Assembly (NCBI GenBank): GCA_013287475.1
Contig: JABDDT010000011.1
Span: 1 to 61,076 of the forward strand
Direction: 5' to 3'
From: Bacteroidota bacterium
GTDB lineage: Bacteria; Bacteroidota; Bacteroidia; Chitinophagales; Chitinophagaceae
DNA length: 61,076 nucleotides
Below the pieces are notes generated by a model that saw only the letters and a list, made by a program, of their open reading frames with translations, made no database searches and had not been told where the DNA came from. Shown here piece by piece: positions 1-61,076 of the stretch. Both the position numbers and the translations under genes were made by a program. Numbering within the stretch: the first letter of the stretch is position 1; every line of letters starts with the position of its first letter.

Positions 1-1
1 A

Positions 2-91
2 TTGCCTGAAGAAGATGTATCTGATATGGCCGTTTTTGCGAAAATGGTGGTACAAAAAATAAATAAGATGGAAAAATTTCTGATAAGATGA
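2..91 (+). CDS. 3' end of an unidentified gene (partial)
   Basis: An open frame runs in from the left edge of the window and stops at TGA 89-91, giving 29 residues rich in Glu, Lys and Met (it ends in KMEKFLIR). It is too short to assign to a family. It lies on the same strand as the esterase-like gene that follows, so the two may be co-transcribed. It is treated as coding because the frame is open to the edge and the next gene starts soon after its stop, but chance openness over 90 bases cannot be excluded. Confidence 0.4.
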   Translation: MPEEDVSDMAVFAKMVVQKINKMEKFLIR

Positions 92-170
92 GACATGAAC
101 AAATTTAAGATGTCAAAGTTAAGTTCATTTGCCTGATGAAAGGATTCATCATAAGCTTAACTTTATACGC

Positions 171-1100
171 ATGATAAAAAAAGCGATTCCGCCTTTTTTG
201 ATTTGTCTTATCGCTGCATTTTTCTTTTACAAAATGAAGGTTCCGAACGTAATTCCGTTATATGATGGGGAAATTCCCAATTCAAGGCGATCTGTTAACT
301 ATGAAAATTACAGATATGATCCAGGCGATATACTGATTGTCAGTGCAGTTTTAAGACCCACATTGACTATTTTTCTTCCTACGGAAAAAAAGTCAACAGG
401 GGCTGCTGTGATTATTTGTCCGGGTGGAGGTTATATTAATCTTGCAATGGGTTATGAAGGAGAAGACGTAGCGCGCAGATTCAATGAATCCGGCATTGCT
501 GCATTTGTTTTGAAATACCGCATCCCTAATGACAGTACCATGATGCGGAAAGAAACAGGCCCTCTTCAGGATGCCCAGCGTGCGATATTAGTAATTCGGA
601 CAAGGGCAAAGGAATTTGGAATAGATCCAAATCGCATAGGAATCATGGGTTTTTCTGCGGGAGGTCACCTGGCTTCAACCGCAGGAACTCATTTTGAAAA
701 AGATTATATCGATAACCCGAATCATGTCAGCCTTCGTCCAGATTTCATGATTCTGATTTATCCTGTAATCAGTTTTAACAACCACATCGCACATTTGGGT
801 TCTATGCATAATCTGCTGGGAACCCATCCCTCTCCCGATAAAATAAATGAATTTTCGAATGAAACGAAAATAACGGATCAAACTCCGCCTGCTTTTCTTG
901 TTCACGCTAAAGATGACGATGCCGTTCCTTTTGAAAATAGTCTCGTTTTTGCCGATTCACTTAAAAAACACCATATTCCTGTTAAAATTTTCCTCTATGA
1001 AAAAGGAGGACATGGTTTTGGAATGAACAATAAAACCAGTAGCCAATCCTGGATGGATCTCTGCATCCGATGGATTCAAACCCCGGAGCTTAAAGATTAA
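171..1100 (+). CDS. Secreted or membrane-anchored alpha/beta hydrolase (esterase/acetylxylan-esterase-like)
   Basis: A 309-aa alpha/beta-hydrolase. A hydrophobic N-terminal segment (about residues 5-20) looks like a signal anchor. The oxyanion-hole motif CPGGGY comes first, then the nucleophile elbow GFSAGGH, then the acid region around HAKDDDAVP and the catalytic-His region KGGHGFG, in the order expected for the BD-FAE/acetylxylan-esterase group. Such enzymes usually remove acetyl or feruloyl groups from plant polysaccharides; the substrate here is inferred only from family. A longer frame begins with TTG at 129, but the ATG at 171 sits directly before the hydrophobic segment and is preferred. 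No sugar-degrading partner adjoins it except the distant sialate O-acetylesterase. Confidence 0.85.
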   Translation: MIKKAIPPFLICLIAAFFFYKMKVPNVIPLYDGEIPNSRRSVNYENYRYDPGDILIVSAVLRPTLTIFLPTEKKSTGAAVIICPGGGYINLAMGYEGEDVARRFNESGIAAFVLKYRIPNDSTMMRKETGPLQDAQRAILVIRTRAKEFGIDPNRIGIMGFSAGGHLASTAGTHFEKDYIDNPNHVSLRPDFMILIYPVISFNNHIAHLGSMHNLLGTHPSPDKINEFSNETKITDQTPPAFLVHAKDDDAVPFENSLVFADSLKKHHIPVKIFLYEKGGHGFGMNNKTSSQSWMDLCIRWIQTPELKD

Positions 1101-1208
1101 TACTTATATAAACCGGTAAGAAAAGTTAGAGAAAGCTTATAAATTCCTTCTTTTCTGATAATTTTTCTTTTGGCATGGTTTTTTGCATTGTATTTGAAAC
1201 AACTTCAG

Positions 1209-1547
1209 ATGCATACGATTCGTAGGCAAAAAACCATTGACATATCTCCGGCTGGTTTCAGATCCTCCTTCGATAACCAGGATTCAATAAATCATGCAAA
1301 CAGATTGAAAATCAGGGAATTTATCTCCTGGTCTGTATGTTTCGCAGTTATAATGGTAATAACAGGTCTTTTGAAGGTTTTAAAAATCGGGATAACGATG
1401 GATACAGTTACATCTGTTCTTTTTTATTTTTCCATTGCCGGTCTGGGCTGGTTTATTTATAAGATCTTTTCACTTCCCAAATATCCCGTTCAGGGGAACA
1501 ATAACCATGATCTGGGGAACAATTCAGTTCTTCATGAGTTAAATTAA
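1209..1547 (+). CDS. Small hypothetical membrane protein, two TM helices
   Basis: About 112 aa if the ATG at 1209 is used; a TTG at 1170 would add 13 residues. Two hydrophobic helices are visible, one around SVCFAVIMVITGLL and one around VLFYFSIAGLGWFIY, separated by a short loop. The N-terminus is basic and the C-terminus Asn-rich. I do not recognise the family. The gene follows the esterase-like gene by about 110 bases on the same strand and faces the acyltransferase gene tail to tail. It has no catalytic motif. It could be a minor envelope protein; the evidence that it is coding is the uninterrupted frame with plausible membrane topology. Confidence 0.5.
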   Translation: MHTIRRQKTIDISPAGFRSSFDNQDSINHANRLKIREFISWSVCFAVIMVITGLLKVLKIGITMDTVTSVLFYFSIAGLGWFIYKIFSLPKYPVQGNNNHDLGNNSVLHELN

Positions 1548-1611
1548 AATAATCCACACATTCCGGGCAGCATTATTAATCAGGTAAGGAGCTTAAATAC
1601 AGAATAAGGCT

Positions 1612-2763
1612 TTAACTAAAATAACCTTTCAGCAGGGTTCGTTCTCCGGATGTTAAGATGAAATAATTTTGGATCTTTTGGATACTTATTTTCCAATATA
1701 TTGTAATTAAAGCAAAGGCAGGCATACAAATAAGCAGAACCTGTATCCATACATTTTTAAAAAAGATGAATCCGAGAATATTACAAAAAATCCAATATAC
1801 TGGATAAGTAAAGAAAAGAATTGTAAACATGGCTGAATCATGGTATGCTGATCCGCCAGTTTTTCTTCCAATAAAAATTTTTAATGGGTAGTAAAGAAAT
1901 ACATGGGAAATCCAACCTATAATGCCAGGTACGGCAAGGAGTAAAACCATTATCAGACTGCGTGAAAAAGTTTGAGATGGAGATACCATATAGCCTGGTT
2001 TTTCCAGTTTTGAAAAATAGGTTTGATTACTTTCTTCATTTAATTTGTCCTGTAGATCTTTTATTTTACATGAATGAACCGGTGACCTATTGCTAACCAG
2101 GAATTGTGCCTTCTCAGGTAACTTTTCAGTTTGGAGTACCATATCATTGAAATATTCTCTCAACAAAATATTTAAAGATTGAATTTTTTCTGCTTCTGTA
2201 TTTCCTGTAAGTCTATCCTTTATTAAAATGGGTTCCGCGAATTGAATCAATACCGTTTTACCAGGCTGGTCAAATGAATTATAATTAATGCCAATGGGTT
2301 GAATCTGAAGTTTAGACCTAAGTGATTCCTGATTCATGGCTACCATTGTAATACGTGCTGTTATTTTTTTGATGGGCCTGAGTTGCCATTTATTTTCAGA
2401 AATACCTTCAGAAAATATTAATACGATACCATTTTTTAATAAAACGTCCACACAAATTGAAAAACTTTTTTCATTGAGATCCTGGTTTTCATTTTTATCC
2501 TTCAGGCGATAAACCGGAATAATATGAAAGGCATCCATTACCGGCCGGAAGAGAAACTTATCGGTCATTTCTCCCAGGGCCAGGAAATGAACAGGCTCTC
2601 TGAAACAGGAAGCGATAATGATTGCGTCCAGAAAGGAATTAGGATGATTGGAAGCTAGAATCAGGGGCCCTTTAGATTTCAACGGACTCTTATCATTTAC
2701 CAGGATACGGCTGCAATATATTTTGAGCGCCATTCTTACAAAAAAGCGTATAAAATAATACAT
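1612..2763 (-). CDS. PlsC-type lysophospholipid/glycerophosphate acyltransferase
   Basis: A membrane acyltransferase of the PlsC/LPLAT superfamily, expected to transfer an acyl chain to a glycerophospholipid or related acceptor. The acyltransferase motif is NHPNSFLDA near the N-terminus (the spaced His-Asp variant common in Bacteroidota), followed by an FSEGIS block (the FxEGxS substrate-binding motif) about 75 residues later. The C-terminal third has several hydrophobic helices after a soluble linker. About 383 aa from the ATG at 2763; an upstream ATG at 2784 would overlap the preceding gene by 16 bases. The close spacing suggests co-transcription with the secreted protein upstream. The lipid substrate cannot be read from sequence. 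Confidence 0.8.
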   Translation of the reverse strand: MYYFIRFFVRMALKIYCSRILVNDKSPLKSKGPLILASNHPNSFLDAIIIASCFREPVHFLALGEMTDKFLFRPVMDAFHIIPVYRLKDKNENQDLNEKSFSICVDVLLKNGIVLIFSEGISENKWQLRPIKKITARITMVAMNQESLRSKLQIQPIGINYNSFDQPGKTVLIQFAEPILIKDRLTGNTEAEKIQSLNILLREYFNDMVLQTEKLPEKAQFLVSNRSPVHSCKIKDLQDKLNEESNQTYFSKLEKPGYMVSPSQTFSRSLIMVLLLAVPGIIGWISHVFLYYPLKIFIGRKTGGSAYHDSAMFTILFFTYPVYWIFCNILGFIFFKNVWIQVLLICMPAFALITIYWKISIQKIQNYFILTSGERTLLKGYFS

Positions 2764-2768
2764 GGTAT

Positions 2769-3293
2769 TTATTTGTCCGTCCACGCATATAATACGCGTT
2801 TTTTATTCCTAAAAACCTGGTTTTCGAATATATAAATATCCGGACCGTTTATTTTTTTTACATTTCCATGGTCAATAACAGTCAATTGATAGTTAACCTG
2901 AATGATATTTTTGTTCACAGTAAAACTGAGACTTTCAAAATTTGAAAAGGATGAAGAAGTATTGGGAGGCAGATAACAGTCCTGACCGATTACCAAATTT
3001 GCAACTTTGTCATCCGGAAAATATTTTTTAATCATATTTTTTTGTGCATCTGAGCCTTGTTTTCCTAATCCGAGCGCGGAAGTCAGTTCACAATTTAATT
3101 CGATACAATCAGTTCCTCCCATAGCACTGTAAAGTGCAGCTAATCCTTTGAGATATTCAGGGAGTCCGGTGATTAATGCCTTGTTTATTTTTTTAGTCTT
3201 AATTGGGATTAAAGAGTATGTTTTTTGTGCGTGGCCGGCTGAACATTCAAACAGCAGGGGCAATAGAAAGATCAATGTAAATGTGGATTTCAT
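2769..3293 (-). CDS. Secreted hypothetical protein
   Basis: A 174-aa protein with a clear N-terminal export signal: a Lys, a hydrophobic core (LIFLLPLLF), then GHAQ as a likely signal-peptidase I site. An upstream Cys (LLFEC) could alternatively be a lipobox. Mature residues include GGTDCIELNCELTSALGLG and paired cysteines but no motif that I recognise. The C-terminal part is beta-rich in appearance. It lies directly upstream of the acyltransferase gene and is probably in the same transcript. The function is unknown; a periplasmic or surface location is inferred from the signal peptide only. Confidence 0.65.
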   Translation of the reverse strand: MKSTFTLIFLLPLLFECSAGHAQKTYSLIPIKTKKINKALITGLPEYLKGLAALYSAMGGTDCIELNCELTSALGLGKQGSDAQKNMIKKYFPDDKVANLVIGQDCYLPPNTSSSFSNFESLSFTVNKNIIQVNYQLTVIDHGNVKKINGPDIYIFENQVFRNKKRVLYAWTDK

Positions 3294-3363
3294 TATGATT
3301 TTTATCCCTTAAAATAAGAAAGCAATTACCGTATCCATGAAAATATAGTAAAATTGCAGCGTC

Positions 3364-3852
3364 ATGAAAAATATTTCCATACGTCCGATCCGCGCATCGG
3401 ACAATATCTTTATTGCTGCCATCATCCGTAAAATCCTCATTGAGTTTGGAGCGGATAAGCCGGGAACGGTTTATTTTGATCCGACAACTGATAATCTCTT
3501 TCAATTATTTGCTATTCATAATGCCGCATATTATGTAGCGGAAGCCAATGGCAACATTGTGGGTGGTTCAGGTATTTTTCCGACACCCGGCTTACCGGAA
3601 GGATGTTGTGAATTGGTGAAGCTATATCTTATTTCTGAACTGAGGGGACAGGGACTGGGTCTCCTCCTTATGGAGAAATGTTTCCAGACAGCCATTGATT
3701 TTGGATTTACACAAATGTATTTGGAAACTATGCCGGAGTTGCGAACAGCGATCGGTTTATATGAAAAAGCGGGGTTTTCTTTCCTTCCGGGACCGCTCGG
3801 TCATTCTGGTCATTTCGGATGTGATCTCTGGATGATCAAAAATTTAACTTGA
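3364..3852 (+). CDS. GNAT family N-acetyltransferase
   Basis: A 162-aa cytoplasmic protein of the GCN5-related acetyltransferase fold, which moves acetyl from acetyl-CoA to an amine. The start IRPIRASDN is the usual beta-1/alpha-1 opening. The acetyl-CoA pyrophosphate loop is LRGQGLGLLLM (motif A, Q/R-x-x-G-x-G), preceded by the beta-4 strand VKLYLI. The C-terminal LYEKAGF is the typical beta-5/alpha-4 signature. The length is normal for a single-domain GNAT. The substrate is unknown. It is divergent from the secreted hypothetical gene, with about 70 bases between starts, and its stop abuts the MFS gene stop. Confidence 0.88.
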   Translation: MKNISIRPIRASDNIFIAAIIRKILIEFGADKPGTVYFDPTTDNLFQLFAIHNAAYYVAEANGNIVGGSGIFPTPGLPEGCCELVKLYLISELRGQGLGLLLMEKCFQTAIDFGFTQMYLETMPELRTAIGLYEKAGFSFLPGPLGHSGHFGCDLWMIKNLT

Positions 3853-3855
3853 CTG

Positions 3856-5004
3856 TTATACAGCTATCCCCGTTTTTATCCGGGTACTCAGTCTGATCAT
3901 GAACAACCCCATCACAGCAATAATTGCAAATGAAATCCGCAGGCTGCTGGCTTGCGCAACATATCCTATCATAGGGGGGACCAGTAGAAAACCCAAGTAG
4001 CCAAGAGAAGAGATAGATGCCAAAGCAGCGCCAGGATTCGACATGGGAATTTTTCCAGCCAGACTGAAAACAAAAGGAACAACGCATGAAACACCGAATC
4101 CTGTGAACAGGTACCCAATGAGCGTAAGCGGAATATTTGGAGATAATACTGTAATTGTGAATCCGCTAAAAATCAAAATTCCACTTGCCGCTAATACACG
4201 CTGTATGCCAAACTTATCTGCCATGCGATCACCCGCCAGTCTTCCACTGGTCATGGCAACCATATATATTACAAATGCAATTGTTGCGATAGCTTTAGAA
4301 CCATGTAACACCTGTCTGATATAAATACCGCTCCAATCGTACATTGTGTTCTCACAGGCCATCGATGTGAAACAAATAAATGAAAATACAAGCATATTCT
4401 TAGGAGGAAGCGTAAAAATTGATCTCTTTACACTATGATCGGGTCGCTGGTCCAATGCGTCTTTATAATAGTAAAGTGTTAGAGCGGTAAGTAAAAGACT
4501 TACTCCGAGTAAATGCCAGGCGGGTATAATATTCAGGGTAACCATTAAGTATCCAAATGCAGCGCCTGCAAAACCAGCCATACTCCATACAGCATGAAAA
4601 GAACTCATTATGGACCTGTTATAAAGGGCCTGCACGCCAATGGCCTGGGCATTCATGGAAAGATTCATCATATTCCTGGAAGAACCGAAAAAAAACAATG
4701 CAATACCCAACATCCATGTATAACTACAGAAACCTATGCAGGCAAGTACTCCGTTATAAACCATTGCACCTGTAAGCATGATAGTACGGCTTTTGAAATG
4801 ATCTAGCAATTTCCCTGTAAAAGGCATTGTTAGAATCAAACCTACGGGCATCATGAAAAGCAGGGTCCCAAAATGTGCATCATTAAGTTTCAGGGATTCT
4901 TTGATTCCGGGAATCCTGGATGTCCAACTTGAATAGCCAAAACCGGAAATAAAAAAATACACGGCGTTAGCACGACGAAGTCGGGTGAGGGAGGTTTCTT
5001 GCAT
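3856..5004 (-). CDS. MFS transporter (YbjJ-like)
   Basis: A 382-aa major facilitator superfamily transporter with about 12 hydrophobic segments. The N-terminus WTSRIPGIKE and the loop after TM2 (GKLLDHFKSR, a variant of motif A) match the YbjJ-type group of small-molecule or sugar-like exporters. The second half repeats the fold with a GRLAGDRMADKFG loop. The start ATG at 5004 immediately precedes the usual N-terminal basic stretch (RLRRANA). It is co-directional with crcB upstream, with about 95 bases between them that hold a short hairpin and a GTGTGAGAGT-type repeat. The substrate is unknown; YbjJ itself is poorly characterised. Confidence 0.85.
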   Translation of the reverse strand: MQETSLTRLRRANAVYFFISGFGYSSWTSRIPGIKESLKLNDAHFGTLLFMMPVGLILTMPFTGKLLDHFKSRTIMLTGAMVYNGVLACIGFCSYTWMLGIALFFFGSSRNMMNLSMNAQAIGVQALYNRSIMSSFHAVWSMAGFAGAAFGYLMVTLNIIPAWHLLGVSLLLTALTLYYYKDALDQRPDHSVKRSIFTLPPKNMLVFSFICFTSMACENTMYDWSGIYIRQVLHGSKAIATIAFVIYMVAMTSGRLAGDRMADKFGIQRVLAASGILIFSGFTITVLSPNIPLTLIGYLFTGFGVSCVVPFVFSLAGKIPMSNPGAALASISSLGYLGFLLVPPMIGYVAQASSLRISFAIIAVMGLFMIRLSTRIKTGIAV

Positions 5005-5025
5005 TCAGATAACAAATATAAGGAC

Positions 5026-5042
5026 TTAAGCCTTCGGCTTAA
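5026..5042. repeat. Short hairpin between crcB and the MFS gene
   Basis: A 7-bp perfect inverted repeat (TTAAGCC / GGCTTAA) with a TTC loop. It has no T-tract on either strand, so it is not a convincing terminator. It could act in the leader of the MFS transcript. Confidence 0.4.
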
Positions 5043-5043
5043 A

Positions 5044-5065
5044 GTGTGAGAGTATGAGAGTGTGA
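5044..5065. repeat. GTGTGAGAGT-type short repeat, copy 1
   Basis: A low-complexity run of GTGTGAGAGT and ATGAGAGT units between crcB and the MFS gene. The same 22-base string occurs exactly at 15486-15507 downstream of the transglutaminase gene, so this is an interspersed intergenic element rather than chance. Confidence 0.6.
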
Positions 5066-5099
5066 AAATATGGGAGTACGTACGGCGACAAGAAGAATG

Positions 5100-5474
5100 T
5101 CAGGAAAATTTAAAAATTGCTGCACCGGCAAAAGTAGCAAGGAGACCAAGGACAACACTTCCCAATACATACAGCATGAAGTATAAAATGGATCCCTGTT
5201 TTATAAGGGTCAAACCATCATAAGAGAAAGTTGAAAAAGTTGTATAACCACCGCAGATACCGGTGATAAGAAATAAACGCCATTCAGGATTGAAGCCGGT
5301 ATATTTTACGCCGAATGAATAAAAAACTCCGATAAGGAAACAACCGGTAATATTAACCAGTAAGGTCCCCAATGGAAATACCAGCGGAACATGCCGCCCA
5401 ATATAGAGTGATAAAGCATAACGTAATACACTTCCAATTCCTCCTCCAATACCTACAAATAAAAGCGCACGCAT
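5100..5474 (-). CDS. crcB: Fluoride ion channel CrcB/Fluc
   Basis: A 124-aa four-helix membrane protein that exports fluoride as an antiparallel dimer. Diagnostic features are the N-terminal GGGIGSVLRY, the central Asn in PLGTLLVNITGCFLIG, and the GGYTTFSTFSYD signature of helix 3, which carries the conserved Thr and Phe residues of the pore. The length is typical. It lies 34 bases downstream of the secreted serine hydrolase on the same strand. I did not find an obvious fluoride riboswitch in the short gap upstream, so regulation is probably by read-through from the upstream genes. Confidence 0.95.
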   Translation of the reverse strand: MRALLFVGIGGGIGSVLRYALSLYIGRHVPLVFPLGTLLVNITGCFLIGVFYSFGVKYTGFNPEWRLFLITGICGGYTTFSTFSYDGLTLIKQGSILYFMLYVLGSVVLGLLATFAGAAIFKFS

Positions 5475-5508
5475 ATTAATAATTAAATATTTTTTATTAA
5501 TGTCATTT

Positions 5509-7032
5509 TCACTGTGATTTCAAAAATACATATGGATCATACTCTACAAAGGGATTTTGCGGAGTAGTTAATGATATCACCTTATTACCTGATATATCAA
5601 ATTTCACCTGGAAAATCCCGTAAAGGATATTATTGTAGCTCAGCAGCCATTCTCCTTTATCCATGTAATCCAATGTTGCCGAAAGATCCGGTTTAGTTTC
5701 ATAATGAATAATGAGCTGATTATTAGACTGACTTATCCGGATCTTCCCGTATAAGTTGTTTTTATAAACACCTGTATAAGCATATAAAGGCATTTCAGGT
5801 TTATTTGATTTAACACGGGCTTTCCAACCATTGATTTCATTGATATCTTTAGAAGACTGTTCCAGGAATTCTGGTAAATTCTCCAGACTCCTGTTCACAA
5901 AAGGTACTCCAAGATAAGCGTCTAAGATCTGATACCGGAGATCTTCAAAGAAGTATTGATTATCGTTATTTGTAAGAATGGCGATACCAAGATTCTCTTC
6001 AGGAACAAAACATACATTACTTACCATACCTCCTGCGCCGCCTGTATGCCAATAAATTTGGCGGCCTGCATAATCGGCCATAAATAATCCAAGACCATAA
6101 CCCGTGAAATTAGTTGGATATAATGGGGATTTTATGCTTCTCACCCAGGAATTTGCGATCCTTGTTTTTTGAAGTGCATCCCAGGCGATTATTTCTTTTC
6201 CCAGATATCTGCCACTGTCCAGTTGCATGAATAACCAATGTGAAAGATCGTTCACGTTACTTATAATCGATGCAGCAGGAGCGAGGTTATTCCAGTTGTC
6301 ATAGGGAACTCTGTTGAGTTTATCAGAATAAGAGGTTGTGTATGGAACCGCTACATCCGGCTGATCAGCTACGCCTGTGGAAAGTATCATGGTATGGTTC
6401 ATGTTCAGAGGATCAATGAAATTCTTTTGAACGAATTGTTCCCAGGATTCACCGGTAACGATGGGAATGATCTGGCCTGCAGTCATGAAACAGCTGTTGC
6501 AATAACCAAATTCCTGTCTGAAATGAAACGGTGGTTTCAGGTAGCGCATCCTTCTCATAATTTCTTCACGACTCAGAGAAGTATTCCAGAAGGTAAAATC
6601 GCCTTCAAAGGTTTTTGTACCTATATGATGTGATAGCATATCACGAATACTTACAAGTTTTGTAGAAGTGGAATCATATAACCGGTAATTCGGAAAATAT
6701 TTTGTAATCGGATCGTCAAGCGAAATCCTGCCTTGTGTTTCAAGCATGGCCAGTGAACTGCCGGTAAATAGTTTCGTATTACTTGCGATCATGAAAAGTG
6801 TATTTTCGTCCACCGGTTTGTTCGTTTGAATATCTTTCACACCGTAACCCTTCATCCAGACTACTTTTCCATCTTTCACTATCACAACGGCGAGTCCCGG
6901 CAGATTCCAGTCTTTCAACCCCTTCTGAATATAACTATCCATGCTGTCCCTGATAAAAACAGGCTCAGGTGATTGTGCTTCAAGTTTTATAAAAAAGAAA
7001 GAAAATAATAGACAGCAGAAGTAAAGTTTCAT
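5509..7032 (-). CDS. Secreted serine hydrolase, beta-lactamase/class C PBP fold
   Basis: A 507-aa periplasmic protein with a signal peptide ending near KLEAQ (residues 1-20). The beta-lactamase-related fold (Pfam Beta-lactamase) is shown by SxxK as SNTK at residues 84-87, the YxN triad as YCN at 177-179, and HTGG in place of KTG at about 329-332. The last 100 residues form a separate beta-rich domain of the DUF3471/lipocalin-like type often fused to these enzymes. Family members are mostly D-aminopeptidases or esterases rather than antibiotic-resistance enzymes; the substrate is unknown. It is co-directional with the DUF5009 gene upstream (35-base gap) and crcB downstream (34-base gap), probably one transcript. 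Confidence 0.88.
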   Translation of the reverse strand: MKLYFCCLLFSFFFIKLEAQSPEPVFIRDSMDSYIQKGLKDWNLPGLAVVIVKDGKVVWMKGYGVKDIQTNKPVDENTLFMIASNTKLFTGSSLAMLETQGRISLDDPITKYFPNYRLYDSTSTKLVSIRDMLSHHIGTKTFEGDFTFWNTSLSREEIMRRMRYLKPPFHFRQEFGYCNSCFMTAGQIIPIVTGESWEQFVQKNFIDPLNMNHTMILSTGVADQPDVAVPYTTSYSDKLNRVPYDNWNNLAPAASIISNVNDLSHWLFMQLDSGRYLGKEIIAWDALQKTRIANSWVRSIKSPLYPTNFTGYGLGLFMADYAGRQIYWHTGGAGGMVSNVCFVPEENLGIAILTNNDNQYFFEDLRYQILDAYLGVPFVNRSLENLPEFLEQSSKDINEINGWKARVKSNKPEMPLYAYTGVYKNNLYGKIRISQSNNQLIIHYETKPDLSATLDYMDKGEWLLSYNNILYGIFQVKFDISGNKVISLTTPQNPFVEYDPYVFLKSQ

Positions 7033-7067
7033 TAGAAAAAGTAAAATTTAAAAAGTAAAATCAATTT

Positions 7068-8216
7068 TTAAACTCTCAAAAATACTTTTTTGAGATACAG
7101 GAAATACAGGAATGCCCATTTAACGACAACATAACATATGGCCATGACAACCGGAGCATACAAGACAGGAGTAAGCTGTCCCAGCCATTGAAAAAATCCG
7201 TTTGTTGCATATTCCCAATTGATAAAATGACCTGATAAATAAATCAGTATGGAATTCATGCCAATCACTTTAAAGAAGAAAGCCCATTTTTTATATCCTT
7301 TTACGTCTATTATATAATAGAAAAGGGAAAATAATAATAGGCTGATTCCACCTACGAGGCAAACAAATGAGCTTGTCCAGAGATTTTTATTGATCGGAAA
7401 ATTGAAATTCCATATTAAGGCTATGATGATGAGAACGACTCCTGAAACAGCCATCCAGAAAGATTTTCTTCCTCCGTTGTGACTGCTTTTTTTAATATAA
7501 GTTCCGGTTAATATACCCAGCAAGCCTGTGCTGATAGCTGGAATGGTTGACATAATTCCTTCTGGATCATGAATTCCAAGGTATAGTTTTCCGGGCATGA
7601 TGGTACGGTCAATATAAGATGCAAAGTTTCCTTCCATTGTCAAATCGCCCATTGGGAAACCAGGTGCAGAAGTAAATTTCAACAGGAGCCAATAACCGAT
7701 TATAAGGGACCAGAACCAGATGATCTGGGTATTTCTTTTTGTATATATGTAAATGATATTCGCAAACATATATGCAAGACCGATTCTACCCAGCACACTG
7801 CCGAACCTGATATCAGAAATAGGCCGCAGGTGCAGTCCATTGTTGTGGAATATTCCTAATAGCACGAGTATTAAACCTCTTTTTATCACGCGCATCAAAA
7901 CTTTTTTCCTGCCATTTCCTTTTTCAAGTTCTCTTCCTGTAGAATATGGAGAAGAAACACCTGCCATAAAAAGAAATAGAGGGAAGATCAGGTCATAAAG
8001 ATGAAAACCGTTCCATGCAGGATGTGTAAGTTGGTTTGCAAATCCTGCCCAAAATGGCGAGCCGGTTGCCTGCGCGAGGGTATTTACTATGTCTTCAGCG
8101 CCCAAAATCCAGAACATATCAAATCCCCTGAGTGCGTCAAGTGAATAAAGGCGTTGTCCGCCAATGGGACCGAGGGGAGAATCCGGAGCCAGGGACTGGC
8201 TATGATGTTTGCTCAT
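7068..8216 (-). CDS. DUF5009 / heparan-alpha-glucosaminide N-acetyltransferase-like membrane acyltransferase
   Basis: A 382-aa protein with about ten hydrophobic helices. The N-terminal motif RLYSLDALRGFDMFWI and the following FPLFLFMAGVS are the signature of DUF5009/COG4299 proteins, relatives of the lysosomal enzyme HGSNAT that carries acetyl from cytosolic acetyl-CoA across a membrane to a sugar amine. The frame is open to 8528, but that would run through the divergent esterase gene, so the ATG at 8216 just before the conserved motif is chosen. Divergence by 64 bases from a sialate O-acetylesterase suggests a shared control region and linked acetyl-sugar chemistry; that link is inference. 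Confidence 0.85.
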   Translation of the reverse strand: MSKHHSQSLAPDSPLGPIGGQRLYSLDALRGFDMFWILGAEDIVNTLAQATGSPFWAGFANQLTHPAWNGFHLYDLIFPLFLFMAGVSSPYSTGRELEKGNGRKKVLMRVIKRGLILVLLGIFHNNGLHLRPISDIRFGSVLGRIGLAYMFANIIYIYTKRNTQIIWFWSLIIGYWLLLKFTSAPGFPMGDLTMEGNFASYIDRTIMPGKLYLGIHDPEGIMSTIPAISTGLLGILTGTYIKKSSHNGGRKSFWMAVSGVVLIIIALIWNFNFPINKNLWTSSFVCLVGGISLLLFSLFYYIIDVKGYKKWAFFFKVIGMNSILIYLSGHFINWEYATNGFFQWLGQLTPVLYAPVVMAICYVVVKWAFLYFLYLKKVFLRV

Positions 8217-8280
8217 GTAATATTTTATAGAATGAATATAGGTAAAAAATGTTTCTGATTTTTTTTGATAACTTCCGATC

Positions 8281-10239
8281 ATGAAATTTTTAATAAGCAT
8301 TTTATTTGTTTTCTTATACGTGCAGGCATTTTCACAACTCCATATATCCGCGATATTCAGCGACCATATGATTTTACAGAGGGATAAACCATTAAAAATC
8401 TGGGGAACTACAGGGGCCGGTGAAACGGTGAATATTTCCCTGAAACAGTCTAAAGCCTCTGTCAGAGCTGGTAATGATGGGAGGTGGCTGATCACCATGC
8501 CAGCTTTTTCAGCCGGCGGCCCATACATCCTGACAATTAAATCCGGAAATGAAACAAAAATATTTACAGATGTATTATTCGGAGAAGTCTGGATTTGCTC
8601 AGGTCAGTCGAATATGGAATTCAGGGTCAAACAGGCAATGAATGCTCCATATGAATTACACCGGGCAAATAATCCTTTGATAAGAGAGGTAAGCATTCCC
8701 CATAAATTAACATTTCATCCGGAAGAATTTGTCGACTCAGCACAATGGGTTATTTCTACGCCGGAAACAACTGGAGAATTCACAGCTGTCGGATATTTTT
8801 TCGCATGTGACATATTCGAAAAACTTCACGTACCGATCGGATTAATATATGATAACTGGGGCGGTTCACAGGTGGAAAGCTGGATCAGCAGAGATGCCAT
8901 GATGGGCTCGGCCGAATTAAAGGATTATATAAAACAAATGCCTGATAACTGGGATGCCTCCAATGCCCGGGTTGAAAAAGAAATCATATCAAATCTTAAG
9001 AAACAGAATGCAGGGAACGTGCCCGCAACAGACGAAGCCTCCATTTTGCAAGACCGCTATGATTTTTCAGGGTGGATGCCATCTGCCGTGCCGACAAGCT
9101 GGGATTGGATTGGCCTTCCTTCCTATCGGGGAGAAGGTTATATGGTAAGGGAAATCATGGTGGATTCAATACAGGCTTCACTGCCATCCGTTTTAAGTTT
9201 AGGTGTGAATGATATTCGTTTCCGCTGGTTTGTTAATGGCAACGCATTGCCCGGAACAACAGATAAAATTTTTACGGTTTCACTTCCTCCATTTACGTGG
9301 AAGCCTGGCAGGAATCTGCTGTTACTTGAAATTGGCCCACAGCAGGTTCCTGACTGGTGGGCAGTCGGGATCCGTGGGGAAAATGATCAGATTTATCTTG
9401 ATTTCGATGGAGAAAGAATTTCTCTTGCTGATGAAAAATGGAAAATGCTGCCCAAATTAAATAAGCCACATCATTTTATGCAGTGGATGAATAGTGAAGG
9501 AACCATTATATATAATGGAATGCTTCATCCCATTATACCATATTCTATAAGGGGCGTTTTGTGGTATCAGGGAGAGAATAATACTGACCGGGCTGCAGAA
9601 TATAGCAAAACATTTCCCCTGATGATCGAAAGCTGGAGAAAGGAATGGAAAGATCCTTTTCCTTTTCTGTTTGTACAACTGGCGGATTTTGGATCAAATG
9701 AAAGCAGCAATGCCGGAAGCAAATGGGCCGAATTGAGGGAAGCACAAACAAAAACACTTCGGTTATCCAACACCGGTATGTCTGTTACTACGGATATTGG
9801 CGACCCGAAGGATATTCATCCTAAAAATAAACAGGAAGTGGGGCGGAGACTCGCTGCAATAGCATTAAACGATGTGTATGGTTTTAAACAAACGTGCAAT
9901 GGGCCTCAGTACGACTCGGTTTACTTTTCTAATGGTAAAGCAATTTTATTTTTTAAGTCAGCAGGGAAGGGCCTTGTTGCAAAAGATAAAAACGGATACC
10001 TGCGCGGATTTGAAATTTCCGGGCCGAAAAGGAAATTTTATTATGCACATGCATTTATTCAGGGGAAAGAAATTGTAGTAAGTGCAGATTCCGTTGAAAA
10101 TCCGGTAGCTGTCAGGTATGGTTGGAGTAATGCACCAGACGACATAAATTTATATAATGCGGATGGCTTTCCGGCTTCACCATTCAGGACTGATAATTGG
10201 CCTGGATTGACTGATTCAGTAAGATTCTTTAAAAAATGA
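8281..10239 (+). CDS. Sialate O-acetylesterase (SASA domain, SGNH fold), secreted
   Basis: A 652-aa exported carbohydrate esterase with a signal peptide (residues 1-18, AFSQ). It is expected to remove O-acetyl groups from sialic acids or plant glycans. The SGNH blocks are visible: GQSNMEF with the catalytic Ser near residue 110, WYQGENN (block III), and KDIHPKNK (block V, Asp and His). The central 280-400 region is the jelly-roll insertion usual in the long form of the family. The length agrees with Bacteroidota members. No sialidase or other NAN gene is nearby, so the substrate could instead be an acetylated hemicellulose or rhamnogalacturonan. Confidence 0.92.
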   Translation: MKFLISILFVFLYVQAFSQLHISAIFSDHMILQRDKPLKIWGTTGAGETVNISLKQSKASVRAGNDGRWLITMPAFSAGGPYILTIKSGNETKIFTDVLFGEVWICSGQSNMEFRVKQAMNAPYELHRANNPLIREVSIPHKLTFHPEEFVDSAQWVISTPETTGEFTAVGYFFACDIFEKLHVPIGLIYDNWGGSQVESWISRDAMMGSAELKDYIKQMPDNWDASNARVEKEIISNLKKQNAGNVPATDEASILQDRYDFSGWMPSAVPTSWDWIGLPSYRGEGYMVREIMVDSIQASLPSVLSLGVNDIRFRWFVNGNALPGTTDKIFTVSLPPFTWKPGRNLLLLEIGPQQVPDWWAVGIRGENDQIYLDFDGERISLADEKWKMLPKLNKPHHFMQWMNSEGTIIYNGMLHPIIPYSIRGVLWYQGENNTDRAAEYSKTFPLMIESWRKEWKDPFPFLFVQLADFGSNESSNAGSKWAELREAQTKTLRLSNTGMSVTTDIGDPKDIHPKNKQEVGRRLAAIALNDVYGFKQTCNGPQYDSVYFSNGKAILFFKSAGKGLVAKDKNGYLRGFEISGPKRKFYYAHAFIQGKEIVVSADSVENPVAVRYGWSNAPDDINLYNADGFPASPFRTDNWPGLTDSVRFFKK

Positions 10240-10269
10240 TTAATTATTAACGGAATCAATCATTAATCA

Positions 10270-11937
10270 TTAATAATTAATAATTGAATAAGCTTCCTTT
10301 CCACCCACCACAGTGAGCAGGATTTTAGTATCCCTGATATTTTCGGGTGCAATTGAAAATAAATCTTCCGAAAGAACAGTAAAATCTGCCAGCATTCCAG
10401 TTTTAAGTTTGCCTGTTTTATTTTCCTGAAAAGCGGCCCAGGCATTGTTTACAGTATAACATCTCAAAGCTTGTTCAACGGTAATTTTCTGATCCGGAAA
10501 CCAGCCTCCGGGATTTTTATCGTCCAGCGTTCGGCGGGTAACCGCAGCGTAAATACCTGCGATCGGATCCAGTGGTGCGACTGTCCAATCGGATCCGAAA
10601 GTAAGATTAGCATGGGTATCAAGAAGTGACTTAAATACATATGTTCCTCTGAGTCTTGCACTATCCAGCCTTTTTGCCGCCCACTTTCCGTCATCAATAG
10701 CATGATATGGTTGCATGGAAGGAATTACCTGAAGTTCTGCAAAGCGATTTATGTCAGCAGGTGTCAGGTGTTGCGCGTGTTCAACCCGGAATCTGTGATC
10801 TTTTCCTGGATGAAGATTTTCAGCTTCCGCGTAAACATTCAGGATCCAGTTGTTTGCATGATCTCCGATTGCATGAGTAGCTACATGTAATCCGACTGAA
10901 TCTGCAGCCAGGATCCATTTTCTTAAGAGATTTGTATCAGTAACCTGTAAGCCTGTAGAGTTGGGAGCATCCAGATAGGGTTTATAAAACCAGGCTGTAG
11001 TGGAACCCAGCGAACCATCAACAAAACCTTTGAGGCCACCCCAGTGTAAACGATCATCGCCCCATCCATTATTTTTCACAAATGAATCAAGTTTTTGCCA
11101 GCTGTGAATGGCTACAAAAGAATAAATACGGATGGGTAGCCTGCCTTCAGCTTCTGCCCGGCGATAAGTTGCCATATCAATCCACCCTCCATAGGATCCC
11201 ATATCGTGTACTTGGGTCAGGCCGTGTGATAAAGCATGTGCGGTTGCTTTTTGAAGCGCATCGTCAAGTTCATTTTCTGACTGCTCAGGAATCACTTTAT
11301 AAATGAGGCTGGTGGCTTCATCACGTAAAATACCGGTAGGTTCACCGGTTTTAGGATCTTTCACAATTTCTCCGCCCGGAGGATTGGGTGTATTTTTTGT
11401 AATGCCTGCAAGTTTTAAGGCAATGGAATTTGCAAGACCCATATGTCCGTCATAGCGGTTGATAAAAACGGGATGTTGTCCGCTCACGCTATCGATCCAT
11501 TCTTTGCGGGGAAGCTGTCCGCCCCACGCTTCATGGTCCCAGTTACCGGCTTTTATCCAGGAGCTGCCTTTTGCAGAATCTGCAAAATGCCGGAATATTG
11601 AAATAAAATCCTGCACTGATTTCGCAGTCCGAAGATTTATCGTGCCCAGCGCGTATCCACCATCGAGGAAATGAGTATGATTGTCTATAAATCCTGGTAC
11701 GAGCATTTTACCATGGAGATCCCTGATTACTGTTTGGGCTCCAATATATTTCTGATAATCGTTTCCTACATAAATAATCAGTGAATCTTTAATAGCAATG
11801 GCAGTAGCTTCGGGATTGGCCGTGTCGCCGGTCCATATTTTTGCATTCTGATAGATTCTGTCTGCCACTGGATTTTGTTTACAGGATACAGAAAAAAAAG
11901 CTACGGTGAAAGCAAGTATATATAAGCAATATTTCAT
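10270..11937 (-). CDS. Amidohydrolase lipoprotein, YtcJ/NfdA type
   Basis: A 555-aa member of the amidohydrolase superfamily, YtcJ-like branch. The N-terminus has a lipobox (FFSVSC, Cys19), so the enzyme is probably a lipid-anchored periplasmic or surface hydrolase. Metal-site motifs are DNHTHF (HxH, residues 87 and 89), the metal-ligand block VDGSLGS, HAIGDHAN, EHAQHL and SDWTVAPLDP with the catalytic Asp. Known relatives act on N-substituted formamides; the substrate here is unknown. It is convergent with the esterase gene (30-base AT-rich gap) and divergent from the ATP-grasp operon with about 170 bases between starts. Confidence 0.88.
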   Translation of the reverse strand: MKYCLYILAFTVAFFSVSCKQNPVADRIYQNAKIWTGDTANPEATAIAIKDSLIIYVGNDYQKYIGAQTVIRDLHGKMLVPGFIDNHTHFLDGGYALGTINLRTAKSVQDFISIFRHFADSAKGSSWIKAGNWDHEAWGGQLPRKEWIDSVSGQHPVFINRYDGHMGLANSIALKLAGITKNTPNPPGGEIVKDPKTGEPTGILRDEATSLIYKVIPEQSENELDDALQKATAHALSHGLTQVHDMGSYGGWIDMATYRRAEAEGRLPIRIYSFVAIHSWQKLDSFVKNNGWGDDRLHWGGLKGFVDGSLGSTTAWFYKPYLDAPNSTGLQVTDTNLLRKWILAADSVGLHVATHAIGDHANNWILNVYAEAENLHPGKDHRFRVEHAQHLTPADINRFAELQVIPSMQPYHAIDDGKWAAKRLDSARLRGTYVFKSLLDTHANLTFGSDWTVAPLDPIAGIYAAVTRRTLDDKNPGGWFPDQKITVEQALRCYTVNNAWAAFQENKTGKLKTGMLADFTVLSEDLFSIAPENIRDTKILLTVVGGKEAYSIINY

Positions 11938-12000
11938 GATGGAGGAATTAGAAATCTAATATAACATAAATCAGTCGTTTGAAAATTCATTAGCTAATCT

Positions 12001-12013
12001 GGAAAAATTTTCC
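12001..12013. promoter_or_regulatory. GGAAAA-A-TTTTCC dyad in divergent promoter region
   Basis: A 13-base perfect dyad lying between the amidohydrolase gene and the ATP-grasp operon. It could be a regulator-binding site. AT-rich dyads of this size also occur by chance. Confidence 0.25.
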
Positions 12014-12058
12014 TTTTGCGGGCTGAATGATTTTATTTAACTTCATTCAACAACGATC

Positions 12059-12078
12059 TGCAGCTGTATACAGCTGCA
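12059..12078. promoter_or_regulatory. Perfect 20-bp palindrome upstream of the ATP-grasp operon
   Basis: TGCAGCTGTATACAGCTGCA reads the same on both strands and ends 30 bases before the ATG of the circularly permuted ATP-grasp gene. It is either a dimer operator or a hairpin in the 5' leader. No regulator gene adjoins the operon, so the protein that would bind is unknown. Confidence 0.5.
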
Positions 12079-12108
12079 TTTTCTATTTCTACAAGCCAAA
12101 CGATTATT

Positions 12109-13554
12109 ATGGTACCCCAGGGTTTATTGGATTCTTATGCGGGACCACAGGGGTTTTGGGATGAAATGCGCGAGGGTGGTGATTTCCGTGATCTGTACAG
12201 AAATGTAGTTCATGCACTGAAACAGCTGGACGTACAAAGCCTTCAGCAAAAAGAAAAGCTGGCCAGTGAGCTATTCATGAACCAGGGCATTACGTTTACG
12301 GTTTATAATGATGATGCAGGCATAGAGCGTATTTTCCCTTTTGATATTATTCCCCGTGTTCTTTCAGGGGATGAATGGAAAATCATAGAAGATGGTCTCA
12401 AACAAAGACTGAAAGCCCTTAACCTGTTCCTGAAGGATATTTATTCTTCCCAAAGTATTATTCAGAATGGAATAATCCCGGCTGAATTAATTGCATCCTG
12501 TCCCCATTATATGCGGGAAGTGGCGGGCATTCAGGTGCCACATGATATTTTTATTCATATCTCAGGGATTGACCTGATCCGCGGGGACAATGGTGTTTTT
12601 TATGTTCTAGAAGATAATCTGCGAACTCCGTCCGGCGTCTCATATATGCTCGAGAACCGGGAGATCACTAAACGCCTCTTTCCGGAGCTGGTAGCGGCAT
12701 CCCGGGTAAGACGCGTAAGCAATTATCCGCTTCTGCTTCATGAGATACTGCTTTCCTTATCACCTGCGCAAATTTCTAATCCGCAGGTTGTATTGCTTAC
12801 GCCGGGTATTTATAATTCTGCTTACTATGAACATACATTTCTAGCAAGACAAATGGGGATTGCACTTGTTGAAGGACGTGACCTGGTGGTGGACAACCAC
12901 AAAGTGTATATGAAAACAACCCAGGGCCTTGAGCAGGTTCATGTCATATACCGGAGGGTAGATGATGATTACCTGGATCCTCTGATCTTTAAACCGGACA
13001 GCGCCCTGGGTGTGCCTGGATTGATGGCTGCATACAGGAAGGGCACTGTCGCCATTGTAAATGCGGTTGGTAACGGGGTGGCAGATGATAAAGCTATCTA
13101 TGCATTCGTACCAGCTATGATAAAATATTATCTTAATGAAGATCCATTACTGCCCAATGTGGAAACTTATGAGCTGAGTAATCCTGATGCGCGACAGTAT
13201 GTATTTGATAATTTAAGTAAAATGGTGATCAAGCGGACAAATCAATCCGGAGGATATGGAATGGTTATGGGAAATTCAGTAACAGAAAAAGAATGGCTGA
13301 AAGCCAGGAAAGAAATCGAAGCTGATCCAAGAAGCTTTATAGCGCAGCCCATTATAAGGCTTTCAACGGCTCCTTGTTTTATTGACGGGAAATTTGAAGG
13401 AAGGCATGTCGATCTTCGTCCCTATGCTTTATGCGGACCTTCCGGCATTCAAATCGTACCTGGCGGGTTAACACGGGTCGCTTTGAAAAAAGGTTCGCTG
13501 ATCGTCAATTCTTCCCAGGGCGGAGGCAGTAAAGATACTTGGGTAATAGATTGA
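12109..13554 (+). CDS. Circularly permuted type 2 ATP-grasp protein (DUF404/DUF407, COG2308)
   Basis: A 481-aa cytoplasmic protein of the circularly permuted ATP-grasp group, relatives of the synthetase half of glutathionylspermidine synthase. Recognisable parts are the DUF404-type opening (QGFWDEMREGG), the VLEDNLRTPSGVSYMLENR block that binds Mg-ATP, YRRVDDDYLDPL, and the C-terminal KRTNQSGGYGMVMG and LRPYALCG segments. ATP-grasp enzymes form amide bonds via acyl phosphates; the substrates of this group are not established. It starts a three-gene operon with the alpha-E and transglutaminase genes (27- and 11-base gaps), a conserved combination long predicted to make or modify peptides. Confidence 0.92.
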   Translation: MVPQGLLDSYAGPQGFWDEMREGGDFRDLYRNVVHALKQLDVQSLQQKEKLASELFMNQGITFTVYNDDAGIERIFPFDIIPRVLSGDEWKIIEDGLKQRLKALNLFLKDIYSSQSIIQNGIIPAELIASCPHYMREVAGIQVPHDIFIHISGIDLIRGDNGVFYVLEDNLRTPSGVSYMLENREITKRLFPELVAASRVRRVSNYPLLLHEILLSLSPAQISNPQVVLLTPGIYNSAYYEHTFLARQMGIALVEGRDLVVDNHKVYMKTTQGLEQVHVIYRRVDDDYLDPLIFKPDSALGVPGLMAAYRKGTVAIVNAVGNGVADDKAIYAFVPAMIKYYLNEDPLLPNVETYELSNPDARQYVFDNLSKMVIKRTNQSGGYGMVMGNSVTEKEWLKARKEIEADPRSFIAQPIIRLSTAPCFIDGKFEGRHVDLRPYALCGPSGIQIVPGGLTRVALKKGSLIVNSSQGGGSKDTWVID

Positions 13555-13581
13555 AATCCGGATTCTTAAAAAGGTAAATAC

Positions 13582-14523
13582 ATGTTAAGCAGAATTGCAG
13601 ATTCACTTTTTTGGCTGAATCGTTATATGGAAAGGTCAGATGGCATGTTGCGACTTGCCGGAACTCATTATATATTTTCCCTGGATAAGGATGTGAACGG
13701 AACGAGCTCCTGGAAGCCCGTTCTGGAAATTTTTACAGAATCCGAAGACGAATACCTGAATTCAATAGAGAATAATACAGAAGAAAGCCTGAAACATTTA
13801 TTGCTGGATACCACGAATACGAACTGCCTGAAAACTCTTGTAAACAAAGCCAGGGAAAATGCGCGGGGTGTGCAGGATCTTATAACTAAAGAAGTTTGGG
13901 AAGAAGTGAATCAGATGTATCACCTGATAAATCAGTCAAACCTGAAACATAAAATTGATTCATATCATGGCCTGGAAGTGATGGAACCACTGATCAAGCA
14001 TACAGTGTTATACACAGGCATAACTGATATTACCATGCCAAGGGGAACAGGCTGGTGTTTCATGAATCTGGGAAAATATATTGAGCGATGCCTTCAAACG
14101 ATCGCTTTTACGGAAAAGCAACTTGAAATTACCAATTTCAAAGAAGCGGATACTAATGATTTGCTTCAGTGGAAATATTTATTGTTCAGTTTATCCGGTT
14201 ATGAACTGCACGTAAAAACTTATCGAAGCTCAAATCATAATTATAATGTGCTGCACCAGGTTTTGATAAACGAAAATTTTACACGTTCCGTAATGTATTC
14301 GATGCAAAGAATTGAATTGTATCTGAATAAAATTATCGGAAATGAAATCAATGAAGAGAGGGCTGCGTTGCTCCGCGATTTCGGACGTCTCTTCAGTAAA
14401 GTGAGATATATGGAACTGGATTCGCTGAACAAGGAAACTGTTCCTGTTTTTTTTGAAGATATTAAAGCGGCTTTGATTGAATTCAACCAACGCGTGGTAC
14501 AACATTTTTTCTCTTATTCCTAA
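13582..14523 (+). CDS. Alpha-E domain protein (DUF403, COG2307)
   Basis: A 313-aa, almost wholly alpha-helical protein. The opening MLSRIADSLFWLNRYMERSDGMLRL is the hallmark of alpha-E proteins, and GWCFMNLGKYIERC is the second, repeat-related signature (the alpha-E unit occurs twice, near residues 1-30 and 155-180). No enzymatic activity is established for the family; it is consistently encoded between the permuted ATP-grasp and the transglutaminase genes and is presumed to be a partner protein. The length is typical. It is translated from ATG at 13582, 27 bases after the upstream stop. Confidence 0.92.
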   Translation: MLSRIADSLFWLNRYMERSDGMLRLAGTHYIFSLDKDVNGTSSWKPVLEIFTESEDEYLNSIENNTEESLKHLLLDTTNTNCLKTLVNKARENARGVQDLITKEVWEEVNQMYHLINQSNLKHKIDSYHGLEVMEPLIKHTVLYTGITDITMPRGTGWCFMNLGKYIERCLQTIAFTEKQLEITNFKEADTNDLLQWKYLLFSLSGYELHVKTYRSSNHNYNVLHQVLINENFTRSVMYSMQRIELYLNKIIGNEINEERAALLRDFGRLFSKVRYMELDSLNKETVPVFFEDIKAALIEFNQRVVQHFFSYS

Positions 14524-14534
14524 GACTGGTAAAC

Positions 14535-15473
14535 ATGCCCATTTTCAAGATTCAGCACATTACTAAATATGAATATGACAGGCTGATTCAGGAAAGCATG
14601 AACGAAATAAAAATTTTCCCTAATCTATCCCCGGAGCAGGAGGTTTTACAGCATGAACTGATTATAACGGGAAATCCGGAAGTGCAGATCTTTTTTGATT
14701 ATTGGGGGAATAAAACCGGCGTTTTTAACCTGCTTCCGCCGCATAAGGAACTTATCATTAACAGCCGCCTGATGGTGCGCACAACAGGTGGTTCCGACCT
14801 GAAAATAAATTTTATCAGTTTATTTAATGAAATGCCCGGAGAAGTAAACGGCAATTTAAAAATGCTTGAACTTTCCCGTCCCGACTATATACAATCTCAG
14901 ACTCAGATCGATGAAATAGCTAAGACAGTTTACAGTTCGGATGATTCTGTAGCAATAACCATTAAAAATTGCAGCGATTATATTTTTGAAAATTTCAATT
15001 ATATCAAGGGTATCACGAATGTTGAAACTACTATAGATGAAATTCTTGTACAAAAAGCCGGTGTTTGTCAGGACTTTGCGCATATTATGCTTCAGATTTT
15101 GAGAAGTCTGAAAATACCCAGCCGTTATGTGAGTGGGTATATCTGTCCAAATAAAAGCGGCTTAAGGGGAGAAGGGGCCACCCACGCCTGGGTGGAAGCC
15201 TGGGTTCCCCGTTACGGATGGGCAGGTATTGATCCGACAAATAATGTTTGGGTGACCAATACGCATGTTAAATTGGCCACAGGTCGCCATTTTTCTGATT
15301 GCAGTCCTGTAAAAGGATCGTTTAAAGGTCCAGCAAATCAACATCTCACAGTATTTGTTTCTGTTGATTATGAAGACGGACAAATATTTGAAGAGCTGAA
15401 TAATGTGGACCTGAAAAGAGAAAATAAAGTAATTGAAAGTCCGCATTTCGCGCAGGCAGCTGTGCAGCAATAA
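14535..15473 (+). CDS. Transglutaminase-like cysteine protease/transferase (COG1305)
   Basis: A 312-aa protein without a signal peptide. Residues 1-90 form the bacterial transglutaminase-like N-terminal beta domain (Bact_transglu_N), and the catalytic domain follows. The triad is visible: Cys178 in AGVCQDFAHI, His217 in ATHAWVEAW and Asp233 in GIDPTNN. Such enzymes cleave or form peptide amide bonds. It is the third gene of the ATP-grasp/alpha-E operon, so ligation by the ATP-grasp enzyme and hydrolysis or transfer by this enzyme may act on the same peptide; that coupling is inference from conserved gene order. A short tandem GTGTGAGAGT repeat follows its stop. Confidence 0.93.
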   Translation: MPIFKIQHITKYEYDRLIQESMNEIKIFPNLSPEQEVLQHELIITGNPEVQIFFDYWGNKTGVFNLLPPHKELIINSRLMVRTTGGSDLKINFISLFNEMPGEVNGNLKMLELSRPDYIQSQTQIDEIAKTVYSSDDSVAITIKNCSDYIFENFNYIKGITNVETTIDEILVQKAGVCQDFAHIMLQILRSLKIPSRYVSGYICPNKSGLRGEGATHAWVEAWVPRYGWAGIDPTNNVWVTNTHVKLATGRHFSDCSPVKGSFKGPANQHLTVFVSVDYEDGQIFEELNNVDLKRENKVIESPHFAQAAVQQ

Positions 15474-15475
15474 GA

Positions 15476-15515
15476 AAGTGTGAGAGTGTGAGAGTATGAG
15501 AGTGTGAGAGTGTAA
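15476..15515. repeat. GTGTGAGAGT tandem repeat, copy 2
   Basis: Four to five tandem units of an 8-10 base G/T/A motif directly after the transglutaminase stop codon. It shares an exact 22-base string with the intergenic repeat at 5044-5065. It shows no coding sense and no hairpin. Confidence 0.65.
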
Positions 15516-15562
15516 TGTGCGGTGGAATGAACAATCAGTAACTTTATTGCAAATGAAATTAT

Positions 15563-16930
15563 ATGTCAGTTCCTGTTTTCAAATCAATCTTTCCTTTTAC
15601 ACAGGAAATTTTGGCTGAATATCCACTGATGAACGATGCCGCAATGGAACAATGCATACATAATGCTTCCGCAGCATACAAATCCTGGAAAAAAAACGGT
15701 TATTCGGAAAGAGCAAAAGTTTTGAAAAATGTTGCAACAATTTTACGCCGCGATCAGGAGATACTTGCTACGCTTATCACAAATGAAATGGGGAAAATAA
15801 TATCGGAAGCGCGGGGTGAGGTTGAAAAATGTGCGATGACTGCGGATTATTATGCCGAACATGCAGAATTTTTTTTAAAGGATGAGAACTTAGAATCAAA
15901 TTATACAAAAAGTTTTGTAACCTATCAGCCTATCGGTGTAGTGCTTGGAATCATGCCCTGGAATTTCCCCTTCTGGCAGGTCTTCAGATATGCAGCTCCA
16001 ACCCTGATGGCCGGCAACACGACTTTATTAAAACACGCTCCGAATACTTGTGGATGTTCTCTTGCTCTGGAAAAAATTTTTATGGAAGCAGGAGCTCCAA
16101 AAGGAGTATTTACCAGTCTAATCATTGATACTCCGGATGTGGAAAAAATATTGGCTTCAGACCTGGTACAGGCAGCAACGCTCACAGGCAGTGAAAGAGC
16201 CGGTAGTTCTGTTGCATCCATTGCAGGAAGCCAAATTAAGAAAACCGTAATGGAACTCGGCGGATCAGACGCACTGATCGTTTTGCCGGATGCTGATATG
16301 AAAAATGCGGTTGCTGTTGCTCTGAATTCACGCATGCTTAATGCCGGCCAGTCATGCATTGCCGCCAAACGATTTATAATTTTAAAGGATGCATTGCAGG
16401 AATTCATGAAGGAATTTATGGCACAACTTAAAAATCTAAAGCAGGGTGATCCTTTTGACAAATCGGTCACCACAGGTCCTTTGGCAAGGCTGGATCTGGT
16501 AGCTAAACTGGATAAACAACTGAAAGATTCCGTTAAAATGGGAGCAAAGCTTGAATGGGGAGGAGAAATTGAAGGATGCAATTTCAAACCTGCTCTTTTG
16601 ATGAATGTAAAAAAGGGAATGCCTGCTTTTGATGAAGAAACTTTTGGTCCCCTCGCTACCGTTATAATTGCAAAAAGTGAAACGGAAGCTATTCAGCTGG
16701 CCAATGATTCAGTATACGGACTCTCTGGCAGTATATGGACAAATGATATCGAAAAAGGAATCGCGCTTGCGAAACAAATGGAAACAGGTGCGGTCTACCT
16801 TAATACATTGGTTAAATCAGATCCGCACCTGCCATTCGGTGGCATTAAAAAATCAGGATACGGCAGAGAGCTTGGCAGGCATGGTATTTTAGAATTTGTG
16901 AATGCCAAAACCATTGCCGTTGTAAACTAA
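15563..16930 (+). CDS. NAD(P)-dependent succinate-semialdehyde dehydrogenase-like aldehyde dehydrogenase
   Basis: A 455-aa cytosolic aldehyde dehydrogenase. Features: MPWNFPFWQ (cofactor and substrate tunnel), TGSERAG (nucleotide-binding loop), catalytic Glu231 in MELGGSDALIV and catalytic Cys265 in NAGQSCIAAKRF, then the EETFGP motif. The short length and the GGSDALIVL variant fit the YneI/Sad-type branch, which oxidises succinate semialdehyde to succinate; other small aldehydes are possible. The gene stands alone, and its stop codon is immediately adjacent to the stop of the convergent gene (16930/16931, no spacer). Confidence 0.9.
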   Translation: MSVPVFKSIFPFTQEILAEYPLMNDAAMEQCIHNASAAYKSWKKNGYSERAKVLKNVATILRRDQEILATLITNEMGKIISEARGEVEKCAMTADYYAEHAEFFLKDENLESNYTKSFVTYQPIGVVLGIMPWNFPFWQVFRYAAPTLMAGNTTLLKHAPNTCGCSLALEKIFMEAGAPKGVFTSLIIDTPDVEKILASDLVQAATLTGSERAGSSVASIAGSQIKKTVMELGGSDALIVLPDADMKNAVAVALNSRMLNAGQSCIAAKRFIILKDALQEFMKEFMAQLKNLKQGDPFDKSVTTGPLARLDLVAKLDKQLKDSVKMGAKLEWGGEIEGCNFKPALLMNVKKGMPAFDEETFGPLATVIIAKSETEAIQLANDSVYGLSGSIWTNDIEKGIALAKQMETGAVYLNTLVKSDPHLPFGGIKKSGYGRELGRHGILEFVNAKTIAVVN

Positions 16931-18517
16931 TTATTTTGAAGTAATCAGTATTGGCTGAAATAATTTCTTCTTGATTCTGGCCCTGCCAATAAACTGGTTA
17001 CCGTTAATCCTGTAGAAGTCCGCAGGAAATATCATGATGTCTTCTTCTCTTGTATCAAAAAGAAGTTCCTTGGTAACTTTTCCGTCAAGATCGATTTTAG
17101 AAACCATTACCTGTCCGCCAAATCCATCCACATGATATTTTGGTGCTTCATCTTCTCCGAGATTCATATTTTTCAGGTTATCCAGATAAAGAAAATAATA
17201 ACCTGTTGCATCATTGATTAATTTGAACCCCATGGTGCCACGGCCACTTTCACCCTTTTGTCTTTTAGGAATTTTCCTCAGCCATTCAAATTTTCCGGTT
17301 GCATCTATCCGCGAACCATATATATCTTCATAATAGTAGATATAATAACCACCATACTTATTCCATACATATTCATAATAGTACACCTCGCAGGATATAA
17401 AAATGCTGCCATCGGGGTCAATGATGACGTCCCTGACTTTTAAATTCGGGATTTCATAATTTTCATTATTCTCCATTTTTCTTTGCTTGCCGACAGATTG
17501 GAATTTTTCCAGCTCCGATTTTGGAAATTCATAATATCCATTCCTGAATTTTGTAATTTTCCCGTCAGCTCCCACGATAGCAAGGAAAATACCATCCGTT
17601 CCATTACCCTTTGATTTTTTACTGTACGTGCAGGCGATGACCATATCATGCTGCGCATTCTCAATCAGGGTTGTTTCGTGAATATAATAATCATCCAGGG
17701 ATAATGGCGTCCTGATAATGTCTTTGCTGTCGGCTGTAAACTTGAAAACTTCAAAATGATATGCCGGTTTTCCGGTTTCCTTATCCTTTTCTTTACGGGA
17801 ATCCGAATCATATACTTTCACCAGCATATAGGCATTGCCTTTGGAATCAACTGAAAAATCTGAATTATCCATGATGGCTTCTGTATAAGGCATCCGGAAT
17901 TCACCACCCCAGAGTTTATTCAGATTTTCATCAAATACATGTAACCCGATTTTGTCGTAATTTTTTTTATCATTTCGTTCCTCCGGGTTAAGCCTGTAAC
18001 TGACCAGGAGTTTTTTCCTTTCAGCATCATAATCGAATTTATATTTTCCAACCAGTTTAAAGCTGTAAAGTCCCCTGCCATTGGTAACAGTCCCCGCCAA
18101 TTTGGAGGTTTCAAGCATTTTATGATTGGCATCGGTAATCTTGCCCTTCACTATATCTATTTTATCATAAAAAAGCATTTCTTTTTCGCTGCTCTTATCC
18201 CAATCACTGTGAATCCAGTAATAACTGTTGGAATTAAAATCAGTAACTATCTCACTGTTGAAATTTTTGGTAACGTCCAGGTCAATCACCTGTTCCATTG
18301 TTTTACCCAGGGATTTGGGATTGAAGCGCGTAATATTCAGCTCTTCTTTTTTTAATGAAAGATTGACGATGCCATCTTTTTCATTCCCGAAAAATGCGAG
18401 GTCCTCTGTTTTTCGCGGCAACTCATATTCGTCGCCCAGTTTAAAAGAAAAATTCCTGCTTTGCCCGTCACAGAGGGCTGAGGTTAAAAAAGCCGTGGCC
18501 AGTAAAAAGTATTTCAT
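16931..18517 (-). CDS. Secreted hypothetical protein, possible beta-propeller
   Basis: A 528-aa protein from the ATG at 18517, which directly precedes a signal peptide (KYFLLATAFLTSALCDGQS). The frame extends to 18541, but the extra eight residues would spoil the signal. The mature protein is rich in Tyr, Asp, Lys and Phe with repeated strand-like blocks such as YMLVKVYDSD, VIDPDGSIFISCEVYYYEY and YYFLYLDNLKN, suggesting a beta-propeller or beta-sandwich. I recall similar uncharacterised secreted proteins in Bacteroidota but no assigned function. It ends back to back with the dehydrogenase stop. It has no catalytic motif that I can identify. Confidence 0.7.
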   Translation of the reverse strand: MKYFLLATAFLTSALCDGQSRNFSFKLGDEYELPRKTEDLAFFGNEKDGIVNLSLKKEELNITRFNPKSLGKTMEQVIDLDVTKNFNSEIVTDFNSNSYYWIHSDWDKSSEKEMLFYDKIDIVKGKITDANHKMLETSKLAGTVTNGRGLYSFKLVGKYKFDYDAERKKLLVSYRLNPEERNDKKNYDKIGLHVFDENLNKLWGGEFRMPYTEAIMDNSDFSVDSKGNAYMLVKVYDSDSRKEKDKETGKPAYHFEVFKFTADSKDIIRTPLSLDDYYIHETTLIENAQHDMVIACTYSKKSKGNGTDGIFLAIVGADGKITKFRNGYYEFPKSELEKFQSVGKQRKMENNENYEIPNLKVRDVIIDPDGSIFISCEVYYYEYVWNKYGGYYIYYYEDIYGSRIDATGKFEWLRKIPKRQKGESGRGTMGFKLINDATGYYFLYLDNLKNMNLGEDEAPKYHVDGFGGQVMVSKIDLDGKVTKELLFDTREEDIMIFPADFYRINGNQFIGRARIKKKLFQPILITSK

Positions 18518-18682
18518 GATGTTGCCACCAAATGCCGTCATCGCAAATAAGAAGTAAATCTTCCCATGGGACAGTTTTGGATTGGAACTAACAACGAATC
18601 AGCGATTATTTTATTTAATAGTACTGAAAAAATTGACATGAATTAAGTAATTACCCTTAGAAAACGAGGCAAAACCAATGGC

Positions 18683-19249
18683 TTAATAGATAATGGGGAT
18701 CAGTCTTTTTACTTTTTTCATGTATACCCTGTATTTTTCTCCAAAAACTTCCTGCATAAAAGCTTCTTCTTTGTAAATTTTGATCAGGATGCAGGCGACC
18801 AGGAAAAATATTCCCAGGTATCCTTTTAATAGTCCCAGACTCATACTGCAACCGGTAAATGCCAATAAAAATCCGCTGTAAATCGGGTTTCTTGTGATAG
18901 CATAAGGGCCGGATTCAATCAGTTCATGGTTTTCTTTAATGGTTATCCTCCCGCTCCAGTTTTCTCCCAGATGAATGCGCGCCAGGATTGCAAAAATCAA
19001 ACCGGCGGCACAAAGTAACATGCCCGTTATTTTCCAATAATCGTTTTGTGGAAGAATAGGCTTATCTAAAACAGCAAAGTTGAAATAGTTCCCGAATAGA
19101 AGACTGAATGCGAGTAATACACATAGTATATAAAGTATCCTTTCCAACCCCGATTGTTTTTTAACCGATTTTTTGACGGAGAAGGAAGATACCAGCCAAT
19201 AGGCAAAAGTTGCAAACCACATCGTTTTTTCGGCAGCAATGATATTCAT
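18683..19249 (-). CDS. Isoprenylcysteine carboxyl methyltransferase (ICMT)-family membrane protein
   Basis: A 188-aa membrane protein with about five hydrophobic helices. The C-terminal half carries the SAM-binding signature of the ICMT/PEMT group: LGENWSGRITIKENHELIESGPY, then RNPIYSGF. Enzymes of this group methylate carboxyl, amino or thiol groups of lipid-like substrates; bacterial substrates are mostly unknown. It is transcribed divergently from a MarR-family regulator with a 113-base gap, the usual layout when the regulator controls its neighbour. The length is normal for bacterial members. Confidence 0.85.
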   Translation of the reverse strand: MNIIAAEKTMWFATFAYWLVSSFSVKKSVKKQSGLERILYILCVLLAFSLLFGNYFNFAVLDKPILPQNDYWKITGMLLCAAGLIFAILARIHLGENWSGRITIKENHELIESGPYAITRNPIYSGFLLAFTGCSMSLGLLKGYLGIFFLVACILIKIYKEEAFMQEVFGEKYRVYMKKVKRLIPIIY

Positions 19250-19281
19250 GACTTAAAATTGAATAAGGTTAAATAGAACGA

Positions 19282-19293
19282 AATAGCTCTATT
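19282..19293. promoter_or_regulatory. Possible MarR operator (AATAG-CT-CTATT)
   Basis: A 5+5 base dyad in the divergent gap between the methyltransferase and MarR genes. Position and symmetry suit a MarR dimer site, but the arms are short and AT-rich. Confidence 0.25.
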
Positions 19294-19362
19294 AGAATAT
19301 AAATATAGCGAATACGTTTTAAATAATCTAATTTAATTGAACGGAATGGTTTAATTTCAGGG

Positions 19363-19971
19363 ATGAAAAATACATCTGTCATTCCCCTGCTGGATCAGTG
19401 GGAGAAATTTATTGAAGAGAATCCGCAAAAGGATATATATGCATTTGCAAACTGGCTACTTGCTTCAAAGCAGGATCAAATCAGGGAAAGCGGGCCTCCT
19501 GAATCTGGGAAGGGAGTCGAAAATGCTGTACAGGCAGCTATTCTGATTACGCGATTACAACGTTATTTGGGTATGTATGTGAAACCTGCCATAAAGGCTT
19601 TGGGTTTTACCAGGGAACATGAATATAATTTCTTATATCAGGTGAGTAAAATGAATAATCCGAATAAAAATGACCTGAGTAAGGAAAATATGGTTGAATT
19701 CTCAACCGGCAGGGATATCATACGACGATTGATTTTGAAAAACCTGGTTTCCGAAAAAGTGAATCCGGACGATAAAAGAGCTGCCCGGTTGCATTTAACT
19801 GCGAAGGGCAGGAAAATCCTGGATAAAAGTTTTGATATGATCGCTGAAACTTTCACTGATTTTTTAGGTGATCTTTCACTGAAAGAACAGGTGCAGCTGA
19901 TTACATTACTCAACAAATTGAATAAATACCAGGCACTGAAAAATAACCGGGAGATCCTTTCTTATTTATAA
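19363..19971 (+). CDS. MarR-family transcriptional regulator
   Basis: A 202-aa cytoplasmic winged-helix regulator. The core is near residues 65-190: a helix-rich dimer region, then a DNA-recognition region around SKENMVEFSTGRDIIRRLILKNLV, and the wing VNPDDKRAARLHLTAKGRKIL, in which DKRAARLHLT is the classic MarR wing. The N-terminal 55 residues (LDQWEKFIEENPQKDIYAFANWLL) are a longer helical extension than in most MarR proteins. Members respond to small aromatic or lipophilic compounds or to oxidation; the ligand is unknown. Divergence from the ICMT-like gene suggests that gene as its target. Confidence 0.85.
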   Translation: MKNTSVIPLLDQWEKFIEENPQKDIYAFANWLLASKQDQIRESGPPESGKGVENAVQAAILITRLQRYLGMYVKPAIKALGFTREHEYNFLYQVSKMNNPNKNDLSKENMVEFSTGRDIIRRLILKNLVSEKVNPDDKRAARLHLTAKGRKILDKSFDMIAETFTDFLGDLSLKEQVQLITLLNKLNKYQALKNNREILSYL

Positions 19972-19976
19972 AGACC

Positions 19977-20402
19977 CTACTTTATACTATGGCTGAATCT
20001 TTTCAGGTCATTCATATCAGCCGGACTCAGCAATTCGTCATTTTCGTATTTGGCCTTTAGAAATAATACCCTTTTGTGCTGCGGGAATCTGGCGAGTATC
20101 TTTTCAATTAAGATTCCCGTAGATTCTTCCCTTTCAAATAGGGGAGTTGGTTCAGGTAGTTCGGACTTATACCGGGTGGGCATTCTTTTGATGATGGCTT
20201 CGATGGTGGCCAGTTTACCCGGAGGCAGTCCTTCTATTTTTGAAGCTTTTCCATAAAGTCCCTGCAATTGTTTTTTACTGAGGGAACCTCTTTGCTGGTA
20301 TTGTTTATAGAGGCTTATAATAAAGGAAGAGACTGGATAAGCCAGGATGCATTCTTCCAGGACTTCATTAATAATATCGAGCCTGTCTTTTGGGGGATTC
20401 AT
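19977..20402 (-). CDS. Hypothetical protein
   Basis: A 141-aa soluble, helix-rich protein starting at the ATG at 20402 (MNPPKDRLDIINEV). A longer frame reaches 20486 but has an implausible hydrophobic N-terminal addition. Visible elements are an amphipathic N-terminal helix, a basic central segment (QRGSLSKKQLQGLYGKASKI) and an acidic C-terminus. I do not recognise the family. It is convergent with the MarR gene (5-base gap) and divergent from FecR. It lies where an ECF sigma factor gene would be expected beside FecR, but it has no sigma-region features. Confidence 0.6.
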   Translation of the reverse strand: MNPPKDRLDIINEVLEECILAYPVSSFIISLYKQYQQRGSLSKKQLQGLYGKASKIEGLPPGKLATIEAIIKRMPTRYKSELPEPTPLFEREESTGILIEKILARFPQHKRVLFLKAKYENDELLSPADMNDLKRFSHSIK

Positions 20403-20592
20403 GGTCGGGGTTAAAAAGCAAATGTAAAGGGTTCTAATGGTTTTTATGTAGATGGTAGGAATGGCTGATTTTGATAACTTTATCATTATTCCGGATTAGT
20501 TTTTTCTATAAAAATTCGAAATCCTCTATTCCATTTCATCAATGTTTTCGTCATAGAGAAGAGGGTCTGGAAAATAATTTTAACTCAATGGA

Positions 20593-21786
20593 ATGAATAC
20601 TGAAGATGAATTCCGGCAGGATCCTTCCGAAGAGCTCGCGAAACGGATCGCCTTTCTGATCAATGGGTATATCCGGAATACGCTTACAGTACCTGAACAT
20701 CATGAATTGGATGAATGGGTTTCTTCCAGTATGAAAAACCAACAACTTTTCGAAGAACTGACCGATCCGGATAACATTAAGAAATGGATTAACTGGAATA
20801 ACAGACTTAGCAGTAAAGCAGCGCTGGACCGGATTAAAAGCCGTATGGAATTTAGACAGGCGCCCAAGGTTCTTCAAAAGCGCAGAATTTGGTTCTATAG
20901 TACAATTGCAGCTGCTGTTATTTGTTCGATTTTTTTTCTGGAATATTGGTTTCAGAAACCAGCGTTCGAACGACCACCAATAAACGTTTCAAATCACGAT
21001 CTGCCACCAGGCGGATATCATGCGGTACTTACCCTGGCAAACGGTATGAATATTTTACTTGACACAGTAAAATCAGGTAAAATCGGAGCAAATAATGATT
21101 TGCAGATCACGAAGGATAATGTTGAACTTAAATATGCAATTTTAGAAAAAATGAATTCTGTAATTGCAATGGATGAACTCAACACGCCACCCGGTGGAGA
21201 ATTTCAGGTCCGGTTGAGCGATGGTACGAAAGTCTGGTTGAATGCTTCTTCAACTTTGAAATACCCTGAACAGTTTTCTGATTCGATACGGAAAGTTGAA
21301 TTATCCGGAGAAGCTTATTTTGAAGTTGCAAAGGACGCGACACATCCATTTATTCTTTCTGCTGGGAATAATAATGTTCGCGTATTGGGAACGCATTTTA
21401 ATGTCAATAATTATGCGGATAACCAGGAAACAATTGTGACGCTGGCTGAAGGATCCGTAAAATTGAACGGATCGGTGATACTAAGCCCGGGAGAAGAAGG
21501 ATCGATTGACCATTCAGGTAAAATCAAGACCGGAACCGCTGATTTGGAATCTGCATTAGCCTGGAAAGACGGACAATTTATTTTTAAGATGACTCCTTTG
21601 GAACAGGTTATGAAACAGGTATCACACTGGTATAATGCAAGGATTTTTTACCAGGATAATATTTCGGATCATTTCAATGCACGAATTCCAAGAGATGTAC
21701 CGGTGAGTAAGCTGCTTCACCTACTGGAAGCAACAAACCAGGTGCATTTTAAGATAGAAGACAAAACAATTACTGTAATGAGATAG
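20593..21786 (+). CDS. FecR-family anti-sigma/signal-transducing membrane protein
   Basis: A 397-aa inner-membrane regulator. Residues 1-90 form the cytoplasmic sigma-binding part; a single TM helix (YSTIAAAVICSIFFLEYWF) lies around 97-116; the periplasmic FecR domain follows (PPGGEFQVRLSDGTKVWLNA, VELSGEAYFEVAKD, RVLGTHFNVNNY), with a C-terminal STN-like region. FecR proteins relay substrate binding at a SusC-type transporter to an ECF sigma factor. Here SusC (with STN domain) and SusD follow at once, but no sigma gene is adjacent; the nearest ECF gene without an anti-sigma partner is at 33246-33821. Confidence 0.92.
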   Translation: MNTEDEFRQDPSEELAKRIAFLINGYIRNTLTVPEHHELDEWVSSSMKNQQLFEELTDPDNIKKWINWNNRLSSKAALDRIKSRMEFRQAPKVLQKRRIWFYSTIAAAVICSIFFLEYWFQKPAFERPPINVSNHDLPPGGYHAVLTLANGMNILLDTVKSGKIGANNDLQITKDNVELKYAILEKMNSVIAMDELNTPPGGEFQVRLSDGTKVWLNASSTLKYPEQFSDSIRKVELSGEAYFEVAKDATHPFILSAGNNNVRVLGTHFNVNNYADNQETIVTLAEGSVKLNGSVILSPGEEGSIDHSGKIKTGTADLESALAWKDGQFIFKMTPLEQVMKQVSHWYNARIFYQDNISDHFNARIPRDVPVSKLLHLLEATNQVHFKIEDKTITVMR

Positions 21787-21843
21787 GCTCATCCGTTAGT
21801 AGCTCCATACCGCCCCATTTTTTTACTTAAAACAACCATTATA

Positions 21844-24800
21844 ATGCGACCGATTGCATTCCTTAGAATATTATGTATTATCATGATCCTTTTCATCCCG
21901 GTATGCGGGGGAGCTTTATTCGCACAGACTGGCGATCTGGTAACTATTAATCTTGAGAATACTTCGCTTCAAAAGGTATTTTCTGCCATCGAGGCTCAGA
22001 CTTCATATCGTTTTATATATACGAATGAACAGTTAAAGGGAGGAAAAACTTTTACAATTTCGGTTAATAAGGTGCATGTTCAGGCAGTGTTGAAACAATG
22101 TTTTCAGGATCAGCCGGTCAACTATTCCCTTGAAGATAAATTCATTATTATAACCAGGAAGGACAATGAAGATAAATCCTATCCTATTGATATATCTGGT
22201 ATCGTAAAAAATGATAAAGGGGAACCAGTTGTTGGCGCAACGGTAACAATTTTGGGAACCGAAAAGGCCACCACCACGGAATTTGATGGAAGTTTTATTC
22301 TGAAAAAGGTTCCTGCAGACGCCACCCTGGTTTTCAGCGGGGCCAATGTGGAAAAAGAACAAATCGTTCTTCATGGACAGCAGACATTGAATGTCATTCT
22401 TAAAGCCAAAATAAATAAACTGGACGAAGTGCAGATCATCGCATATGGAACGACGACTCGAAGATTAAGTACCGGTAGTATAGATAAAATAAATTCGGAA
22501 ACGATTGGTCAGCAACCTGTATCAAATCCATTAGCAGCAATGGAAGGAGAAGTACCGGGACTGGATATTACTCAGGTCACAGGCATGGCAGGAGGTAATT
22601 TTATAGTTCGAATCCGTGGTCAGAACAGTATTCAAAATGGTAACGATCCATTATATGTTATAGATGGAGTTCCGATTCTTTCAAACTCAGTTAGTGATCC
22701 TGCGTTAAGTGCCATCATTATTCAGGGCGGTAGTGCTCTGAGTACACTGAATCCCAAGGACATTGAAAGTATTGAAGTATTAAAAGATGCTGATGCCACA
22801 GCTATTTACGGTTCACGCGGGGCAAACGGTGTTGTTTTAATTACAACAAAAACGGGAAAGTCTGGTAAATCTAAAATAGATCTGAATTTATCCGGTGGTC
22901 AGGGGAATGTTGATCGTACCGTGCGGTTACTCAACACTCCGCAATATCTCCAGATGCGCCGTGAGGCATTTGCAAATGATAAAGAGACACCTACACTAAA
23001 TAACGCCGTAGACCTTTTGCTTTGGGATACAACCAGGTATACTGATTGGCAAAAAACGCTTATTGGACAAACAGCTAATATTTTAGATGGACAATTGGCG
23101 ATTTCAGGAGGCAATAACAATACTCAATTTAGGTTAGCGGGTAATTATTATAGACAAACGGCAGTTTTTCCAGGATCATTTGCTTATCAAAAAATATCAG
23201 GCTCAGCAGCAATAAATAATGTTTCAACAGATCAGAAATTAAAAATACAATTTACGGCAGGATATAATGTTGAAAACAATAATCTGCCGAATCTTGATCC
23301 AACGACAAATATATTTCGATTACCACCCGATGCACCACCAGGTCATGATTCTTCAGGCAGTATCAATTATTCAGATGGATTTTATCAAAACCCATATCCA
23401 ACATTTGCCCGGACTTATTCCTCAACCACTTATAATCTGATTACAGACGCCGTTATAAGTTACCGGATACTCGAAGGCCTGACCATAAAATCCAACCTGG
23501 GATATAGCAGTATACATATGGACGAAACCTTACTCATTCCTCTGAGTTCTATAAATCCGGCAGTGGGATATACTTCGGGGTTTTCAGAGCCGTCAAATCA
23601 TCAATTTAATAACTGGATTGTTGAGCCTCAGTTAGAATATCAAAAGGTTTCCGGATCGATGAAGTGGGGTGTTTTATTGGGATCAACATTCAATCAAAAT
23701 GAAACACAGGGCACTACTTTTTTTGCTACAGGTTTTCCTAGTGATGCGCTGATTCAGGATCTGTCTGCAGCTTCTTTTTTGATGGTTCAAAATGAAACGT
23801 CGACTCTTTACAGATATAATGCTTTTTTTGGTCGTATCAATTTGAACTGGCAGGACAAATACCTGATCAACCTGACAGGCCGTCGTGATGGATCAAGTAG
23901 ATTTGGACCGGATAACCGCTTTGCCAATTTTGGCGCAATTGGGGCCGCATGGATTTTCTCAGCCGAATCTTTTATGAAACATTCCCTTCCTGTAATTAGC
24001 TACGGAAAATTGAGAGCGAGTTACGGTACCAATGGTAATGATCAGATAGGTGATTATAGCTATCTTGATTTGTGGCAGACTTCATATTATCCATACAATG
24101 GAACAAGTGGGCTTAATCCGGCGAACTTATATAATTCTTCATTTAAGTGGGAAACCAATCAGAAGCTGGACATAGGTCTTGAGCTGGGAATTGCCAGGGA
24201 TAAATTATTGTTTACAGTAGATTATTATCATAATCTGACCACTAATCAACTTGTAAGCTATCCGCTTCCGAATATAACTGGATTTTCTTTCATTCAAAAT
24301 AATTCTCCGGCAAAATTGTTAAATTCCGGATGGGAATTCGAATTGAATGGAGCAATTATAAAAAACGAAAAAGTAAATTGGAATCTGTCGGTTAACCTTA
24401 CCCTTCCCAATAATAAACTGCTTGCTTATCCTAATCTTGCAGGATCAAATTATGCCAACATCTATGAAGTTGGCAAATCAATCTATCTAAGGAAACTCTA
24501 TCACAATTTGGGTGTTGACCCAAAAACCGGCATTTATACTTTTCAGGATGTAAACAATGATGGTCAGATAACTTACCCCGCAGATCTTACTGATTATAAA
24601 ACAATCGCAAAAACTTGTTACGGAGGTCTCGTTAATAATTTTCAATATAAAAACTGGCAATTGAATTTTACTCTTCTGTTTGTACAGCAAACGGGATATA
24701 ACTACCAATATAACTATCCTGGAGCACCCGGCTCAATGAACAATCAGTCAGCCATTGTTTTAAACCGATGGACACAACCCGGAGAAATTACACCCGTCCA

Positions 24801-25095
24801 ACAATATACTCAGAATACCGGTTCTGAAGCATATCAGGCCTGGTTCAATGCCAGTGGAACCGGAGATAATATTATTTCAGATGCTTCATTTATCAGATTA
24901 AAAAACCTCTCAATTGCTTACCATTTCGCGAAGAATTGGCTGGAAAGAAATCACCTGCAGGATATTCGAATTTATGTACAGGCACAGAATTTATTTACTA
25001 TTTCTCATTATCAGGGACTGGATCCTGAAAGTCAGAGTAATTCCGTCCTTCCGCCTTTGAGAGTTTTGACTGCAGGAATACAAATTATTTTTTAA
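21844..25095 (+). CDS. SusC/RagA-type TonB-dependent outer-membrane transporter with STN domain
   Basis: A 1083-aa outer-membrane transporter. A signal peptide is followed by an STN domain (about residues 35-105, INLENTSLQKVFSAIE), a carboxypeptidase-regulatory-like domain (about 118-195, GIVKNDKGEPVVGATVTI), the plug (LDEVQIIAYGT, NPLAAMEGEVPGLDI, RIRGQNSIQ, PLYVIDGVPI) and a long beta-barrel ending in GIQIIF with a terminal aromatic residue. The STN domain marks it as a signalling transporter that talks to FecR. It pairs with SusD 10 bases downstream. The substrate is not evident: no glycoside hydrolase adjoins, and the next genes are thiol-redox proteins, so a peptide or protein fragment is as likely as a glycan. 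Confidence 0.95.
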   Translation: MRPIAFLRILCIIMILFIPVCGGALFAQTGDLVTINLENTSLQKVFSAIEAQTSYRFIYTNEQLKGGKTFTISVNKVHVQAVLKQCFQDQPVNYSLEDKFIIITRKDNEDKSYPIDISGIVKNDKGEPVVGATVTILGTEKATTTEFDGSFILKKVPADATLVFSGANVEKEQIVLHGQQTLNVILKAKINKLDEVQIIAYGTTTRRLSTGSIDKINSETIGQQPVSNPLAAMEGEVPGLDITQVTGMAGGNFIVRIRGQNSIQNGNDPLYVIDGVPILSNSVSDPALSAIIIQGGSALSTLNPKDIESIEVLKDADATAIYGSRGANGVVLITTKTGKSGKSKIDLNLSGGQGNVDRTVRLLNTPQYLQMRREAFANDKETPTLNNAVDLLLWDTTRYTDWQKTLIGQTANILDGQLAISGGNNNTQFRLAGNYYRQTAVFPGSFAYQKISGSAAINNVSTDQKLKIQFTAGYNVENNNLPNLDPTTNIFRLPPDAPPGHDSSGSINYSDGFYQNPYPTFARTYSSTTYNLITDAVISYRILEGLTIKSNLGYSSIHMDETLLIPLSSINPAVGYTSGFSEPSNHQFNNWIVEPQLEYQKVSGSMKWGVLLGSTFNQNETQGTTFFATGFPSDALIQDLSAASFLMVQNETSTLYRYNAFFGRINLNWQDKYLINLTGRRDGSSRFGPDNRFANFGAIGAAWIFSAESFMKHSLPVISYGKLRASYGTNGNDQIGDYSYLDLWQTSYYPYNGTSGLNPANLYNSSFKWETNQKLDIGLELGIARDKLLFTVDYYHNLTTNQLVSYPLPNITGFSFIQNNSPAKLLNSGWEFELNGAIIKNEKVNWNLSVNLTLPNNKLLAYPNLAGSNYANIYEVGKSIYLRKLYHNLGVDPKTGIYTFQDVNNDGQITYPADLTDYKTIAKTCYGGLVNNFQYKNWQLNFTLLFVQQTGYNYQYNYPGAPGSMNNQSAIVLNRWTQPGEITPVQQYTQNTGSEAYQAWFNASGTGDNIISDASFIRLKNLSIAYHFAKNWLERNHLQDIRIYVQAQNLFTISHYQGLDPESQSNSVLPPLRVLTAGIQIIF

Positions 25096-25105
25096 ATGAT
25101 GAGCC

Positions 25106-26485
25106 ATGAAAATGATTAAAATGCTTATAAGCCGGTTATGCATTGTTGTATATGTAATGGTCTTTGGATCATGTCAGAAGTTTGTAGATATTGGCGCACC
25201 AAAAACAAAGTTGGTTGGAACCAATGTATTCACAAATGATCAGACGGCTACGGCTGCTATGACCGGCATCTATGGTAAAATGATGGGGAATAACGGAAGC
25301 TTCCTCAATACTGAATTAAGCTTATTAGGCGGACTCTCAGCTGACGAATTCGTCGACTATTCAGGTGTACCCATTCGACAGCAGTTTTACCAGAATGCTT
25401 TAAGTACAGGAAATAGCGAAGTATTCAGCCTCTGGAGCGATGCCTACAATTATATTTACCAGGCAAACGCGATATTGGGAGGAATAAAAAACGCTGCAGG
25501 AATTAGTGTAAGTGTGAAAAAAGAATTGGAGGGTGAAGCAAAATGCATTCGTGCAATCTGTTATTTTTACTTATTGAATTTTTATGGGGATGTTCCCCTG
25601 GCTGTAACGACGAGTTACCAGGTCAATACCAATTTATCCCGCCTTCAACCTGCAGAGATTTACCAACAAATAATTTCTGACTGTGAGGATGCCCAGAATC
25701 TTCTTCCCGAAGATTTCTCATTTTCTAACGGCGAAAGAGTACGCCCTAACCATTTCGCAGCAACTGCGCTTTTGGCGAGAGCTTATCTTTTTATGAAGGA
25801 TTGGAAAAATGCGGAAATACAGGCTGATTCTATTATTAATAGATCAGATTTATTTACGTTACCAGTTGACCTTAACCTGGTTTTCCTGGCGAATAGTTCC
25901 GAAGCTATCTGGCAATTGGAGCCTGTTCAACCAGGGTTAAATACAATTGAAGGAAATAGTTTTATTCTTACGGCTTTTCCAAATTCCGTTGCCTTAAGCG
26001 ATTCTATAGTTAAAGCGTTTGAACCAGGTGATGGAAGGCGGCTGAATTGGATCGATAGCATCGTGATAGATGGTAGCGCTTATTATTTCCCATTTAAATA
26101 CAAGATCCAAACAGGATTTCAGGTAACCGAATACTGCATGGTATTGAGACTGGCGGAGCAGTATCTGATTCGGGCTGAAGCAAGAGCCGAACAGGGAAAT
26201 CTTACCGGAGCTGCCGATGATCTGAATCTAATCCGGAATAGGGCTGGTCTGAGTAATACACTAGCCTCCGATCAGAATGACCTGCTGGCTGCGATTCAAC
26301 AGGAAAGAAGGGTTGAGCTATTTACAGAAGATGCAACGAGATGGCTCGACTTAATTCGCACCGGAAAGGCAAGCCAGGTTCTTAGCAATTTCAAAAATGA
26401 CTGGAAAACCACTGATACTTTATATCCCATTCCTCTAAGTGAATTGCAAAATGATACTCGCCTGACTCAGAATCCCGGGTATTGA
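25106..26485 (+). CDS. SusD/RagB-family nutrient-binding outer-membrane lipoprotein
   Basis: A 459-aa surface lipoprotein (lipobox VFGSC) of the SusD fold that caps the SusC barrel. Typical blocks: ANAILGGIKN, EGEAKCIRAICYFYLLNFYGDVPL, PNHFAATALLARAYLFMKDW (TPR-like helices), LRLAEQYLIRAEARAEQGN, LNLIRNRAGL, and the C-terminal ERRVELFTEDATRWLDLIR and TQNPGY ending. The length is slightly below the family average. The last 12 or so codons are also preserved as a relic at 27899-27938, after the first thioredoxin-like gene, marking a duplication endpoint. Confidence 0.95.
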   Translation: MKMIKMLISRLCIVVYVMVFGSCQKFVDIGAPKTKLVGTNVFTNDQTATAAMTGIYGKMMGNNGSFLNTELSLLGGLSADEFVDYSGVPIRQQFYQNALSTGNSEVFSLWSDAYNYIYQANAILGGIKNAAGISVSVKKELEGEAKCIRAICYFYLLNFYGDVPLAVTTSYQVNTNLSRLQPAEIYQQIISDCEDAQNLLPEDFSFSNGERVRPNHFAATALLARAYLFMKDWKNAEIQADSIINRSDLFTLPVDLNLVFLANSSEAIWQLEPVQPGLNTIEGNSFILTAFPNSVALSDSIVKAFEPGDGRRLNWIDSIVIDGSAYYFPFKYKIQTGFQVTEYCMVLRLAEQYLIRAEARAEQGNLTGAADDLNLIRNRAGLSNTLASDQNDLLAAIQQERRVELFTEDATRWLDLIRTGKASQVLSNFKNDWKTTDTLYPIPLSELQNDTRLTQNPGY

Positions 26486-26517
26486 TCTTTTCTTTATAAA
26501 TTATTAACAAAAATAAT

Positions 26518-27837
26518 ATGAGTACTCATAAATGGCAATTAATTGTAGTGTTGTTTTTCATTAGCAACATAGTATCTAATGCGAATGCTGCGGTACATCA
26601 GGCTCCCAAAATTGGAAAGCCCTGCCCTGATTTTAAATTGACTAACCTGGTTAATTCAAAAAAAAAGCTGGTCACTTTAAAAGATTTCAGAGGGAAATGG
26701 CTAATGATTGATTTTTGGGAAACCACTTGTATATCATGTGTACAACGATTCCCGGAAGTGAATAGGCTCCAACAAATTTTCAAAAAAGATCTCACCGTAT
26801 TATTGATTGGATATAACGATTATCAGTATGACCGCCATATTAAGAAAATGTATCTGCAGATTCAGGATAGATTGCATCTGCAAATGTTGGCCGCATTTGA
26901 TTCTATTTTATTAAAACGCTGGCATGTTTATTCTGTTCCGCATATCATTCTGGTGGATCCAATTGGAGTTGTTTATACTATTACAGGAGGAAGCGATATG
27001 GATTCAGCAAAGATTCGCCAATTGATTGACGGGAAAAAACCAGGATTTCGGCTAAAGGAATTCGCAAGAAAATTTGACTGGCAACAACCATTACTTATCA
27101 ATAACAATGGGGGGCTGGATACGGAATTTTTATACCGCTCCATTCTTACACGTTATGTGGAAGAAGATCCTTTGACACTGGACAATATTGGCAACTATAC
27201 CGAGAAGAATAAGGTTGGATTTCAAATAACCTGCGCACCGTTAAGCAGATTGTATCAATATGCCTATTTGGGAAAAGTCTATTGGGCATTGTATAATGAT
27301 ACATTCTACGGTAAAGTTTCACCTGAATTGGCGCTGGAGATTTCAGATTCTTCTGATTTCAAACCGGATTTTAATAAACCTAGGAATATATTTAATTATA
27401 GCCTGTTTGTTCCCCCAGGGAAAGCCAATGTCGAATATCTTATGAAGGTTTTACAGAGAGAACTCAAAAACTGTTTTGGATATGAAGCTTCCATAGAAAA
27501 CAGGGAGATGCCCTGCTGGCTGCTTCAATTGCGAAAAGATACCGCGGTCCTTTTTAAACCAACCAACTCAACAAGATCACTTTATATGGATGCCATGGGT
27601 CTGCAGATCGATAGTGGAAAACTAGGAGAATTGATAATTGGAATTTCTGGCTTTTGCCCGTTGGATCGCCTTCAGATATATGACGAAACCGGGATAGATT
27701 ATCCAATTGATATAGAATTTAAAGCTTTACTGACAGATTTTAGTGAAGTACAGCAGGAATTACACAGACACGGATTGGAGCTGGTTAAGGGGAAAAAATG
27801 GATGAAAACAATCGTAATCCGTAATCCTGCTCCATAA
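26518..27837 (+). CDS. Secreted TlpA-like thioredoxin-fold protein with DUF3738-like C-terminal half (copy 1)
   Basis: A 439-aa exported protein (signal peptide about 1-25). Residues 30-175 form a thioredoxin/TlpA domain: GKWLMIDFWETTCISC places the redox pair at Cys71 and Cys74, and SVPHIILVDPIG carries the cis-Pro loop. Residues 190-439 are a second domain: a helical LMKVLQRELKNCFGYEASIENREMPCWLLQL block, then DETGIDYPIDIEFKA and LELVKGKKWMKTIVI, resembling DUF3738/TIGR03435 proteins (inference). The active-site pair CISC differs from CPAC in copy 2, so redox potentials may differ. It is 32 bases after SusD and likely in the same operon. Confidence 0.85.
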   Translation: MSTHKWQLIVVLFFISNIVSNANAAVHQAPKIGKPCPDFKLTNLVNSKKKLVTLKDFRGKWLMIDFWETTCISCVQRFPEVNRLQQIFKKDLTVLLIGYNDYQYDRHIKKMYLQIQDRLHLQMLAAFDSILLKRWHVYSVPHIILVDPIGVVYTITGGSDMDSAKIRQLIDGKKPGFRLKEFARKFDWQQPLLINNNGGLDTEFLYRSILTRYVEEDPLTLDNIGNYTEKNKVGFQITCAPLSRLYQYAYLGKVYWALYNDTFYGKVSPELALEISDSSDFKPDFNKPRNIFNYSLFVPPGKANVEYLMKVLQRELKNCFGYEASIENREMPCWLLQLRKDTAVLFKPTNSTRSLYMDAMGLQIDSGKLGELIIGISGFCPLDRLQIYDETGIDYPIDIEFKALLTDFSEVQQELHRHGLELVKGKKWMKTIVIRNPAP

Positions 27838-27852
27838 TAAATTCCTTAATTA

Positions 27853-27900
27853 TCAGAGATCCGGTACATACCCGACCAGGAATTTACCCTGAATGACGAA
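27853..27900 (-). pseudogene. Relic of the last ~16 codons of the 352-aa gene, left by tandem duplication
   Basis: Read on the minus strand this stretch ends in TGA and encodes VIQGKFLVGYVPDL before it. The intact gene at 29304-30362 ends TIQGNSLVRYDLDL, with 8 of 14 residues identical in the same frame and at the equivalent distance from the upstream thioredoxin gene stop. This shows that the 3' tip of the minus-strand gene was copied with copy 1. Confidence 0.8.
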
Positions 27901-27938
27901 AAAATGATACCTACCTGACTCAAAATCCCGGGTATTGA
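27899..27938 (+). pseudogene. Relic of the SusD 3' end, left by tandem duplication
   Basis: The frame reads KNDTYLTQNPGY and then TGA, against QNDTRLTQNPGY at the end of the intact SusD gene. The following 32 bases also match the SusD to copy-1 spacer (GGGTATTGATCTTTT). The relic lies 33 bases before copy 2, exactly as the real SusD end lies before copy 1. The junction with the minus-strand relic falls at about 27898-27903 in an A-rich string. Confidence 0.85.
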
Positions 27939-27970
27939 TCTTTTTACGTAAAAAAATCAATTATTAAAGT

Positions 27971-29287
27971 ATGATTAGTTTTAAATGGCAGTTTATTGTA
28001 GCGTTGTTTTTCATTTGCAACTTGGTACCTAAGGCGAATGCAACAGTTCATCAGGCTCCCAATATTGGAAAGCTCTGCCCAGATTTTAAATTGACTAACC
28101 TTGTCAATTCGAAAAAAAAGCAGGTTACTTTAAAAGATTTCAGAGGAAAGTGGCTGATGATTGATTTTTGGGCTAACGGATGTCCTGCTTGTGTGGAAAA
28201 AATGCCAAAGGTAAACAGGCTTCAGCAGATGTTCAGAAAAGATCTAACCGTTTTATTGATTGGGTATAACGATTATCAGTATGACCGCCATATAAAGAAA
28301 ATGTATCTGCAGATTCAGGACCGATTGCATCTGCAAATGTTAGCCGCATTTGATTCGGTTCTATTGAGACGCTGGAATGCTTATTCGCTCCCCCATATTT
28401 ATCTGATAGACCCTATGGGAGTGGTATATACCATTACTCCAGGAGTCGATTTGGATTCAGCCAAGATTCGTCAATTGATTGACGGTAAGAAACCAAGTTT
28501 CCAGTTATATGGATACACAAGAAAATATGACTGGCAACATCCATTACTTATAAATAACAACGGAGGTCCCGATACCGGATTCGTATATCGCTCCCTGCTT
28601 ACGCGTTATGTGGACGAAGATCCTATTTGGTGGAACGATATCGGAAACTATATAGAAAAAAACAAGACAGGATTTCAGATAACCGGTGCGTCATTAAGCA
28701 AATTGTATCAATATGCCTATTTCGGAAAAGTTAATTGGGGATTGAATGATACCTTCTACAGTAAAGTCTCACCAGAATTAGATTTGGAAATTTCAGATTC
28801 ATCCGATTTCAAAAAAATAGACTTTAAAACACTGAATTTATTTAATTATAGCTTGTTTGTTCCACCTGGAAAAGCTAATGTCAATTATCTTATGCAGGTT
28901 TTACAGAGAGAACTCAAAAACTATTTTGGATATGAAGCTTCTATAGAAAACAGGGAAATGCCCTGCTGGCTGCTTCAATTGCGAAAAGATACTACGGTTC
29001 TTTTTAAACCTACCAAATCAACAAGATCATTTTATGAGGATGCCATGGGCATGCAGATAGATAGCGGACAATTAGCAGAACTGATTTTTGGGCTTTCAGA
29101 CTTTTGCCCGTTGGATCGCCTGACCATATATGACGAAACCGGGATAAATTATCCAATTGATATAGAATTTAAAGCCTTTCTGACAGATTTTAATGAAGTT
29201 CAGCAGGAATTGCATAATCACGGATTGGAACTGGTTAGAGGGAAAAAATGGATGAAAACAATTGTGATCCGGGATCCGGCTCCATAA
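27971..29287 (+). CDS. Secreted TlpA-like thioredoxin-fold protein with DUF3738-like C-terminal half (copy 2)
   Basis: A 438-aa paralogue of the preceding gene, alike along its whole length. The thioredoxin motif is DFWANGCPAC with Cys71 and Cys74, a more canonical CPxC site than the CISC of copy 1. The loop before the second domain (GKKPSFQLYGYTRKYDW) and the His-to-Asn change in RWNAYSLPHIYLIDP differ between copies. The C-terminal half keeps MPCWLLQLRKD, DETGINYPIDIEFKA and KWMKTIVIRDPAP. An export signal is present. The 133-base spacer before it contains duplication relics of both neighbours. Probable role: periplasmic thiol-disulfide exchange on a substrate linked to the SusCD or MauE genes (inference). 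Confidence 0.85.
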   Translation: MISFKWQFIVALFFICNLVPKANATVHQAPNIGKLCPDFKLTNLVNSKKKQVTLKDFRGKWLMIDFWANGCPACVEKMPKVNRLQQMFRKDLTVLLIGYNDYQYDRHIKKMYLQIQDRLHLQMLAAFDSVLLRRWNAYSLPHIYLIDPMGVVYTITPGVDLDSAKIRQLIDGKKPSFQLYGYTRKYDWQHPLLINNNGGPDTGFVYRSLLTRYVDEDPIWWNDIGNYIEKNKTGFQITGASLSKLYQYAYFGKVNWGLNDTFYSKVSPELDLEISDSSDFKKIDFKTLNLFNYSLFVPPGKANVNYLMQVLQRELKNYFGYEASIENREMPCWLLQLRKDTTVLFKPTKSTRSFYEDAMGMQIDSGQLAELIFGLSDFCPLDRLTIYDETGINYPIDIEFKAFLTDFNEVQQELHNHGLELVRGKKWMKTIVIRDPAP

Positions 29288-29303
29288 TAAATGTTGGCGA
29301 TTT

Positions 29304-30362
29304 TCAGAGGTCCAGATCGTACCTGACTAAGGAATTGCCTTGAATAGTAAAAAGTTGTTTTCCCTGAAGAGCGAAACTGCTTATTTTATTATTGTGGATC
29401 TTAGGAAGATAAAAACTAAACCGGTATCTTCCATCTTTGGAATCGTACACATCGATCACAGAATTATTTTTAAATGCTTTCCGATCTTCGTTATCAGCGC
29501 ATAATGCAGAACATATAAGGATAGATTTGCCTGAGAGACAAATAAATTTGTTTACCAAAACAGGTGGAGAAGCAAGAATGTTTTGTTCATGTACTATTCT
29601 AACTTCTATTTTTGACTGTGAATTGGTATCGAGTGTTTTCGATCTATAAATAACCTGGAGATTAGTATCCAGGCAAATAAATTGATTTCGATAAAAATAC
29701 ATATAAACCAGTCGGTTGGATTGGTAATCTATTTGCATGGATCCGTCTGTACAAAAAAAGCCATCAACCTGCTTTTCCAGAACATTTGCCGAATTCTTAA
29801 ATGTCGGAACGCTTAGATTTACTTTAGTCAGGATATTGCTTTGAATTTTGTCGAGGTAAGTTCTTAGGATAATGGACTTTGCAGAAATCGCCGATGTTGC
29901 GGAAGATGAAAATTTCAAAGTATCGATAGTTTTAATATTGCCTGAATTATTGATATCCCCCTGAAAGACTATGGATCTAATTTTGTCAACAATAAAAAAA
30001 TTCGGAGAATCAATACTCACCATGATTTGTGAAGGATCATAATTTTGATAATCGGAGATTGAGAAATGAACAGAATGTGTATCGTGCAAATTCATATTGA
30101 CAATAGACAATTCAAAGGGGTTATGATTATTGCTGATATAAATATTGCTTGCTGATTTACCAATGATGTAATCATTGTTGGACCTGCCTTCCAGAATGGC
30201 AGTTCTTAGAATGACATGAGATGGAAAAACCCTATAAAAAGCATTTTTGCTTTTATGAAAATTTTCTGAATGTAAATACAAAACGATTATCGGAAATATA
30301 CCAACCAGCATTCCAGCAAATAGATTAATCAAAATACTTGACTTTTGTAGAGGCCTGATCAT
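29304..30362 (-). CDS. Membrane-anchored hypothetical protein, possible beta-propeller
   Basis: A 352-aa protein with one N-terminal hydrophobic helix (SILINLFAGMLVGIFPIIVLYL) and no cleavage site, so probably anchored with a periplasmic body. The rest is strand-rich with propeller-like blocks: DGSMQIDYQSNRLVYMYFYRNQFICLDTNLQ, VLVNKFICLSGKSILIC and NNSVIDVYDSKDGRYRFSFYLP. From memory, proteins of this kind sit beside MauE/DoxX-like and Cys-rich peptide genes in other Bacteroidota; I cannot check this. It is 49 bases downstream of the Cys-rich peptide gene with a terminator hairpin between, so it is probably expressed by read-through. Its last codons are duplicated at 27853-27900. Confidence 0.7.
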   Translation of the reverse strand: MIRPLQKSSILINLFAGMLVGIFPIIVLYLHSENFHKSKNAFYRVFPSHVILRTAILEGRSNNDYIIGKSASNIYISNNHNPFELSIVNMNLHDTHSVHFSISDYQNYDPSQIMVSIDSPNFFIVDKIRSIVFQGDINNSGNIKTIDTLKFSSSATSAISAKSIILRTYLDKIQSNILTKVNLSVPTFKNSANVLEKQVDGFFCTDGSMQIDYQSNRLVYMYFYRNQFICLDTNLQVIYRSKTLDTNSQSKIEVRIVHEQNILASPPVLVNKFICLSGKSILICSALCADNEDRKAFKNNSVIDVYDSKDGRYRFSFYLPKIHNNKISSFALQGKQLFTIQGNSLVRYDLDL

Positions 30363-30370
30363 ATTGAATG

Positions 30371-30404
30371 ATTTAAAAAGGGGCTCATTATTGAAAGCCC
30401 CTTT
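30371..30404 (-). terminator. Terminator/attenuator between the Cys-rich peptide gene and the 352-aa gene
   Basis: A 9-bp perfect stem (AAAGGGGCT / AGCCCCTTT) with a 10-base loop; on the minus strand it continues into TTTTTAAAT. It should end most transcripts after the small peptide gene and lower expression of the 352-aa gene. Confidence 0.75.
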
Positions 30405-30411
30405 CTTATTG

Positions 30412-30642
30412 TTAAGGCAGAGATCTTGTTAAAGCCACAGTACAGGTGGTCTGATCAGAATATGCCTGGGCCCCCATGAAAGTACAAGCGACTCCTGGAA
30501 AATTATTACAGGTTACAACTGCCTGATTACAATTTGGTTTAATATATCCATTACCAATTAAATTATTACCATGCTTGGAAGTAAATGCACTTCCGATAGC
30601 AAGTATAAATGCTGCTGCTATAAATATGTTTTTTCTTTTCAT
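30412..30642 (-). CDS. Secreted small four-cysteine peptide (DUF6520-like)
   Basis: A 76-aa protein with a basic start and hydrophobic core (KRKNIFIAAAFILAIGSAF), i.e. a signal peptide, leaving a mature region of about 50 residues. Cysteines fall at 38, 45, 53 and 67 (PNCNQAVVTCNN, VACTF, TTCTVAL), enough for two disulfides. It resembles the small Cys-containing proteins annotated DUF6520 in Bacteroidota (from memory, unverified). Upstream on the same strand is a MauE/DoxX-like redox membrane protein; downstream is a terminator, then a membrane-anchored propeller. The arrangement suggests a highly expressed exported peptide whose disulfides are set by a dedicated membrane partner (inference). 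Function unknown. Confidence 0.75.
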   Translation of the reverse strand: MKRKNIFIAAAFILAIGSAFTSKHGNNLIGNGYIKPNCNQAVVTCNNFPGVACTFMGAQAYSDQTTCTVALTRSLP

Positions 30643-30726
30643 ATAAAAATATTAATGATTAAAAAAGATACCTACTCTGTTTTACAGGTTTTCGGTGACT
30701 CCTGCTTTTATTGCAATAAAATATCT

Positions 30727-31182
30727 TCAATATAATTTTGATTCTTTAGTTGTCCGCATCTTGTAAGTTTCTAAACGTAAAATCGAAAGAGCCGCCAACA
30801 AAACAAGGACTATATTAAATGCAAGGTGAGTTTTCCAGGACATATGTTGCAATACTCCACCACATGAACATGGAATGAATTCACTGAAATTCAGTATCAC
30901 AATAATATAAACTGTGAACATAATCATAATCGTAAAGGAGGCGTACAATCCCTTCAATCGCAAACGATTAATAGAAAGAAGAATGGCAATCATAATTTCA
31001 ATGACGGGAATAATCAAAATGATCCAACCCGTAAATCCAGTCAGTAAGGGAGATTGAGCGAGCTGGGCATTAAAAGAGGAGAAATCAACTAGTTTGCTTA
31101 CAGCCGCATATACAAATAGAAAAATGAACAAAAAACTAATGAAATCAGGAAAATATTTTTTTAAAATTTGAGTTGATTGCAT
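30727..31182 (-). CDS. MauE/DoxX-like redox-associated membrane protein
   Basis: A 151-aa four-helix membrane protein, starting at the ATG at 31182; an ATG at 31203 would add seven residues. Helix 1 carries FVYAAVSKLVDFSSFNAQLAQSP, the usual opening of DoxX/MauE proteins. The cysteine motif FIPCSCGG lies on the loop after helix 3, typical of the MauE-like group. MauE works with MauD in maturing the disulfide-rich small subunit of methylamine dehydrogenase; here no mau structural genes exist, so a similar role for the four-cysteine peptide 84 bases downstream is inferred. It is preceded by the AraC regulator gene on the same strand. Confidence 0.8.
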   Translation of the reverse strand: MQSTQILKKYFPDFISFLFIFLFVYAAVSKLVDFSSFNAQLAQSPLLTGFTGWIILIIPVIEIMIAILLSINRLRLKGLYASFTIMIMFTVYIIVILNFSEFIPCSCGGVLQHMSWKTHLAFNIVLVLLAALSILRLETYKMRTTKESKLY

Positions 31183-31285
31183 GTATTGTTCTATCAGATA
31201 CAAAGGTCAATGTATCCGTAACCGGATTCCAAATAAATTGTATTGGCATTCGGTAGTTTTAATTTGGCAAAAAGATATGAGATTA

Positions 31286-32263
31286 TTACTTTTTTTGAAT
31301 CTGGCTTGGCGGGTAGCCATAATATTCCCTGAACCTGGTAATGAAACTTGTCACCATTTCATATCCTACCATACTGGCGATGTTTTTAACCGGCAGGCCA
31401 GAGTCTTTTAAAAGCCGATGAGCTTCTTTCATTCGTTGATCGAGGTGGTATTTAAAAATTCCTTTGCCGAAAATCTGCTTAAAACCAAGTTTGAGTTTTA
31501 TCTCGTTCATACCCATTTCCCTAGCCAATGGAGTGATTGGAAACTTGCCGTTTGGATTCTGCTGAAGGCGGACTGCGAGTTCCTCGAGACGATCTTTTTC
31601 TTCTCTGGAAAGAAAAAACTTTGGCTCTTCTTTATTGGAAGATTCAGCCATCAAGAGTAGTAAGTATTCTCTGACCTTATATTCAAAGTAGATTTTATTT
31701 ATGCTCGCATTAAACGGTGAATTCAAAATGTCGTTTACCAGGGATAGAACCTTATCACCGGCAAATCGGTTGTGCAATAAGAGTTGGAAAGAGTGATGAC
31801 TTTTTGTTTTTTTAAATTGTTCGGCTAATCTTGGAAAATAATGAAGAATTTTGGCAACCATTTCATCTGAACAGTAGATTTCAAGCATTTGATATTCCTT
31901 TCCAGCTCTGAATTCTGTTTCTATATTTTCTTTATTATTTTTAAAAAAATTAAAATGCCCTTCTTTTACCCGGATCAGACCGATTCTTTCTATACTGCAT
32001 TTAAAATTATTCTTTATTGCAAGATAGGATCCGGTTGAAAATTCTTGCGGCCTCAGTATACACCGGATCATATGTAGAAATTTATAAACCCCAAGAAGAA
32101 TAGTAAAATCTGCCTGCCTGAATTCCTGCAAGACGACCATTCCAAACTTTGTCTGAATGGATAATGCCCTAGCGCCATGGAATATTAAACTCCGATATCC
32201 TGGTGGAAGGCCGTCTTGAAATGGATAAGAGTCTTCATCCTGTAGATTAATTAATGTAAGCAT
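31286..32263 (-). CDS. AraC-family transcriptional regulator
   Basis: A 325-aa regulator. The C-terminal 110 residues contain the two helix-turn-helix units of AraC proteins: ITPLAREMGMNEIKLKLGFKQIFG, then the signature VKNIASMVGYEMVTSFITRFREYYGYPPSQIQKK. The N-terminal 210 residues are a sensor region without a clear cupin motif; the type is common in Bacteroidota next to peptide or siderophore loci. It is on the same strand as, and about 100 bases upstream of, the MauE-like gene, so it may activate the MauE/peptide/propeller genes. About 390 bases of AT-rich non-coding DNA lie upstream of its start. Confidence 0.9.
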   Translation of the reverse strand: MLTLINLQDEDSYPFQDGLPPGYRSLIFHGARALSIQTKFGMVVLQEFRQADFTILLGVYKFLHMIRCILRPQEFSTGSYLAIKNNFKCSIERIGLIRVKEGHFNFFKNNKENIETEFRAGKEYQMLEIYCSDEMVAKILHYFPRLAEQFKKTKSHHSFQLLLHNRFAGDKVLSLVNDILNSPFNASINKIYFEYKVREYLLLLMAESSNKEEPKFFLSREEKDRLEELAVRLQQNPNGKFPITPLAREMGMNEIKLKLGFKQIFGKGIFKYHLDQRMKEAHRLLKDSGLPVKNIASMVGYEMVTSFITRFREYYGYPPSQIQKK

Positions 32264-32649
32264 GTCGGGTCGTTTTAGGTTAAAGTCTTTGGAAAACCGA
32301 CTAAAATATTAATCGAAAATTTATAATTAATGTTAACTATAAAAAAGCAGGTACATTTTCAAAAATAATAATTTCTTAAAATAAGTATGACATAAAAAGT
32401 TTACTAAGGGTTTTCCATTAGATAAATATTTCTAATACAAATTCTATGTTATAAATCTAATTGTTTTAGAAAAATCATGGAATCGTAAAACAACCCTTGA
32501 TTGTTTTTAAAAAAAGTTTACCTTTAATTCACTTCTGAACAATTTCTAATACCCGGGACCATTATCTTACGGGTTACTATTTACTCTTAACAATATTGGA
32601 CGTATTGAATCGTCATGAACCATTTTCAATCATTGTGAATAGTTAACGA
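32264..32649. other. Intergenic region between the AraC and ACT-domain genes
   Basis: 386 bases, strongly AT-rich, with no supported gene. It must hold the divergent promoters of the AraC gene and the small ACT-domain gene. A string matching the Bacteroidota -7 box (TATTTTTG on the minus strand) occurs at 32360-32367, but no convincing -33 element pairs with it. I see no long repeat. Confidence 0.5.
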
Positions 32650-32925
32650 ATGATCCAGGATATTTCGAAAAAACCATTTGTATTTATATTCCAGTTGGAG
32701 GCTAGGACTGCAGCGACAGCACGCATTCTTGCACTGTTGCTGGAACGTAGTATTGAAGTTGACGAATTCTATTTCTATAGCAGAGAAATGAATCAGGGCC
32801 GGCTTATGATTCATTGTCAAATGGAAAGGGACAGGATTGGGCGTACGGCTTCCTTGCTTGATAAATTACCGGGTGTTTTAAAACTGGATTGGATGGAAAG
32901 TAAACGTCACGGACCAAGGGGATAG
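32650..32925 (+). CDS. Stand-alone ACT-domain protein (IlvN/IlvH-like)
   Basis: A 91-aa protein whose whole length fits the beta-alpha-beta-beta-alpha-beta ACT fold: FVFIFQLEARTAATARILALLLERSIEVDEFYFY, then RLMIHCQMERDRIGRTASLLDKLPGVLKLDW. This is the layout of acetolactate synthase small subunits (IlvN/IlvH), with the RILALLLER helix in the expected place, but the usual first-strand Asn-x-x-Gly effector motif is replaced by EARTAAT. No ilvB or other branched-chain gene lies nearby, so it may bind an amino acid on its own or partner an enzyme encoded elsewhere. Confidence 0.65.
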   Translation: MIQDISKKPFVFIFQLEARTAATARILALLLERSIEVDEFYFYSREMNQGRLMIHCQMERDRIGRTASLLDKLPGVLKLDWMESKRHGPRG

Positions 32926-32983
32926 AAGCACAAACTTTAAATTAACTCGCTCAAGAATCTGAGACTTTACAGGAATTTTAAAG

Positions 32984-33005
32984 CAGGGACGTAAAAACGT
33001 CCCTG
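32984..33005. repeat. Perfect 9-bp hairpin (CAGGGACGT / ACGTCCCTG)
   Basis: A GC-rich stem with an AAAA tetraloop, about 60 bases after the ACT-gene stop. No T-tract follows on either strand, so it is terminator-like in shape but not a classical rho-independent terminator. It could also be part of an untranslated RNA. Confidence 0.55.
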
Positions 33006-33079
33006 GAACTTAAGAACAACTATGCAAAATTGGACGTAGATCTGGATCACCAGGTAACCTGTGATCCCAATATTTATTT

Positions 33080-33103
33080 AAGGGTTTGCGAAAACAAACC
33101 CTT
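33080..33103. repeat. Perfect 9-bp hairpin (AAGGGTTTG / CAAACCCTT)
   Basis: A second hairpin in the same gap, with a six-base CGAAAA loop. On either strand the stem flanks are A/T-rich, but there is no run of T longer than three. It may end transcription of one of the two convergent genes or belong to a small RNA. Confidence 0.5.
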
Positions 33104-33245
33104 GATGGGCGACTTAAATGTAGCCTCATGAGAATTAATATAAAGACGTTGGAAATCAAAATTCAGAATAGTATAACTGTAAATATTTTAAACAGATATT
33201 GTTTAAAACTCCCAGAGGGACATGAAAATAAGTTAAAAGAAGGCC

Positions 33246-33821
33246 TTATAATATAAATAATCCAAATATCAAACTTAATAAGGCTTTTTGAAGCAAATCG
33301 ATTCCACGGACTTTATGTGATTTAACGGTCCCTATGGAAATTTTCAACTCTGTAGCTATCTCGGATATTTTTTTACCTTCAACATAGTGCATTAAAAAAA
33401 CCCTTTTGCATTGTGGTGGCAATTTTTCCATAGCGGCATAAATCATTGACATGGTTTCGGAATATATCATGCTTTCAAGTATTGTCCGCTCAGATACTTC
33501 TTCTATTGCAGAGATCTCATTATTGCGTGAAATATCGCGTTTATTCTTTCTGATCCAGGAAATACAGCCATTACGGGCAATGGCATATAAATAAGATTTC
33601 AGTGAACGGATTTCCGATAGGATGTGACGCTTATTCCAAAGATTAATAAAAGCATTTTCTACAATATCTTCAGCAGCACTTTGGTCGTTTGTAATCCTGT
33701 ACGCGTATAAAACAAGAGGAGCGTAAAATTGATTGAAGATAGTTGTAAAGCAGGCTTCATCTCCGTTTTGAAGTTCACAAATTAAATGCTGATCACCCGT
33801 AAGTTTTGGTCGCCCTGACAT
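33246..33821 (-). CDS. ECF RNA polymerase sigma factor (Bacteroidota FecI-like)
   Basis: A 191-aa sigma-70 family protein of the extracytoplasmic-function type, from the ATG at 33821 (MSGRPK). Region 2: FTTIFNQFYAPLVLYAYRITNDQSAAEDIVENAFINLW, with the -10 recognition helix SYLYAIARNGCISWIRK. Region 4: LPPQCKRVFLMHYVEGKKISEIATELKISIGTVKSHKVRG, the DNA-binding helix. A hydrophobic C-terminal tail (LLSLIFGLFIL) is notable and could touch the membrane. No anti-sigma gene adjoins, while an orphan FecR lies at 20593; they may be partners (inference). It is divergent from the XRE regulator. Confidence 0.9.
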   Translation of the reverse strand: MSGRPKLTGDQHLICELQNGDEACFTTIFNQFYAPLVLYAYRITNDQSAAEDIVENAFINLWNKRHILSEIRSLKSYLYAIARNGCISWIRKNKRDISRNNEISAIEEVSERTILESMIYSETMSMIYAAMEKLPPQCKRVFLMHYVEGKKISEIATELKISIGTVKSHKVRGIDLLQKALLSLIFGLFIL

Positions 33822-33949
33822 TTTATAAATTTGCATCGAATGGCATCGCCATTAGAATACTAAATTAAGAAAATTAATTTAAAAAGCCACTAATAAAGGG
33901 TATCTTATTAGTGGTAACCCATATCACGGCGTTTTATTTATTTTAATAA

Positions 33950-34228
33950 ATGAAACCAGAGGGAAATAAAGGTCCTAAAAAGACTGTGAAAGCTAAGCTT
34001 GATAAAGAAGATCAATTAAAAAGGCTTGGTGTGAGGATTAAAAAGCTCAGAATTGATGCTGGTTATTCCAGTTATGAATATTTTGCCTACGATCATGATA
34101 TATCAAGAGCTCAATTCGGAAGATATGAACAAGGTCATGATATACGATTTAGTTCATTAATAAAGGTTATCAATGCATTCGGAATGACGCTTCCTGAATT
34201 CTTCAGTGAAGGTTTTGATAAAAAGTAA
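33950..34228 (+). CDS. XRE-type helix-turn-helix regulator
   Basis: A 92-aa DNA-binding protein. After a basic tail (NKGPKKTVKAKLDK), residues 25-85 form an XRE/Cro fold: RLGVRIKKLRIDAGYSSYEYFAYDHDISRAQFGRYEQGHDIRFSSLIKVINAFGMTLPEFF, with the recognition helix around SRAQFGRYEQG. It has no sensor or toxin domain. It is divergent from the ECF sigma gene (128 bases between starts) and convergent with an AraC gene (8-base gap). It could regulate the sigma factor; otherwise its target is unknown. The family is common as single-copy regulators in Bacteroidota. Confidence 0.85.
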   Translation: MKPEGNKGPKKTVKAKLDKEDQLKRLGVRIKKLRIDAGYSSYEYFAYDHDISRAQFGRYEQGHDIRFSSLIKVINAFGMTLPEFFSEGFDKK

Positions 34229-34236
34229 GTATTATT

Positions 34237-35136
34237 TTAACTTTCTGACAACCTCATCCTCATCCCTCTTATTTCCTGGTAGTATTTTCGGTGATTCAAC
34301 GGTGTTCGCCGGGCGATATGCTTAAAATGCCGGTTGAAGTTTGAAAAATTATTAAAGCCGCATTCATAACAGATATCCGCTACAGGTTTATCCGATTCAG
34401 CCAGCAGTTTACAAGCGTGACCGATTCGAACTTCAATAAGAAACCGTGAAAAAGTTTTTTTTATCCTGGATTTGAAATATCTGCAGAAACCATTGGGTGT
34501 AAGATGGGCGACTTTCGCAATCTGTTCAAGGCTGATCTCTTTCGAGAAATTATTCAGTATATACTGGTAAATAGTATTAAGCCTTTCCGCTTCCAAAGCA
34601 CTGTATTGAAAAGTCAATCCTTCGCTGCAGATCGTCTTTGTCTGTTGCGATTCTGCTATCGTATGTAATATTTGCAATAATAAAATAATCCGTTCGCTGT
34701 TCCTGGCGGTGACAAGCTTACGCATTAAATTTCCTACCGATATTCCCGTCTCTTCTTTTACCCGAACTCCCATCTGCGCTTTTTGAAAGAGACTCAACAG
34801 AGAACTGTTTTCAGGAAGTTTAAAAAATCCGGGTCCAAAACATTCGGGCAAAAAATGAATGATGATGGCTTCCACTTTCAGTTTGGAACCCTTAATCAGA
34901 AATTTTTCATCACAACGCCATAAATGCGGCAGGTTAGCTCCAATCAGGATTAAATCGTTGTTCTTGAAATGATGTATACTATCACCGATAAACTGTCTGC
35001 CTGTCGCCTCAATAATATATACCAGTTCTATTTCAGGATGGTAATGCCATTTATTATAAAAGAATGAAACGATGTCATACCGCACACTAAATGAATGCTC
35101 ATCTTCCTTCGGAATCTTTAATAAATGCGGTTTCAT
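34237..35136 (-). CDS. AraC-family regulator with N-terminal cupin
   Basis: A 299-aa regulator. The N-terminal part is a cupin sensor (HYHPEIELVYIIEATGRQFIGDSIHHFKNNDLILIGANLPHLW, with paired His residues). The C-terminal part holds two HTH motifs: ISLEQIAKVAHLTPNGFCRYFKSRIKKTFSRFLIEVRIGHA and VADICYECGFNNFSNFNRHFK. Cupin-AraC proteins usually sense sugars or related metabolites. It is divergent from ppsA-fbp, with 145 bases between starts, so control of these gluconeogenic genes is the simplest hypothesis. A role elsewhere is possible. Confidence 0.92.
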   Translation of the reverse strand: MKPHLLKIPKEDEHSFSVRYDIVSFFYNKWHYHPEIELVYIIEATGRQFIGDSIHHFKNNDLILIGANLPHLWRCDEKFLIKGSKLKVEAIIIHFLPECFGPGFFKLPENSSLLSLFQKAQMGVRVKEETGISVGNLMRKLVTARNSERIILLLQILHTIAESQQTKTICSEGLTFQYSALEAERLNTIYQYILNNFSKEISLEQIAKVAHLTPNGFCRYFKSRIKKTFSRFLIEVRIGHACKLLAESDKPVADICYECGFNNFSNFNRHFKHIARRTPLNHRKYYQEIRGMRMRLSES

Positions 35137-35250
35137 GGTTAAACATTATTAATATTATAATGATGTATATCGTACACTACAATACCCATATAGGTTAAGA
35201 TAGTACAAAAACCTGTCAAATAGGAGCCATAGGTTCAGATACGGCCAATA

Positions 35251-35258
35251 TATTTTTG
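35251..35258 (+). promoter_or_regulatory. Possible Bacteroidota -7 box (TATTTTTG) upstream of ppsA
   Basis: The string matches the TAnnTTTG consensus of Bacteroidota primary promoters and ends 23 bases before the ppsA ATG, giving a short leader. I do not see a good -33 TTTG at the right distance. Confidence 0.3.
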
Positions 35259-35281
35259 TCCATCATTTTTAAAAATAAAAT

Positions 35282-37705
35282 ATGGAAGAGAAATTTATCC
35301 TGGGCCTTGATCAGGCGGGTATTGAAGACATAACTCGTGTGGGTGGTAAGAATGCTTCACTCGGAGAAATGATCCGTCACCTGAGTATACTTGGCATTCG
35401 TATACCGGCAGGTTTTATTATCACGGTAGATGCTTACCAGGTTTTCATTTCAGAGAATCAACTGGAAGATAAAATAACTGCTCTCATTTCAGAGATAGAT
35501 TACCATAATATGGAATCATTGAGAAGGGCAGGACTCCAGATCAGAAGCCTGATCCGCAATTCCAAATTTCCACCGGAACTCAGTAAAAAGATCATTGATG
35601 CATATTACCGTTTGTCTGCCGAATACGGACAGGAGACGACTGATGTGGCGGTAAGATCATCTGCTACCGCAGAAGATATGCCGGACGCAAGTTTTGCTGG
35701 TCAGCAGGAAACATATCTGAATGTACGCGGACCGGCCGCCATCATGGATTCTGTCCGCAATTGTTTTGCTTCATTATTCACCGATCGGGCCATCAGCTAT
35801 CGTCAGAATTTCGGATATGATCATTTTGCCATCTCGATTTCTATATGCGTGCAAAAAATGGTGCGTTCTGATCTCGGAAGTTCAGGAGTCGCTTTTTCAC
35901 TGGATACTGAATCCGGTTTCAGGGATGTAGTGGTAATCAATGGCATTTTTGGCTTAGGAGAAATGATCGTTCAGGGAAGTATTTCTCCCGATGAATTCAT
36001 CGTTTTTAAACCTGCACTAAAAGAAAATTTTGTTCCGATCATCGAAAAGAAACTGGGACTAAAGGATCATATGATGGTTTATGGAGACGATCCCGACGAA
36101 AGAGTGAAAATTATTCCCATAGATAAATCTGCACAAAATAAATTCTGCCTGAATGATGAGAAAATTTTGCAGCTCGCGAAGTGGGTTGTGATCATTGAAA
36201 AATATTATTCAGGATTGAAAGACCACTGGTGCCCCATGGATATAGAGTGGGCGGTCGATGGGATTACCAACCAGTTATTTATTGTACAAGCCAGACCTGA
36301 AACCATTCATTCGCGTAAGGATCATGGAAAACTGATCGAATATGTTATGCAGTCACATTTGTCAAAACCAATATTGAAAGGTATTGCTGTAGGAGATCAG
36401 ATCGGAACAGGAAAAGTCAAGATCATGTATTCGCTTGATAAAAGATTGTCGGAAGGAATTGAATTCCAGGCGGGCGATGTATTGGTGACTGATATGACGG
36501 ATCCGGACTGGGAACCCATCATGAAAATCGCTTCTGCCATCATCACTAACAAAGGGGGGCGTACCTGTCACGCAGCCATCATTGCCAGGGAAATGGGCGT
36601 TCCCGCCATCGTTGGTTGCCAGAATGCGACGAACATATTAACCGATGGTATGGAAATAACCGCAAGTTGCGGAGAAGGCGATACAGGATTAGTCTATTCC
36701 GGAAATCTTGCTTTCGATATTGTGGAGACAAGACTGGATGAACTTCCGGAAATTCAAACCAAACTGATGCTGAATGTTGCGTCTCCTTCCATGGCTTTCC
36801 GTTTTTCACATATTCCGAATGCGGGAGTAGGATTGGCAAGAGAGGAATTCATCATTAACAACTATATCGGTATTCATCCGATGGCCCTGCTCACGCATAA
36901 AAATCTGAAGGATGAGGTTTTGTCAGCAAATATTAAATCAGCTATCCGGGGTTTTGAAAACGAAGAACAGTTTTTTATTCAAAAGCTTTCATTTGGCATT
37001 GCAAAAATTGCCGCTGCCTTTTTCCCAAATACAGTGATTGTCCGATTTTCCGATTTTAAAACGAATGAATACCGTAATCTCATGGGAGGCGAACATTTTG
37101 AACCACTCGAAGAAAATCCAATGATCGGATGGCGTGGCGCTTCGAGATATTATTCAGCATCTTACAGGCAGGCGTTTGAAATGGAATGCAAAGCCATTCA
37201 TCAAGTGCGCGAAAAAATGGGACTCAAAAATGTGGCCGTAATGATTCCATTCTGTCGTACGGTGGAAGAATTGAAGAAAGTTACCCATATCATGTCGCAG
37301 CATGGGTTGGAAAAAGGGAAAGCAGGTTTGGAATTATACCTGATGGCGGAAATTCCTTCGAATATTATTATGGCCCGTGAATTTGCTGAACATATTACTG
37401 GTTTTTCCATTGGCTCAAATGACCTGACCCAGCTTACCCTGGGACTGGACCGTGATTCTGCACTGGTTGCTCACTTGTATGACGAGCGCAACGAAGCAGT
37501 AAAGCGCATGTTGAAAATATTGATCCGTCAGGCTAAATCAGCTGGCGTAAAGGTTGGAATTTGTGGCCAGGGTCCATCAGACCATCCCGACTTCGCACAA
37601 TTTCTTGTTGAAGCAGGCATCGATTCGATTTCTGTCACACCTGATTCAGTAATTAAAACGATGAAAGCAATTCATTCAATTGAAGCAAAGCTTCAATTGG
37701 CCTAA
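35282..37705 (+). CDS. ppsA: Phosphoenolpyruvate synthase
   Basis: An 807-aa cytosolic enzyme that converts pyruvate, ATP and water to PEP, AMP and phosphate, the entry step of gluconeogenesis from pyruvate. The N-terminal ATP-binding domain opens with VGGKNASLGEMI and contains VAVRSSATAEDMPDASFAGQQE. The swivelling domain has the phosphohistidine motif GGRTCHAAIIARE (His430). The C-terminal PEP-binding TIM barrel has GIGSNDLTQL in the variant FSIGSNDLTQLTLGLDRDS, and GICGQGPSDHPDF with the catalytic Cys. The length is normal. fbp follows after a 112-base repeat-containing gap. Confidence 0.97.
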   Translation: MEEKFILGLDQAGIEDITRVGGKNASLGEMIRHLSILGIRIPAGFIITVDAYQVFISENQLEDKITALISEIDYHNMESLRRAGLQIRSLIRNSKFPPELSKKIIDAYYRLSAEYGQETTDVAVRSSATAEDMPDASFAGQQETYLNVRGPAAIMDSVRNCFASLFTDRAISYRQNFGYDHFAISISICVQKMVRSDLGSSGVAFSLDTESGFRDVVVINGIFGLGEMIVQGSISPDEFIVFKPALKENFVPIIEKKLGLKDHMMVYGDDPDERVKIIPIDKSAQNKFCLNDEKILQLAKWVVIIEKYYSGLKDHWCPMDIEWAVDGITNQLFIVQARPETIHSRKDHGKLIEYVMQSHLSKPILKGIAVGDQIGTGKVKIMYSLDKRLSEGIEFQAGDVLVTDMTDPDWEPIMKIASAIITNKGGRTCHAAIIAREMGVPAIVGCQNATNILTDGMEITASCGEGDTGLVYSGNLAFDIVETRLDELPEIQTKLMLNVASPSMAFRFSHIPNAGVGLAREEFIINNYIGIHPMALLTHKNLKDEVLSANIKSAIRGFENEEQFFIQKLSFGIAKIAAAFFPNTVIVRFSDFKTNEYRNLMGGEHFEPLEENPMIGWRGASRYYSASYRQAFEMECKAIHQVREKMGLKNVAVMIPFCRTVEELKKVTHIMSQHGLEKGKAGLELYLMAEIPSNIIMAREFAEHITGFSIGSNDLTQLTLGLDRDSALVAHLYDERNEAVKRMLKILIRQAKSAGVKVGICGQGPSDHPDFAQFLVEAGIDSISVTPDSVIKTMKAIHSIEAKLQLA

Positions 37706-37736
37706 AGCTTAAAGCTTAAAGCCTAAAGCTTAACGC
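37699..37736 (+). repeat. Left arm of an imperfect inverted repeat of AAGCTTAAAGCC units
   Basis: Short units of the type TTAAAGC and CTAAAGC begin at the ppsA stop codon. The reverse complement of this arm is found, slightly diverged, at 37781-37815, just before fbp. It is A/T/G/C-balanced and non-coding. Confidence 0.65.
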
Positions 37737-37780
37737 TAATATTTATCAAAATGAATATCATTAATAATTATTTACATAAA

Positions 37781-37815
37781 AACGCTTTAAGCTTTAGGCT
37801 TTAGGCTTTGGGCCT
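37781..37815 (-). repeat. Right arm of the AAGCTTAAAGCC inverted repeat
   Basis: CGCTTTAAGCTTTAGGCTTT-type units that pair with the left arm at 37699-37736 across a 44-base AT-rich loop. The arm ends 3 bases before the fbp start codon, so the folded structure would mask the region where a ribosome binds. Confidence 0.65.
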
Positions 37816-37817
37816 CT

Positions 37818-38819
37818 ATGATGATCAACAGAAACATACTAACCCTGGAGGAATTCAGAAAACAGGAACTGCGTTTTCTTTCTCACGCAACCGGAGAACT
37901 GAGCAATCTGCTTCGGGATATTGCGTTGGCTGCAAAAAGAGTGAATGTCGAAGTGAATAAAGCAGGCCTCGAGGACATTTTGGGTGATACGGGAAAAACA
38001 AATGTTCAGGGTGAAGGTGTTCAGAGGCTGGACGAATATGCCAATGCGGAATTCATGGCCGTTCTTCGGAGGGGAATCAGTTGTGCGGGTATCGCATCAG
38101 AAGAGTTGGATGATTTTATTTGTTTTGATGAAGAACTTTGTAATCAGTCAAAATATGTAGTAGTCCTTGATCCGTTGGATGGGAGCAGTAACATTGATGT
38201 GAATATTTCCATCGGAACGATTTTCGGTATCTACCGGCGCAAATCACAAAAGGGCATTCCCTGCAGCAAAGAAGATTTTTTACAGAAAGGAGAAAACCTG
38301 GTAGCTGCGGGGTATATTATTTACGGATCATCTACCATGCTTGTATATGCTACACGCAGAGGAGTAAACGGTTTCACCCTGGATCCCTCCATTGGAGAAT
38401 TCACGATCAGTCACCCGGATATCAAATGCCCAAAAAATGGAAATGTATATTCTGTCAACCAGGGTAATTATTACAATTACGATCATGGGGTAAAAAAATT
38501 TATTGATTCTTGTCAGAAAAAATCAGGTTCTGACAGTTCTGCCTGTTCATTACGATATACAGGAACAATGGTTGCGGATATGCACCGTACCCTGTTGAAA
38601 GGTGGAATATTTTTATATCCTGCAACTGCTGATCATACAAAAGGAAAACTCAGGCTCGTATACGAATGCAATCCCTTTGCATTTATTTTAGAAATGGCGG
38701 GTGGTAAAGCAACTGAAGGAGAAAATAATATTCTTTGCATTCAACCGGAATCCCTGCATCAGCGAACTCCATTTTTTGCCGGAAGTTATCAAATGATGAA
38801 ATCTTTTTTATCAGATTGA
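37818..38819 (+). CDS. fbp: Class 1 fructose-1,6-bisphosphatase
   Basis: A 333-aa cytosolic phosphatase that hydrolyses fructose-1,6-bisphosphate to fructose-6-phosphate in gluconeogenesis. The metal-binding motif is DPLDGSSNIDVNISIGTIFGIYRR, Glu residues precede it in GIASEELDD, and the substrate-binding motifs SLRYTGTMVADMHRTLLKGGIFLYPA and KLRLVYECNPFAFILEMAGGKA are all present. The length is standard. It is downstream of ppsA in the same orientation, fitting a two-gene gluconeogenic unit under the divergent AraC regulator (inference). Confidence 0.97.
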   Translation: MMINRNILTLEEFRKQELRFLSHATGELSNLLRDIALAAKRVNVEVNKAGLEDILGDTGKTNVQGEGVQRLDEYANAEFMAVLRRGISCAGIASEELDDFICFDEELCNQSKYVVVLDPLDGSSNIDVNISIGTIFGIYRRKSQKGIPCSKEDFLQKGENLVAAGYIIYGSSTMLVYATRRGVNGFTLDPSIGEFTISHPDIKCPKNGNVYSVNQGNYYNYDHGVKKFIDSCQKKSGSDSSACSLRYTGTMVADMHRTLLKGGIFLYPATADHTKGKLRLVYECNPFAFILEMAGGKATEGENNILCIQPESLHQRTPFFAGSYQMMKSFLSD

Positions 38820-38869
38820 TATCTCTATCCTCATTTAGGTAAACATCTAAGAGCTCTGCTCAGTATTCA

Positions 38870-38924
38870 AATTGTTAGTATTTCTATTTAACGGTTAAAC
38901 TGTCCTTTTAACCGTATAACAATT
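38870..38924. repeat. Nested dyad downstream of fbp
   Basis: Outer arms AATTGTTA (38870-38877) and TAACAATT (38917-38924) enclose inner arms ACGGTTAAA (38891-38899) and TTTAACCGT (38907-38915). Both pairs are perfect and would form a long two-part hairpin. It lacks a T-tract. It may be an RNA element ending the fbp transcript or an operator for the sulfatase gene. Confidence 0.5.
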
Positions 38925-39024
38925 CAAAGGGACTGGTTTAATCATACCTTACCAATCCTATGATTTCTAAATACAAATTCCTTCTTTCATATCTATCGTT
39001 ATTAATCACTAAATTCAAATACAT

Positions 39025-40659
39025 ATGCCAAGTCTTAAGAAAAAATTTATTGAATTATTAAGAATAGCGCCTGCGTTATTATTAATATTTTTTGCAGTTC
39101 CCTTAGAAGCACAAAAGAAACCTAATATCGTTGTCATCATGGGTGATGATATCGGATGGCTGAATATGGGTTGTTACAACCAGGGCCTTATGGCGACAAG
39201 GACTCCAAACCTGGATAAAATCGCTTCAGAAGGGATGCGGTTTACTGATTACTATGCCGAAGCAAGTTGCACAGCCGGACGTGCAAATTTCATTACCGGT
39301 GAATTACCAATTCGTACAGGTATGACAACGGTCGGTCAGGCGGGGGCATCTGTTGGAATTCCAGCTGAAGCTGTTACAATTGCAACGGCTCTAAAATCCA
39401 TGGGATATGCAACTGGCCAGTTTGGAAAGAATCATTTGGGGGATAAGAACGAATTTCTGCCAACTGTTCACGGATTCGATGAATTTTTTGGTTACCTCTA
39501 TCACCTGGATGCGATGGAAGATCCCTGCCATCCTGCTTATCCACAAAATTTACTGAACCAGGTCGGGCCTCGTAATATGGTTCATTCCTGGGCGACAACT
39601 ACAGATGATGCTACAGAAATGCCGCGTTGGGGTAAGGTTGGTAAACAAAAAATAGAAGATGCGGGTGCTATGTGTCCGAAAAGAATGGAAACTGTAGATG
39701 ATGAAATACTTGATGCGTCATTAAAATTCGTTGACAAGGCAAGGGCCAGCAATAAACCATTTTTCCTGTGGCTGAATCCTACCCGTATGCATGTAACTAC
39801 CCATTTATCTCCCAAATATGAAGCGATGCGCAATTCAGAAAACGGTTGGACTATTCATGAAGCAGGCATGGCGCAGTTGGATGATATCGTGGGAACCGTA
39901 ATGAAATATCTGAAGGACAATGGACTGGATGATAATACCATCGTTGTATTTACAACCGATAATGGGACAGAAAATTTCACGTGGCCTGATGGGGGACAAA
40001 CACCTTTCGCAGCTGGGAAAGGAACAGGATTTGAAGGCGGATTCCGCGCACCAGCCCTGCTTCGCTGGCCTGGTCATGTTCCAGCGGGCAAGGTGGAAAA
40101 TGGCATTTTCTCCGGACTGGACTGGTTTCCTACATTTCTGGCGGCAGCAGGTGATCCAAATATTGCAAGTGAACTTGTAAAAGGAAAATCAATAGAAGGG
40201 ATGAATTATAAAGTTCATCTGGACGGTTACGATCAAACAGCTTTAATCACGGGTAAAGGACCATCAAACCGGCATGAAATATTCTATTTCACTGAAGGAA
40301 CACTGGCAGCCATACGCGTTGATGATTATAAATATCGTTTTATTGACCAGCCTGGCGGCTGGATAGGTACTACAGTAAAACCAGATATGCCATTACTGGT
40401 AAACCTTCGTCTTGATCCTCTGGAACGAACCATGTGGCCAAATGCTAATATGGGATCATACGAATACTTCAATTGGTTCCTGTATGAATTCTGGCGCTTC
40501 GTATTGGTTCAACAAACAATTGCAAAAGAAATTCCAACATTTCTCGAGTTTCCTCCAATGCAGAAAGGTGCAAGCTTTAATCTGGAAGCTTTGAAGGCTG
40601 AAATGGCAGCTAAGCAGGCACAGATTCAGGCAGCTATGGCAGGACAGGCAGGAAAATAA
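39025..40659 (+). CDS. Secreted sulfatase (arylsulfatase family)
   Basis: A 544-aa exported enzyme (signal peptide 1-30, PLEAQ) of the alkaline-phosphatase-like sulfatase family, which cleaves sulfate esters. Calcium ligands are MGDDIGWLNMG (Asp41, Asp42). The formylglycine motif is CTAGRANFITG (Cys82, C-x-A-x-R), followed by RTGMTTVG, GKNHLGD and the metal site TTDNGTEN. The C-terminal 60 residues are helix-rich with an Ala/Gln tail. Cys82 must be oxidised by a sulfatase-maturing enzyme, which is not encoded here. The substrate is unknown; no sulfated-glycan locus adjoins. Confidence 0.93.
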   Translation: MPSLKKKFIELLRIAPALLLIFFAVPLEAQKKPNIVVIMGDDIGWLNMGCYNQGLMATRTPNLDKIASEGMRFTDYYAEASCTAGRANFITGELPIRTGMTTVGQAGASVGIPAEAVTIATALKSMGYATGQFGKNHLGDKNEFLPTVHGFDEFFGYLYHLDAMEDPCHPAYPQNLLNQVGPRNMVHSWATTTDDATEMPRWGKVGKQKIEDAGAMCPKRMETVDDEILDASLKFVDKARASNKPFFLWLNPTRMHVTTHLSPKYEAMRNSENGWTIHEAGMAQLDDIVGTVMKYLKDNGLDDNTIVVFTTDNGTENFTWPDGGQTPFAAGKGTGFEGGFRAPALLRWPGHVPAGKVENGIFSGLDWFPTFLAAAGDPNIASELVKGKSIEGMNYKVHLDGYDQTALITGKGPSNRHEIFYFTEGTLAAIRVDDYKYRFIDQPGGWIGTTVKPDMPLLVNLRLDPLERTMWPNANMGSYEYFNWFLYEFWRFVLVQQTIAKEIPTFLEFPPMQKGASFNLEALKAEMAAKQAQIQAAMAGQAGK

Positions 40660-40712
40660 TTAGAAAGTATAAACATAAAGCAGCGTAGATTATAATCTGG
40701 TTATTATTAAAG

Positions 40713-40755
40713 AAATAATGCCTTATAAAAAAAATTTATAAGGCATTATTTTTTA
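40713..40755 (+). terminator. Rho-independent terminator after the sulfatase gene
   Basis: A 17-bp perfect stem (AAATAATGCCTTATAAA and its complement) with a five-A loop, followed by TTTTATTTT. It is also largely symmetrical for the opposite strand, but the T-run is on the plus side. Confidence 0.85.
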
Positions 40756-40767
40756 TTTTGTATACCC

Positions 40768-41478
40768 ATGAGATCAACTTTCGTATTCCTATTAATAACC
40801 CTGCTTTTTTCAGTCTCTGCACTGGCCCAATCTCAAATCAAACTAAAGAAAAAAGACAGGAAAAGAGATATAGAATTCGTGACAACCGATGGTACCATCA
40901 TTCTGCGATTGTCTGATTCAACCCCTCTGCATAGAGATAATTTTTTGCGACTGGTGAAAAGTCATTTTTATGACAGCCTGCTTTTCCATCGCGTGATACA
41001 GTATTTTATGATTCAATGCGGCGATCCAACAAGCAGGAACGCTTCTCCGGGCAAAGCCCTGGGAGATTCAAGTCCGCCTTATACCATCCCTGCAGAATTC
41101 AGGGTAACTCTTTTTCACAAACGGGGAGTACTTGCTGCCGCAAGAGAAAGCGATGATGTTAATCCCGAAAAAGCAAGCAGCTCCAGTCAGTTTTATATAG
41201 TTCAGGGGAAAAAATTTACAGACGCAGGACTTGATTCTGTTGAAATAAAAAGACTGAAAAGAAAAATACCAGATTATCAGAGAGAAATTTATAAAACACT
41301 CGGAGGAACGCCGCATCTCGATATGAACTATACAATTTTTGGAGAAGTCGTAACCGGCATGGAGACGGTCGATAAAATCGCTTCAGAACCAACAAGCAAA
41401 GGAGAGGACATGGACCGTCCTTTAAAGGATGCCCGTATACTAAGTTCAAAACTTATCAAAAGGAAAAACTACAATTAA
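40768..41478 (+). CDS. Secreted cyclophilin-type peptidyl-prolyl isomerase
   Basis: A 236-aa exported foldase with a signal peptide (residues 1-20, SALAQS). The cyclophilin core is clear: FVTTDGTIILRLSDSTPLHRDNFLRLVKSHFYDSLLFHRVIQYFMIQCGDP, with the Arg-containing FHRVI catalytic loop, then GVLAAARESDDVNPEKASSSSQFYIV and NYTIFGEVVTGMETVDKIA. A charged insertion (about 155-180, LKRKIPDYQREIYKTLGG) is common in Bacteroidota members. It speeds cis-trans proline isomerisation in the periplasm. The gene starts 12 bases after the terminator of the sulfatase gene. Confidence 0.92.
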   Translation: MRSTFVFLLITLLFSVSALAQSQIKLKKKDRKRDIEFVTTDGTIILRLSDSTPLHRDNFLRLVKSHFYDSLLFHRVIQYFMIQCGDPTSRNASPGKALGDSSPPYTIPAEFRVTLFHKRGVLAAARESDDVNPEKASSSSQFYIVQGKKFTDAGLDSVEIKRLKRKIPDYQREIYKTLGGTPHLDMNYTIFGEVVTGMETVDKIASEPTSKGEDMDRPLKDARILSSKLIKRKNYN

Positions 41479-41875
41479 GTAAGTTTCAAATCTTTAAAAA
41501 CTGTTAAAGAAAATTTGAGGGATAATTTCGAATTTAAAATTTCGGGACTTTCTAAAAAAGGAAAAGCACCAAGCCTTTTTCGTTACCTGACTTTCGTCTT
41601 GTACTTACTAGCCCGATGCTCCCTTGAGTTGTTACTCTCCTGTTACAGATTTCACTTCTCAACTGAGATCTTTCCATCTTGTTACAGATATCCGTTTCTC
41701 AATTATGAATCTAATGTACATTATCTGAATATCCGTTTCCAAATTTTTATTGATATGGTTTTGCACGCCTTTAGCACATAGTTTTCCACATTTTTTAAGT
41801 GATTGATAATCATATCAGGGAGTTGCAAATGGGAATTCTATAATTAGATAGCTTTACAATATTAATGATAGAATT
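41479..41875. other. Intergenic region with imperfect tandem repeats
   Basis: 397 bases between the cyclophilin and flavin-reductase genes. An 88-codon frame (41515-41781) exists but starts with a weak codon and its composition is not protein-like. The DNA instead shows imperfect direct repeats around TGTTACAGAT (separate entry). No gene or RNA is supported. Confidence 0.5.
41641..41708. repeat. Imperfect direct repeat, unit about 39 bases
   Basis: TGTTACAGAT begins at 41641 and again at 41680, followed in each case by a similar string (TTCACTTCTCAACTGA and ATCCGTTTCTCAATTATGA). A more diverged TTGTTACTCTC lies just upstream. It has no coding sense. Confidence 0.45.
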
Positions 41876-42541
41876 ATGGAGCATGTAGTCAGGATAATCG
41901 AAATTTTTCAGGTAACCCACGATGTAAAGTGTTTCAGAACTGAAAAACCTAAAGGATATGAATTCCAGCCGGGGCAGGCGAACGATTTATCGATTAATAA
42001 ACCCGGAATCGAAAATGAAACCAGGCCCTTTACTTTCACCGCGTTGACGAAAGAGCCATACCTGGAATTCACCATTAAACGATATGCAGATCATCATGGT
42101 ATAACGGATAAATTACATCAATTAAAACCGGGTGATGAATTGATAGTCAGGGATCCCTGGGGAGCTATAGAATACAGGGGACCAGGTTATTTTATTGCCG
42201 GCGGAGCAGGCATTACTCCTTTTATTGCCATACTGCGCAGCCTGCATCATAATAATAAAATAGAGAATAATATTCTTTTTTTCTCCAATAAAAAATCAGC
42301 TGATATTATTTATGAAAAAGAATTAAAGGAAATTCTCGGGAATAACGTCATTTTTATTTTGACCAGGGACGGTTTAAAAGGTTTTGAAAACAGGCGGATT
42401 GATGAACAATTTATCAGAAAGAATATTACTGATTTTAGCCGGCATTTTTATATCTGCGGACCCGATCCAATGGTAAATGAACTCGTGGCTACCCTTCAAA
42501 AAACCGGCGCTTCAACAGAAGCCCTTATATTCGAGAAATGA
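41876..42541 (+). CDS. Ferredoxin-NADP reductase-like flavin reductase
   Basis: A 221-aa cytosolic oxidoreductase of the FNR superfamily. The FAD domain has RPFTFTAL (the R-x-Y/F-S/T-x-x-S/A motif) and GDELIVRDPWG. The NAD(P) domain has FIAGGAGITPFIAILR, then FFSNKKSADIIYEKEL and the C-terminal FYICGPDPMVNEL (Cys-Gly-x-x-x-M). No Fe-S cluster domain is fused, so it probably reduces a separate ferredoxin, flavodoxin or small molecule with NAD(P)H. It is isolated, with about 400 non-coding bases before it. The electron partner is not identifiable here. Confidence 0.88.
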   Translation: MEHVVRIIEIFQVTHDVKCFRTEKPKGYEFQPGQANDLSINKPGIENETRPFTFTALTKEPYLEFTIKRYADHHGITDKLHQLKPGDELIVRDPWGAIEYRGPGYFIAGGAGITPFIAILRSLHHNNKIENNILFFSNKKSADIIYEKELKEILGNNVIFILTRDGLKGFENRRIDEQFIRKNITDFSRHFYICGPDPMVNELVATLQKTGASTEALIFEK

Positions 42542-42586
42542 TGTTAGTCAGTGGATGTAGAAAACATCTGTATGATATAATTTTCG

Positions 42587-44548
42587 TTAAACCGGTATAA
42601 GGATTTGAATTTCCATGGGAGCAAGTATGACAAAATAAACGGCTGTTTCATTCGCTGTAATAACCGTATTTCCATTAAAAAACCTAGCACCCTGTATCAT
42701 CTGAACATGATCGGAGCCGACAGTTCCAATATTACTATAGGAAACTTTCATCGCAGGCTTTGACCGGTTGATATCAATATCCATAACGATGAAGCCGGTA
42801 AATTGTGTGGTTGTATTTGTGTTGGCTACGATGAGAATTTCACTGTCATAAAGCACCCTGGAAAATGCAAGAATTCCACCAATGCCCGACGATTGCCCGA
42901 AGTCCTGTTTATTGGCCGATACTTCCCGGAAATAAAGTCTTCCGTATTTCAATGCTGCTTCAGAAGACCTCAATTTGCCAAGTACCGACACATGTTTGTA
43001 AAAGAAATCATTGTTGTCAAATGCGATCGGGGTTTTCCCCCATAGTGCTTCCCTCACGGATTCCAATGTACCCGTTGCAGGATTCCCTGCATTATCCTTT
43101 GCCCCATCCAGTCCTTGCTCAGTCCCATAATATAAACAGGGTATCCCCTGAAGACAAAAAAGTGTCGCCAGTCCTATCAATACCTGCAATGGATTTGTCC
43201 CGGGATGATTGAACCGCTCATTCTGGTCATGGTTATCCAGGAAACTTACAAAATATTTTCCTGCCTCGCCATGTGAGCTGATCAGCGTATTTTCAGCTGT
43301 CTTTCGGTCTGTAAAAACCTGCCGGATCGTTGCCACATCAGTGAAAGATTTGGCAACTGAAGGCAGATTGAAAAAGAGAGGAAAATCAAGTGCGGCATCG
43401 ATACCGAATCCGTCTGTGTTTGTGCTGTTTCTTCCCACAAATTCTTCTATGGTTTGTTCATCATCATAAACTTCGCCAAACATAAAAAAATTCTTCTTGC
43501 CAATACTCATGCAATATTCACGAATGGAATTTCCAAATGTCTCTACAATTTTAGGTGCTACATATTTAACTGTATCTATCCGGAAAGCATCAACGTCATA
43601 ATTGGCAATCATATAAGTATAGATCTGAACAAGGATATTTAATACCGGGGTTTGTCCGTACTGATCCCGCAGGGTTTGCTGGTTCGCCGATATGGCTGCG
43701 TACTCTCCAACCAATTGACGCATGGAACCGAAATCTCCTTTTGCAAAACCTCCCGGAGGCGCTGCATCTGTCAATTTATTTCCCCTGCGCCGAAAAAAAT
43801 CTTTATGTAACTGAAGATCCACCGGCCATATGGCATCATCTGTGGAAAGATTTACAGATGGGGGAAGTATGTCCTGCCAGTCCGCGCGTGGTTTTCCCGT
43901 ACTGTCTGTCCATTGAATGGGCGGTTCATCTCCCAATGGGCCAAATAAAATAGATGGATCATTAAAACTGGCGACTACATTATTATTGTAATTATAGTCG
44001 AATACTTCAGCCGAATGATTGATTACGATATCGATTACAACATAGATACCCCTGGCATGAGCAGCATCAATCAACTCTTTTAATTCGGACTCGGCTGTGG
44101 CTTCAGTTCCATCGGAACCAAATCTTCCATCAATATGCATGAAATCCTGCGTGGCATATCCATGATAATTGAAAGGAGAATTGGGTTTTGGATTCTTCAA
44201 TATGGGCGATATCCAGATAGCACCTGCTCCCAGCGAAAGAATATAGTCGAGTTCTGCTTCAATACCTTTGAATGTACCACCCTGCCTGAAATCATATGGC
44301 TGATTCCACGCAATCGCAGGATTTTCTATCGTGGAATTCGGAGGCGATACCGGATTATTGAACCGGTCGGTCATTAAGAAATATATCCAGACATCACGCC
44401 AGTCAATCGGAGAGGGAAAAGGATAAGAAAATGTTTTTGACTGACCATTCACTTGCACATTCCTGATGGCTCCGGTCCGAAAGGCGGTTTTAGCGGCTTT
44501 CAGGGTATTGAGTACGACCGGATCATAAACAGTAGCCGGGGCATTCAT
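42587..44548 (-). CDS. GH13 alpha-amylase-family glycoside hydrolase
   Basis: A 653-aa enzyme without a signal peptide. GH13 regions: YFLMTDRFNN, VVIDIVINHSAEVFDY (region I), VDAFRIDTVKYV (region II, nucleophile Asp325), FMFGEVYDD (region III, Glu359) and VSFLDNHDQNERF (region IV, Asp441 preceded by DNH). The C-terminal 120 residues are the usual beta domain. It should hydrolyse or transfer alpha-1,4 or related glucosidic bonds. Lack of an export signal suggests cytosolic maltodextrin or glycogen turnover, although a non-classical start upstream cannot be excluded. It stands alone on the minus strand. Confidence 0.93.
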   Translation of the reverse strand: MNAPATVYDPVVLNTLKAAKTAFRTGAIRNVQVNGQSKTFSYPFPSPIDWRDVWIYFLMTDRFNNPVSPPNSTIENPAIAWNQPYDFRQGGTFKGIEAELDYILSLGAGAIWISPILKNPKPNSPFNYHGYATQDFMHIDGRFGSDGTEATAESELKELIDAAHARGIYVVIDIVINHSAEVFDYNYNNNVVASFNDPSILFGPLGDEPPIQWTDSTGKPRADWQDILPPSVNLSTDDAIWPVDLQLHKDFFRRRGNKLTDAAPPGGFAKGDFGSMRQLVGEYAAISANQQTLRDQYGQTPVLNILVQIYTYMIANYDVDAFRIDTVKYVAPKIVETFGNSIREYCMSIGKKNFFMFGEVYDDEQTIEEFVGRNSTNTDGFGIDAALDFPLFFNLPSVAKSFTDVATIRQVFTDRKTAENTLISSHGEAGKYFVSFLDNHDQNERFNHPGTNPLQVLIGLATLFCLQGIPCLYYGTEQGLDGAKDNAGNPATGTLESVREALWGKTPIAFDNNDFFYKHVSVLGKLRSSEAALKYGRLYFREVSANKQDFGQSSGIGGILAFSRVLYDSEILIVANTNTTTQFTGFIVMDIDINRSKPAMKVSYSNIGTVGSDHVQMIQGARFFNGNTVITANETAVYFVILAPMEIQILIPV

Positions 44549-44790
44549 TTATAAGGTTTAAAGAAAGTTACGAAGAGCATTGCAATTTTCAATCCCTATG
44601 AATCGGAAGTGCAATCCGGACTGCTTTTAAGCATTGGTATACAAGTTTCAGGGTTTGGTCGCATTTTATTATTGTACATTCATTATGGTATTTACTTTTA
44701 AAAGAATGGACGTATAACCTGGATTTATTTCCGCAATATCTTCGCTATATAGTTTATCCCGCATTTTCAAAACGCTTAATAACGATTGCA

Positions 44791-47700
44791 ATGAATACTA
44801 TTTACAACCGGTTGCTCTGCCTGAAATCTTTTATTCTCCTTTTTTTAATGATCTGTTTCTTCTCCATTTCCTGCAAACATCAGGAATCTTCCAAAGTGGA
44901 AAATGCTATGGATACCGTTAAGCCGGATGACAACCGGTTTACTCCCGTGACTCTTACTTCAGAAGGTGCATTGGACGAGCCTATGAATTTTGAAGTTCTG
45001 AAAGATGGTAAGGTATATATTAATGAACGTAAGGGCGACCTCAAAGTTTATAATCCGATTCTTAAAACAGTTACACTCGTTGGTTCCATTCCGGTAAATA
45101 CAAAGTATACAAGCAAGGATGGAAAGGTAACTGAAGCAGAAGAAGGATTTATTGGTTTCACCGTGGATCCGAAATTTGATGAGAATCATTTTGCCTATTT
45201 ATACTATGCACATCCGACGATCAGCAAACATGTTTTATCTCGCTGGGAAATCAGGGACGATAAACTGGTTGCGGGATCAGAAAAAATTGTACTGGAAATT
45301 CCAACACAGAGAGAAGTTTGCTGCCATACTGGTGGTGGCATGACCTGGGATGAATCGGGAAATCTATATCTGGCTGTCGGAAATAACACGGGAAATGTTG
45401 CTGAAAAATCCCAGACAGACGAACGTCCGGGCAGGTCAAGCTGGGATGACCAGCGTGGTTCAGGTAATACGAATGACCTTCGCGGGAAGATATTACGAAT
45501 ACATCCGAATGCCGATGGTACTTATAGTATCCCCGATGGAAATCTTTTTCCAAAAGGAACACCGAAAACAAGGCCTGAAATTTATATTATGGGGGACCGC
45601 AACCCATGGCGTCCTTCGGTTGACAGCAAAACCGGATGGTTATATTGGGGAGAAGTAGGCCCGGATGCAAACGAGGATACTAAGACAACCAGGACGGGAA
45701 TGGATGAATTCAACCAGGCCAGGGGACCTGGTTATTTTGGATGGCCGTATTTTATTGGAGAGAATGTGGGGTATCCAATGTATGATTATGTGCATGATAC
45801 GGTTTATCCTCCGCAGGATCCTGCACATCCGGTCAATCATTCAGTCAATAATACAGGATTGACTGATTTACCACCTGCGCAACCTGCTTTCATCTCTTAT
45901 CCTTACGGAAATTCTGAAAAATTTCCATTGGTAGGATCTGGTTCACGATGTTCAGTTGGAGGCCCTGTTTATCGCCGTTCAAATTTTGTAAATGCTAAAC
46001 GTCCATATCCTGGTTATTATGAAGGGAAGTGGCTTGCTGCGGATCTTTCACGCGGTTGGATCATGGCCATCAGCATGAAAGAAAATGGCGATTATAAATC
46101 CATGGAAAAATTTCTTCCTTCCTATCAGCCGATTGAACCTATTGATATCAAATTCGGTCCCAATGGAGATTTGTATGTACTGGAATATGGCAGCAACTGG
46201 TTCAGGAAAAGTGATAATTCAAAACTGGTTCGTATAGAATTTAATTCCGGTAACCGTACACCCATCGTTCATGCATCTGCCGATAAAAGTGGTGGCATCC
46301 TGCCACTGACAGTTAATCTTTCATCTGCAGGGACAAAGGATTATGATGGTGATTCGCTCAAATATGAATGGGTAATCACAGGCGCAAATGGAATTGCTCC
46401 TGTAACATATAATGAACCCAATCCATCAGCCAGTTTTAATCAGCCTGGTGAATATACAGCCACACTAACGGTCACAGACCCCCAGGGAGCCAAAAACAGC
46501 CAGTCATTAAAAATTATCGCAGGTAATGCACCACCTGAAATAAATTTGGATATCACGGGTAATAAAACTTTCTTCTTCCCCGGAAAGCCTTTTGCCTATG
46601 ATATTAAAGTGGTTGATAAAGAAGATGGACAGATTAACCCCAAGCAGGTTGCTGCAAGTATTGATTATACTTCAGAAGGATTCGATGTGGCAGAATTGGT
46701 GCAGGGACAACGCAGTGTAGATGCATCCACCCGTTTCGCTGTGGCTCAGGCCATGATTAATAAAGTAGACTGCAATAATTGTCATCATCTGGATACAAAA
46801 TCCATTGGTCCGGAATTTATCGAAGTTGCTGAAAAATATAAGTCGAAATATAACTGGGCGCTGGATTCTCTTGCCAGGAAAATAAGATCCGGCGGGAGTG
46901 GAGTTTGGGGAACGGTTAACATGCCAGCTCATCCGAATATATCAATGAATGACGCGCGCACGATTATAAATTATATTCTCAGTTCCAACCAAAAAACGAT
47001 CAGCACCCTGCCGCTGAAAGGCAGTTACACGCCTAAAATTCCGGAAGGGGATAATGGAAAAGGATCAATTGTTATAAGAGCAGCATATACAGATAAAGGT
47101 GCCAAAGGCTCAGAACCATTGACAAGTGAAAAAACTATAGTATTACGCAGTCCGCAATTAAGTCCCGGTTCAGCTGAAATAACACATCGCGCCGAAGTGA
47201 ATTTGCAAACCATGTTTGCTGTCTCTTTGAATATCATTCCAAAAAATGATGGTTATATAGGGTTTAAACAAATTGATCTGACCGGAATTCAGCAGTTGGA
47301 AATTAGTGCCATTGCATTCCCAATGATGGGTTATATAGGAGGGACTATTGAAGTCAGACTCGATAAACCGGATGGTGAATTGCTGGGACAGGTAAAGATT
47401 GAATCCATAAATCCTGTTTTTGGTGGATCTGCTGCAAATGCAGCACAAAATGCAGGTGGCGCAAAAACCAGGAAAGCACAGGCTGCTGCACCCGTAGCCG
47501 TAAAGAAACCCGCAGCATCCTCTAAAAAACCTGCTGCAGGATTTAGTAATCCTTTCGCCAGGCCTGGAATGAAAGCAGATATTAAGCCGGTCACCGGACA
47601 GCATGATATCTACTTCCTTTTTAAAAATGAAAATGCTAAAGGGGATGGGCCGTTAATGTCGGTGACAAATATAAAATTCAATACTGAAAAAATGCCCTGA
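44791..47700 (+). CDS. Multidomain lipoprotein: PQQ-type sugar dehydrogenase, PKD, cytochrome c, C-terminal CBM-like
   Basis: A 969-aa surface or periplasmic lipoprotein (lipobox FSISC). Residues about 50-475 are a soluble-glucose-dehydrogenase-like propeller (FIGFTVDPKF, CCHTGGGMTWDESGNLYLAVG, GDRNPWRPSVDSKTGWLYWGEVGPD). A PKD domain follows (LPLTVNLSSAGTKDYDGDSLKYEW), then a cytochrome c domain with CNNCHH (Cys661, Cys664, His665) and a probable Met711 ligand, and a C-terminal carbohydrate-binding-like domain interrupted by an Ala/Lys/Pro linker at 47443-47570. It probably oxidises a sugar and passes electrons to the fused haem. A sugar isomerase-like gene follows 45 bases later. Confidence 0.92.
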   Translation: MNTIYNRLLCLKSFILLFLMICFFSISCKHQESSKVENAMDTVKPDDNRFTPVTLTSEGALDEPMNFEVLKDGKVYINERKGDLKVYNPILKTVTLVGSIPVNTKYTSKDGKVTEAEEGFIGFTVDPKFDENHFAYLYYAHPTISKHVLSRWEIRDDKLVAGSEKIVLEIPTQREVCCHTGGGMTWDESGNLYLAVGNNTGNVAEKSQTDERPGRSSWDDQRGSGNTNDLRGKILRIHPNADGTYSIPDGNLFPKGTPKTRPEIYIMGDRNPWRPSVDSKTGWLYWGEVGPDANEDTKTTRTGMDEFNQARGPGYFGWPYFIGENVGYPMYDYVHDTVYPPQDPAHPVNHSVNNTGLTDLPPAQPAFISYPYGNSEKFPLVGSGSRCSVGGPVYRRSNFVNAKRPYPGYYEGKWLAADLSRGWIMAISMKENGDYKSMEKFLPSYQPIEPIDIKFGPNGDLYVLEYGSNWFRKSDNSKLVRIEFNSGNRTPIVHASADKSGGILPLTVNLSSAGTKDYDGDSLKYEWVITGANGIAPVTYNEPNPSASFNQPGEYTATLTVTDPQGAKNSQSLKIIAGNAPPEINLDITGNKTFFFPGKPFAYDIKVVDKEDGQINPKQVAASIDYTSEGFDVAELVQGQRSVDASTRFAVAQAMINKVDCNNCHHLDTKSIGPEFIEVAEKYKSKYNWALDSLARKIRSGGSGVWGTVNMPAHPNISMNDARTIINYILSSNQKTISTLPLKGSYTPKIPEGDNGKGSIVIRAAYTDKGAKGSEPLTSEKTIVLRSPQLSPGSAEITHRAEVNLQTMFAVSLNIIPKNDGYIGFKQIDLTGIQQLEISAIAFPMMGYIGGTIEVRLDKPDGELLGQVKIESINPVFGGSAANAAQNAGGAKTRKAQAAAPVAVKKPAASSKKPAAGFSNPFARPGMKADIKPVTGQHDIYFLFKNENAKGDGPLMSVTNIKFNTEKMP

Positions 47701-47745
47701 TCTGACTTATCGCCATCGTTTAATGAATCAAATAAATTTACAATC

Positions 47746-48687
47746 ATGCATAACAGAAGAAAATTCCTGCTGAATTCGGGTGCCCTTGCACTGGGTGGAT
47801 TCATGTTTTCAAAAAAGGGATATGCATCCCTGTTAGACAGATATGCCATGCATCCTGTCGGGCTGCAACTATATACCATGGGCGGTACAATCGATAACGA
47901 TGTGCCTGGAACCCTGAAGAAAATCGCGGATATCGGATATAAAGATGTTGAATCGGCTTTCAGTATCAAAGGTGCGTATTACGGTATGACATCGAAAGAA
48001 TTTGCCAAACTGACAAAGGAAATGGGACTCTCATGGATTTCACACCATGTAGGAGGTGCACCATTCAAAATGCCTGCTGGCGGATTTAAAGTGCCTCCCG
48101 GTATGGATACAACCAGGCTTCATCAGTTAAGAAGTATGCCCCCCATGAAAAATCTCAGAGATAACTATCAGCAGATAATTGATGAAGTAGCTGAAGGTGG
48201 ATTGAAATACCTCGTTTGTGCTTCCATACCACTCAGTTCATCTGCGGAGATCAGTGAATCGATTGATACATTAAGCCGCTCAGGTGAAGCAGCAAAAAAA
48301 GCAGGTATTCAATTATGTTATCACAATCATACACACGAGTTTGATCAGGTAGACGGAAAAATTCCTTACGATATGCTTCTTTCACAAATCAATGCAGACA
48401 TTCTTAAAATGGAACTTGATATCGGATGGGCGAGTGTAGCAGGCGCAGATCCTTTAGATCTATTCAAAAAAAGTCCCGGTCGTTATCCGCTATGGCATGT
48501 GAAAGATATTAATACACAAAAAGCTCCTACTGAAATAGGTAATGGTAACGTTGATTTCAAAAGAGTCTTTGCAGCATCTAAAGAATCAGGTATGCAATAT
48601 TTCTTTGTAGAACAGGATGGTGCAACAAACCCGATACAAAGTATTACGGTGAGTTACAATAATCTTACAACTAAAGTGCTGGTTTAG
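47746..48687 (+). CDS. Tat-exported xylose-isomerase-like TIM-barrel protein
   Basis: A 313-aa protein with a twin-arginine start (NRRKFLLNSGALALGGF) followed by a sugar phosphate isomerase/epimerase barrel (AP endonuclease 2 fold). Metal-ligand blocks are CYHNHTHEFDQ, MELDIGWASVAG, WHVKDI and FVEQDG. Members isomerise or epimerise sugars or inositol-like compounds; export by Tat suggests a folded, metal-loaded periplasmic enzyme. It follows the sugar dehydrogenase in the same direction, so the two probably act on the same oxidised or keto sugar (inference). Confidence 0.9.
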   Translation: MHNRRKFLLNSGALALGGFMFSKKGYASLLDRYAMHPVGLQLYTMGGTIDNDVPGTLKKIADIGYKDVESAFSIKGAYYGMTSKEFAKLTKEMGLSWISHHVGGAPFKMPAGGFKVPPGMDTTRLHQLRSMPPMKNLRDNYQQIIDEVAEGGLKYLVCASIPLSSSAEISESIDTLSRSGEAAKKAGIQLCYHNHTHEFDQVDGKIPYDMLLSQINADILKMELDIGWASVAGADPLDLFKKSPGRYPLWHVKDINTQKAPTEIGNGNVDFKRVFAASKESGMQYFFVEQDGATNPIQSITVSYNNLTTKVLV

Positions 48688-48783
48688 TGCACATTAATTT
48701 TGTTAATTATTAAACGATGACTTAAAGCTGGCATGGCCTTTTCAATAGTAATAAGGAAACTTATTATTCACTAAAAAATCAAT

Positions 48784-49854
48784 ATGAAAAGGCTTGCCAT
48801 TATATTAATGTTTTCGACTACCTTATTTATTTTGTCTGCGAATTCTACTTCCGCACAGGTTAGCGTGGGAATCAGCATTTCAGCGAATATACCACCACCG
48901 CCATTGCCTGTTTATGTACAACCTGCCTGTCCTACAGATGGCTTTTTGTGGGTTCCGGGATATTGGGCATATGGGGATGACGGATACTTCTGGGTACCCG
49001 GAGTCTGGGTACTACCTCCACAGTATGGGTATTTATGGACACCTGCATACTGGGGTTATGTGGGTGGGGTCTATGGATTTCACTATGGGTATTGGGGACC
49101 TCACGTTGGATTTTACGGAGGTATAAATTATGGTTACGGATATAGTGGTTCTGGATTTTATGGTGGAAGATGGGAAGGGAACTCATTCAGATACAACACA
49201 GCAGTTGTAAATGTAAACACGACAGTGATCCATAATACCTATGTAGACAGAACAGTCGTTGTCAACCACTCAAATAACAGGGTAAGTTTTAACGGTGGAA
49301 CAGGTGGTGTTTCAGCAAGACCTTCAGCTCAGGAAGAATCCGCGATGAGAGAAAGACATGTTCAGGCTACTTCCGAGCAAACTTTACATGTGCAACATGC
49401 AATGCAGGACAGAAATCAGTTTGCTGCTGTAAATCATGGTCAGCCGGTTACTGCAGCCATGAATAAGCCTGGAGGAAACCGCTATGATCCTCATGGAAAT
49501 GCACCTGTCGTTCATCATGCAAATAATAATCCTCCGGCGGCGACACATAATCCTAATACCGGAAATCATGCTGCACCACAACATCAGCAGGATGTAAACA
49601 ATCATCCGTCACCACAACATCAATCGGCCAGCAGTCATCCTGTACCACAGCAACATCAGCAGGCATATCATCCGGCACCGCAACATCAACCGGCCAGCAG
49701 TCATCCTGTACCACAGCAACATCAGCAGGCATATCATCCTGCGCCGCAACAACAACAACACATGAATCAACCCCAACAACAACAACATAACCCGGCTCCG
49801 CAACATGCTGCACAACCTCAGCACGCTGAACCCGGGCATCCGAAGGAACATTGA
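48784..49854 (+). CDS. YXWGXW-repeat secreted protein with His/Pro/Gln tail
   Basis: A 356-aa exported protein (signal peptide 1-24). Residues 30-130 contain tandem Tyr/Trp/Gly motifs: FLWVPGYWAYGDDGYFWVPGVWVLPPQYGYLWTPAYWGY, typical of YXWGXW proteins, which are predicted surface or wall proteins. After a short middle region the last 160 residues are a low-complexity His/Pro/Gln/Asn tail, including a perfect-length 22-aa (66-bp) duplication. A His-rich tail suggests metal binding. No function is established for the family. A strong terminator follows. Confidence 0.85.
   Translation: MKRLAIILMFSTTLFILSANSTSAQVSVGISISANIPPPPLPVYVQPACPTDGFLWVPGYWAYGDDGYFWVPGVWVLPPQYGYLWTPAYWGYVGGVYGFHYGYWGPHVGFYGGINYGYGYSGSGFYGGRWEGNSFRYNTAVVNVNTTVIHNTYVDRTVVVNHSNNRVSFNGGTGGVSARPSAQEESAMRERHVQATSEQTLHVQHAMQDRNQFAAVNHGQPVTAAMNKPGGNRYDPHGNAPVVHHANNNPPAATHNPNTGNHAAPQHQQDVNNHPSPQHQSASSHPVPQQHQQAYHPAPQHQPASSHPVPQQHQQAYHPAPQQQQHMNQPQQQQHNPAPQHAAQPQHAEPGHPKEH
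49615..49746 (+). repeat. Two-copy 66-bp tandem repeat within the His/Pro/Gln tail
   Basis: Copy 1 is 49615-49680 and copy 2 is 49681-49746; they differ at only a few positions and encode 22 residues each (ASSHPVPQQHQQAYHPAPQ core). It points to recent slippage or unequal exchange in the coding tail. Confidence 0.85.
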
Positions 49855-49875
49855 TTCGAAAAGTCTTTCTAATAA

Positions 49876-49910
49876 AAACCTGTTGCCTTTTTTCGGCAAC
49901 AGGTTTTTTT
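49876..49910 (+). terminator. Rho-independent terminator after the YXWGXW gene
   Basis: A 12-bp stem (AAACCTGTTGCC / GGCAACAGGTTT) with a seven-base T/C loop, then a run of T residues. It lies 22 bases after the stop codon. Confidence 0.9.
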
Positions 49911-50159
49911 AGCCACTTTTCGTCACATTTATTAATTCTGTGTCTCATCATCTCAGCTTTTTCAAATTTTGCTTCAGGTAAGGTAGCGGTAATGGAATCC
50001 CAGAATCAAAAAGCATTGCCTTATAGCAATGATCCCAAATTCTCCAGGAATAAAAAAATTATACAACTACCGGTTTTGATACGTTTCGCATTGAAGGAGA
50101 CAAAATTGCTGAGCATTGGGATACAGCAACAAAACAATAAAATTTCCGGATAAACAAAT
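49911..50159. other. Intergenic remainder between the YXWGXW terminator and the PIG-L gene
   Basis: Non-coding apart from the small NTF2-like relic at 50054-50140. The whole gap from 49855 is 305 bases and also holds the terminator. A frame of 100 codons (49851-50153) runs through the terminator and is not a gene. Confidence 0.5.
50054..50140 (+). pseudogene. Relic of an NTF2/SnoaL-like protein C-terminus
   Basis: In the frame ending at TAA 50138-50140 the sequence reads GFDTFRIEGDKIAEHWDTA, close to the F-R-x-E-x-G-K-I-x-E-H-W-D motif that closes SnoaL-like/NTF2-fold proteins. The frame is closed by TAA at 50051-50053, and no start or N-terminal half is seen, so it looks like a decayed fragment. 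Confidence 0.45.
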
Positions 50160-50957
50160 TCATCTATTAACAGATAAGCCAATTATAGTTGCCCGGTCTG
50201 CTTTGTCCTTAAAATGAATAAAACCCTCAGCAGCTTTTACACCGGCTTCCAATCCCCTGAATTCTTCCAATGGCTTAAAATAATTATTGTAAATGCCCTC
50301 CGGATCCTGGGTTTTATGAGCATACATCGCCGCTTTCTTTATATCACGGACACTGGTAATGTCTACATAATCGGTCGGAGTAAACCCCATTGTTTCACTG
50401 CCTGTATTTACTTCATAAAAATATAACTGAAATTGTCTGCCCGACCTGATCCAGGCAGTTAGAGTAAGCATGCCGGTTACCTGGTGATCGGGATGAGTAT
50501 CTATCGGCCACTGCGTAAAAACCAGATCAGGATTTTCTGATTGAATTAATTTTGTCATCTCCTCATTATACTCTTTATTCAAGATTGTATTTCCATCAAT
50601 CTGTCCGGCGAAAATGGGTTTTGCATTTAATAATTTACAAGCTGTTTCAGCCTCTTTAGTTCTGAGTGCAGCAGACTCTGAATAAGATTTTGCCGGATCT
50701 CCTGCTTCTCCCCTGGTTAAATATAAAAATGTTACAGAATGACCCTCACTGCTGTATTTTGCCATTGTCCCTCCACATCCGAATTCCGGATCACCGGGAT
50801 GAGCACCTACACAAATAATGTGAAGTTTTTTATCAGCTGGTTTTCCGGCAGATTCAGGAATTTCTTTTTTTGATTTAATCAAAGGGGCAAATGCCAGTCC
50901 GCCTAAACCCAATGCAGATTGTTTAATAAAATTTCTTCTTGCTGAATTTTTTTTCAC
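50160..50957 (-). CDS. PIG-L family deacetylase, Tat-exported
   Basis: About 265 aa from a GTG at 50957 (MKKNSARRNFIKQSALGLGG, a twin-arginine signal); an ATG at 51023 would add 22 residues and overlap the upstream gene by 41 bases, so the start is uncertain. The LmbE/PIG-L zinc-deacetylase motifs are CVGAHPGDPEFGCGG near the N-terminus and DTHPDHQVTG. The first acidic residue of the usual HPDD motif is Gly here (HPGD), so the general base seen in MshB-type enzymes may be missing or replaced. Members deacetylate GlcNAc-type substrates. It is co-directional with the YidB-like gene upstream. Confidence 0.85.
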   Translation of the reverse strand: MKKNSARRNFIKQSALGLGGLAFAPLIKSKKEIPESAGKPADKKLHIICVGAHPGDPEFGCGGTMAKYSSEGHSVTFLYLTRGEAGDPAKSYSESAALRTKEAETACKLLNAKPIFAGQIDGNTILNKEYNEEMTKLIQSENPDLVFTQWPIDTHPDHQVTGMLTLTAWIRSGRQFQLYFYEVNTGSETMGFTPTDYVDITSVRDIKKAAMYAHKTQDPEGIYNNYFKPLEEFRGLEAGVKAAEGFIHFKDKADRATIIGLSVNR

Positions 50958-50982
50958 GGGTGAATAGGATTGAAATATAGCA

Positions 50983-51354
50983 TCAGGATGTTGCAGCTGC
51001 AACGCTGGTTCCTGCAGGATCATTTCTATGTGTGTATTTTTGTAGAAGGGCTGGCAAGGAAGCAGCTATAGCCCCTGTGATAGCCGGCGATAATCCGAAT
51101 TTGCTGCCTAAACTTCCTATTAAACCTCCGGAAATTGAGCTGGTTAAAAGATTACCTGAACTTAAACTGCTTTCCAACTGAGATAAAATTCCGCCAGTTG
51201 TTATAGGTGATGCCTGCTGGTTTTGGAGACCATTATTAATATGCGTAGCTATTTCTTTATGAATGGCATCAGCTTGTTCAGGAGGGACATTTTGTGTAAG
51301 CTGGGGATTGTTATCCATATGTTCTTTTACCAATTGTAATATTTGTTCAAACAT
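50983..51354 (-). CDS. DUF937/YidB-like hypothetical protein
   Basis: A 123-aa protein without an export signal. The start MFEQILQLVKEHMDNNPQ and the Gly/Ser/Leu-rich middle (GGILSQLESSLSSGNLLTSSISGGLIGSLGSKFGLSPAITGAIAASLPALL) resemble DUF937/YidB-like proteins, which have amphipathic Gly-rich helices. Function unknown. Its 3' end lies next to the PIG-L gene, and depending on the PIG-L start the two overlap; translation coupling is possible. The next genes to the right are on the opposite strand, so these two probably form one minus-strand transcript. Confidence 0.75.
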   Translation of the reverse strand: MFEQILQLVKEHMDNNPQLTQNVPPEQADAIHKEIATHINNGLQNQQASPITTGGILSQLESSLSSGNLLTSSISGGLIGSLGSKFGLSPAITGAIAASLPALLQKYTHRNDPAGTSVAAATS

Positions 51355-51520
51355 AAAATTAGATTTAGATGAAAAGGTAAAGTAAAAAATTTAATCTCCT
51401 TCCGTTTTCATTGCAATGTATTGATTGCCGGCTCGTTACCCTGTGGTTGCGATGCCGGCCGCATTTTAAAATATGTGAGAAGCAACGGTTTGCATTAATA
51501 TAGTGTCAGGATAATAGCAC

Positions 51521-52081
51521 ATGGATCAAAAAAAGTTGCTGAATGACTGCCTGAAAGGAAAAGCTTCCGCCCAGCAGGAGCTGTATGCGCTATATGCCAA
51601 AGCGATGCTGGGCCTGTGTTATCGTTATACTAAGTCCATGGCTGATGCTGAGGATGTATTGCAGGATGGGTTTATTAAAATCTTTAAAAATCTTCATCAA
51701 TACAACGGATCGGGAGATCTGGGTGCCTGGGTAAGAAGAATTATGGTGAACACCGCTATTAATTATTTGAAAAGTCAGGATCATTATCAATACGATCTTT
51801 CTTTTGTAGAGAAAAACCTTCACCCGGTATCTGACGAAAACCCGGAACTGTTGTTAAATGCAAAAGAACTCGCTGATCTGATACGCCAGCTGCCGATCGG
51901 CTATCAGACAATATTTAATATGCACGCAGTGGAGGGCTATAAACATTCTGAAATCGGCAAAATTTTAGGTATTCATGAAGGTACATCCAAGTCGCAGTAT
52001 GCACGCGCAAGAGCATTGCTGATCAGTTGGATTACGAGAAATTCTTTGGATAATAAAACGGGCATATATGCACGAAAATAA
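51521..52081 (+). CDS. ECF RNA polymerase sigma factor
   Basis: A 186-aa sigma-70 family protein of the ECF type. Region 2: YALYAKAMLGLCYRYTKSMADAEDVLQDGFIKIFKNLHQY, then the -10 recognition segment GAWVRRIMVNTAINYLK. Region 4: LPIGYQTIFNMHAVEGYKHSEIGKILGIHEGTSKSQYARARALL. The last codons overlap the next gene by 14 bases, a sign of translational coupling to a membrane-bound partner. It heads a plus-strand run with an anti-sigma/barrel protein, an LVIVD lipoprotein and a small secreted protein. Confidence 0.92.
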   Translation: MDQKKLLNDCLKGKASAQQELYALYAKAMLGLCYRYTKSMADAEDVLQDGFIKIFKNLHQYNGSGDLGAWVRRIMVNTAINYLKSQDHYQYDLSFVEKNLHPVSDENPELLLNAKELADLIRQLPIGYQTIFNMHAVEGYKHSEIGKILGIHEGTSKSQYARARALLISWITRNSLDNKTGIYARK

Positions 52082-53414
52082 TTTTGAAAAGCAGGTTCAG
52101 GAAAAAATGGATCAGCTGGGATTTGATCCTTCCGATGCCGTGTGGGCAGCGGTTGACAAAGAGATCAATAAAGAAAAAAGACGGCGGAGGCCCTTTTTCA
52201 TCCTGTTCTTTCTTTCAGGTCTTTTACTTACAGGCGGAGGAGTTTACCTTCTGATGATTAAGAATCCGGTTCCCAAAATAGTTGCAAGCCAGCAGCAAAG
52301 TGAAAAAAAAGGAAACCTGATTATACAATCTGAAAGCAAAGTTCAAAACAACATACAGCATGAATCCAGTCCAACCAGGGATGCAATAGTTAATAAATCA
52401 GCAAATGAGATCAAACGGCCGGTTAATAAAGATAACTACAGCAGCAGTAAAGAAAATAATTCTGGAAAGAATATCAATGAAACAGGGAGTGGGAAATACA
52501 ATATTGAAGGAAAGAACAAGTCATTTATTAAATCTGAACCCGAAAACTCCGGTAATTATAAAATAGATTCTTCCGCAAAAAAACCAATTTCCATTGCAAA
52601 AAATATAACGGCTAAAGATTCAATATCTGTAAATAAAACGGTAAAAAAAGATGAGAAAAAAGCTGCACCTTCCAAATGGAAAATCGGACTAACCGGAGGA
52701 GCCGGTTTGTCAAGCATTAATCAAAGCTTATTCAAACAAAGCAATGTTACCGGCTTATATTATAATCCGGCAAGTGTTAACAATGCCAATGGATCCGCAG
52801 CACCCGTTCCAGTGTCATCAGAAATTAATCCGGGATTTTCCTTTAGTGCAGGAGCGCTTGTAAGCAGGTATTTATCCAAACGCATTTCAGTATCAGCAGG
52901 ATTGAGTTATCATTATTATTCTACGCGTGTAAATACAGGTTATGCAGTAGATAGTTCAATATTTGTTTCTTATTCACCAAATAATTCAGGAACTTCCTCT
53001 TTACCCGGGGCTTACGCGATTAACGGTTATTATCGTAATGGCAGTAATCAGTCCTATACTAATAGTTATCATTTTATTGAATTGCCGGTAACAGCAGATT
53101 TCCAATTAAATAAAAGTTCAAAACTTCCTTTATTCTGGGAAGCAGGTTTTTCGATCTCATACCTGTTGAACAGTAATGCATTGCATTTTGATCCAAATGG
53201 TAATCTGTATTATCAAAATGCAGAATTGTTCAATAAATTCCAGCTGAATGGAGTCACAGCCATCATGATTGGATTCCCGATCAATAAAAGTGAACTACAG
53301 GTCGGTCCGCAATTACAATATGGATTAACCGGGCTTCTCAAAACCGGATCGGGAAATCCACAACACCTTTTTTATACAGGACTGAAGATTTCCTTTATCC
53401 CTGCTAAAAAATAA
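52068..53414 (+). CDS. Membrane protein with anti-sigma-like N-terminus and C-terminal outer-membrane-type barrel
   Basis: A 448-aa protein. Residues 1-40 are a charged cytoplasmic segment (KQVQEKMDQLGFDPSDAVWAAVDKEINKEKRRRR), then one TM helix (FFILFFLSGLLLTGGGVYLL), a Lys/Asn/Ser-rich linker of about 125 residues, and a C-terminal strand-rich domain (KIGLTGGAGLSSIN, SAGLSYHYYSTRVNTG, LPVTADFQL) resembling PorT/outer-membrane beta-barrel domains. The 14-base overlap with the sigma gene suggests it is its anti-sigma partner. The combination of TM helix and barrel-like domain in one chain is described in Bacteroidota, but its mode of action is not known. Confidence 0.8.
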   Translation: MHENNFEKQVQEKMDQLGFDPSDAVWAAVDKEINKEKRRRRPFFILFFLSGLLLTGGGVYLLMIKNPVPKIVASQQQSEKKGNLIIQSESKVQNNIQHESSPTRDAIVNKSANEIKRPVNKDNYSSSKENNSGKNINETGSGKYNIEGKNKSFIKSEPENSGNYKIDSSAKKPISIAKNITAKDSISVNKTVKKDEKKAAPSKWKIGLTGGAGLSSINQSLFKQSNVTGLYYNPASVNNANGSAAPVPVSSEINPGFSFSAGALVSRYLSKRISVSAGLSYHYYSTRVNTGYAVDSSIFVSYSPNNSGTSSLPGAYAINGYYRNGSNQSYTNSYHFIELPVTADFQLNKSSKLPLFWEAGFSISYLLNSNALHFDPNGNLYYQNAELFNKFQLNGVTAIMIGFPINKSELQVGPQLQYGLTGLLKTGSGNPQHLFYTGLKISFIPAKK

Positions 53415-53466
53415 TTGTGCCGTGCAACGTTTTCATTAGTCAGCCAGTCAAAGTCAAAACGCTGTT

Positions 53467-54744
53467 ATGAAAAAGAAAACACGGCTCCTAAGTAATATTT
53501 GTCTCCTGTCTCTTCTTGCATTTTTATCAACAGGATGCATGAAAGATAAGGTCACCAGGACATATACCATTAGCACGCCTATTTATGAAGTTCTGACGAA
53601 GTTCAGGGAATCAGTTAAAAGCCAGCCTTCTGTTGATATTTCGAGTCCTGGAAAAATAACGGTTTCAGGAAAATATATTTTTTTATCAGAGCCCAATGTG
53701 GGTATTCATGTAATTGACAACAGTAACCCCTCCAGCCCGAAAAATGTTTCATTCATTAATATTCCCGGGAATGAAGACATGGCCATAAAAGGAAATACCC
53801 TTTATGCAGATGCCTATGGTGACCTGGTTTCATTTGATATCACTGATCCGCTGAATGTTGTCGCAAAAAATTTCGCTACAAATGTTTTTCCTGATCACAG
53901 TATTTATTATCTGGGCGCTGCCTTCACTGCCGGAACTGTATTCAACCCGGACTCTATTAACGTGATTGTTGGATGGTCAACACACGACACGACCGTTGAT
54001 TATGATCCGAACTATAATATTTATCCGGTATATTTTAACAATTGTCCGAATTGTTCCATGTTTGCGGTACCGGCTTCAAGCCAAAGCGCTAATATTGTCG
54101 CAACCAATGGTTCACTCGCGAGATTTAGTATTATCAATAATTTCCTTTATACAGTCGGGTCCAATAACCTGTTAGCCTTTGATATCAGTCAGCCATTTGC
54201 ACCTGCATTTACAAGCTCAGTACTTGTTGACTGGCATGTGGAAACCATATACCCGCTAAAGGATAAACTATTTGTAGGTACAAACAATGGGATGTATATG
54301 TACGATGTTCTTTCATCCCCTTCCAATCCAACACTTATTGGTCAGTTTGTTCACGCGCGTGGGTGTGATCCTGTAATTGCAGACAATGACTACGCCTATA
54401 TTACACTGAATGATTCAAGTGCCTGCCTTGGGTTTTATAATGAATTGCAGATCGTCAATATTAAAGACATGGCGAATTCCTTCATGGTAAAATCTTATCA
54501 GTTTACACATCCTATTGGCCTCTCAAAAGACGGGAATAATTTATTTATCTGTGATGATAAGGACGGACTGAAAATATACGATGCATCGGACCCTGCAAAT
54601 CTTTTACTACTAAAGCAATTGAAAGGTGCGGAAGTATATGATGTTATTGCTGAAAACGGATTGGCCATCGTCATGGCAAAAGACGGCATCTACCAATATG
54701 ACTATACTGATTTGAATAATATCCACTTCATTAGCAAATTATAA
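53467..54744 (+). CDS. LVIVD-repeat lipoprotein
   Basis: A 425-aa lipoprotein (lipobox LSTGC) predicted to lie at the cell surface. It contains LVIVD-type propeller repeats, e.g. GKYIFLSEPNVGIHVIDNSNPSSPKNVSF, GNTLYADAYGDLVSFDITDP, DKLFVGTNNGMYMYDVLSSPSNP and GNNLFICDDKDGLKIYDASDPANL, each a four-strand blade. LVIVD repeats have no enzymatic role; they are thought to bind partners. It is 8 bases upstream of a small secreted protein and downstream of the sigma/anti-sigma pair, so it is a likely member of that regulon. Confidence 0.88.
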   Translation: MKKKTRLLSNICLLSLLAFLSTGCMKDKVTRTYTISTPIYEVLTKFRESVKSQPSVDISSPGKITVSGKYIFLSEPNVGIHVIDNSNPSSPKNVSFINIPGNEDMAIKGNTLYADAYGDLVSFDITDPLNVVAKNFATNVFPDHSIYYLGAAFTAGTVFNPDSINVIVGWSTHDTTVDYDPNYNIYPVYFNNCPNCSMFAVPASSQSANIVATNGSLARFSIINNFLYTVGSNNLLAFDISQPFAPAFTSSVLVDWHVETIYPLKDKLFVGTNNGMYMYDVLSSPSNPTLIGQFVHARGCDPVIADNDYAYITLNDSSACLGFYNELQIVNIKDMANSFMVKSYQFTHPIGLSKDGNNLFICDDKDGLKIYDASDPANLLLLKQLKGAEVYDVIAENGLAIVMAKDGIYQYDYTDLNNIHFISKL

Positions 54745-54752
54745 CAAACACC

Positions 54753-55358
54753 ATGCTCAGAATAAAACATACAATGCTTTTTGTAATACTTATAATGATC
54801 GTCGGCATTGTATCAGCACAGCAAATGAATTCAGTCAAACCATGGCAATATCATTCCATCAATAATGTTGGATTGCTGGAAGGAGAAACGGGATCTGCAT
54901 TTCAATTGCAAACTATTAACGGGGTAAATAATAAATCCTGGTTTGCAGGGGTGGGACTTGGACTGGACTTTTACAGACTCAGGACAATACCCTTATTCGC
55001 TGATTTCAGAAAAGAATTCGGTAAGAACAACAATAAGATTTTTATATATTCAGATTTTGGAATCAATTTCAGCTGGGTTACCGATCAGCAAAAAATGAAT
55101 TATTTTCAAAATGATAAATTCCACAATGGATTCTATGGTGATTGGGGCCTTGGATATAAGGTGATGGTGAATAGAAAAAACAATTTTCTGCTGAGTCTCG
55201 GTTATTCATATAAGAAAACAGTAGAAACCTATACCAATAATCAGATATATTTTCCGCCAGCAAATTTTAATGATCCCGGATCGCAATTGAATGATCAGGA
55301 ACAAAAGATCAATTACAGTTTTAACCGGCTAACTATTAAAATTGGCTGGGAGTTTTAG
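54753..55358 (+). CDS. Small secreted protein, possible outer-membrane beta-barrel
   Basis: A 201-aa exported protein (signal peptide about 1-22, GIVSAQQ). The body is strand-rich with alternating hydrophobic residues (GVGLGLDFYRLRTIPLFADFRKEF, FIYSDFGINFSWV, WGLGYKVMVNRKNNFLLSLGYSYKK) and ends RLTIKIGWEF with a terminal Phe, as in outer-membrane barrels. I do not recognise the family. It is 8 bases after the LVIVD gene, so co-transcription is very likely. Its stop is 16 bases from the convergent PQQ-like gene. Confidence 0.75.
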   Translation: MLRIKHTMLFVILIMIVGIVSAQQMNSVKPWQYHSINNVGLLEGETGSAFQLQTINGVNNKSWFAGVGLGLDFYRLRTIPLFADFRKEFGKNNNKIFIYSDFGINFSWVTDQQKMNYFQNDKFHNGFYGDWGLGYKVMVNRKNNFLLSLGYSYKKTVETYTNNQIYFPPANFNDPGSQLNDQEQKINYSFNRLTIKIGWEF

Positions 55359-55374
55359 AAAATTAGTTTCCCTT

Positions 55375-57069
55375 CTAATATTTAATACCATATACAACTA
55401 CCTGGTTTGAGAAAGTTGCCAGATATACATGACCGTTAGCGATCATTGGTGAACAAAATTTTGCATAATAACCCGCATTATCACTGGCACTCTGATTGCT
55501 GTTCCAAAGTTCTTTGGTAATATTATTGGCGTCGAATGCCCTTAATATACCCGGACTGACAGTATTTCCTGCGTCCCCGCTGATCGCATAGGCGGCCCAG
55601 AGAATCCCGGTTCCGTCGGTGGCTCCGTTAGAGGATACTGAAAGATCCGCTCCACATCCGCCCGTCGGGCCACTTATATTATTAACAAGCTGGCTGTTCG
55701 TGAACGTGTTGCTGCCCCGGTCAAATGGCAGTGCCCGTAAAGGATCATTTTCAGACCAGATGTAAACGAATTCATTGGTATTTCCTTTATAATAGGAGGG
55801 CTGGCAATGCAGACTTGCATTTAAAGGAATAGTCTGCTGAATTTGATTAGATGAACTGGAATACCCACCCATGTTATCCTTATTCAGCAGGTATAAATTG
55901 CCGTCTTTACATCCGGTTAAATAATAATTGGTATTTGGGATCAAGAAAGTACCCATAACACCATAATCCTGATCGTTCATATTCAGATTAAGATAATTTG
56001 TTGGCGTAAAATAACTGCTCAGTGATAAACCTGAACCCGAAGGAGTTAGTTTCATTGCGCTTTCCCCACGATTGGTAGGATCTGCAGGATTTGGATTTGG
56101 TGAATTTTCATCTGTTCCATTTCCAGAACTGGTGAACAGGTTGCCTTGTCCGACCGTCCCATTGCCAGAAACCACGTATAAGTTTGCCTGGGCATCCGCA
56201 GCTATGCCCATACCGCTTTCCCATAATCCACCGTTTTCTCCGTCTGGTGTATCATTATAGACGGTCTGTTGCTGCAGTGTTTGTGCATTGTATCCAAGAA
56301 TCCATCCATGATATGGATTCCAATCGCAATGAGAAGAAAATGAAATATATACCACACCATTTACCAGGGTTAATCCCTGCCGCTGGTTGTTACGTCTCGG
56401 ATCAAAGCTTACCACATTATTTACACTCCCATCGCCACTTCCGGGTACACTGGCACTGATCAACACAGGGCTGCCTGACTGTTCATTTCCATTAATAATA
56501 TTTACAGCATGCAAATATTGTACGAACTGGTTGCCATCGGTACTTCTTGTAACGAAATAAATGGTTCCCGAGGTTGTGTCGATAACCGGCGTCCCGACAA
56601 TTCCGATATTATATTTGAAATCCGTATAAGGTGTACACCAGCTCGAAGACATATCTGTGGAATTCGCGGGCCGCATGCCCGTTTGAGTAAAATTATTTTT
56701 CCAGTATAATGTGCCATTGTCACCATCATAGGCATATACGGTATTGTTGACCGTAGCAACAAATAATACGTTATGATTACCGGAACCAATGGCCAGATTG
56801 CCAACCATCAGGGGTTGCGCATAAACCTGGTCGTCAATAGCCATTGAGAACAGTTTTCCAAATGTTGTTGAATTCACATTGGATGTTGTCAGTTTTAACT
56901 CCAGGTTATTCAAACCGGCCCTGGTATTATCATTGTGCTGGGTTACCACAGAGATATGCTGCGTGTTAGGCGGCGGTGGTGGTGGTGGATTGGTGCTGGT
57001 TGTTTCGTTTTTCTTACAATCCGAAAAAAATAAAAACATTAAAACGACTAGGGCTAATCTATTATTCAT
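55375..57069 (-). CDS. PQQ-like beta-propeller lipoprotein
   Basis: A 564-aa lipoprotein (lipobox LFFSDC) with a proline-rich spacer (TNPPPPPPPN) after the anchor. The body carries PQQ-like propeller repeats: VLFVATVNNTVYAYDGDNGTLYWKNNF, GTPVIDTTSGTIYFVTRS, GYNAQTLQQQTVYNDTPDG, NYYLTGCKDGNLYLLNKDN and GHVYLATFSNQVVVYG. No haem motif or quinone-binding disulfide is obvious, so it may be a structural or binding propeller rather than a dehydrogenase. It stands alone, convergent with the barrel-like gene. Confidence 0.88.
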   Translation of the reverse strand: MNNRLALVVLMFLFFSDCKKNETTSTNPPPPPPPNTQHISVVTQHNDNTRAGLNNLELKLTTSNVNSTTFGKLFSMAIDDQVYAQPLMVGNLAIGSGNHNVLFVATVNNTVYAYDGDNGTLYWKNNFTQTGMRPANSTDMSSSWCTPYTDFKYNIGIVGTPVIDTTSGTIYFVTRSTDGNQFVQYLHAVNIINGNEQSGSPVLISASVPGSGDGSVNNVVSFDPRRNNQRQGLTLVNGVVYISFSSHCDWNPYHGWILGYNAQTLQQQTVYNDTPDGENGGLWESGMGIAADAQANLYVVSGNGTVGQGNLFTSSGNGTDENSPNPNPADPTNRGESAMKLTPSGSGLSLSSYFTPTNYLNLNMNDQDYGVMGTFLIPNTNYYLTGCKDGNLYLLNKDNMGGYSSSSNQIQQTIPLNASLHCQPSYYKGNTNEFVYIWSENDPLRALPFDRGSNTFTNSQLVNNISGPTGGCGADLSVSSNGATDGTGILWAAYAISGDAGNTVSPGILRAFDANNITKELWNSNQSASDNAGYYAKFCSPMIANGHVYLATFSNQVVVYGIKY

Positions 57070-57134
57070 ATGTCGGCATCTAACTTAAAAGTATAGTTTT
57101 TATGTTAATGAAAAGACTGTTCGGCAATAATTGA

Positions 57135-58178
57135 TCAGAAACTGATTTTTCGTATGACATTATTAAGATAATCAGCAACATAAATATTCCCTGATTTGTC
57201 GGCAGCTACTCCATAAGGCCTGAAAAAGGAAGCGATAGTATCCCTCCCGTTTATTGCACCACGGGAACCGCTTCCTGCAAAATTTGTAACCAGTCCCTCC
57301 GGACTGATCATGCGTATTTTATTGTTGCCAACATCTGCCACATATATATATCCGCCGGGACCCACAGTTAAACCGGCCGGATGCGAAAAAGAAGTGGTTG
57401 ATCGTTTTCCATTGGCAGCACCCGCTGATGTTCTGCCAGCAATTGTAGTTACGAGACCCGAAGAACTGATCTTCCGGATCATATTATTATAAGTATCTGC
57501 CACATAAATATTACCAACGGAATCAAGGGCGATGCCTCCCGGAAGGTAAAAACTGGCATTTAAACATGAACTGTCCTTAGTACCTTTTTTACCATTGCCT
57601 GCAAAATTCTGAACTTTTCCATCAGGGCTTATTTTCCGGATAAGATCATTGCCACAATCTGCCACATAAACATAACCCGATGAATCAACCGCAATTCCCG
57701 AAGGATTGTCAAATCTTACAACAGTATCCATACCTGGAATAGTGTTATAAATCCGCTTACCCGCCAGTGTTGAAACAATTCCTTCCGGGCTGATCTTTCG
57801 TATAAGGCTGTTATGGGTATCTGCCACATACAGATTTCCATTTCTGTCAACTGCAACAGCTTCAGGATAAAAAAAAGAAGCAGAATCTCCTTTTCCATCA
57901 GCCGAACCCGCAAGCCCATTACCTGCAACGGTCGTAACCACTCCGTCTTTAGTGATCTTACGAATCATATTATTCCGTGAATCCGCTACATACAGATTAC
58001 CATTGTCATCCGCAGCTATTCCCATCATATTTGAAAATGATGCTAATGTTCCTTTGCCATCGCGAGCGCCCATTGCACCTGAGCCAGCGAATGTTGTTAC
58101 ATTTGGATAATTATTCTTAGTATTACAGCCGATAAAAAACAAAATACCAAAAAATAAAATTGATCCTGATTTTTTCAT
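57135..58178 (-). CDS. NHL-repeat lipoprotein
   Basis: A 347-aa lipoprotein (start ATG at 58178; MKKSGSILFF, lipobox FFIGC). Five to six NHL repeats of about 55 residues are clear, each with GNLYVADSRNNMIRKI-like and GxVTTVAG-like segments (e.g. GNLYVADTHNSLIRKISPEGIVSTLAG, GYVYVADCGNDLIRKISPDGKV, GNIYVADYLNNVIRKI). The repeats form a six-bladed propeller, a binding scaffold. The frame extends upstream to 58205, but those residues are not signal-like. It is co-directional with the PQQ-like gene, 66 bases upstream of it; both may belong to one transcript. Confidence 0.9.
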   Translation of the reverse strand: MKKSGSILFFGILFFIGCNTKNNYPNVTTFAGSGAMGARDGKGTLASFSNMMGIAADDNGNLYVADSRNNMIRKITKDGVVTTVAGNGLAGSADGKGDSASFFYPEAVAVDRNGNLYVADTHNSLIRKISPEGIVSTLAGKRIYNTIPGMDTVVRFDNPSGIAVDSSGYVYVADCGNDLIRKISPDGKVQNFAGNGKKGTKDSSCLNASFYLPGGIALDSVGNIYVADTYNNMIRKISSSGLVTTIAGRTSAGAANGKRSTTSFSHPAGLTVGPGGYIYVADVGNNKIRMISPEGLVTNFAGSGSRGAINGRDTIASFFRPYGVAADKSGNIYVADYLNNVIRKISF

Positions 58179-58229
58179 GAAATGTAAAATATTGAATTTA
58201 ACCACTTTTTAATAATTTAAAATAAAATC

Positions 58230-58427
58230 ATGAAAACACGCCATTCAAGCCTACTGTACCTGATACTGGGCATTTATTCAATTATGATCAGCTGGCACTA
58301 CAATCACTCCATCATATTGCTTATTATTCACTGGATCATCTGGCCCATTTATCTTGCATACGAAGTACTAACTGGCCATCTGTCTCATGGAATGTGGAAA
58401 TCTATTCCACTTTCTTATTTTAAGTAA
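58230..58427 (+). CDS. Small membrane protein, two TM helices
   Basis: A 65-aa protein, divergent from the NHL gene with 51 bases between starts. Two hydrophobic helices (LLYLILGIYSIMISW and IILLIIHWIIWPIYLAYEVL) are joined by a short polar turn; the C-terminus is basic. The coding sense is supported by the clean membrane topology and plausible start. I recognise no family. Small proteins of this kind are common in Bacteroidota and of unknown role. Confidence 0.6.
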   Translation: MKTRHSSLLYLILGIYSIMISWHYNHSIILLIIHWIIWPIYLAYEVLTGHLSHGMWKSIPLSYFK

Positions 58428-58811
58428 AATCTGACATCTTCAATTTTTAAATTCAGGCCCATATTTACTATAATCCGTACCTGTTTCTTTTCTCTTTGTA
58501 TAAGTTCTTACCTTTTTTCCTGTTATTGAGATTTACCAAATCCAGTTTATACAATAGTAATACAGAAAGGATATATGCTAATATAACAGATATGATTGCT
58601 GAACATGGGTATCTTTCAATCCAATTTGACAGGGATTTTATCAAAATGGCATGGTTGAATTAGCCTGGAAAATCCAGTTTAAAATAGCTTTCACTACAAT
58701 CAACTCAAAATCAATAAAATTCATTTGATTTTTTATCAGTATGCAATATTGGTAGGCCTTTTGCCGTATTTATGATACGATTCTGTATATATAAAACTAA
58801 AAAGTATCAAA
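58428..58811. other. Intergenic region between two small membrane-protein genes
   Basis: 384 AT-rich bases with no supported gene. A stretch ending at TAG about 58660 can be read as FTKSSLYNSNTERIYANIT..., but it has no start codon. An 8-bp stem (AAAATCAA 58707-58714 / TTGATTTT 58725-58732) is a weak hairpin. The promoter of the 69-aa gene should lie near the right end. Confidence 0.4.
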
Positions 58812-59021
58812 ATGAAAAATTTGACTAAGATCGCGGGCTATTTAGTAGCAACCGTACTGGCGTTTATCTTAACACAGTCACAGGTATTTGCTGCTGCCAG
58901 TCCCGCCGGCAATGAATCATCACTTTCTGCTATGCAGGTCATTGGTGGTTTTGCTGTTCTATTATTGGTTATCCTGATACCAATCATGAGATCTTCCAAA
59001 AAAGCAAATCTGAACCGGTAA
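58812..59021 (+). CDS. Small secreted or membrane protein (69 aa)
   Basis: A 69-aa protein with an N-terminal hydrophobic segment ending AFILTQSQVFAAA (signal peptide or first TM), a short Ser/Asn/Gly-rich part, a second hydrophobic helix (MQVIGGFAVLLLVILIPIM) and a basic tail (RSSKKANLNR). This is a typical one-helix membrane protein with cleaved signal. A strong terminator follows at 59041, which supports it as a real, separately transcribed gene. No family is recognised. Confidence 0.7.
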   Translation: MKNLTKIAGYLVATVLAFILTQSQVFAAASPAGNESSLSAMQVIGGFAVLLLVILIPIMRSSKKANLNR

Positions 59022-59040
59022 GAATCACGTTCAAAAATTT

Positions 59041-59072
59041 AAAAAAAGACTGATATTTCAGTCTTTTTTTTT
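59041..59072 (+). terminator. Rho-independent terminator after the 69-aa gene
   Basis: The stem AAAAGACTGA / TCAGTCTTTT with a TATT loop is followed by a run of at least seven T residues; A residues precede the stem, so it could also act on the opposite strand. Confidence 0.85.
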
Positions 59073-59194
59073 GAGCATAGGTCATTGGACTTGATAATAT
59101 TTCAGAGGCATGGGAATTGCGTGAATATATGTATGATAATATTATCAGTTGAATGGGACAAAGAAGTGTTGCCGGCTAAGACTTTTGTAGAGCA

Positions 59195-60439
59195 ATGACT
59201 ACAAGCTTTACAAAACCTCTTCTTTGGTTGTCAATAATTATATTAATCTCTTCAGTTTGGAGTCCATTGTCGGCCCAAAACGCGCCTGATGCGAATCCCC
59301 AGAACAATACACTCCATGATACAGCACATCAAAAGGACTTATTGGATGTTTATAAAAGCTGGTTTAAACTTCCCCCCCAAAGTAAAAACCCACATCCTGA
59401 AAACAAAGTCTATTTCACTTTGAACCCGTTAGCCAATGTGCCAACGAGCTCCGGAAACGCATTGGTGACAAGTACAACGGCCAATATTTATCTGGGTCCG
59501 CAATCAACAACATTTCTATCGACTGCCACCTTTGCCCCTTATTTCAATTTCAATAAAAGATTTGGATTGCCTCTCAGATCAAATATCTGGTTAAAGGATA
59601 ATGCATGGAATATTCAGGGGGATATCCGTTTCCTGGTATACCCTCAATATACATGGGGCCTGGGTACATCACATACCGATCAGGAAAAGGAATGGGTCAA
59701 TTATAAATATATCAGGTTTTATCAGGCAGTATTGAAACGTGTCGAAGCCCATCTTTTTATAGGACTCGGTTATGATCTGGATTATCATTTCAATATAGGA
59801 AGCGATACGGGCGTGAATTTGATAAAGTTCACCGGCTATCCTTATGGCCTTTATGGTAATTCTTTATCCTCAGGAATTACATTTAACCTGTTATATGATA
59901 CGCGCAACCGGAATATTTATCCCTTTCCCGGAACTTTTTTGAATATTGTATATCGTCAGAATCCGGGTTTTTTAGGAAATGTACATCCATGGCAATCCAT
60001 TTTTGTGGATGTCAGAAAATATCTTCAATTGAATACAAGTGCAAAACCGAATCAGCAAAACATACTTGCATTCTGGTCTTTTTTATGGTTGAACTCCAAT
60101 ACAGGAACACCTTATCTCGATTTGCCGAGTACCGGATGGGATGAATATAATCGTTCCGCAAGAGGATTTGATCAAAACAGGTACAGGGGCAATGCCTTAT
60201 ATTATTTTGAAACAGAATATCGAAGAGATATAACGAATAACGGGCTTTTCGGATTGGTTTTATTTTCTAATATCAATACGGTCAGTGGATCAGGGACTAT
60301 GTTTCTATCCTGGCATCCGGCCGGTGGAACTGGACTACGGATTAAATTCAGTAAGGCTTCCAATACTAATTTTGCTATCGATTATGCTTTTAGTAAAGGC
60401 TACCGAACGGTATTATTCAACTTTAGTGAAGCATTTTAG
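59195..60439 (+). CDS. BamA/TamA-like outer-membrane barrel protein without POTRA domains
   Basis: A 414-aa exported protein (signal peptide about 1-27). After a polar N-terminal stretch the body is a strand-rich barrel with Omp85/surface-antigen features: GITFNLLYDTRNRNIYPFPGTFLNIVY and RSARGFDQNRYRGNALYYFETEYRRDI, a variant of the RGF/RGxRF-containing L6 motif. It ends in FNFSEAF with a terminal Phe. POTRA domains are absent, so it is not the essential BamA; related proteins are called D15-like and have no established role. It stands alone on the plus strand. Confidence 0.85.
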   Translation: MTTSFTKPLLWLSIIILISSVWSPLSAQNAPDANPQNNTLHDTAHQKDLLDVYKSWFKLPPQSKNPHPENKVYFTLNPLANVPTSSGNALVTSTTANIYLGPQSTTFLSTATFAPYFNFNKRFGLPLRSNIWLKDNAWNIQGDIRFLVYPQYTWGLGTSHTDQEKEWVNYKYIRFYQAVLKRVEAHLFIGLGYDLDYHFNIGSDTGVNLIKFTGYPYGLYGNSLSSGITFNLLYDTRNRNIYPFPGTFLNIVYRQNPGFLGNVHPWQSIFVDVRKYLQLNTSAKPNQQNILAFWSFLWLNSNTGTPYLDLPSTGWDEYNRSARGFDQNRYRGNALYYFETEYRRDITNNGLFGLVLFSNINTVSGSGTMFLSWHPAGGTGLRIKFSKASNTNFAIDYAFSKGYRTVLFNFSEAF

Positions 60440-60626
60440 TCACGGAAATAGGGAACCCATGAGGTGAAATGATTCCCGATTTATAACAGCTCTCCCAATT
60501 TTGGAAAATACCATAAAAGCAGCTTTTTTTTATTCATTTTCTTTCTCATTCCGTACAAGTTTGCTTCTTAAAAAACGTTTAAATACGGTACTATAACCCG
60601 CTTTTACCCTAAACAACCGTAACCCT

Positions 60627-61034
60627 ATGAAACCCATAGATTATTTGTATTTCAATATTTATAACCATTTCTACCAGCGAAGTTATACCCGGGAATTCTA
60701 TGCCCGTATCCAGGCCATGTACCTGTTTTCATTTTCAATAGGAGGATGGATACTTTTTTTTGAAGCCACTTATTTACGCACGATCAGGCATTCCTGGTTT
60801 TCATCAAAACCTGGCGCCACTATATTTGCAGCAACCGTTTATCTCCTTTCCGCAATAATACTCAATCATATTTTCATAGTGAATGAACGTGACCGTCTGA
60901 TCTATGGAAAGTATGAAGAAAAATGGGATCGGAATCCTAAGAAAAAAAGGGATTTTATGATTTCTGTTTTTGTGCTTATTGTTCCCTATTTATTCCTGGT
61001 AACGCTGGCCAAATTTTTTCCGAGACATTTATAA
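60627..61034 (+). CDS. Hypothetical membrane protein, three TM helices
   Basis: A 135-aa protein. After a polar start (MKPIDYLYFNIYNHFYQRSYTREFYARIQ) three hydrophobic helices follow: AMYLFSFSIGGWILFFEATYL, GATIFAATVYLLSAIILNHIFIV and FMISVFVLIVPYLFLVTLAKFF, separated by charged loops (NERDRLIYGKYEEKWDRNPKKKR). The loop composition and even hydrophobicity support it as coding. I do not recognise the family. The stop at 61032-61034 is 42 bases from the window edge. Confidence 0.65.
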   Translation: MKPIDYLYFNIYNHFYQRSYTREFYARIQAMYLFSFSIGGWILFFEATYLRTIRHSWFSSKPGATIFAATVYLLSAIILNHIFIVNERDRLIYGKYEEKWDRNPKKKRDFMISVFVLIVPYLFLVTLAKFFPRHL

Positions 61035-61076
61035 ATTATTCATTCTGAGCGAAGGCTGGTTATCGGATTGGCCAAC

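Follow-up and report, generated by a model that had tools for sequence, protein, structure and literature searches.

A MauE-family protein, a beta-propeller and a four-cysteine DUF6520 peptide form a conserved cassette in Bacteroidota, usually convergent with a SusC/SusD pair

The window, which is the whole 61,076-nucleotide stretch of Bacteroidota DNA analysed here, carries genes for a MauE-family membrane protein, a beta-propeller protein and a small four-cysteine peptide, and comparison across genomes shows that the three make up a Bacteroidota unit which is conserved and usually convergent with genes for SusC, SusD and either a TlpA-type protein or a peptidase. The grouping is far beyond chance. 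Most likely, the MauE-propeller protein would serve as an inner-membrane thiol enzyme dedicated to folding the peptide, set beside an importer of the peptide type. The features concerned, with their strand and supporting matches, are the following.

20593..21786, plus strand: FecR-type anti-sigma regulator, immediately 5′ of SusC (FecR, E 9.4e-19)
21844..25095, plus strand: SusC/RagA TonB-dependent transporter with an STN domain (Plug, E 8.1e-19; STN, E 2.4e-7)
25106..26485, plus strand: SusD/RagB lipoprotein (SusD_RagB, E 3.5e-26)
26518..27837, plus strand: TlpA/redoxin-type secreted protein, first copy, CISC (AhpC-TSA, E 9.5e-11)
27971..29287, plus strand: TlpA/redoxin-type secreted protein, second copy, CPAC (AhpC-TSA, E 2.2e-14)
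29304..30362, minus strand: membrane-anchored beta-propeller protein, 352 aa (BLASTP to MauE fusions; AF2 model)
about 30375..30406, minus strand: hairpin resembling a terminator, 3′ of the peptide gene and 5′ of the propeller gene (12-bp stem, -18.4 kcal/mol, z -4.59)
30412..30642, minus strand: 76-aa signal-peptide protein with four cysteines, DUF6520 (PF20130, E 1.8e-5)
30727..31203, minus strand: MauE/DoxX-like protein with four transmembrane helices and PCSCGG, TTG start or ATG at 31182 (PF07291, E 1.3e-30)
31286..32263, minus strand: AraC-family regulator (HTH_18, E 5.8e-18)
33246..33836, minus strand: ECF sigma factor (Sigma70_r4_2, E 1.8e-16)

The minus-strand order of AraC regulator, MauE, peptide, terminator and propeller given in a preliminary description of this DNA is borne out by the ORF coordinates, the Pfam matches and the energy of the hairpin, and the CSCGG motif reported there is present in MauE. 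Likewise, the two secreted thioredoxin-fold proteins and the SusCD pair placed on the opposite strand are confirmed by Pfam (AhpC-TSA, SusD_RagB and Plug). The CISC and CPAC motifs of the two TlpA copies were read directly off the sequence, and the second copy has a weak DUF3738-like C-terminal part (E 0.0052, below the Pfam cut-off for DUF3738). This plus-strand arm, comprising FecR, SusC, SusD and the two TlpA genes, converges on the minus-strand propeller gene with 16 bases between them. The ECF sigma factor is possibly the partner of FecR, its tie to the cassette being weak; at another locus (L070) a similar-looking ORF precedes the AraC gene, as judged by look and not by Pfam. Between the sigma factor and AraC genes lies a 91-aa ORF (32650-32925, plus strand), ACT-domain-like by eye and with no Pfam match at E up to 0.01. 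The genome to which the window belongs has one MauE of this kind and one such peptide, with a second, longer MauE-type frame on another contig, and its other matches to the peptide are weak only (E 0.15 and 0.17).

For the comparison, a MauE-only alignment (A1) was scanned against 84,980 species genomes using one peptide pattern around PC[SG]CG, and the best 80 of at least 591 confirmed relatives were kept. These belong largely to Flavobacterium, Aequorivita, Chryseobacterium and Flavivirga, others including Chitinophaga and Chryseosolibacter. Locus profiles came from the window together with L057-L064, L066 and L067; the 80 kept loci did not contribute to them. A small cysteine-rich peptide adjoins MauE in 79 of these best 80 loci, 76 being called by profile (among them L099 with seven cysteines and L119, cut after three) and those of L104, L126 and L134 by a rule of a signal-like start plus four cysteines. 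Rare adjacency, which the preliminary description had named as an argument against a functional unit, is clearly not what is found there. The propeller is also present in 79 of the best 80; at L071 MauE stands alone, with the peptide and propeller 9 kb off. Of the unit first proposed, MauE plus peptide, the pair is thus conserved, but the propeller, which lies outside the stretch 30412-32263 considered at that time, belongs to the core as well and is fused to MauE as a single polypeptide in 63 of the best 80 loci.

Convergent SusD and convergent SusC are each found in 71 of the best 80 loci, an S9 peptidase in 63 and TlpA in seven. Among the nine loci without SusD, four lie on contigs that stop no more than 4.7 kb from MauE, and in L071, L080, L097, L099 and L118 convergent SusD is absent despite at least 8.8 kb read downstream. 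The proposed thioredoxin-fold and SusCD partners hold in part: SusCD is the usual neighbour and TlpA accompanies loci of the window type, but most loci have the S9 peptidase instead. Four Flavivirga loci (L104, L112, L126 and L134) carry the four-cysteine peptide upstream of MauE and not downstream, and neither S9 nor TlpA was found in them by the profiles.

Controls and independent searches were also made. Neither peptide nor propeller occurs in any of the 20 control loci, which carry other MauE types (L035, L036, L039-L056) and for which flanks of 1.5 kb were read, partly filled by those loci's own longer MauE frame. In a DUF6520 search of 198 Bacteroidia genomes, all five places over the cut-off (in four genomes) adjoin MauE, as do the weak match G175:C8 and the window, with 15 other weak matches standing outside this count. 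A search of 395 Bacteroidia genomes with the propeller gave 14 places, spread over 11 genomes and counting the window and several seed loci, and 13 have MauE and the peptide within 1.5 kb. The remaining place, G380, is the most distant of them and lies on a contig that stops about 570 bases upstream. Within the window's order, this MauE type occurs in 5 of 119 genomes, so the cassette is patchy. ORFs with an NYNExK motif, which we take to be relaxase-like, were seen in 9 of 93 loci (L060, L062, L079, L082, L103, L108, L121, L142 and L145), suggesting spread on mobilisable elements, and a plasmid search with the fused MauE-propeller of L093 gave no match.

The window MauE scores 106.8 bits against PF07291 (cut-off 27). 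PCSCGG occurs in 89 of 94 MauE sequences, a frequency partly built in because the scan pattern required PC[SG]CG. Over the same 94 sequences the mean number of lysines and arginines is 2.95 at the N-terminus, 2.05 in loop 2-3 and 2.93 at the C-terminus, whereas loop 1-2 has 0.50 and the motif loop 1.09. This bias places the two termini and loop 2-3 inside, and the Cys-x-Cys motif is accordingly predicted to face the periplasm, where the peptide and propeller should be. Other MauE types (L040, L041, L043, L044 and L054) have CGCFG or CGCLG plus a downstream CxxC in frame, a region resembling a thioredoxin-type partner domain.

The 352-aa protein of the window, described earlier as membrane-anchored and propeller-like, has one predicted N-terminal transmembrane helix and a beta-rich domain (AF2 pLDDT 93.5), and the Foldseek matches listed (50 of 1390) are mainly beta-propellers of many kinds. 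It has no Pfam family over cut-off and none is common to the 59 of 87 propellers that were aligned (A4). Over nearly its whole length it aligns by BLASTP with the C-terminal part of MauE proteins of about 500 aa at five loci, identity to these and to the stand-alone protein of L060 being 26-31% (E 3e-32 to 4e-44). Its fusion to MauE at most loci is what makes the propeller part of the unit, and the charge and transmembrane logic applied to the MauE loop would put the propeller domain in the periplasm also.

The peptide has exactly four cysteines, as first described, at residues 38, 45, 53 and 67, and its signal peptide was read by eye. It had been presented as undescribed, which holds for its function, as the family is without a functional assignment, but not for the family, since DUF6520 (PF20130) is already named. 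The window peptide scores 25.5 bits, which is 0.1 bit over the cut-off (25.4); in the six-frame genome search the same place scores 24.4 bits, under the cut-off. From 90 profile matches, with three exact duplicates removed and the window added, 88 distinct peptides were obtained, of which 82 were aligned (A3). Left out were L060 (two cysteines), L071 (9 kb from MauE), L099 (seven cysteines), L119 (contig end after three cysteines), the fourth copy of L122 (six cysteines) and L139 (a near copy of L132), the L060 peptide being a true exception to the four-cysteine rule. DUF6520 is matched at E up to 0.01 by 78 of the 82. All four cysteines are invariant in 82 of 82 rows and, with Met1, are the only invariant columns, mean column identity being 29%. 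The gap between the first and second cysteines is 5-6 residues in 75 of 82 and that between the second and third 7-8 in 80 of 82, with 9-23 residues between the third and fourth. Invariant cysteines with a variable last spacing fit structural disulfides better than a redox motif, and a redox carrier with a fixed CxxC is disfavoured by the same variation. The mature peptides are close to neutral (charge -1.0 on average, from -6 to +5), which also disfavours a cationic antimicrobial peptide. The structure model of the peptide is weak (pLDDT 69.6) and gave no structural match at E up to 0.001, and a PDB sequence search with the MauE and peptide profiles gave no match.

The peptide is a fast-diverging protein with conserved cysteines. 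Over 55 loci, mean identity is 0.283 for its cysteine-bearing part and 0.347 for its signal part, compared with 0.315 for S9, 0.383 for the propeller, 0.472 for SusD, 0.526 for SusC and 0.545 for MauE. More than one copy is found in L122, L129, L096 and L149, and L122 (F. aquidurense) has five tandem copies beside one MauE-propeller and one SusCD. Near-identical peptides also occur in different Chryseobacterium genomes (L092, L094, L095 and L100).

The terminator described after the peptide gene is supported by the stem and folding energy given above, and a simple consensus terminator scan did not list it. A hairpin lies 3′ of the peptide gene in 57 of 60 loci of the fused type and in 6 of 6 kept loci with the window's gene order; for the gap 5′ of the peptide the count is 0 of 54. 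These counts used shuffles that preserve base composition only, and the one fused locus classed in them as 'peptide before' is L100, with a frame that starts too early. As the propeller lies behind this hairpin in the window order, the arrangement suggests that the peptide would be made in excess of the propeller.

Adjacent SusC and SusD homologues mark the window locus as a SusCD pair of the RagAB type, and the TlpA pair there occupies the place of the S9 peptidase found at most loci. Across loci this arm carries either TlpA or non-homologous peptidases (S9, Met-zincin and S8), L105 having a Met-zincin in the peptidase place and L060 TlpA plus a subtilase; of the 64 S9 ORFs that exceed 800 aa, 63 have the GxSxG motif. 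With TlpA or these unrelated peptidases, the SusCD arm reads as apparently serving peptide uptake and dismantling. STN and FecR occur in the window and in L186, and for SusC of the window type uptake could be coupled to transcription through its STN domain and the neighbouring FecR. SusC of the S9 type is mostly about 1000 aa and that of L093, the one scanned, has no STN, so signalling through SusC would not be general.

Partial Mantel-type tests were run over 53 loci with 2000 permutations. The mature peptide correlates with the propeller (r 0.31 in the linear test and 0.21 in the rank test, 0 of 2000 permutations in each) and with S9 (r 0.24 linear, 0 of 2000; 0.08 rank, 106 of 2000), and r is near zero or negative with SusC, SusD and MauE over these loci. 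The signal-peptide control gave r 0.31 linear and 0.11 rank with the propeller; it equals the mature peptide in the linear test, so no single partner is picked out, and coevolution was set aside as a pointer to the partner.

Several known systems resemble parts of the cassette. The methylamine dehydrogenase system comprises MauE, a thioredoxin-like protein (MauD), a small cysteine-rich exported protein and a propeller protein. The cassette likewise has a MauE-family protein, a thioredoxin-like protein, a small cysteine-rich exported protein and a propeller; it differs in that the peptide has four cysteines, the propeller matches no Pfam family, and SusCD and peptidases are added. PF02975 and PF06433, covering the heavy and light subunits of methylamine dehydrogenase, were unmatched in the window's own genome, which is 74% complete, and control genomes likewise gave no match. 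MauE has been speculated to aid disulfide formation in methylamine dehydrogenase (quoted in PMC7794033). In the candidate RiPP clusters of Streptomyces found by decRiPPter, MauE homologues lie near small precursor peptides, and other mau genes are absent in the genomes named there (PMC7794033). MauE beside a candidate small peptide is common to both, as far as the clusters are described there; the Bacteroidota cassette belongs to another phylum and adds a signal peptide, the propeller fusion and the SusCD arm, the likeness being one of description. Among the matches listed, these clusters are the nearest printed parallel found (PMC7794033).

NVEALA peptides adjoin six-bladed propeller, TolB-like or DUF4221 lipoproteins in arrays (L176:1881-16653 and L177:2517-8685), which are possibly a parallel peptide-propeller system in other Bacteroidia genomes. 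These pairs share with the cassette a small exported peptide, often with cysteines, adjoining a propeller protein, but their propellers have a lipoprotein-like start whereas that of the cassette has a transmembrane helix. Inspection by eye of the ORFs in these two stretches showed neither MauE nor SusCD, PF14055 (NVEALA) gave no match in G000 at E up to 0.001, and homology between the two sets of propellers was not found (hhalign probability 1.5). There is also a two-cysteine class (L063, L064, L066, L067, L186 and L187), in which a regulator, MauE and a small signal-peptide protein are convergent with SusD and SusC. TlpA was identified by profile in L180 (the L064 place), L186 and L187 and by eye elsewhere in this class, and L186 has FecR and sigma-factor genes. 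These loci carry one cysteine pair, no propeller and no match to the DUF6520 profile built here; judged by gene content, they are a sister class within a wider class. A literature search found no papers on DUF6520, NVEALA or 'methylamine utilization protein MauE', and the matches listed, which covered few subscription papers, held no description of the Bacteroidota cassette.

The MauE motif, the propeller and the DUF6520 protein are all placed in the periplasm, from which we infer electron exchange between MauE and the peptide with the propeller holding the latter. The peptide would be exported by Sec and bound by the propeller, which would present it to the periplasmic Cys-x-Cys of MauE; MauE may then shuttle electrons between the peptide cysteines and the membrane, most likely by oxidation yielding two structural disulfides. 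The folded peptide would work in the envelope or outside, and the SusCD arm may import this peptide itself or a related one as substrate, to be dismantled by TlpA (reduction) or a peptidase (cleavage). On balance we lean, by a little, towards the whole locus being one functional unit in which the MauE-propeller protein would dock and most likely oxidise the peptide and the SusCD arm would import it or a related one. The earlier interpretation is partly supported, the biochemical role being one that we infer.

An appreciably weaker candidate, though a tenable one, is an ordinary peptide-nutrient locus, in which SusCD, TlpA and the peptidases import and digest external peptides and MauE, propeller and DUF6520 protein form an accessory for periplasmic thiol balance or sensing, the small protein being a subunit or regulator and not cargo. 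The variety of unrelated peptidases and TlpA on the SusCD arm, the GxSxG of the S9 ORFs and the near-neutral charge of the mature peptides all agree with it. A fixed subunit, however, would hardly be expected to be less conserved in its cysteine-bearing part than SusD and SusC, an argument tempered by S9 being nearly as variable, or to be present in five copies per one MauE-propeller and one SusCD as in L122.

It is unlikely that the peptide is released as a ligand or bacteriocin, read by the producer's own SusCD and destroyed by TlpA or the peptidase for self-protection. Conserved cysteines with diverging loops are the pattern of a disulfide scaffold, and the multiple copies, the STN and FecR of the window and L186 and the relaxase-like ORFs would suit such a role, but passage of the peptide across the outer membrane would have to be assumed, the peptide is not cationic and does not covary with SusC or SusD, and near-identical peptides recur across Chryseobacterium genomes. 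That the small ORF is no real gene and its neighbourhood an accident has next to no probability, despite the 0.1 bit by which it exceeds the Pfam cut-off, as gene, cysteines and position are all conserved, the hairpin follows the peptide and does not precede it, and the 80-locus comparison rules out pure chance.

The functional unit favoured above joins three orphan parts: the DUF6520 family, a MauE subfamily that stands alone, and a propeller family for which Pfam has no model. A bolder extension, which we regard as doubtful, is a widespread and horizontally moving Bacteroidota system for self-peptide signalling or antagonism, in which each cell would make its own diversified disulfide-scaffold peptide by means of a dedicated MauE-propeller thiol enzyme and sense it again with a matched SusC(STN)/SusD-FecR receptor, TlpA or a peptidase being the off-switch; if true, it would be of a kind not described before. 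With the peptide, the MauE family would gain a small and tractable client beyond methylamine metabolism. As for the SusCD repertoire of Bacteroidota, the cassette would suggest that some of it is devoted to self-made peptides and not to glycans.
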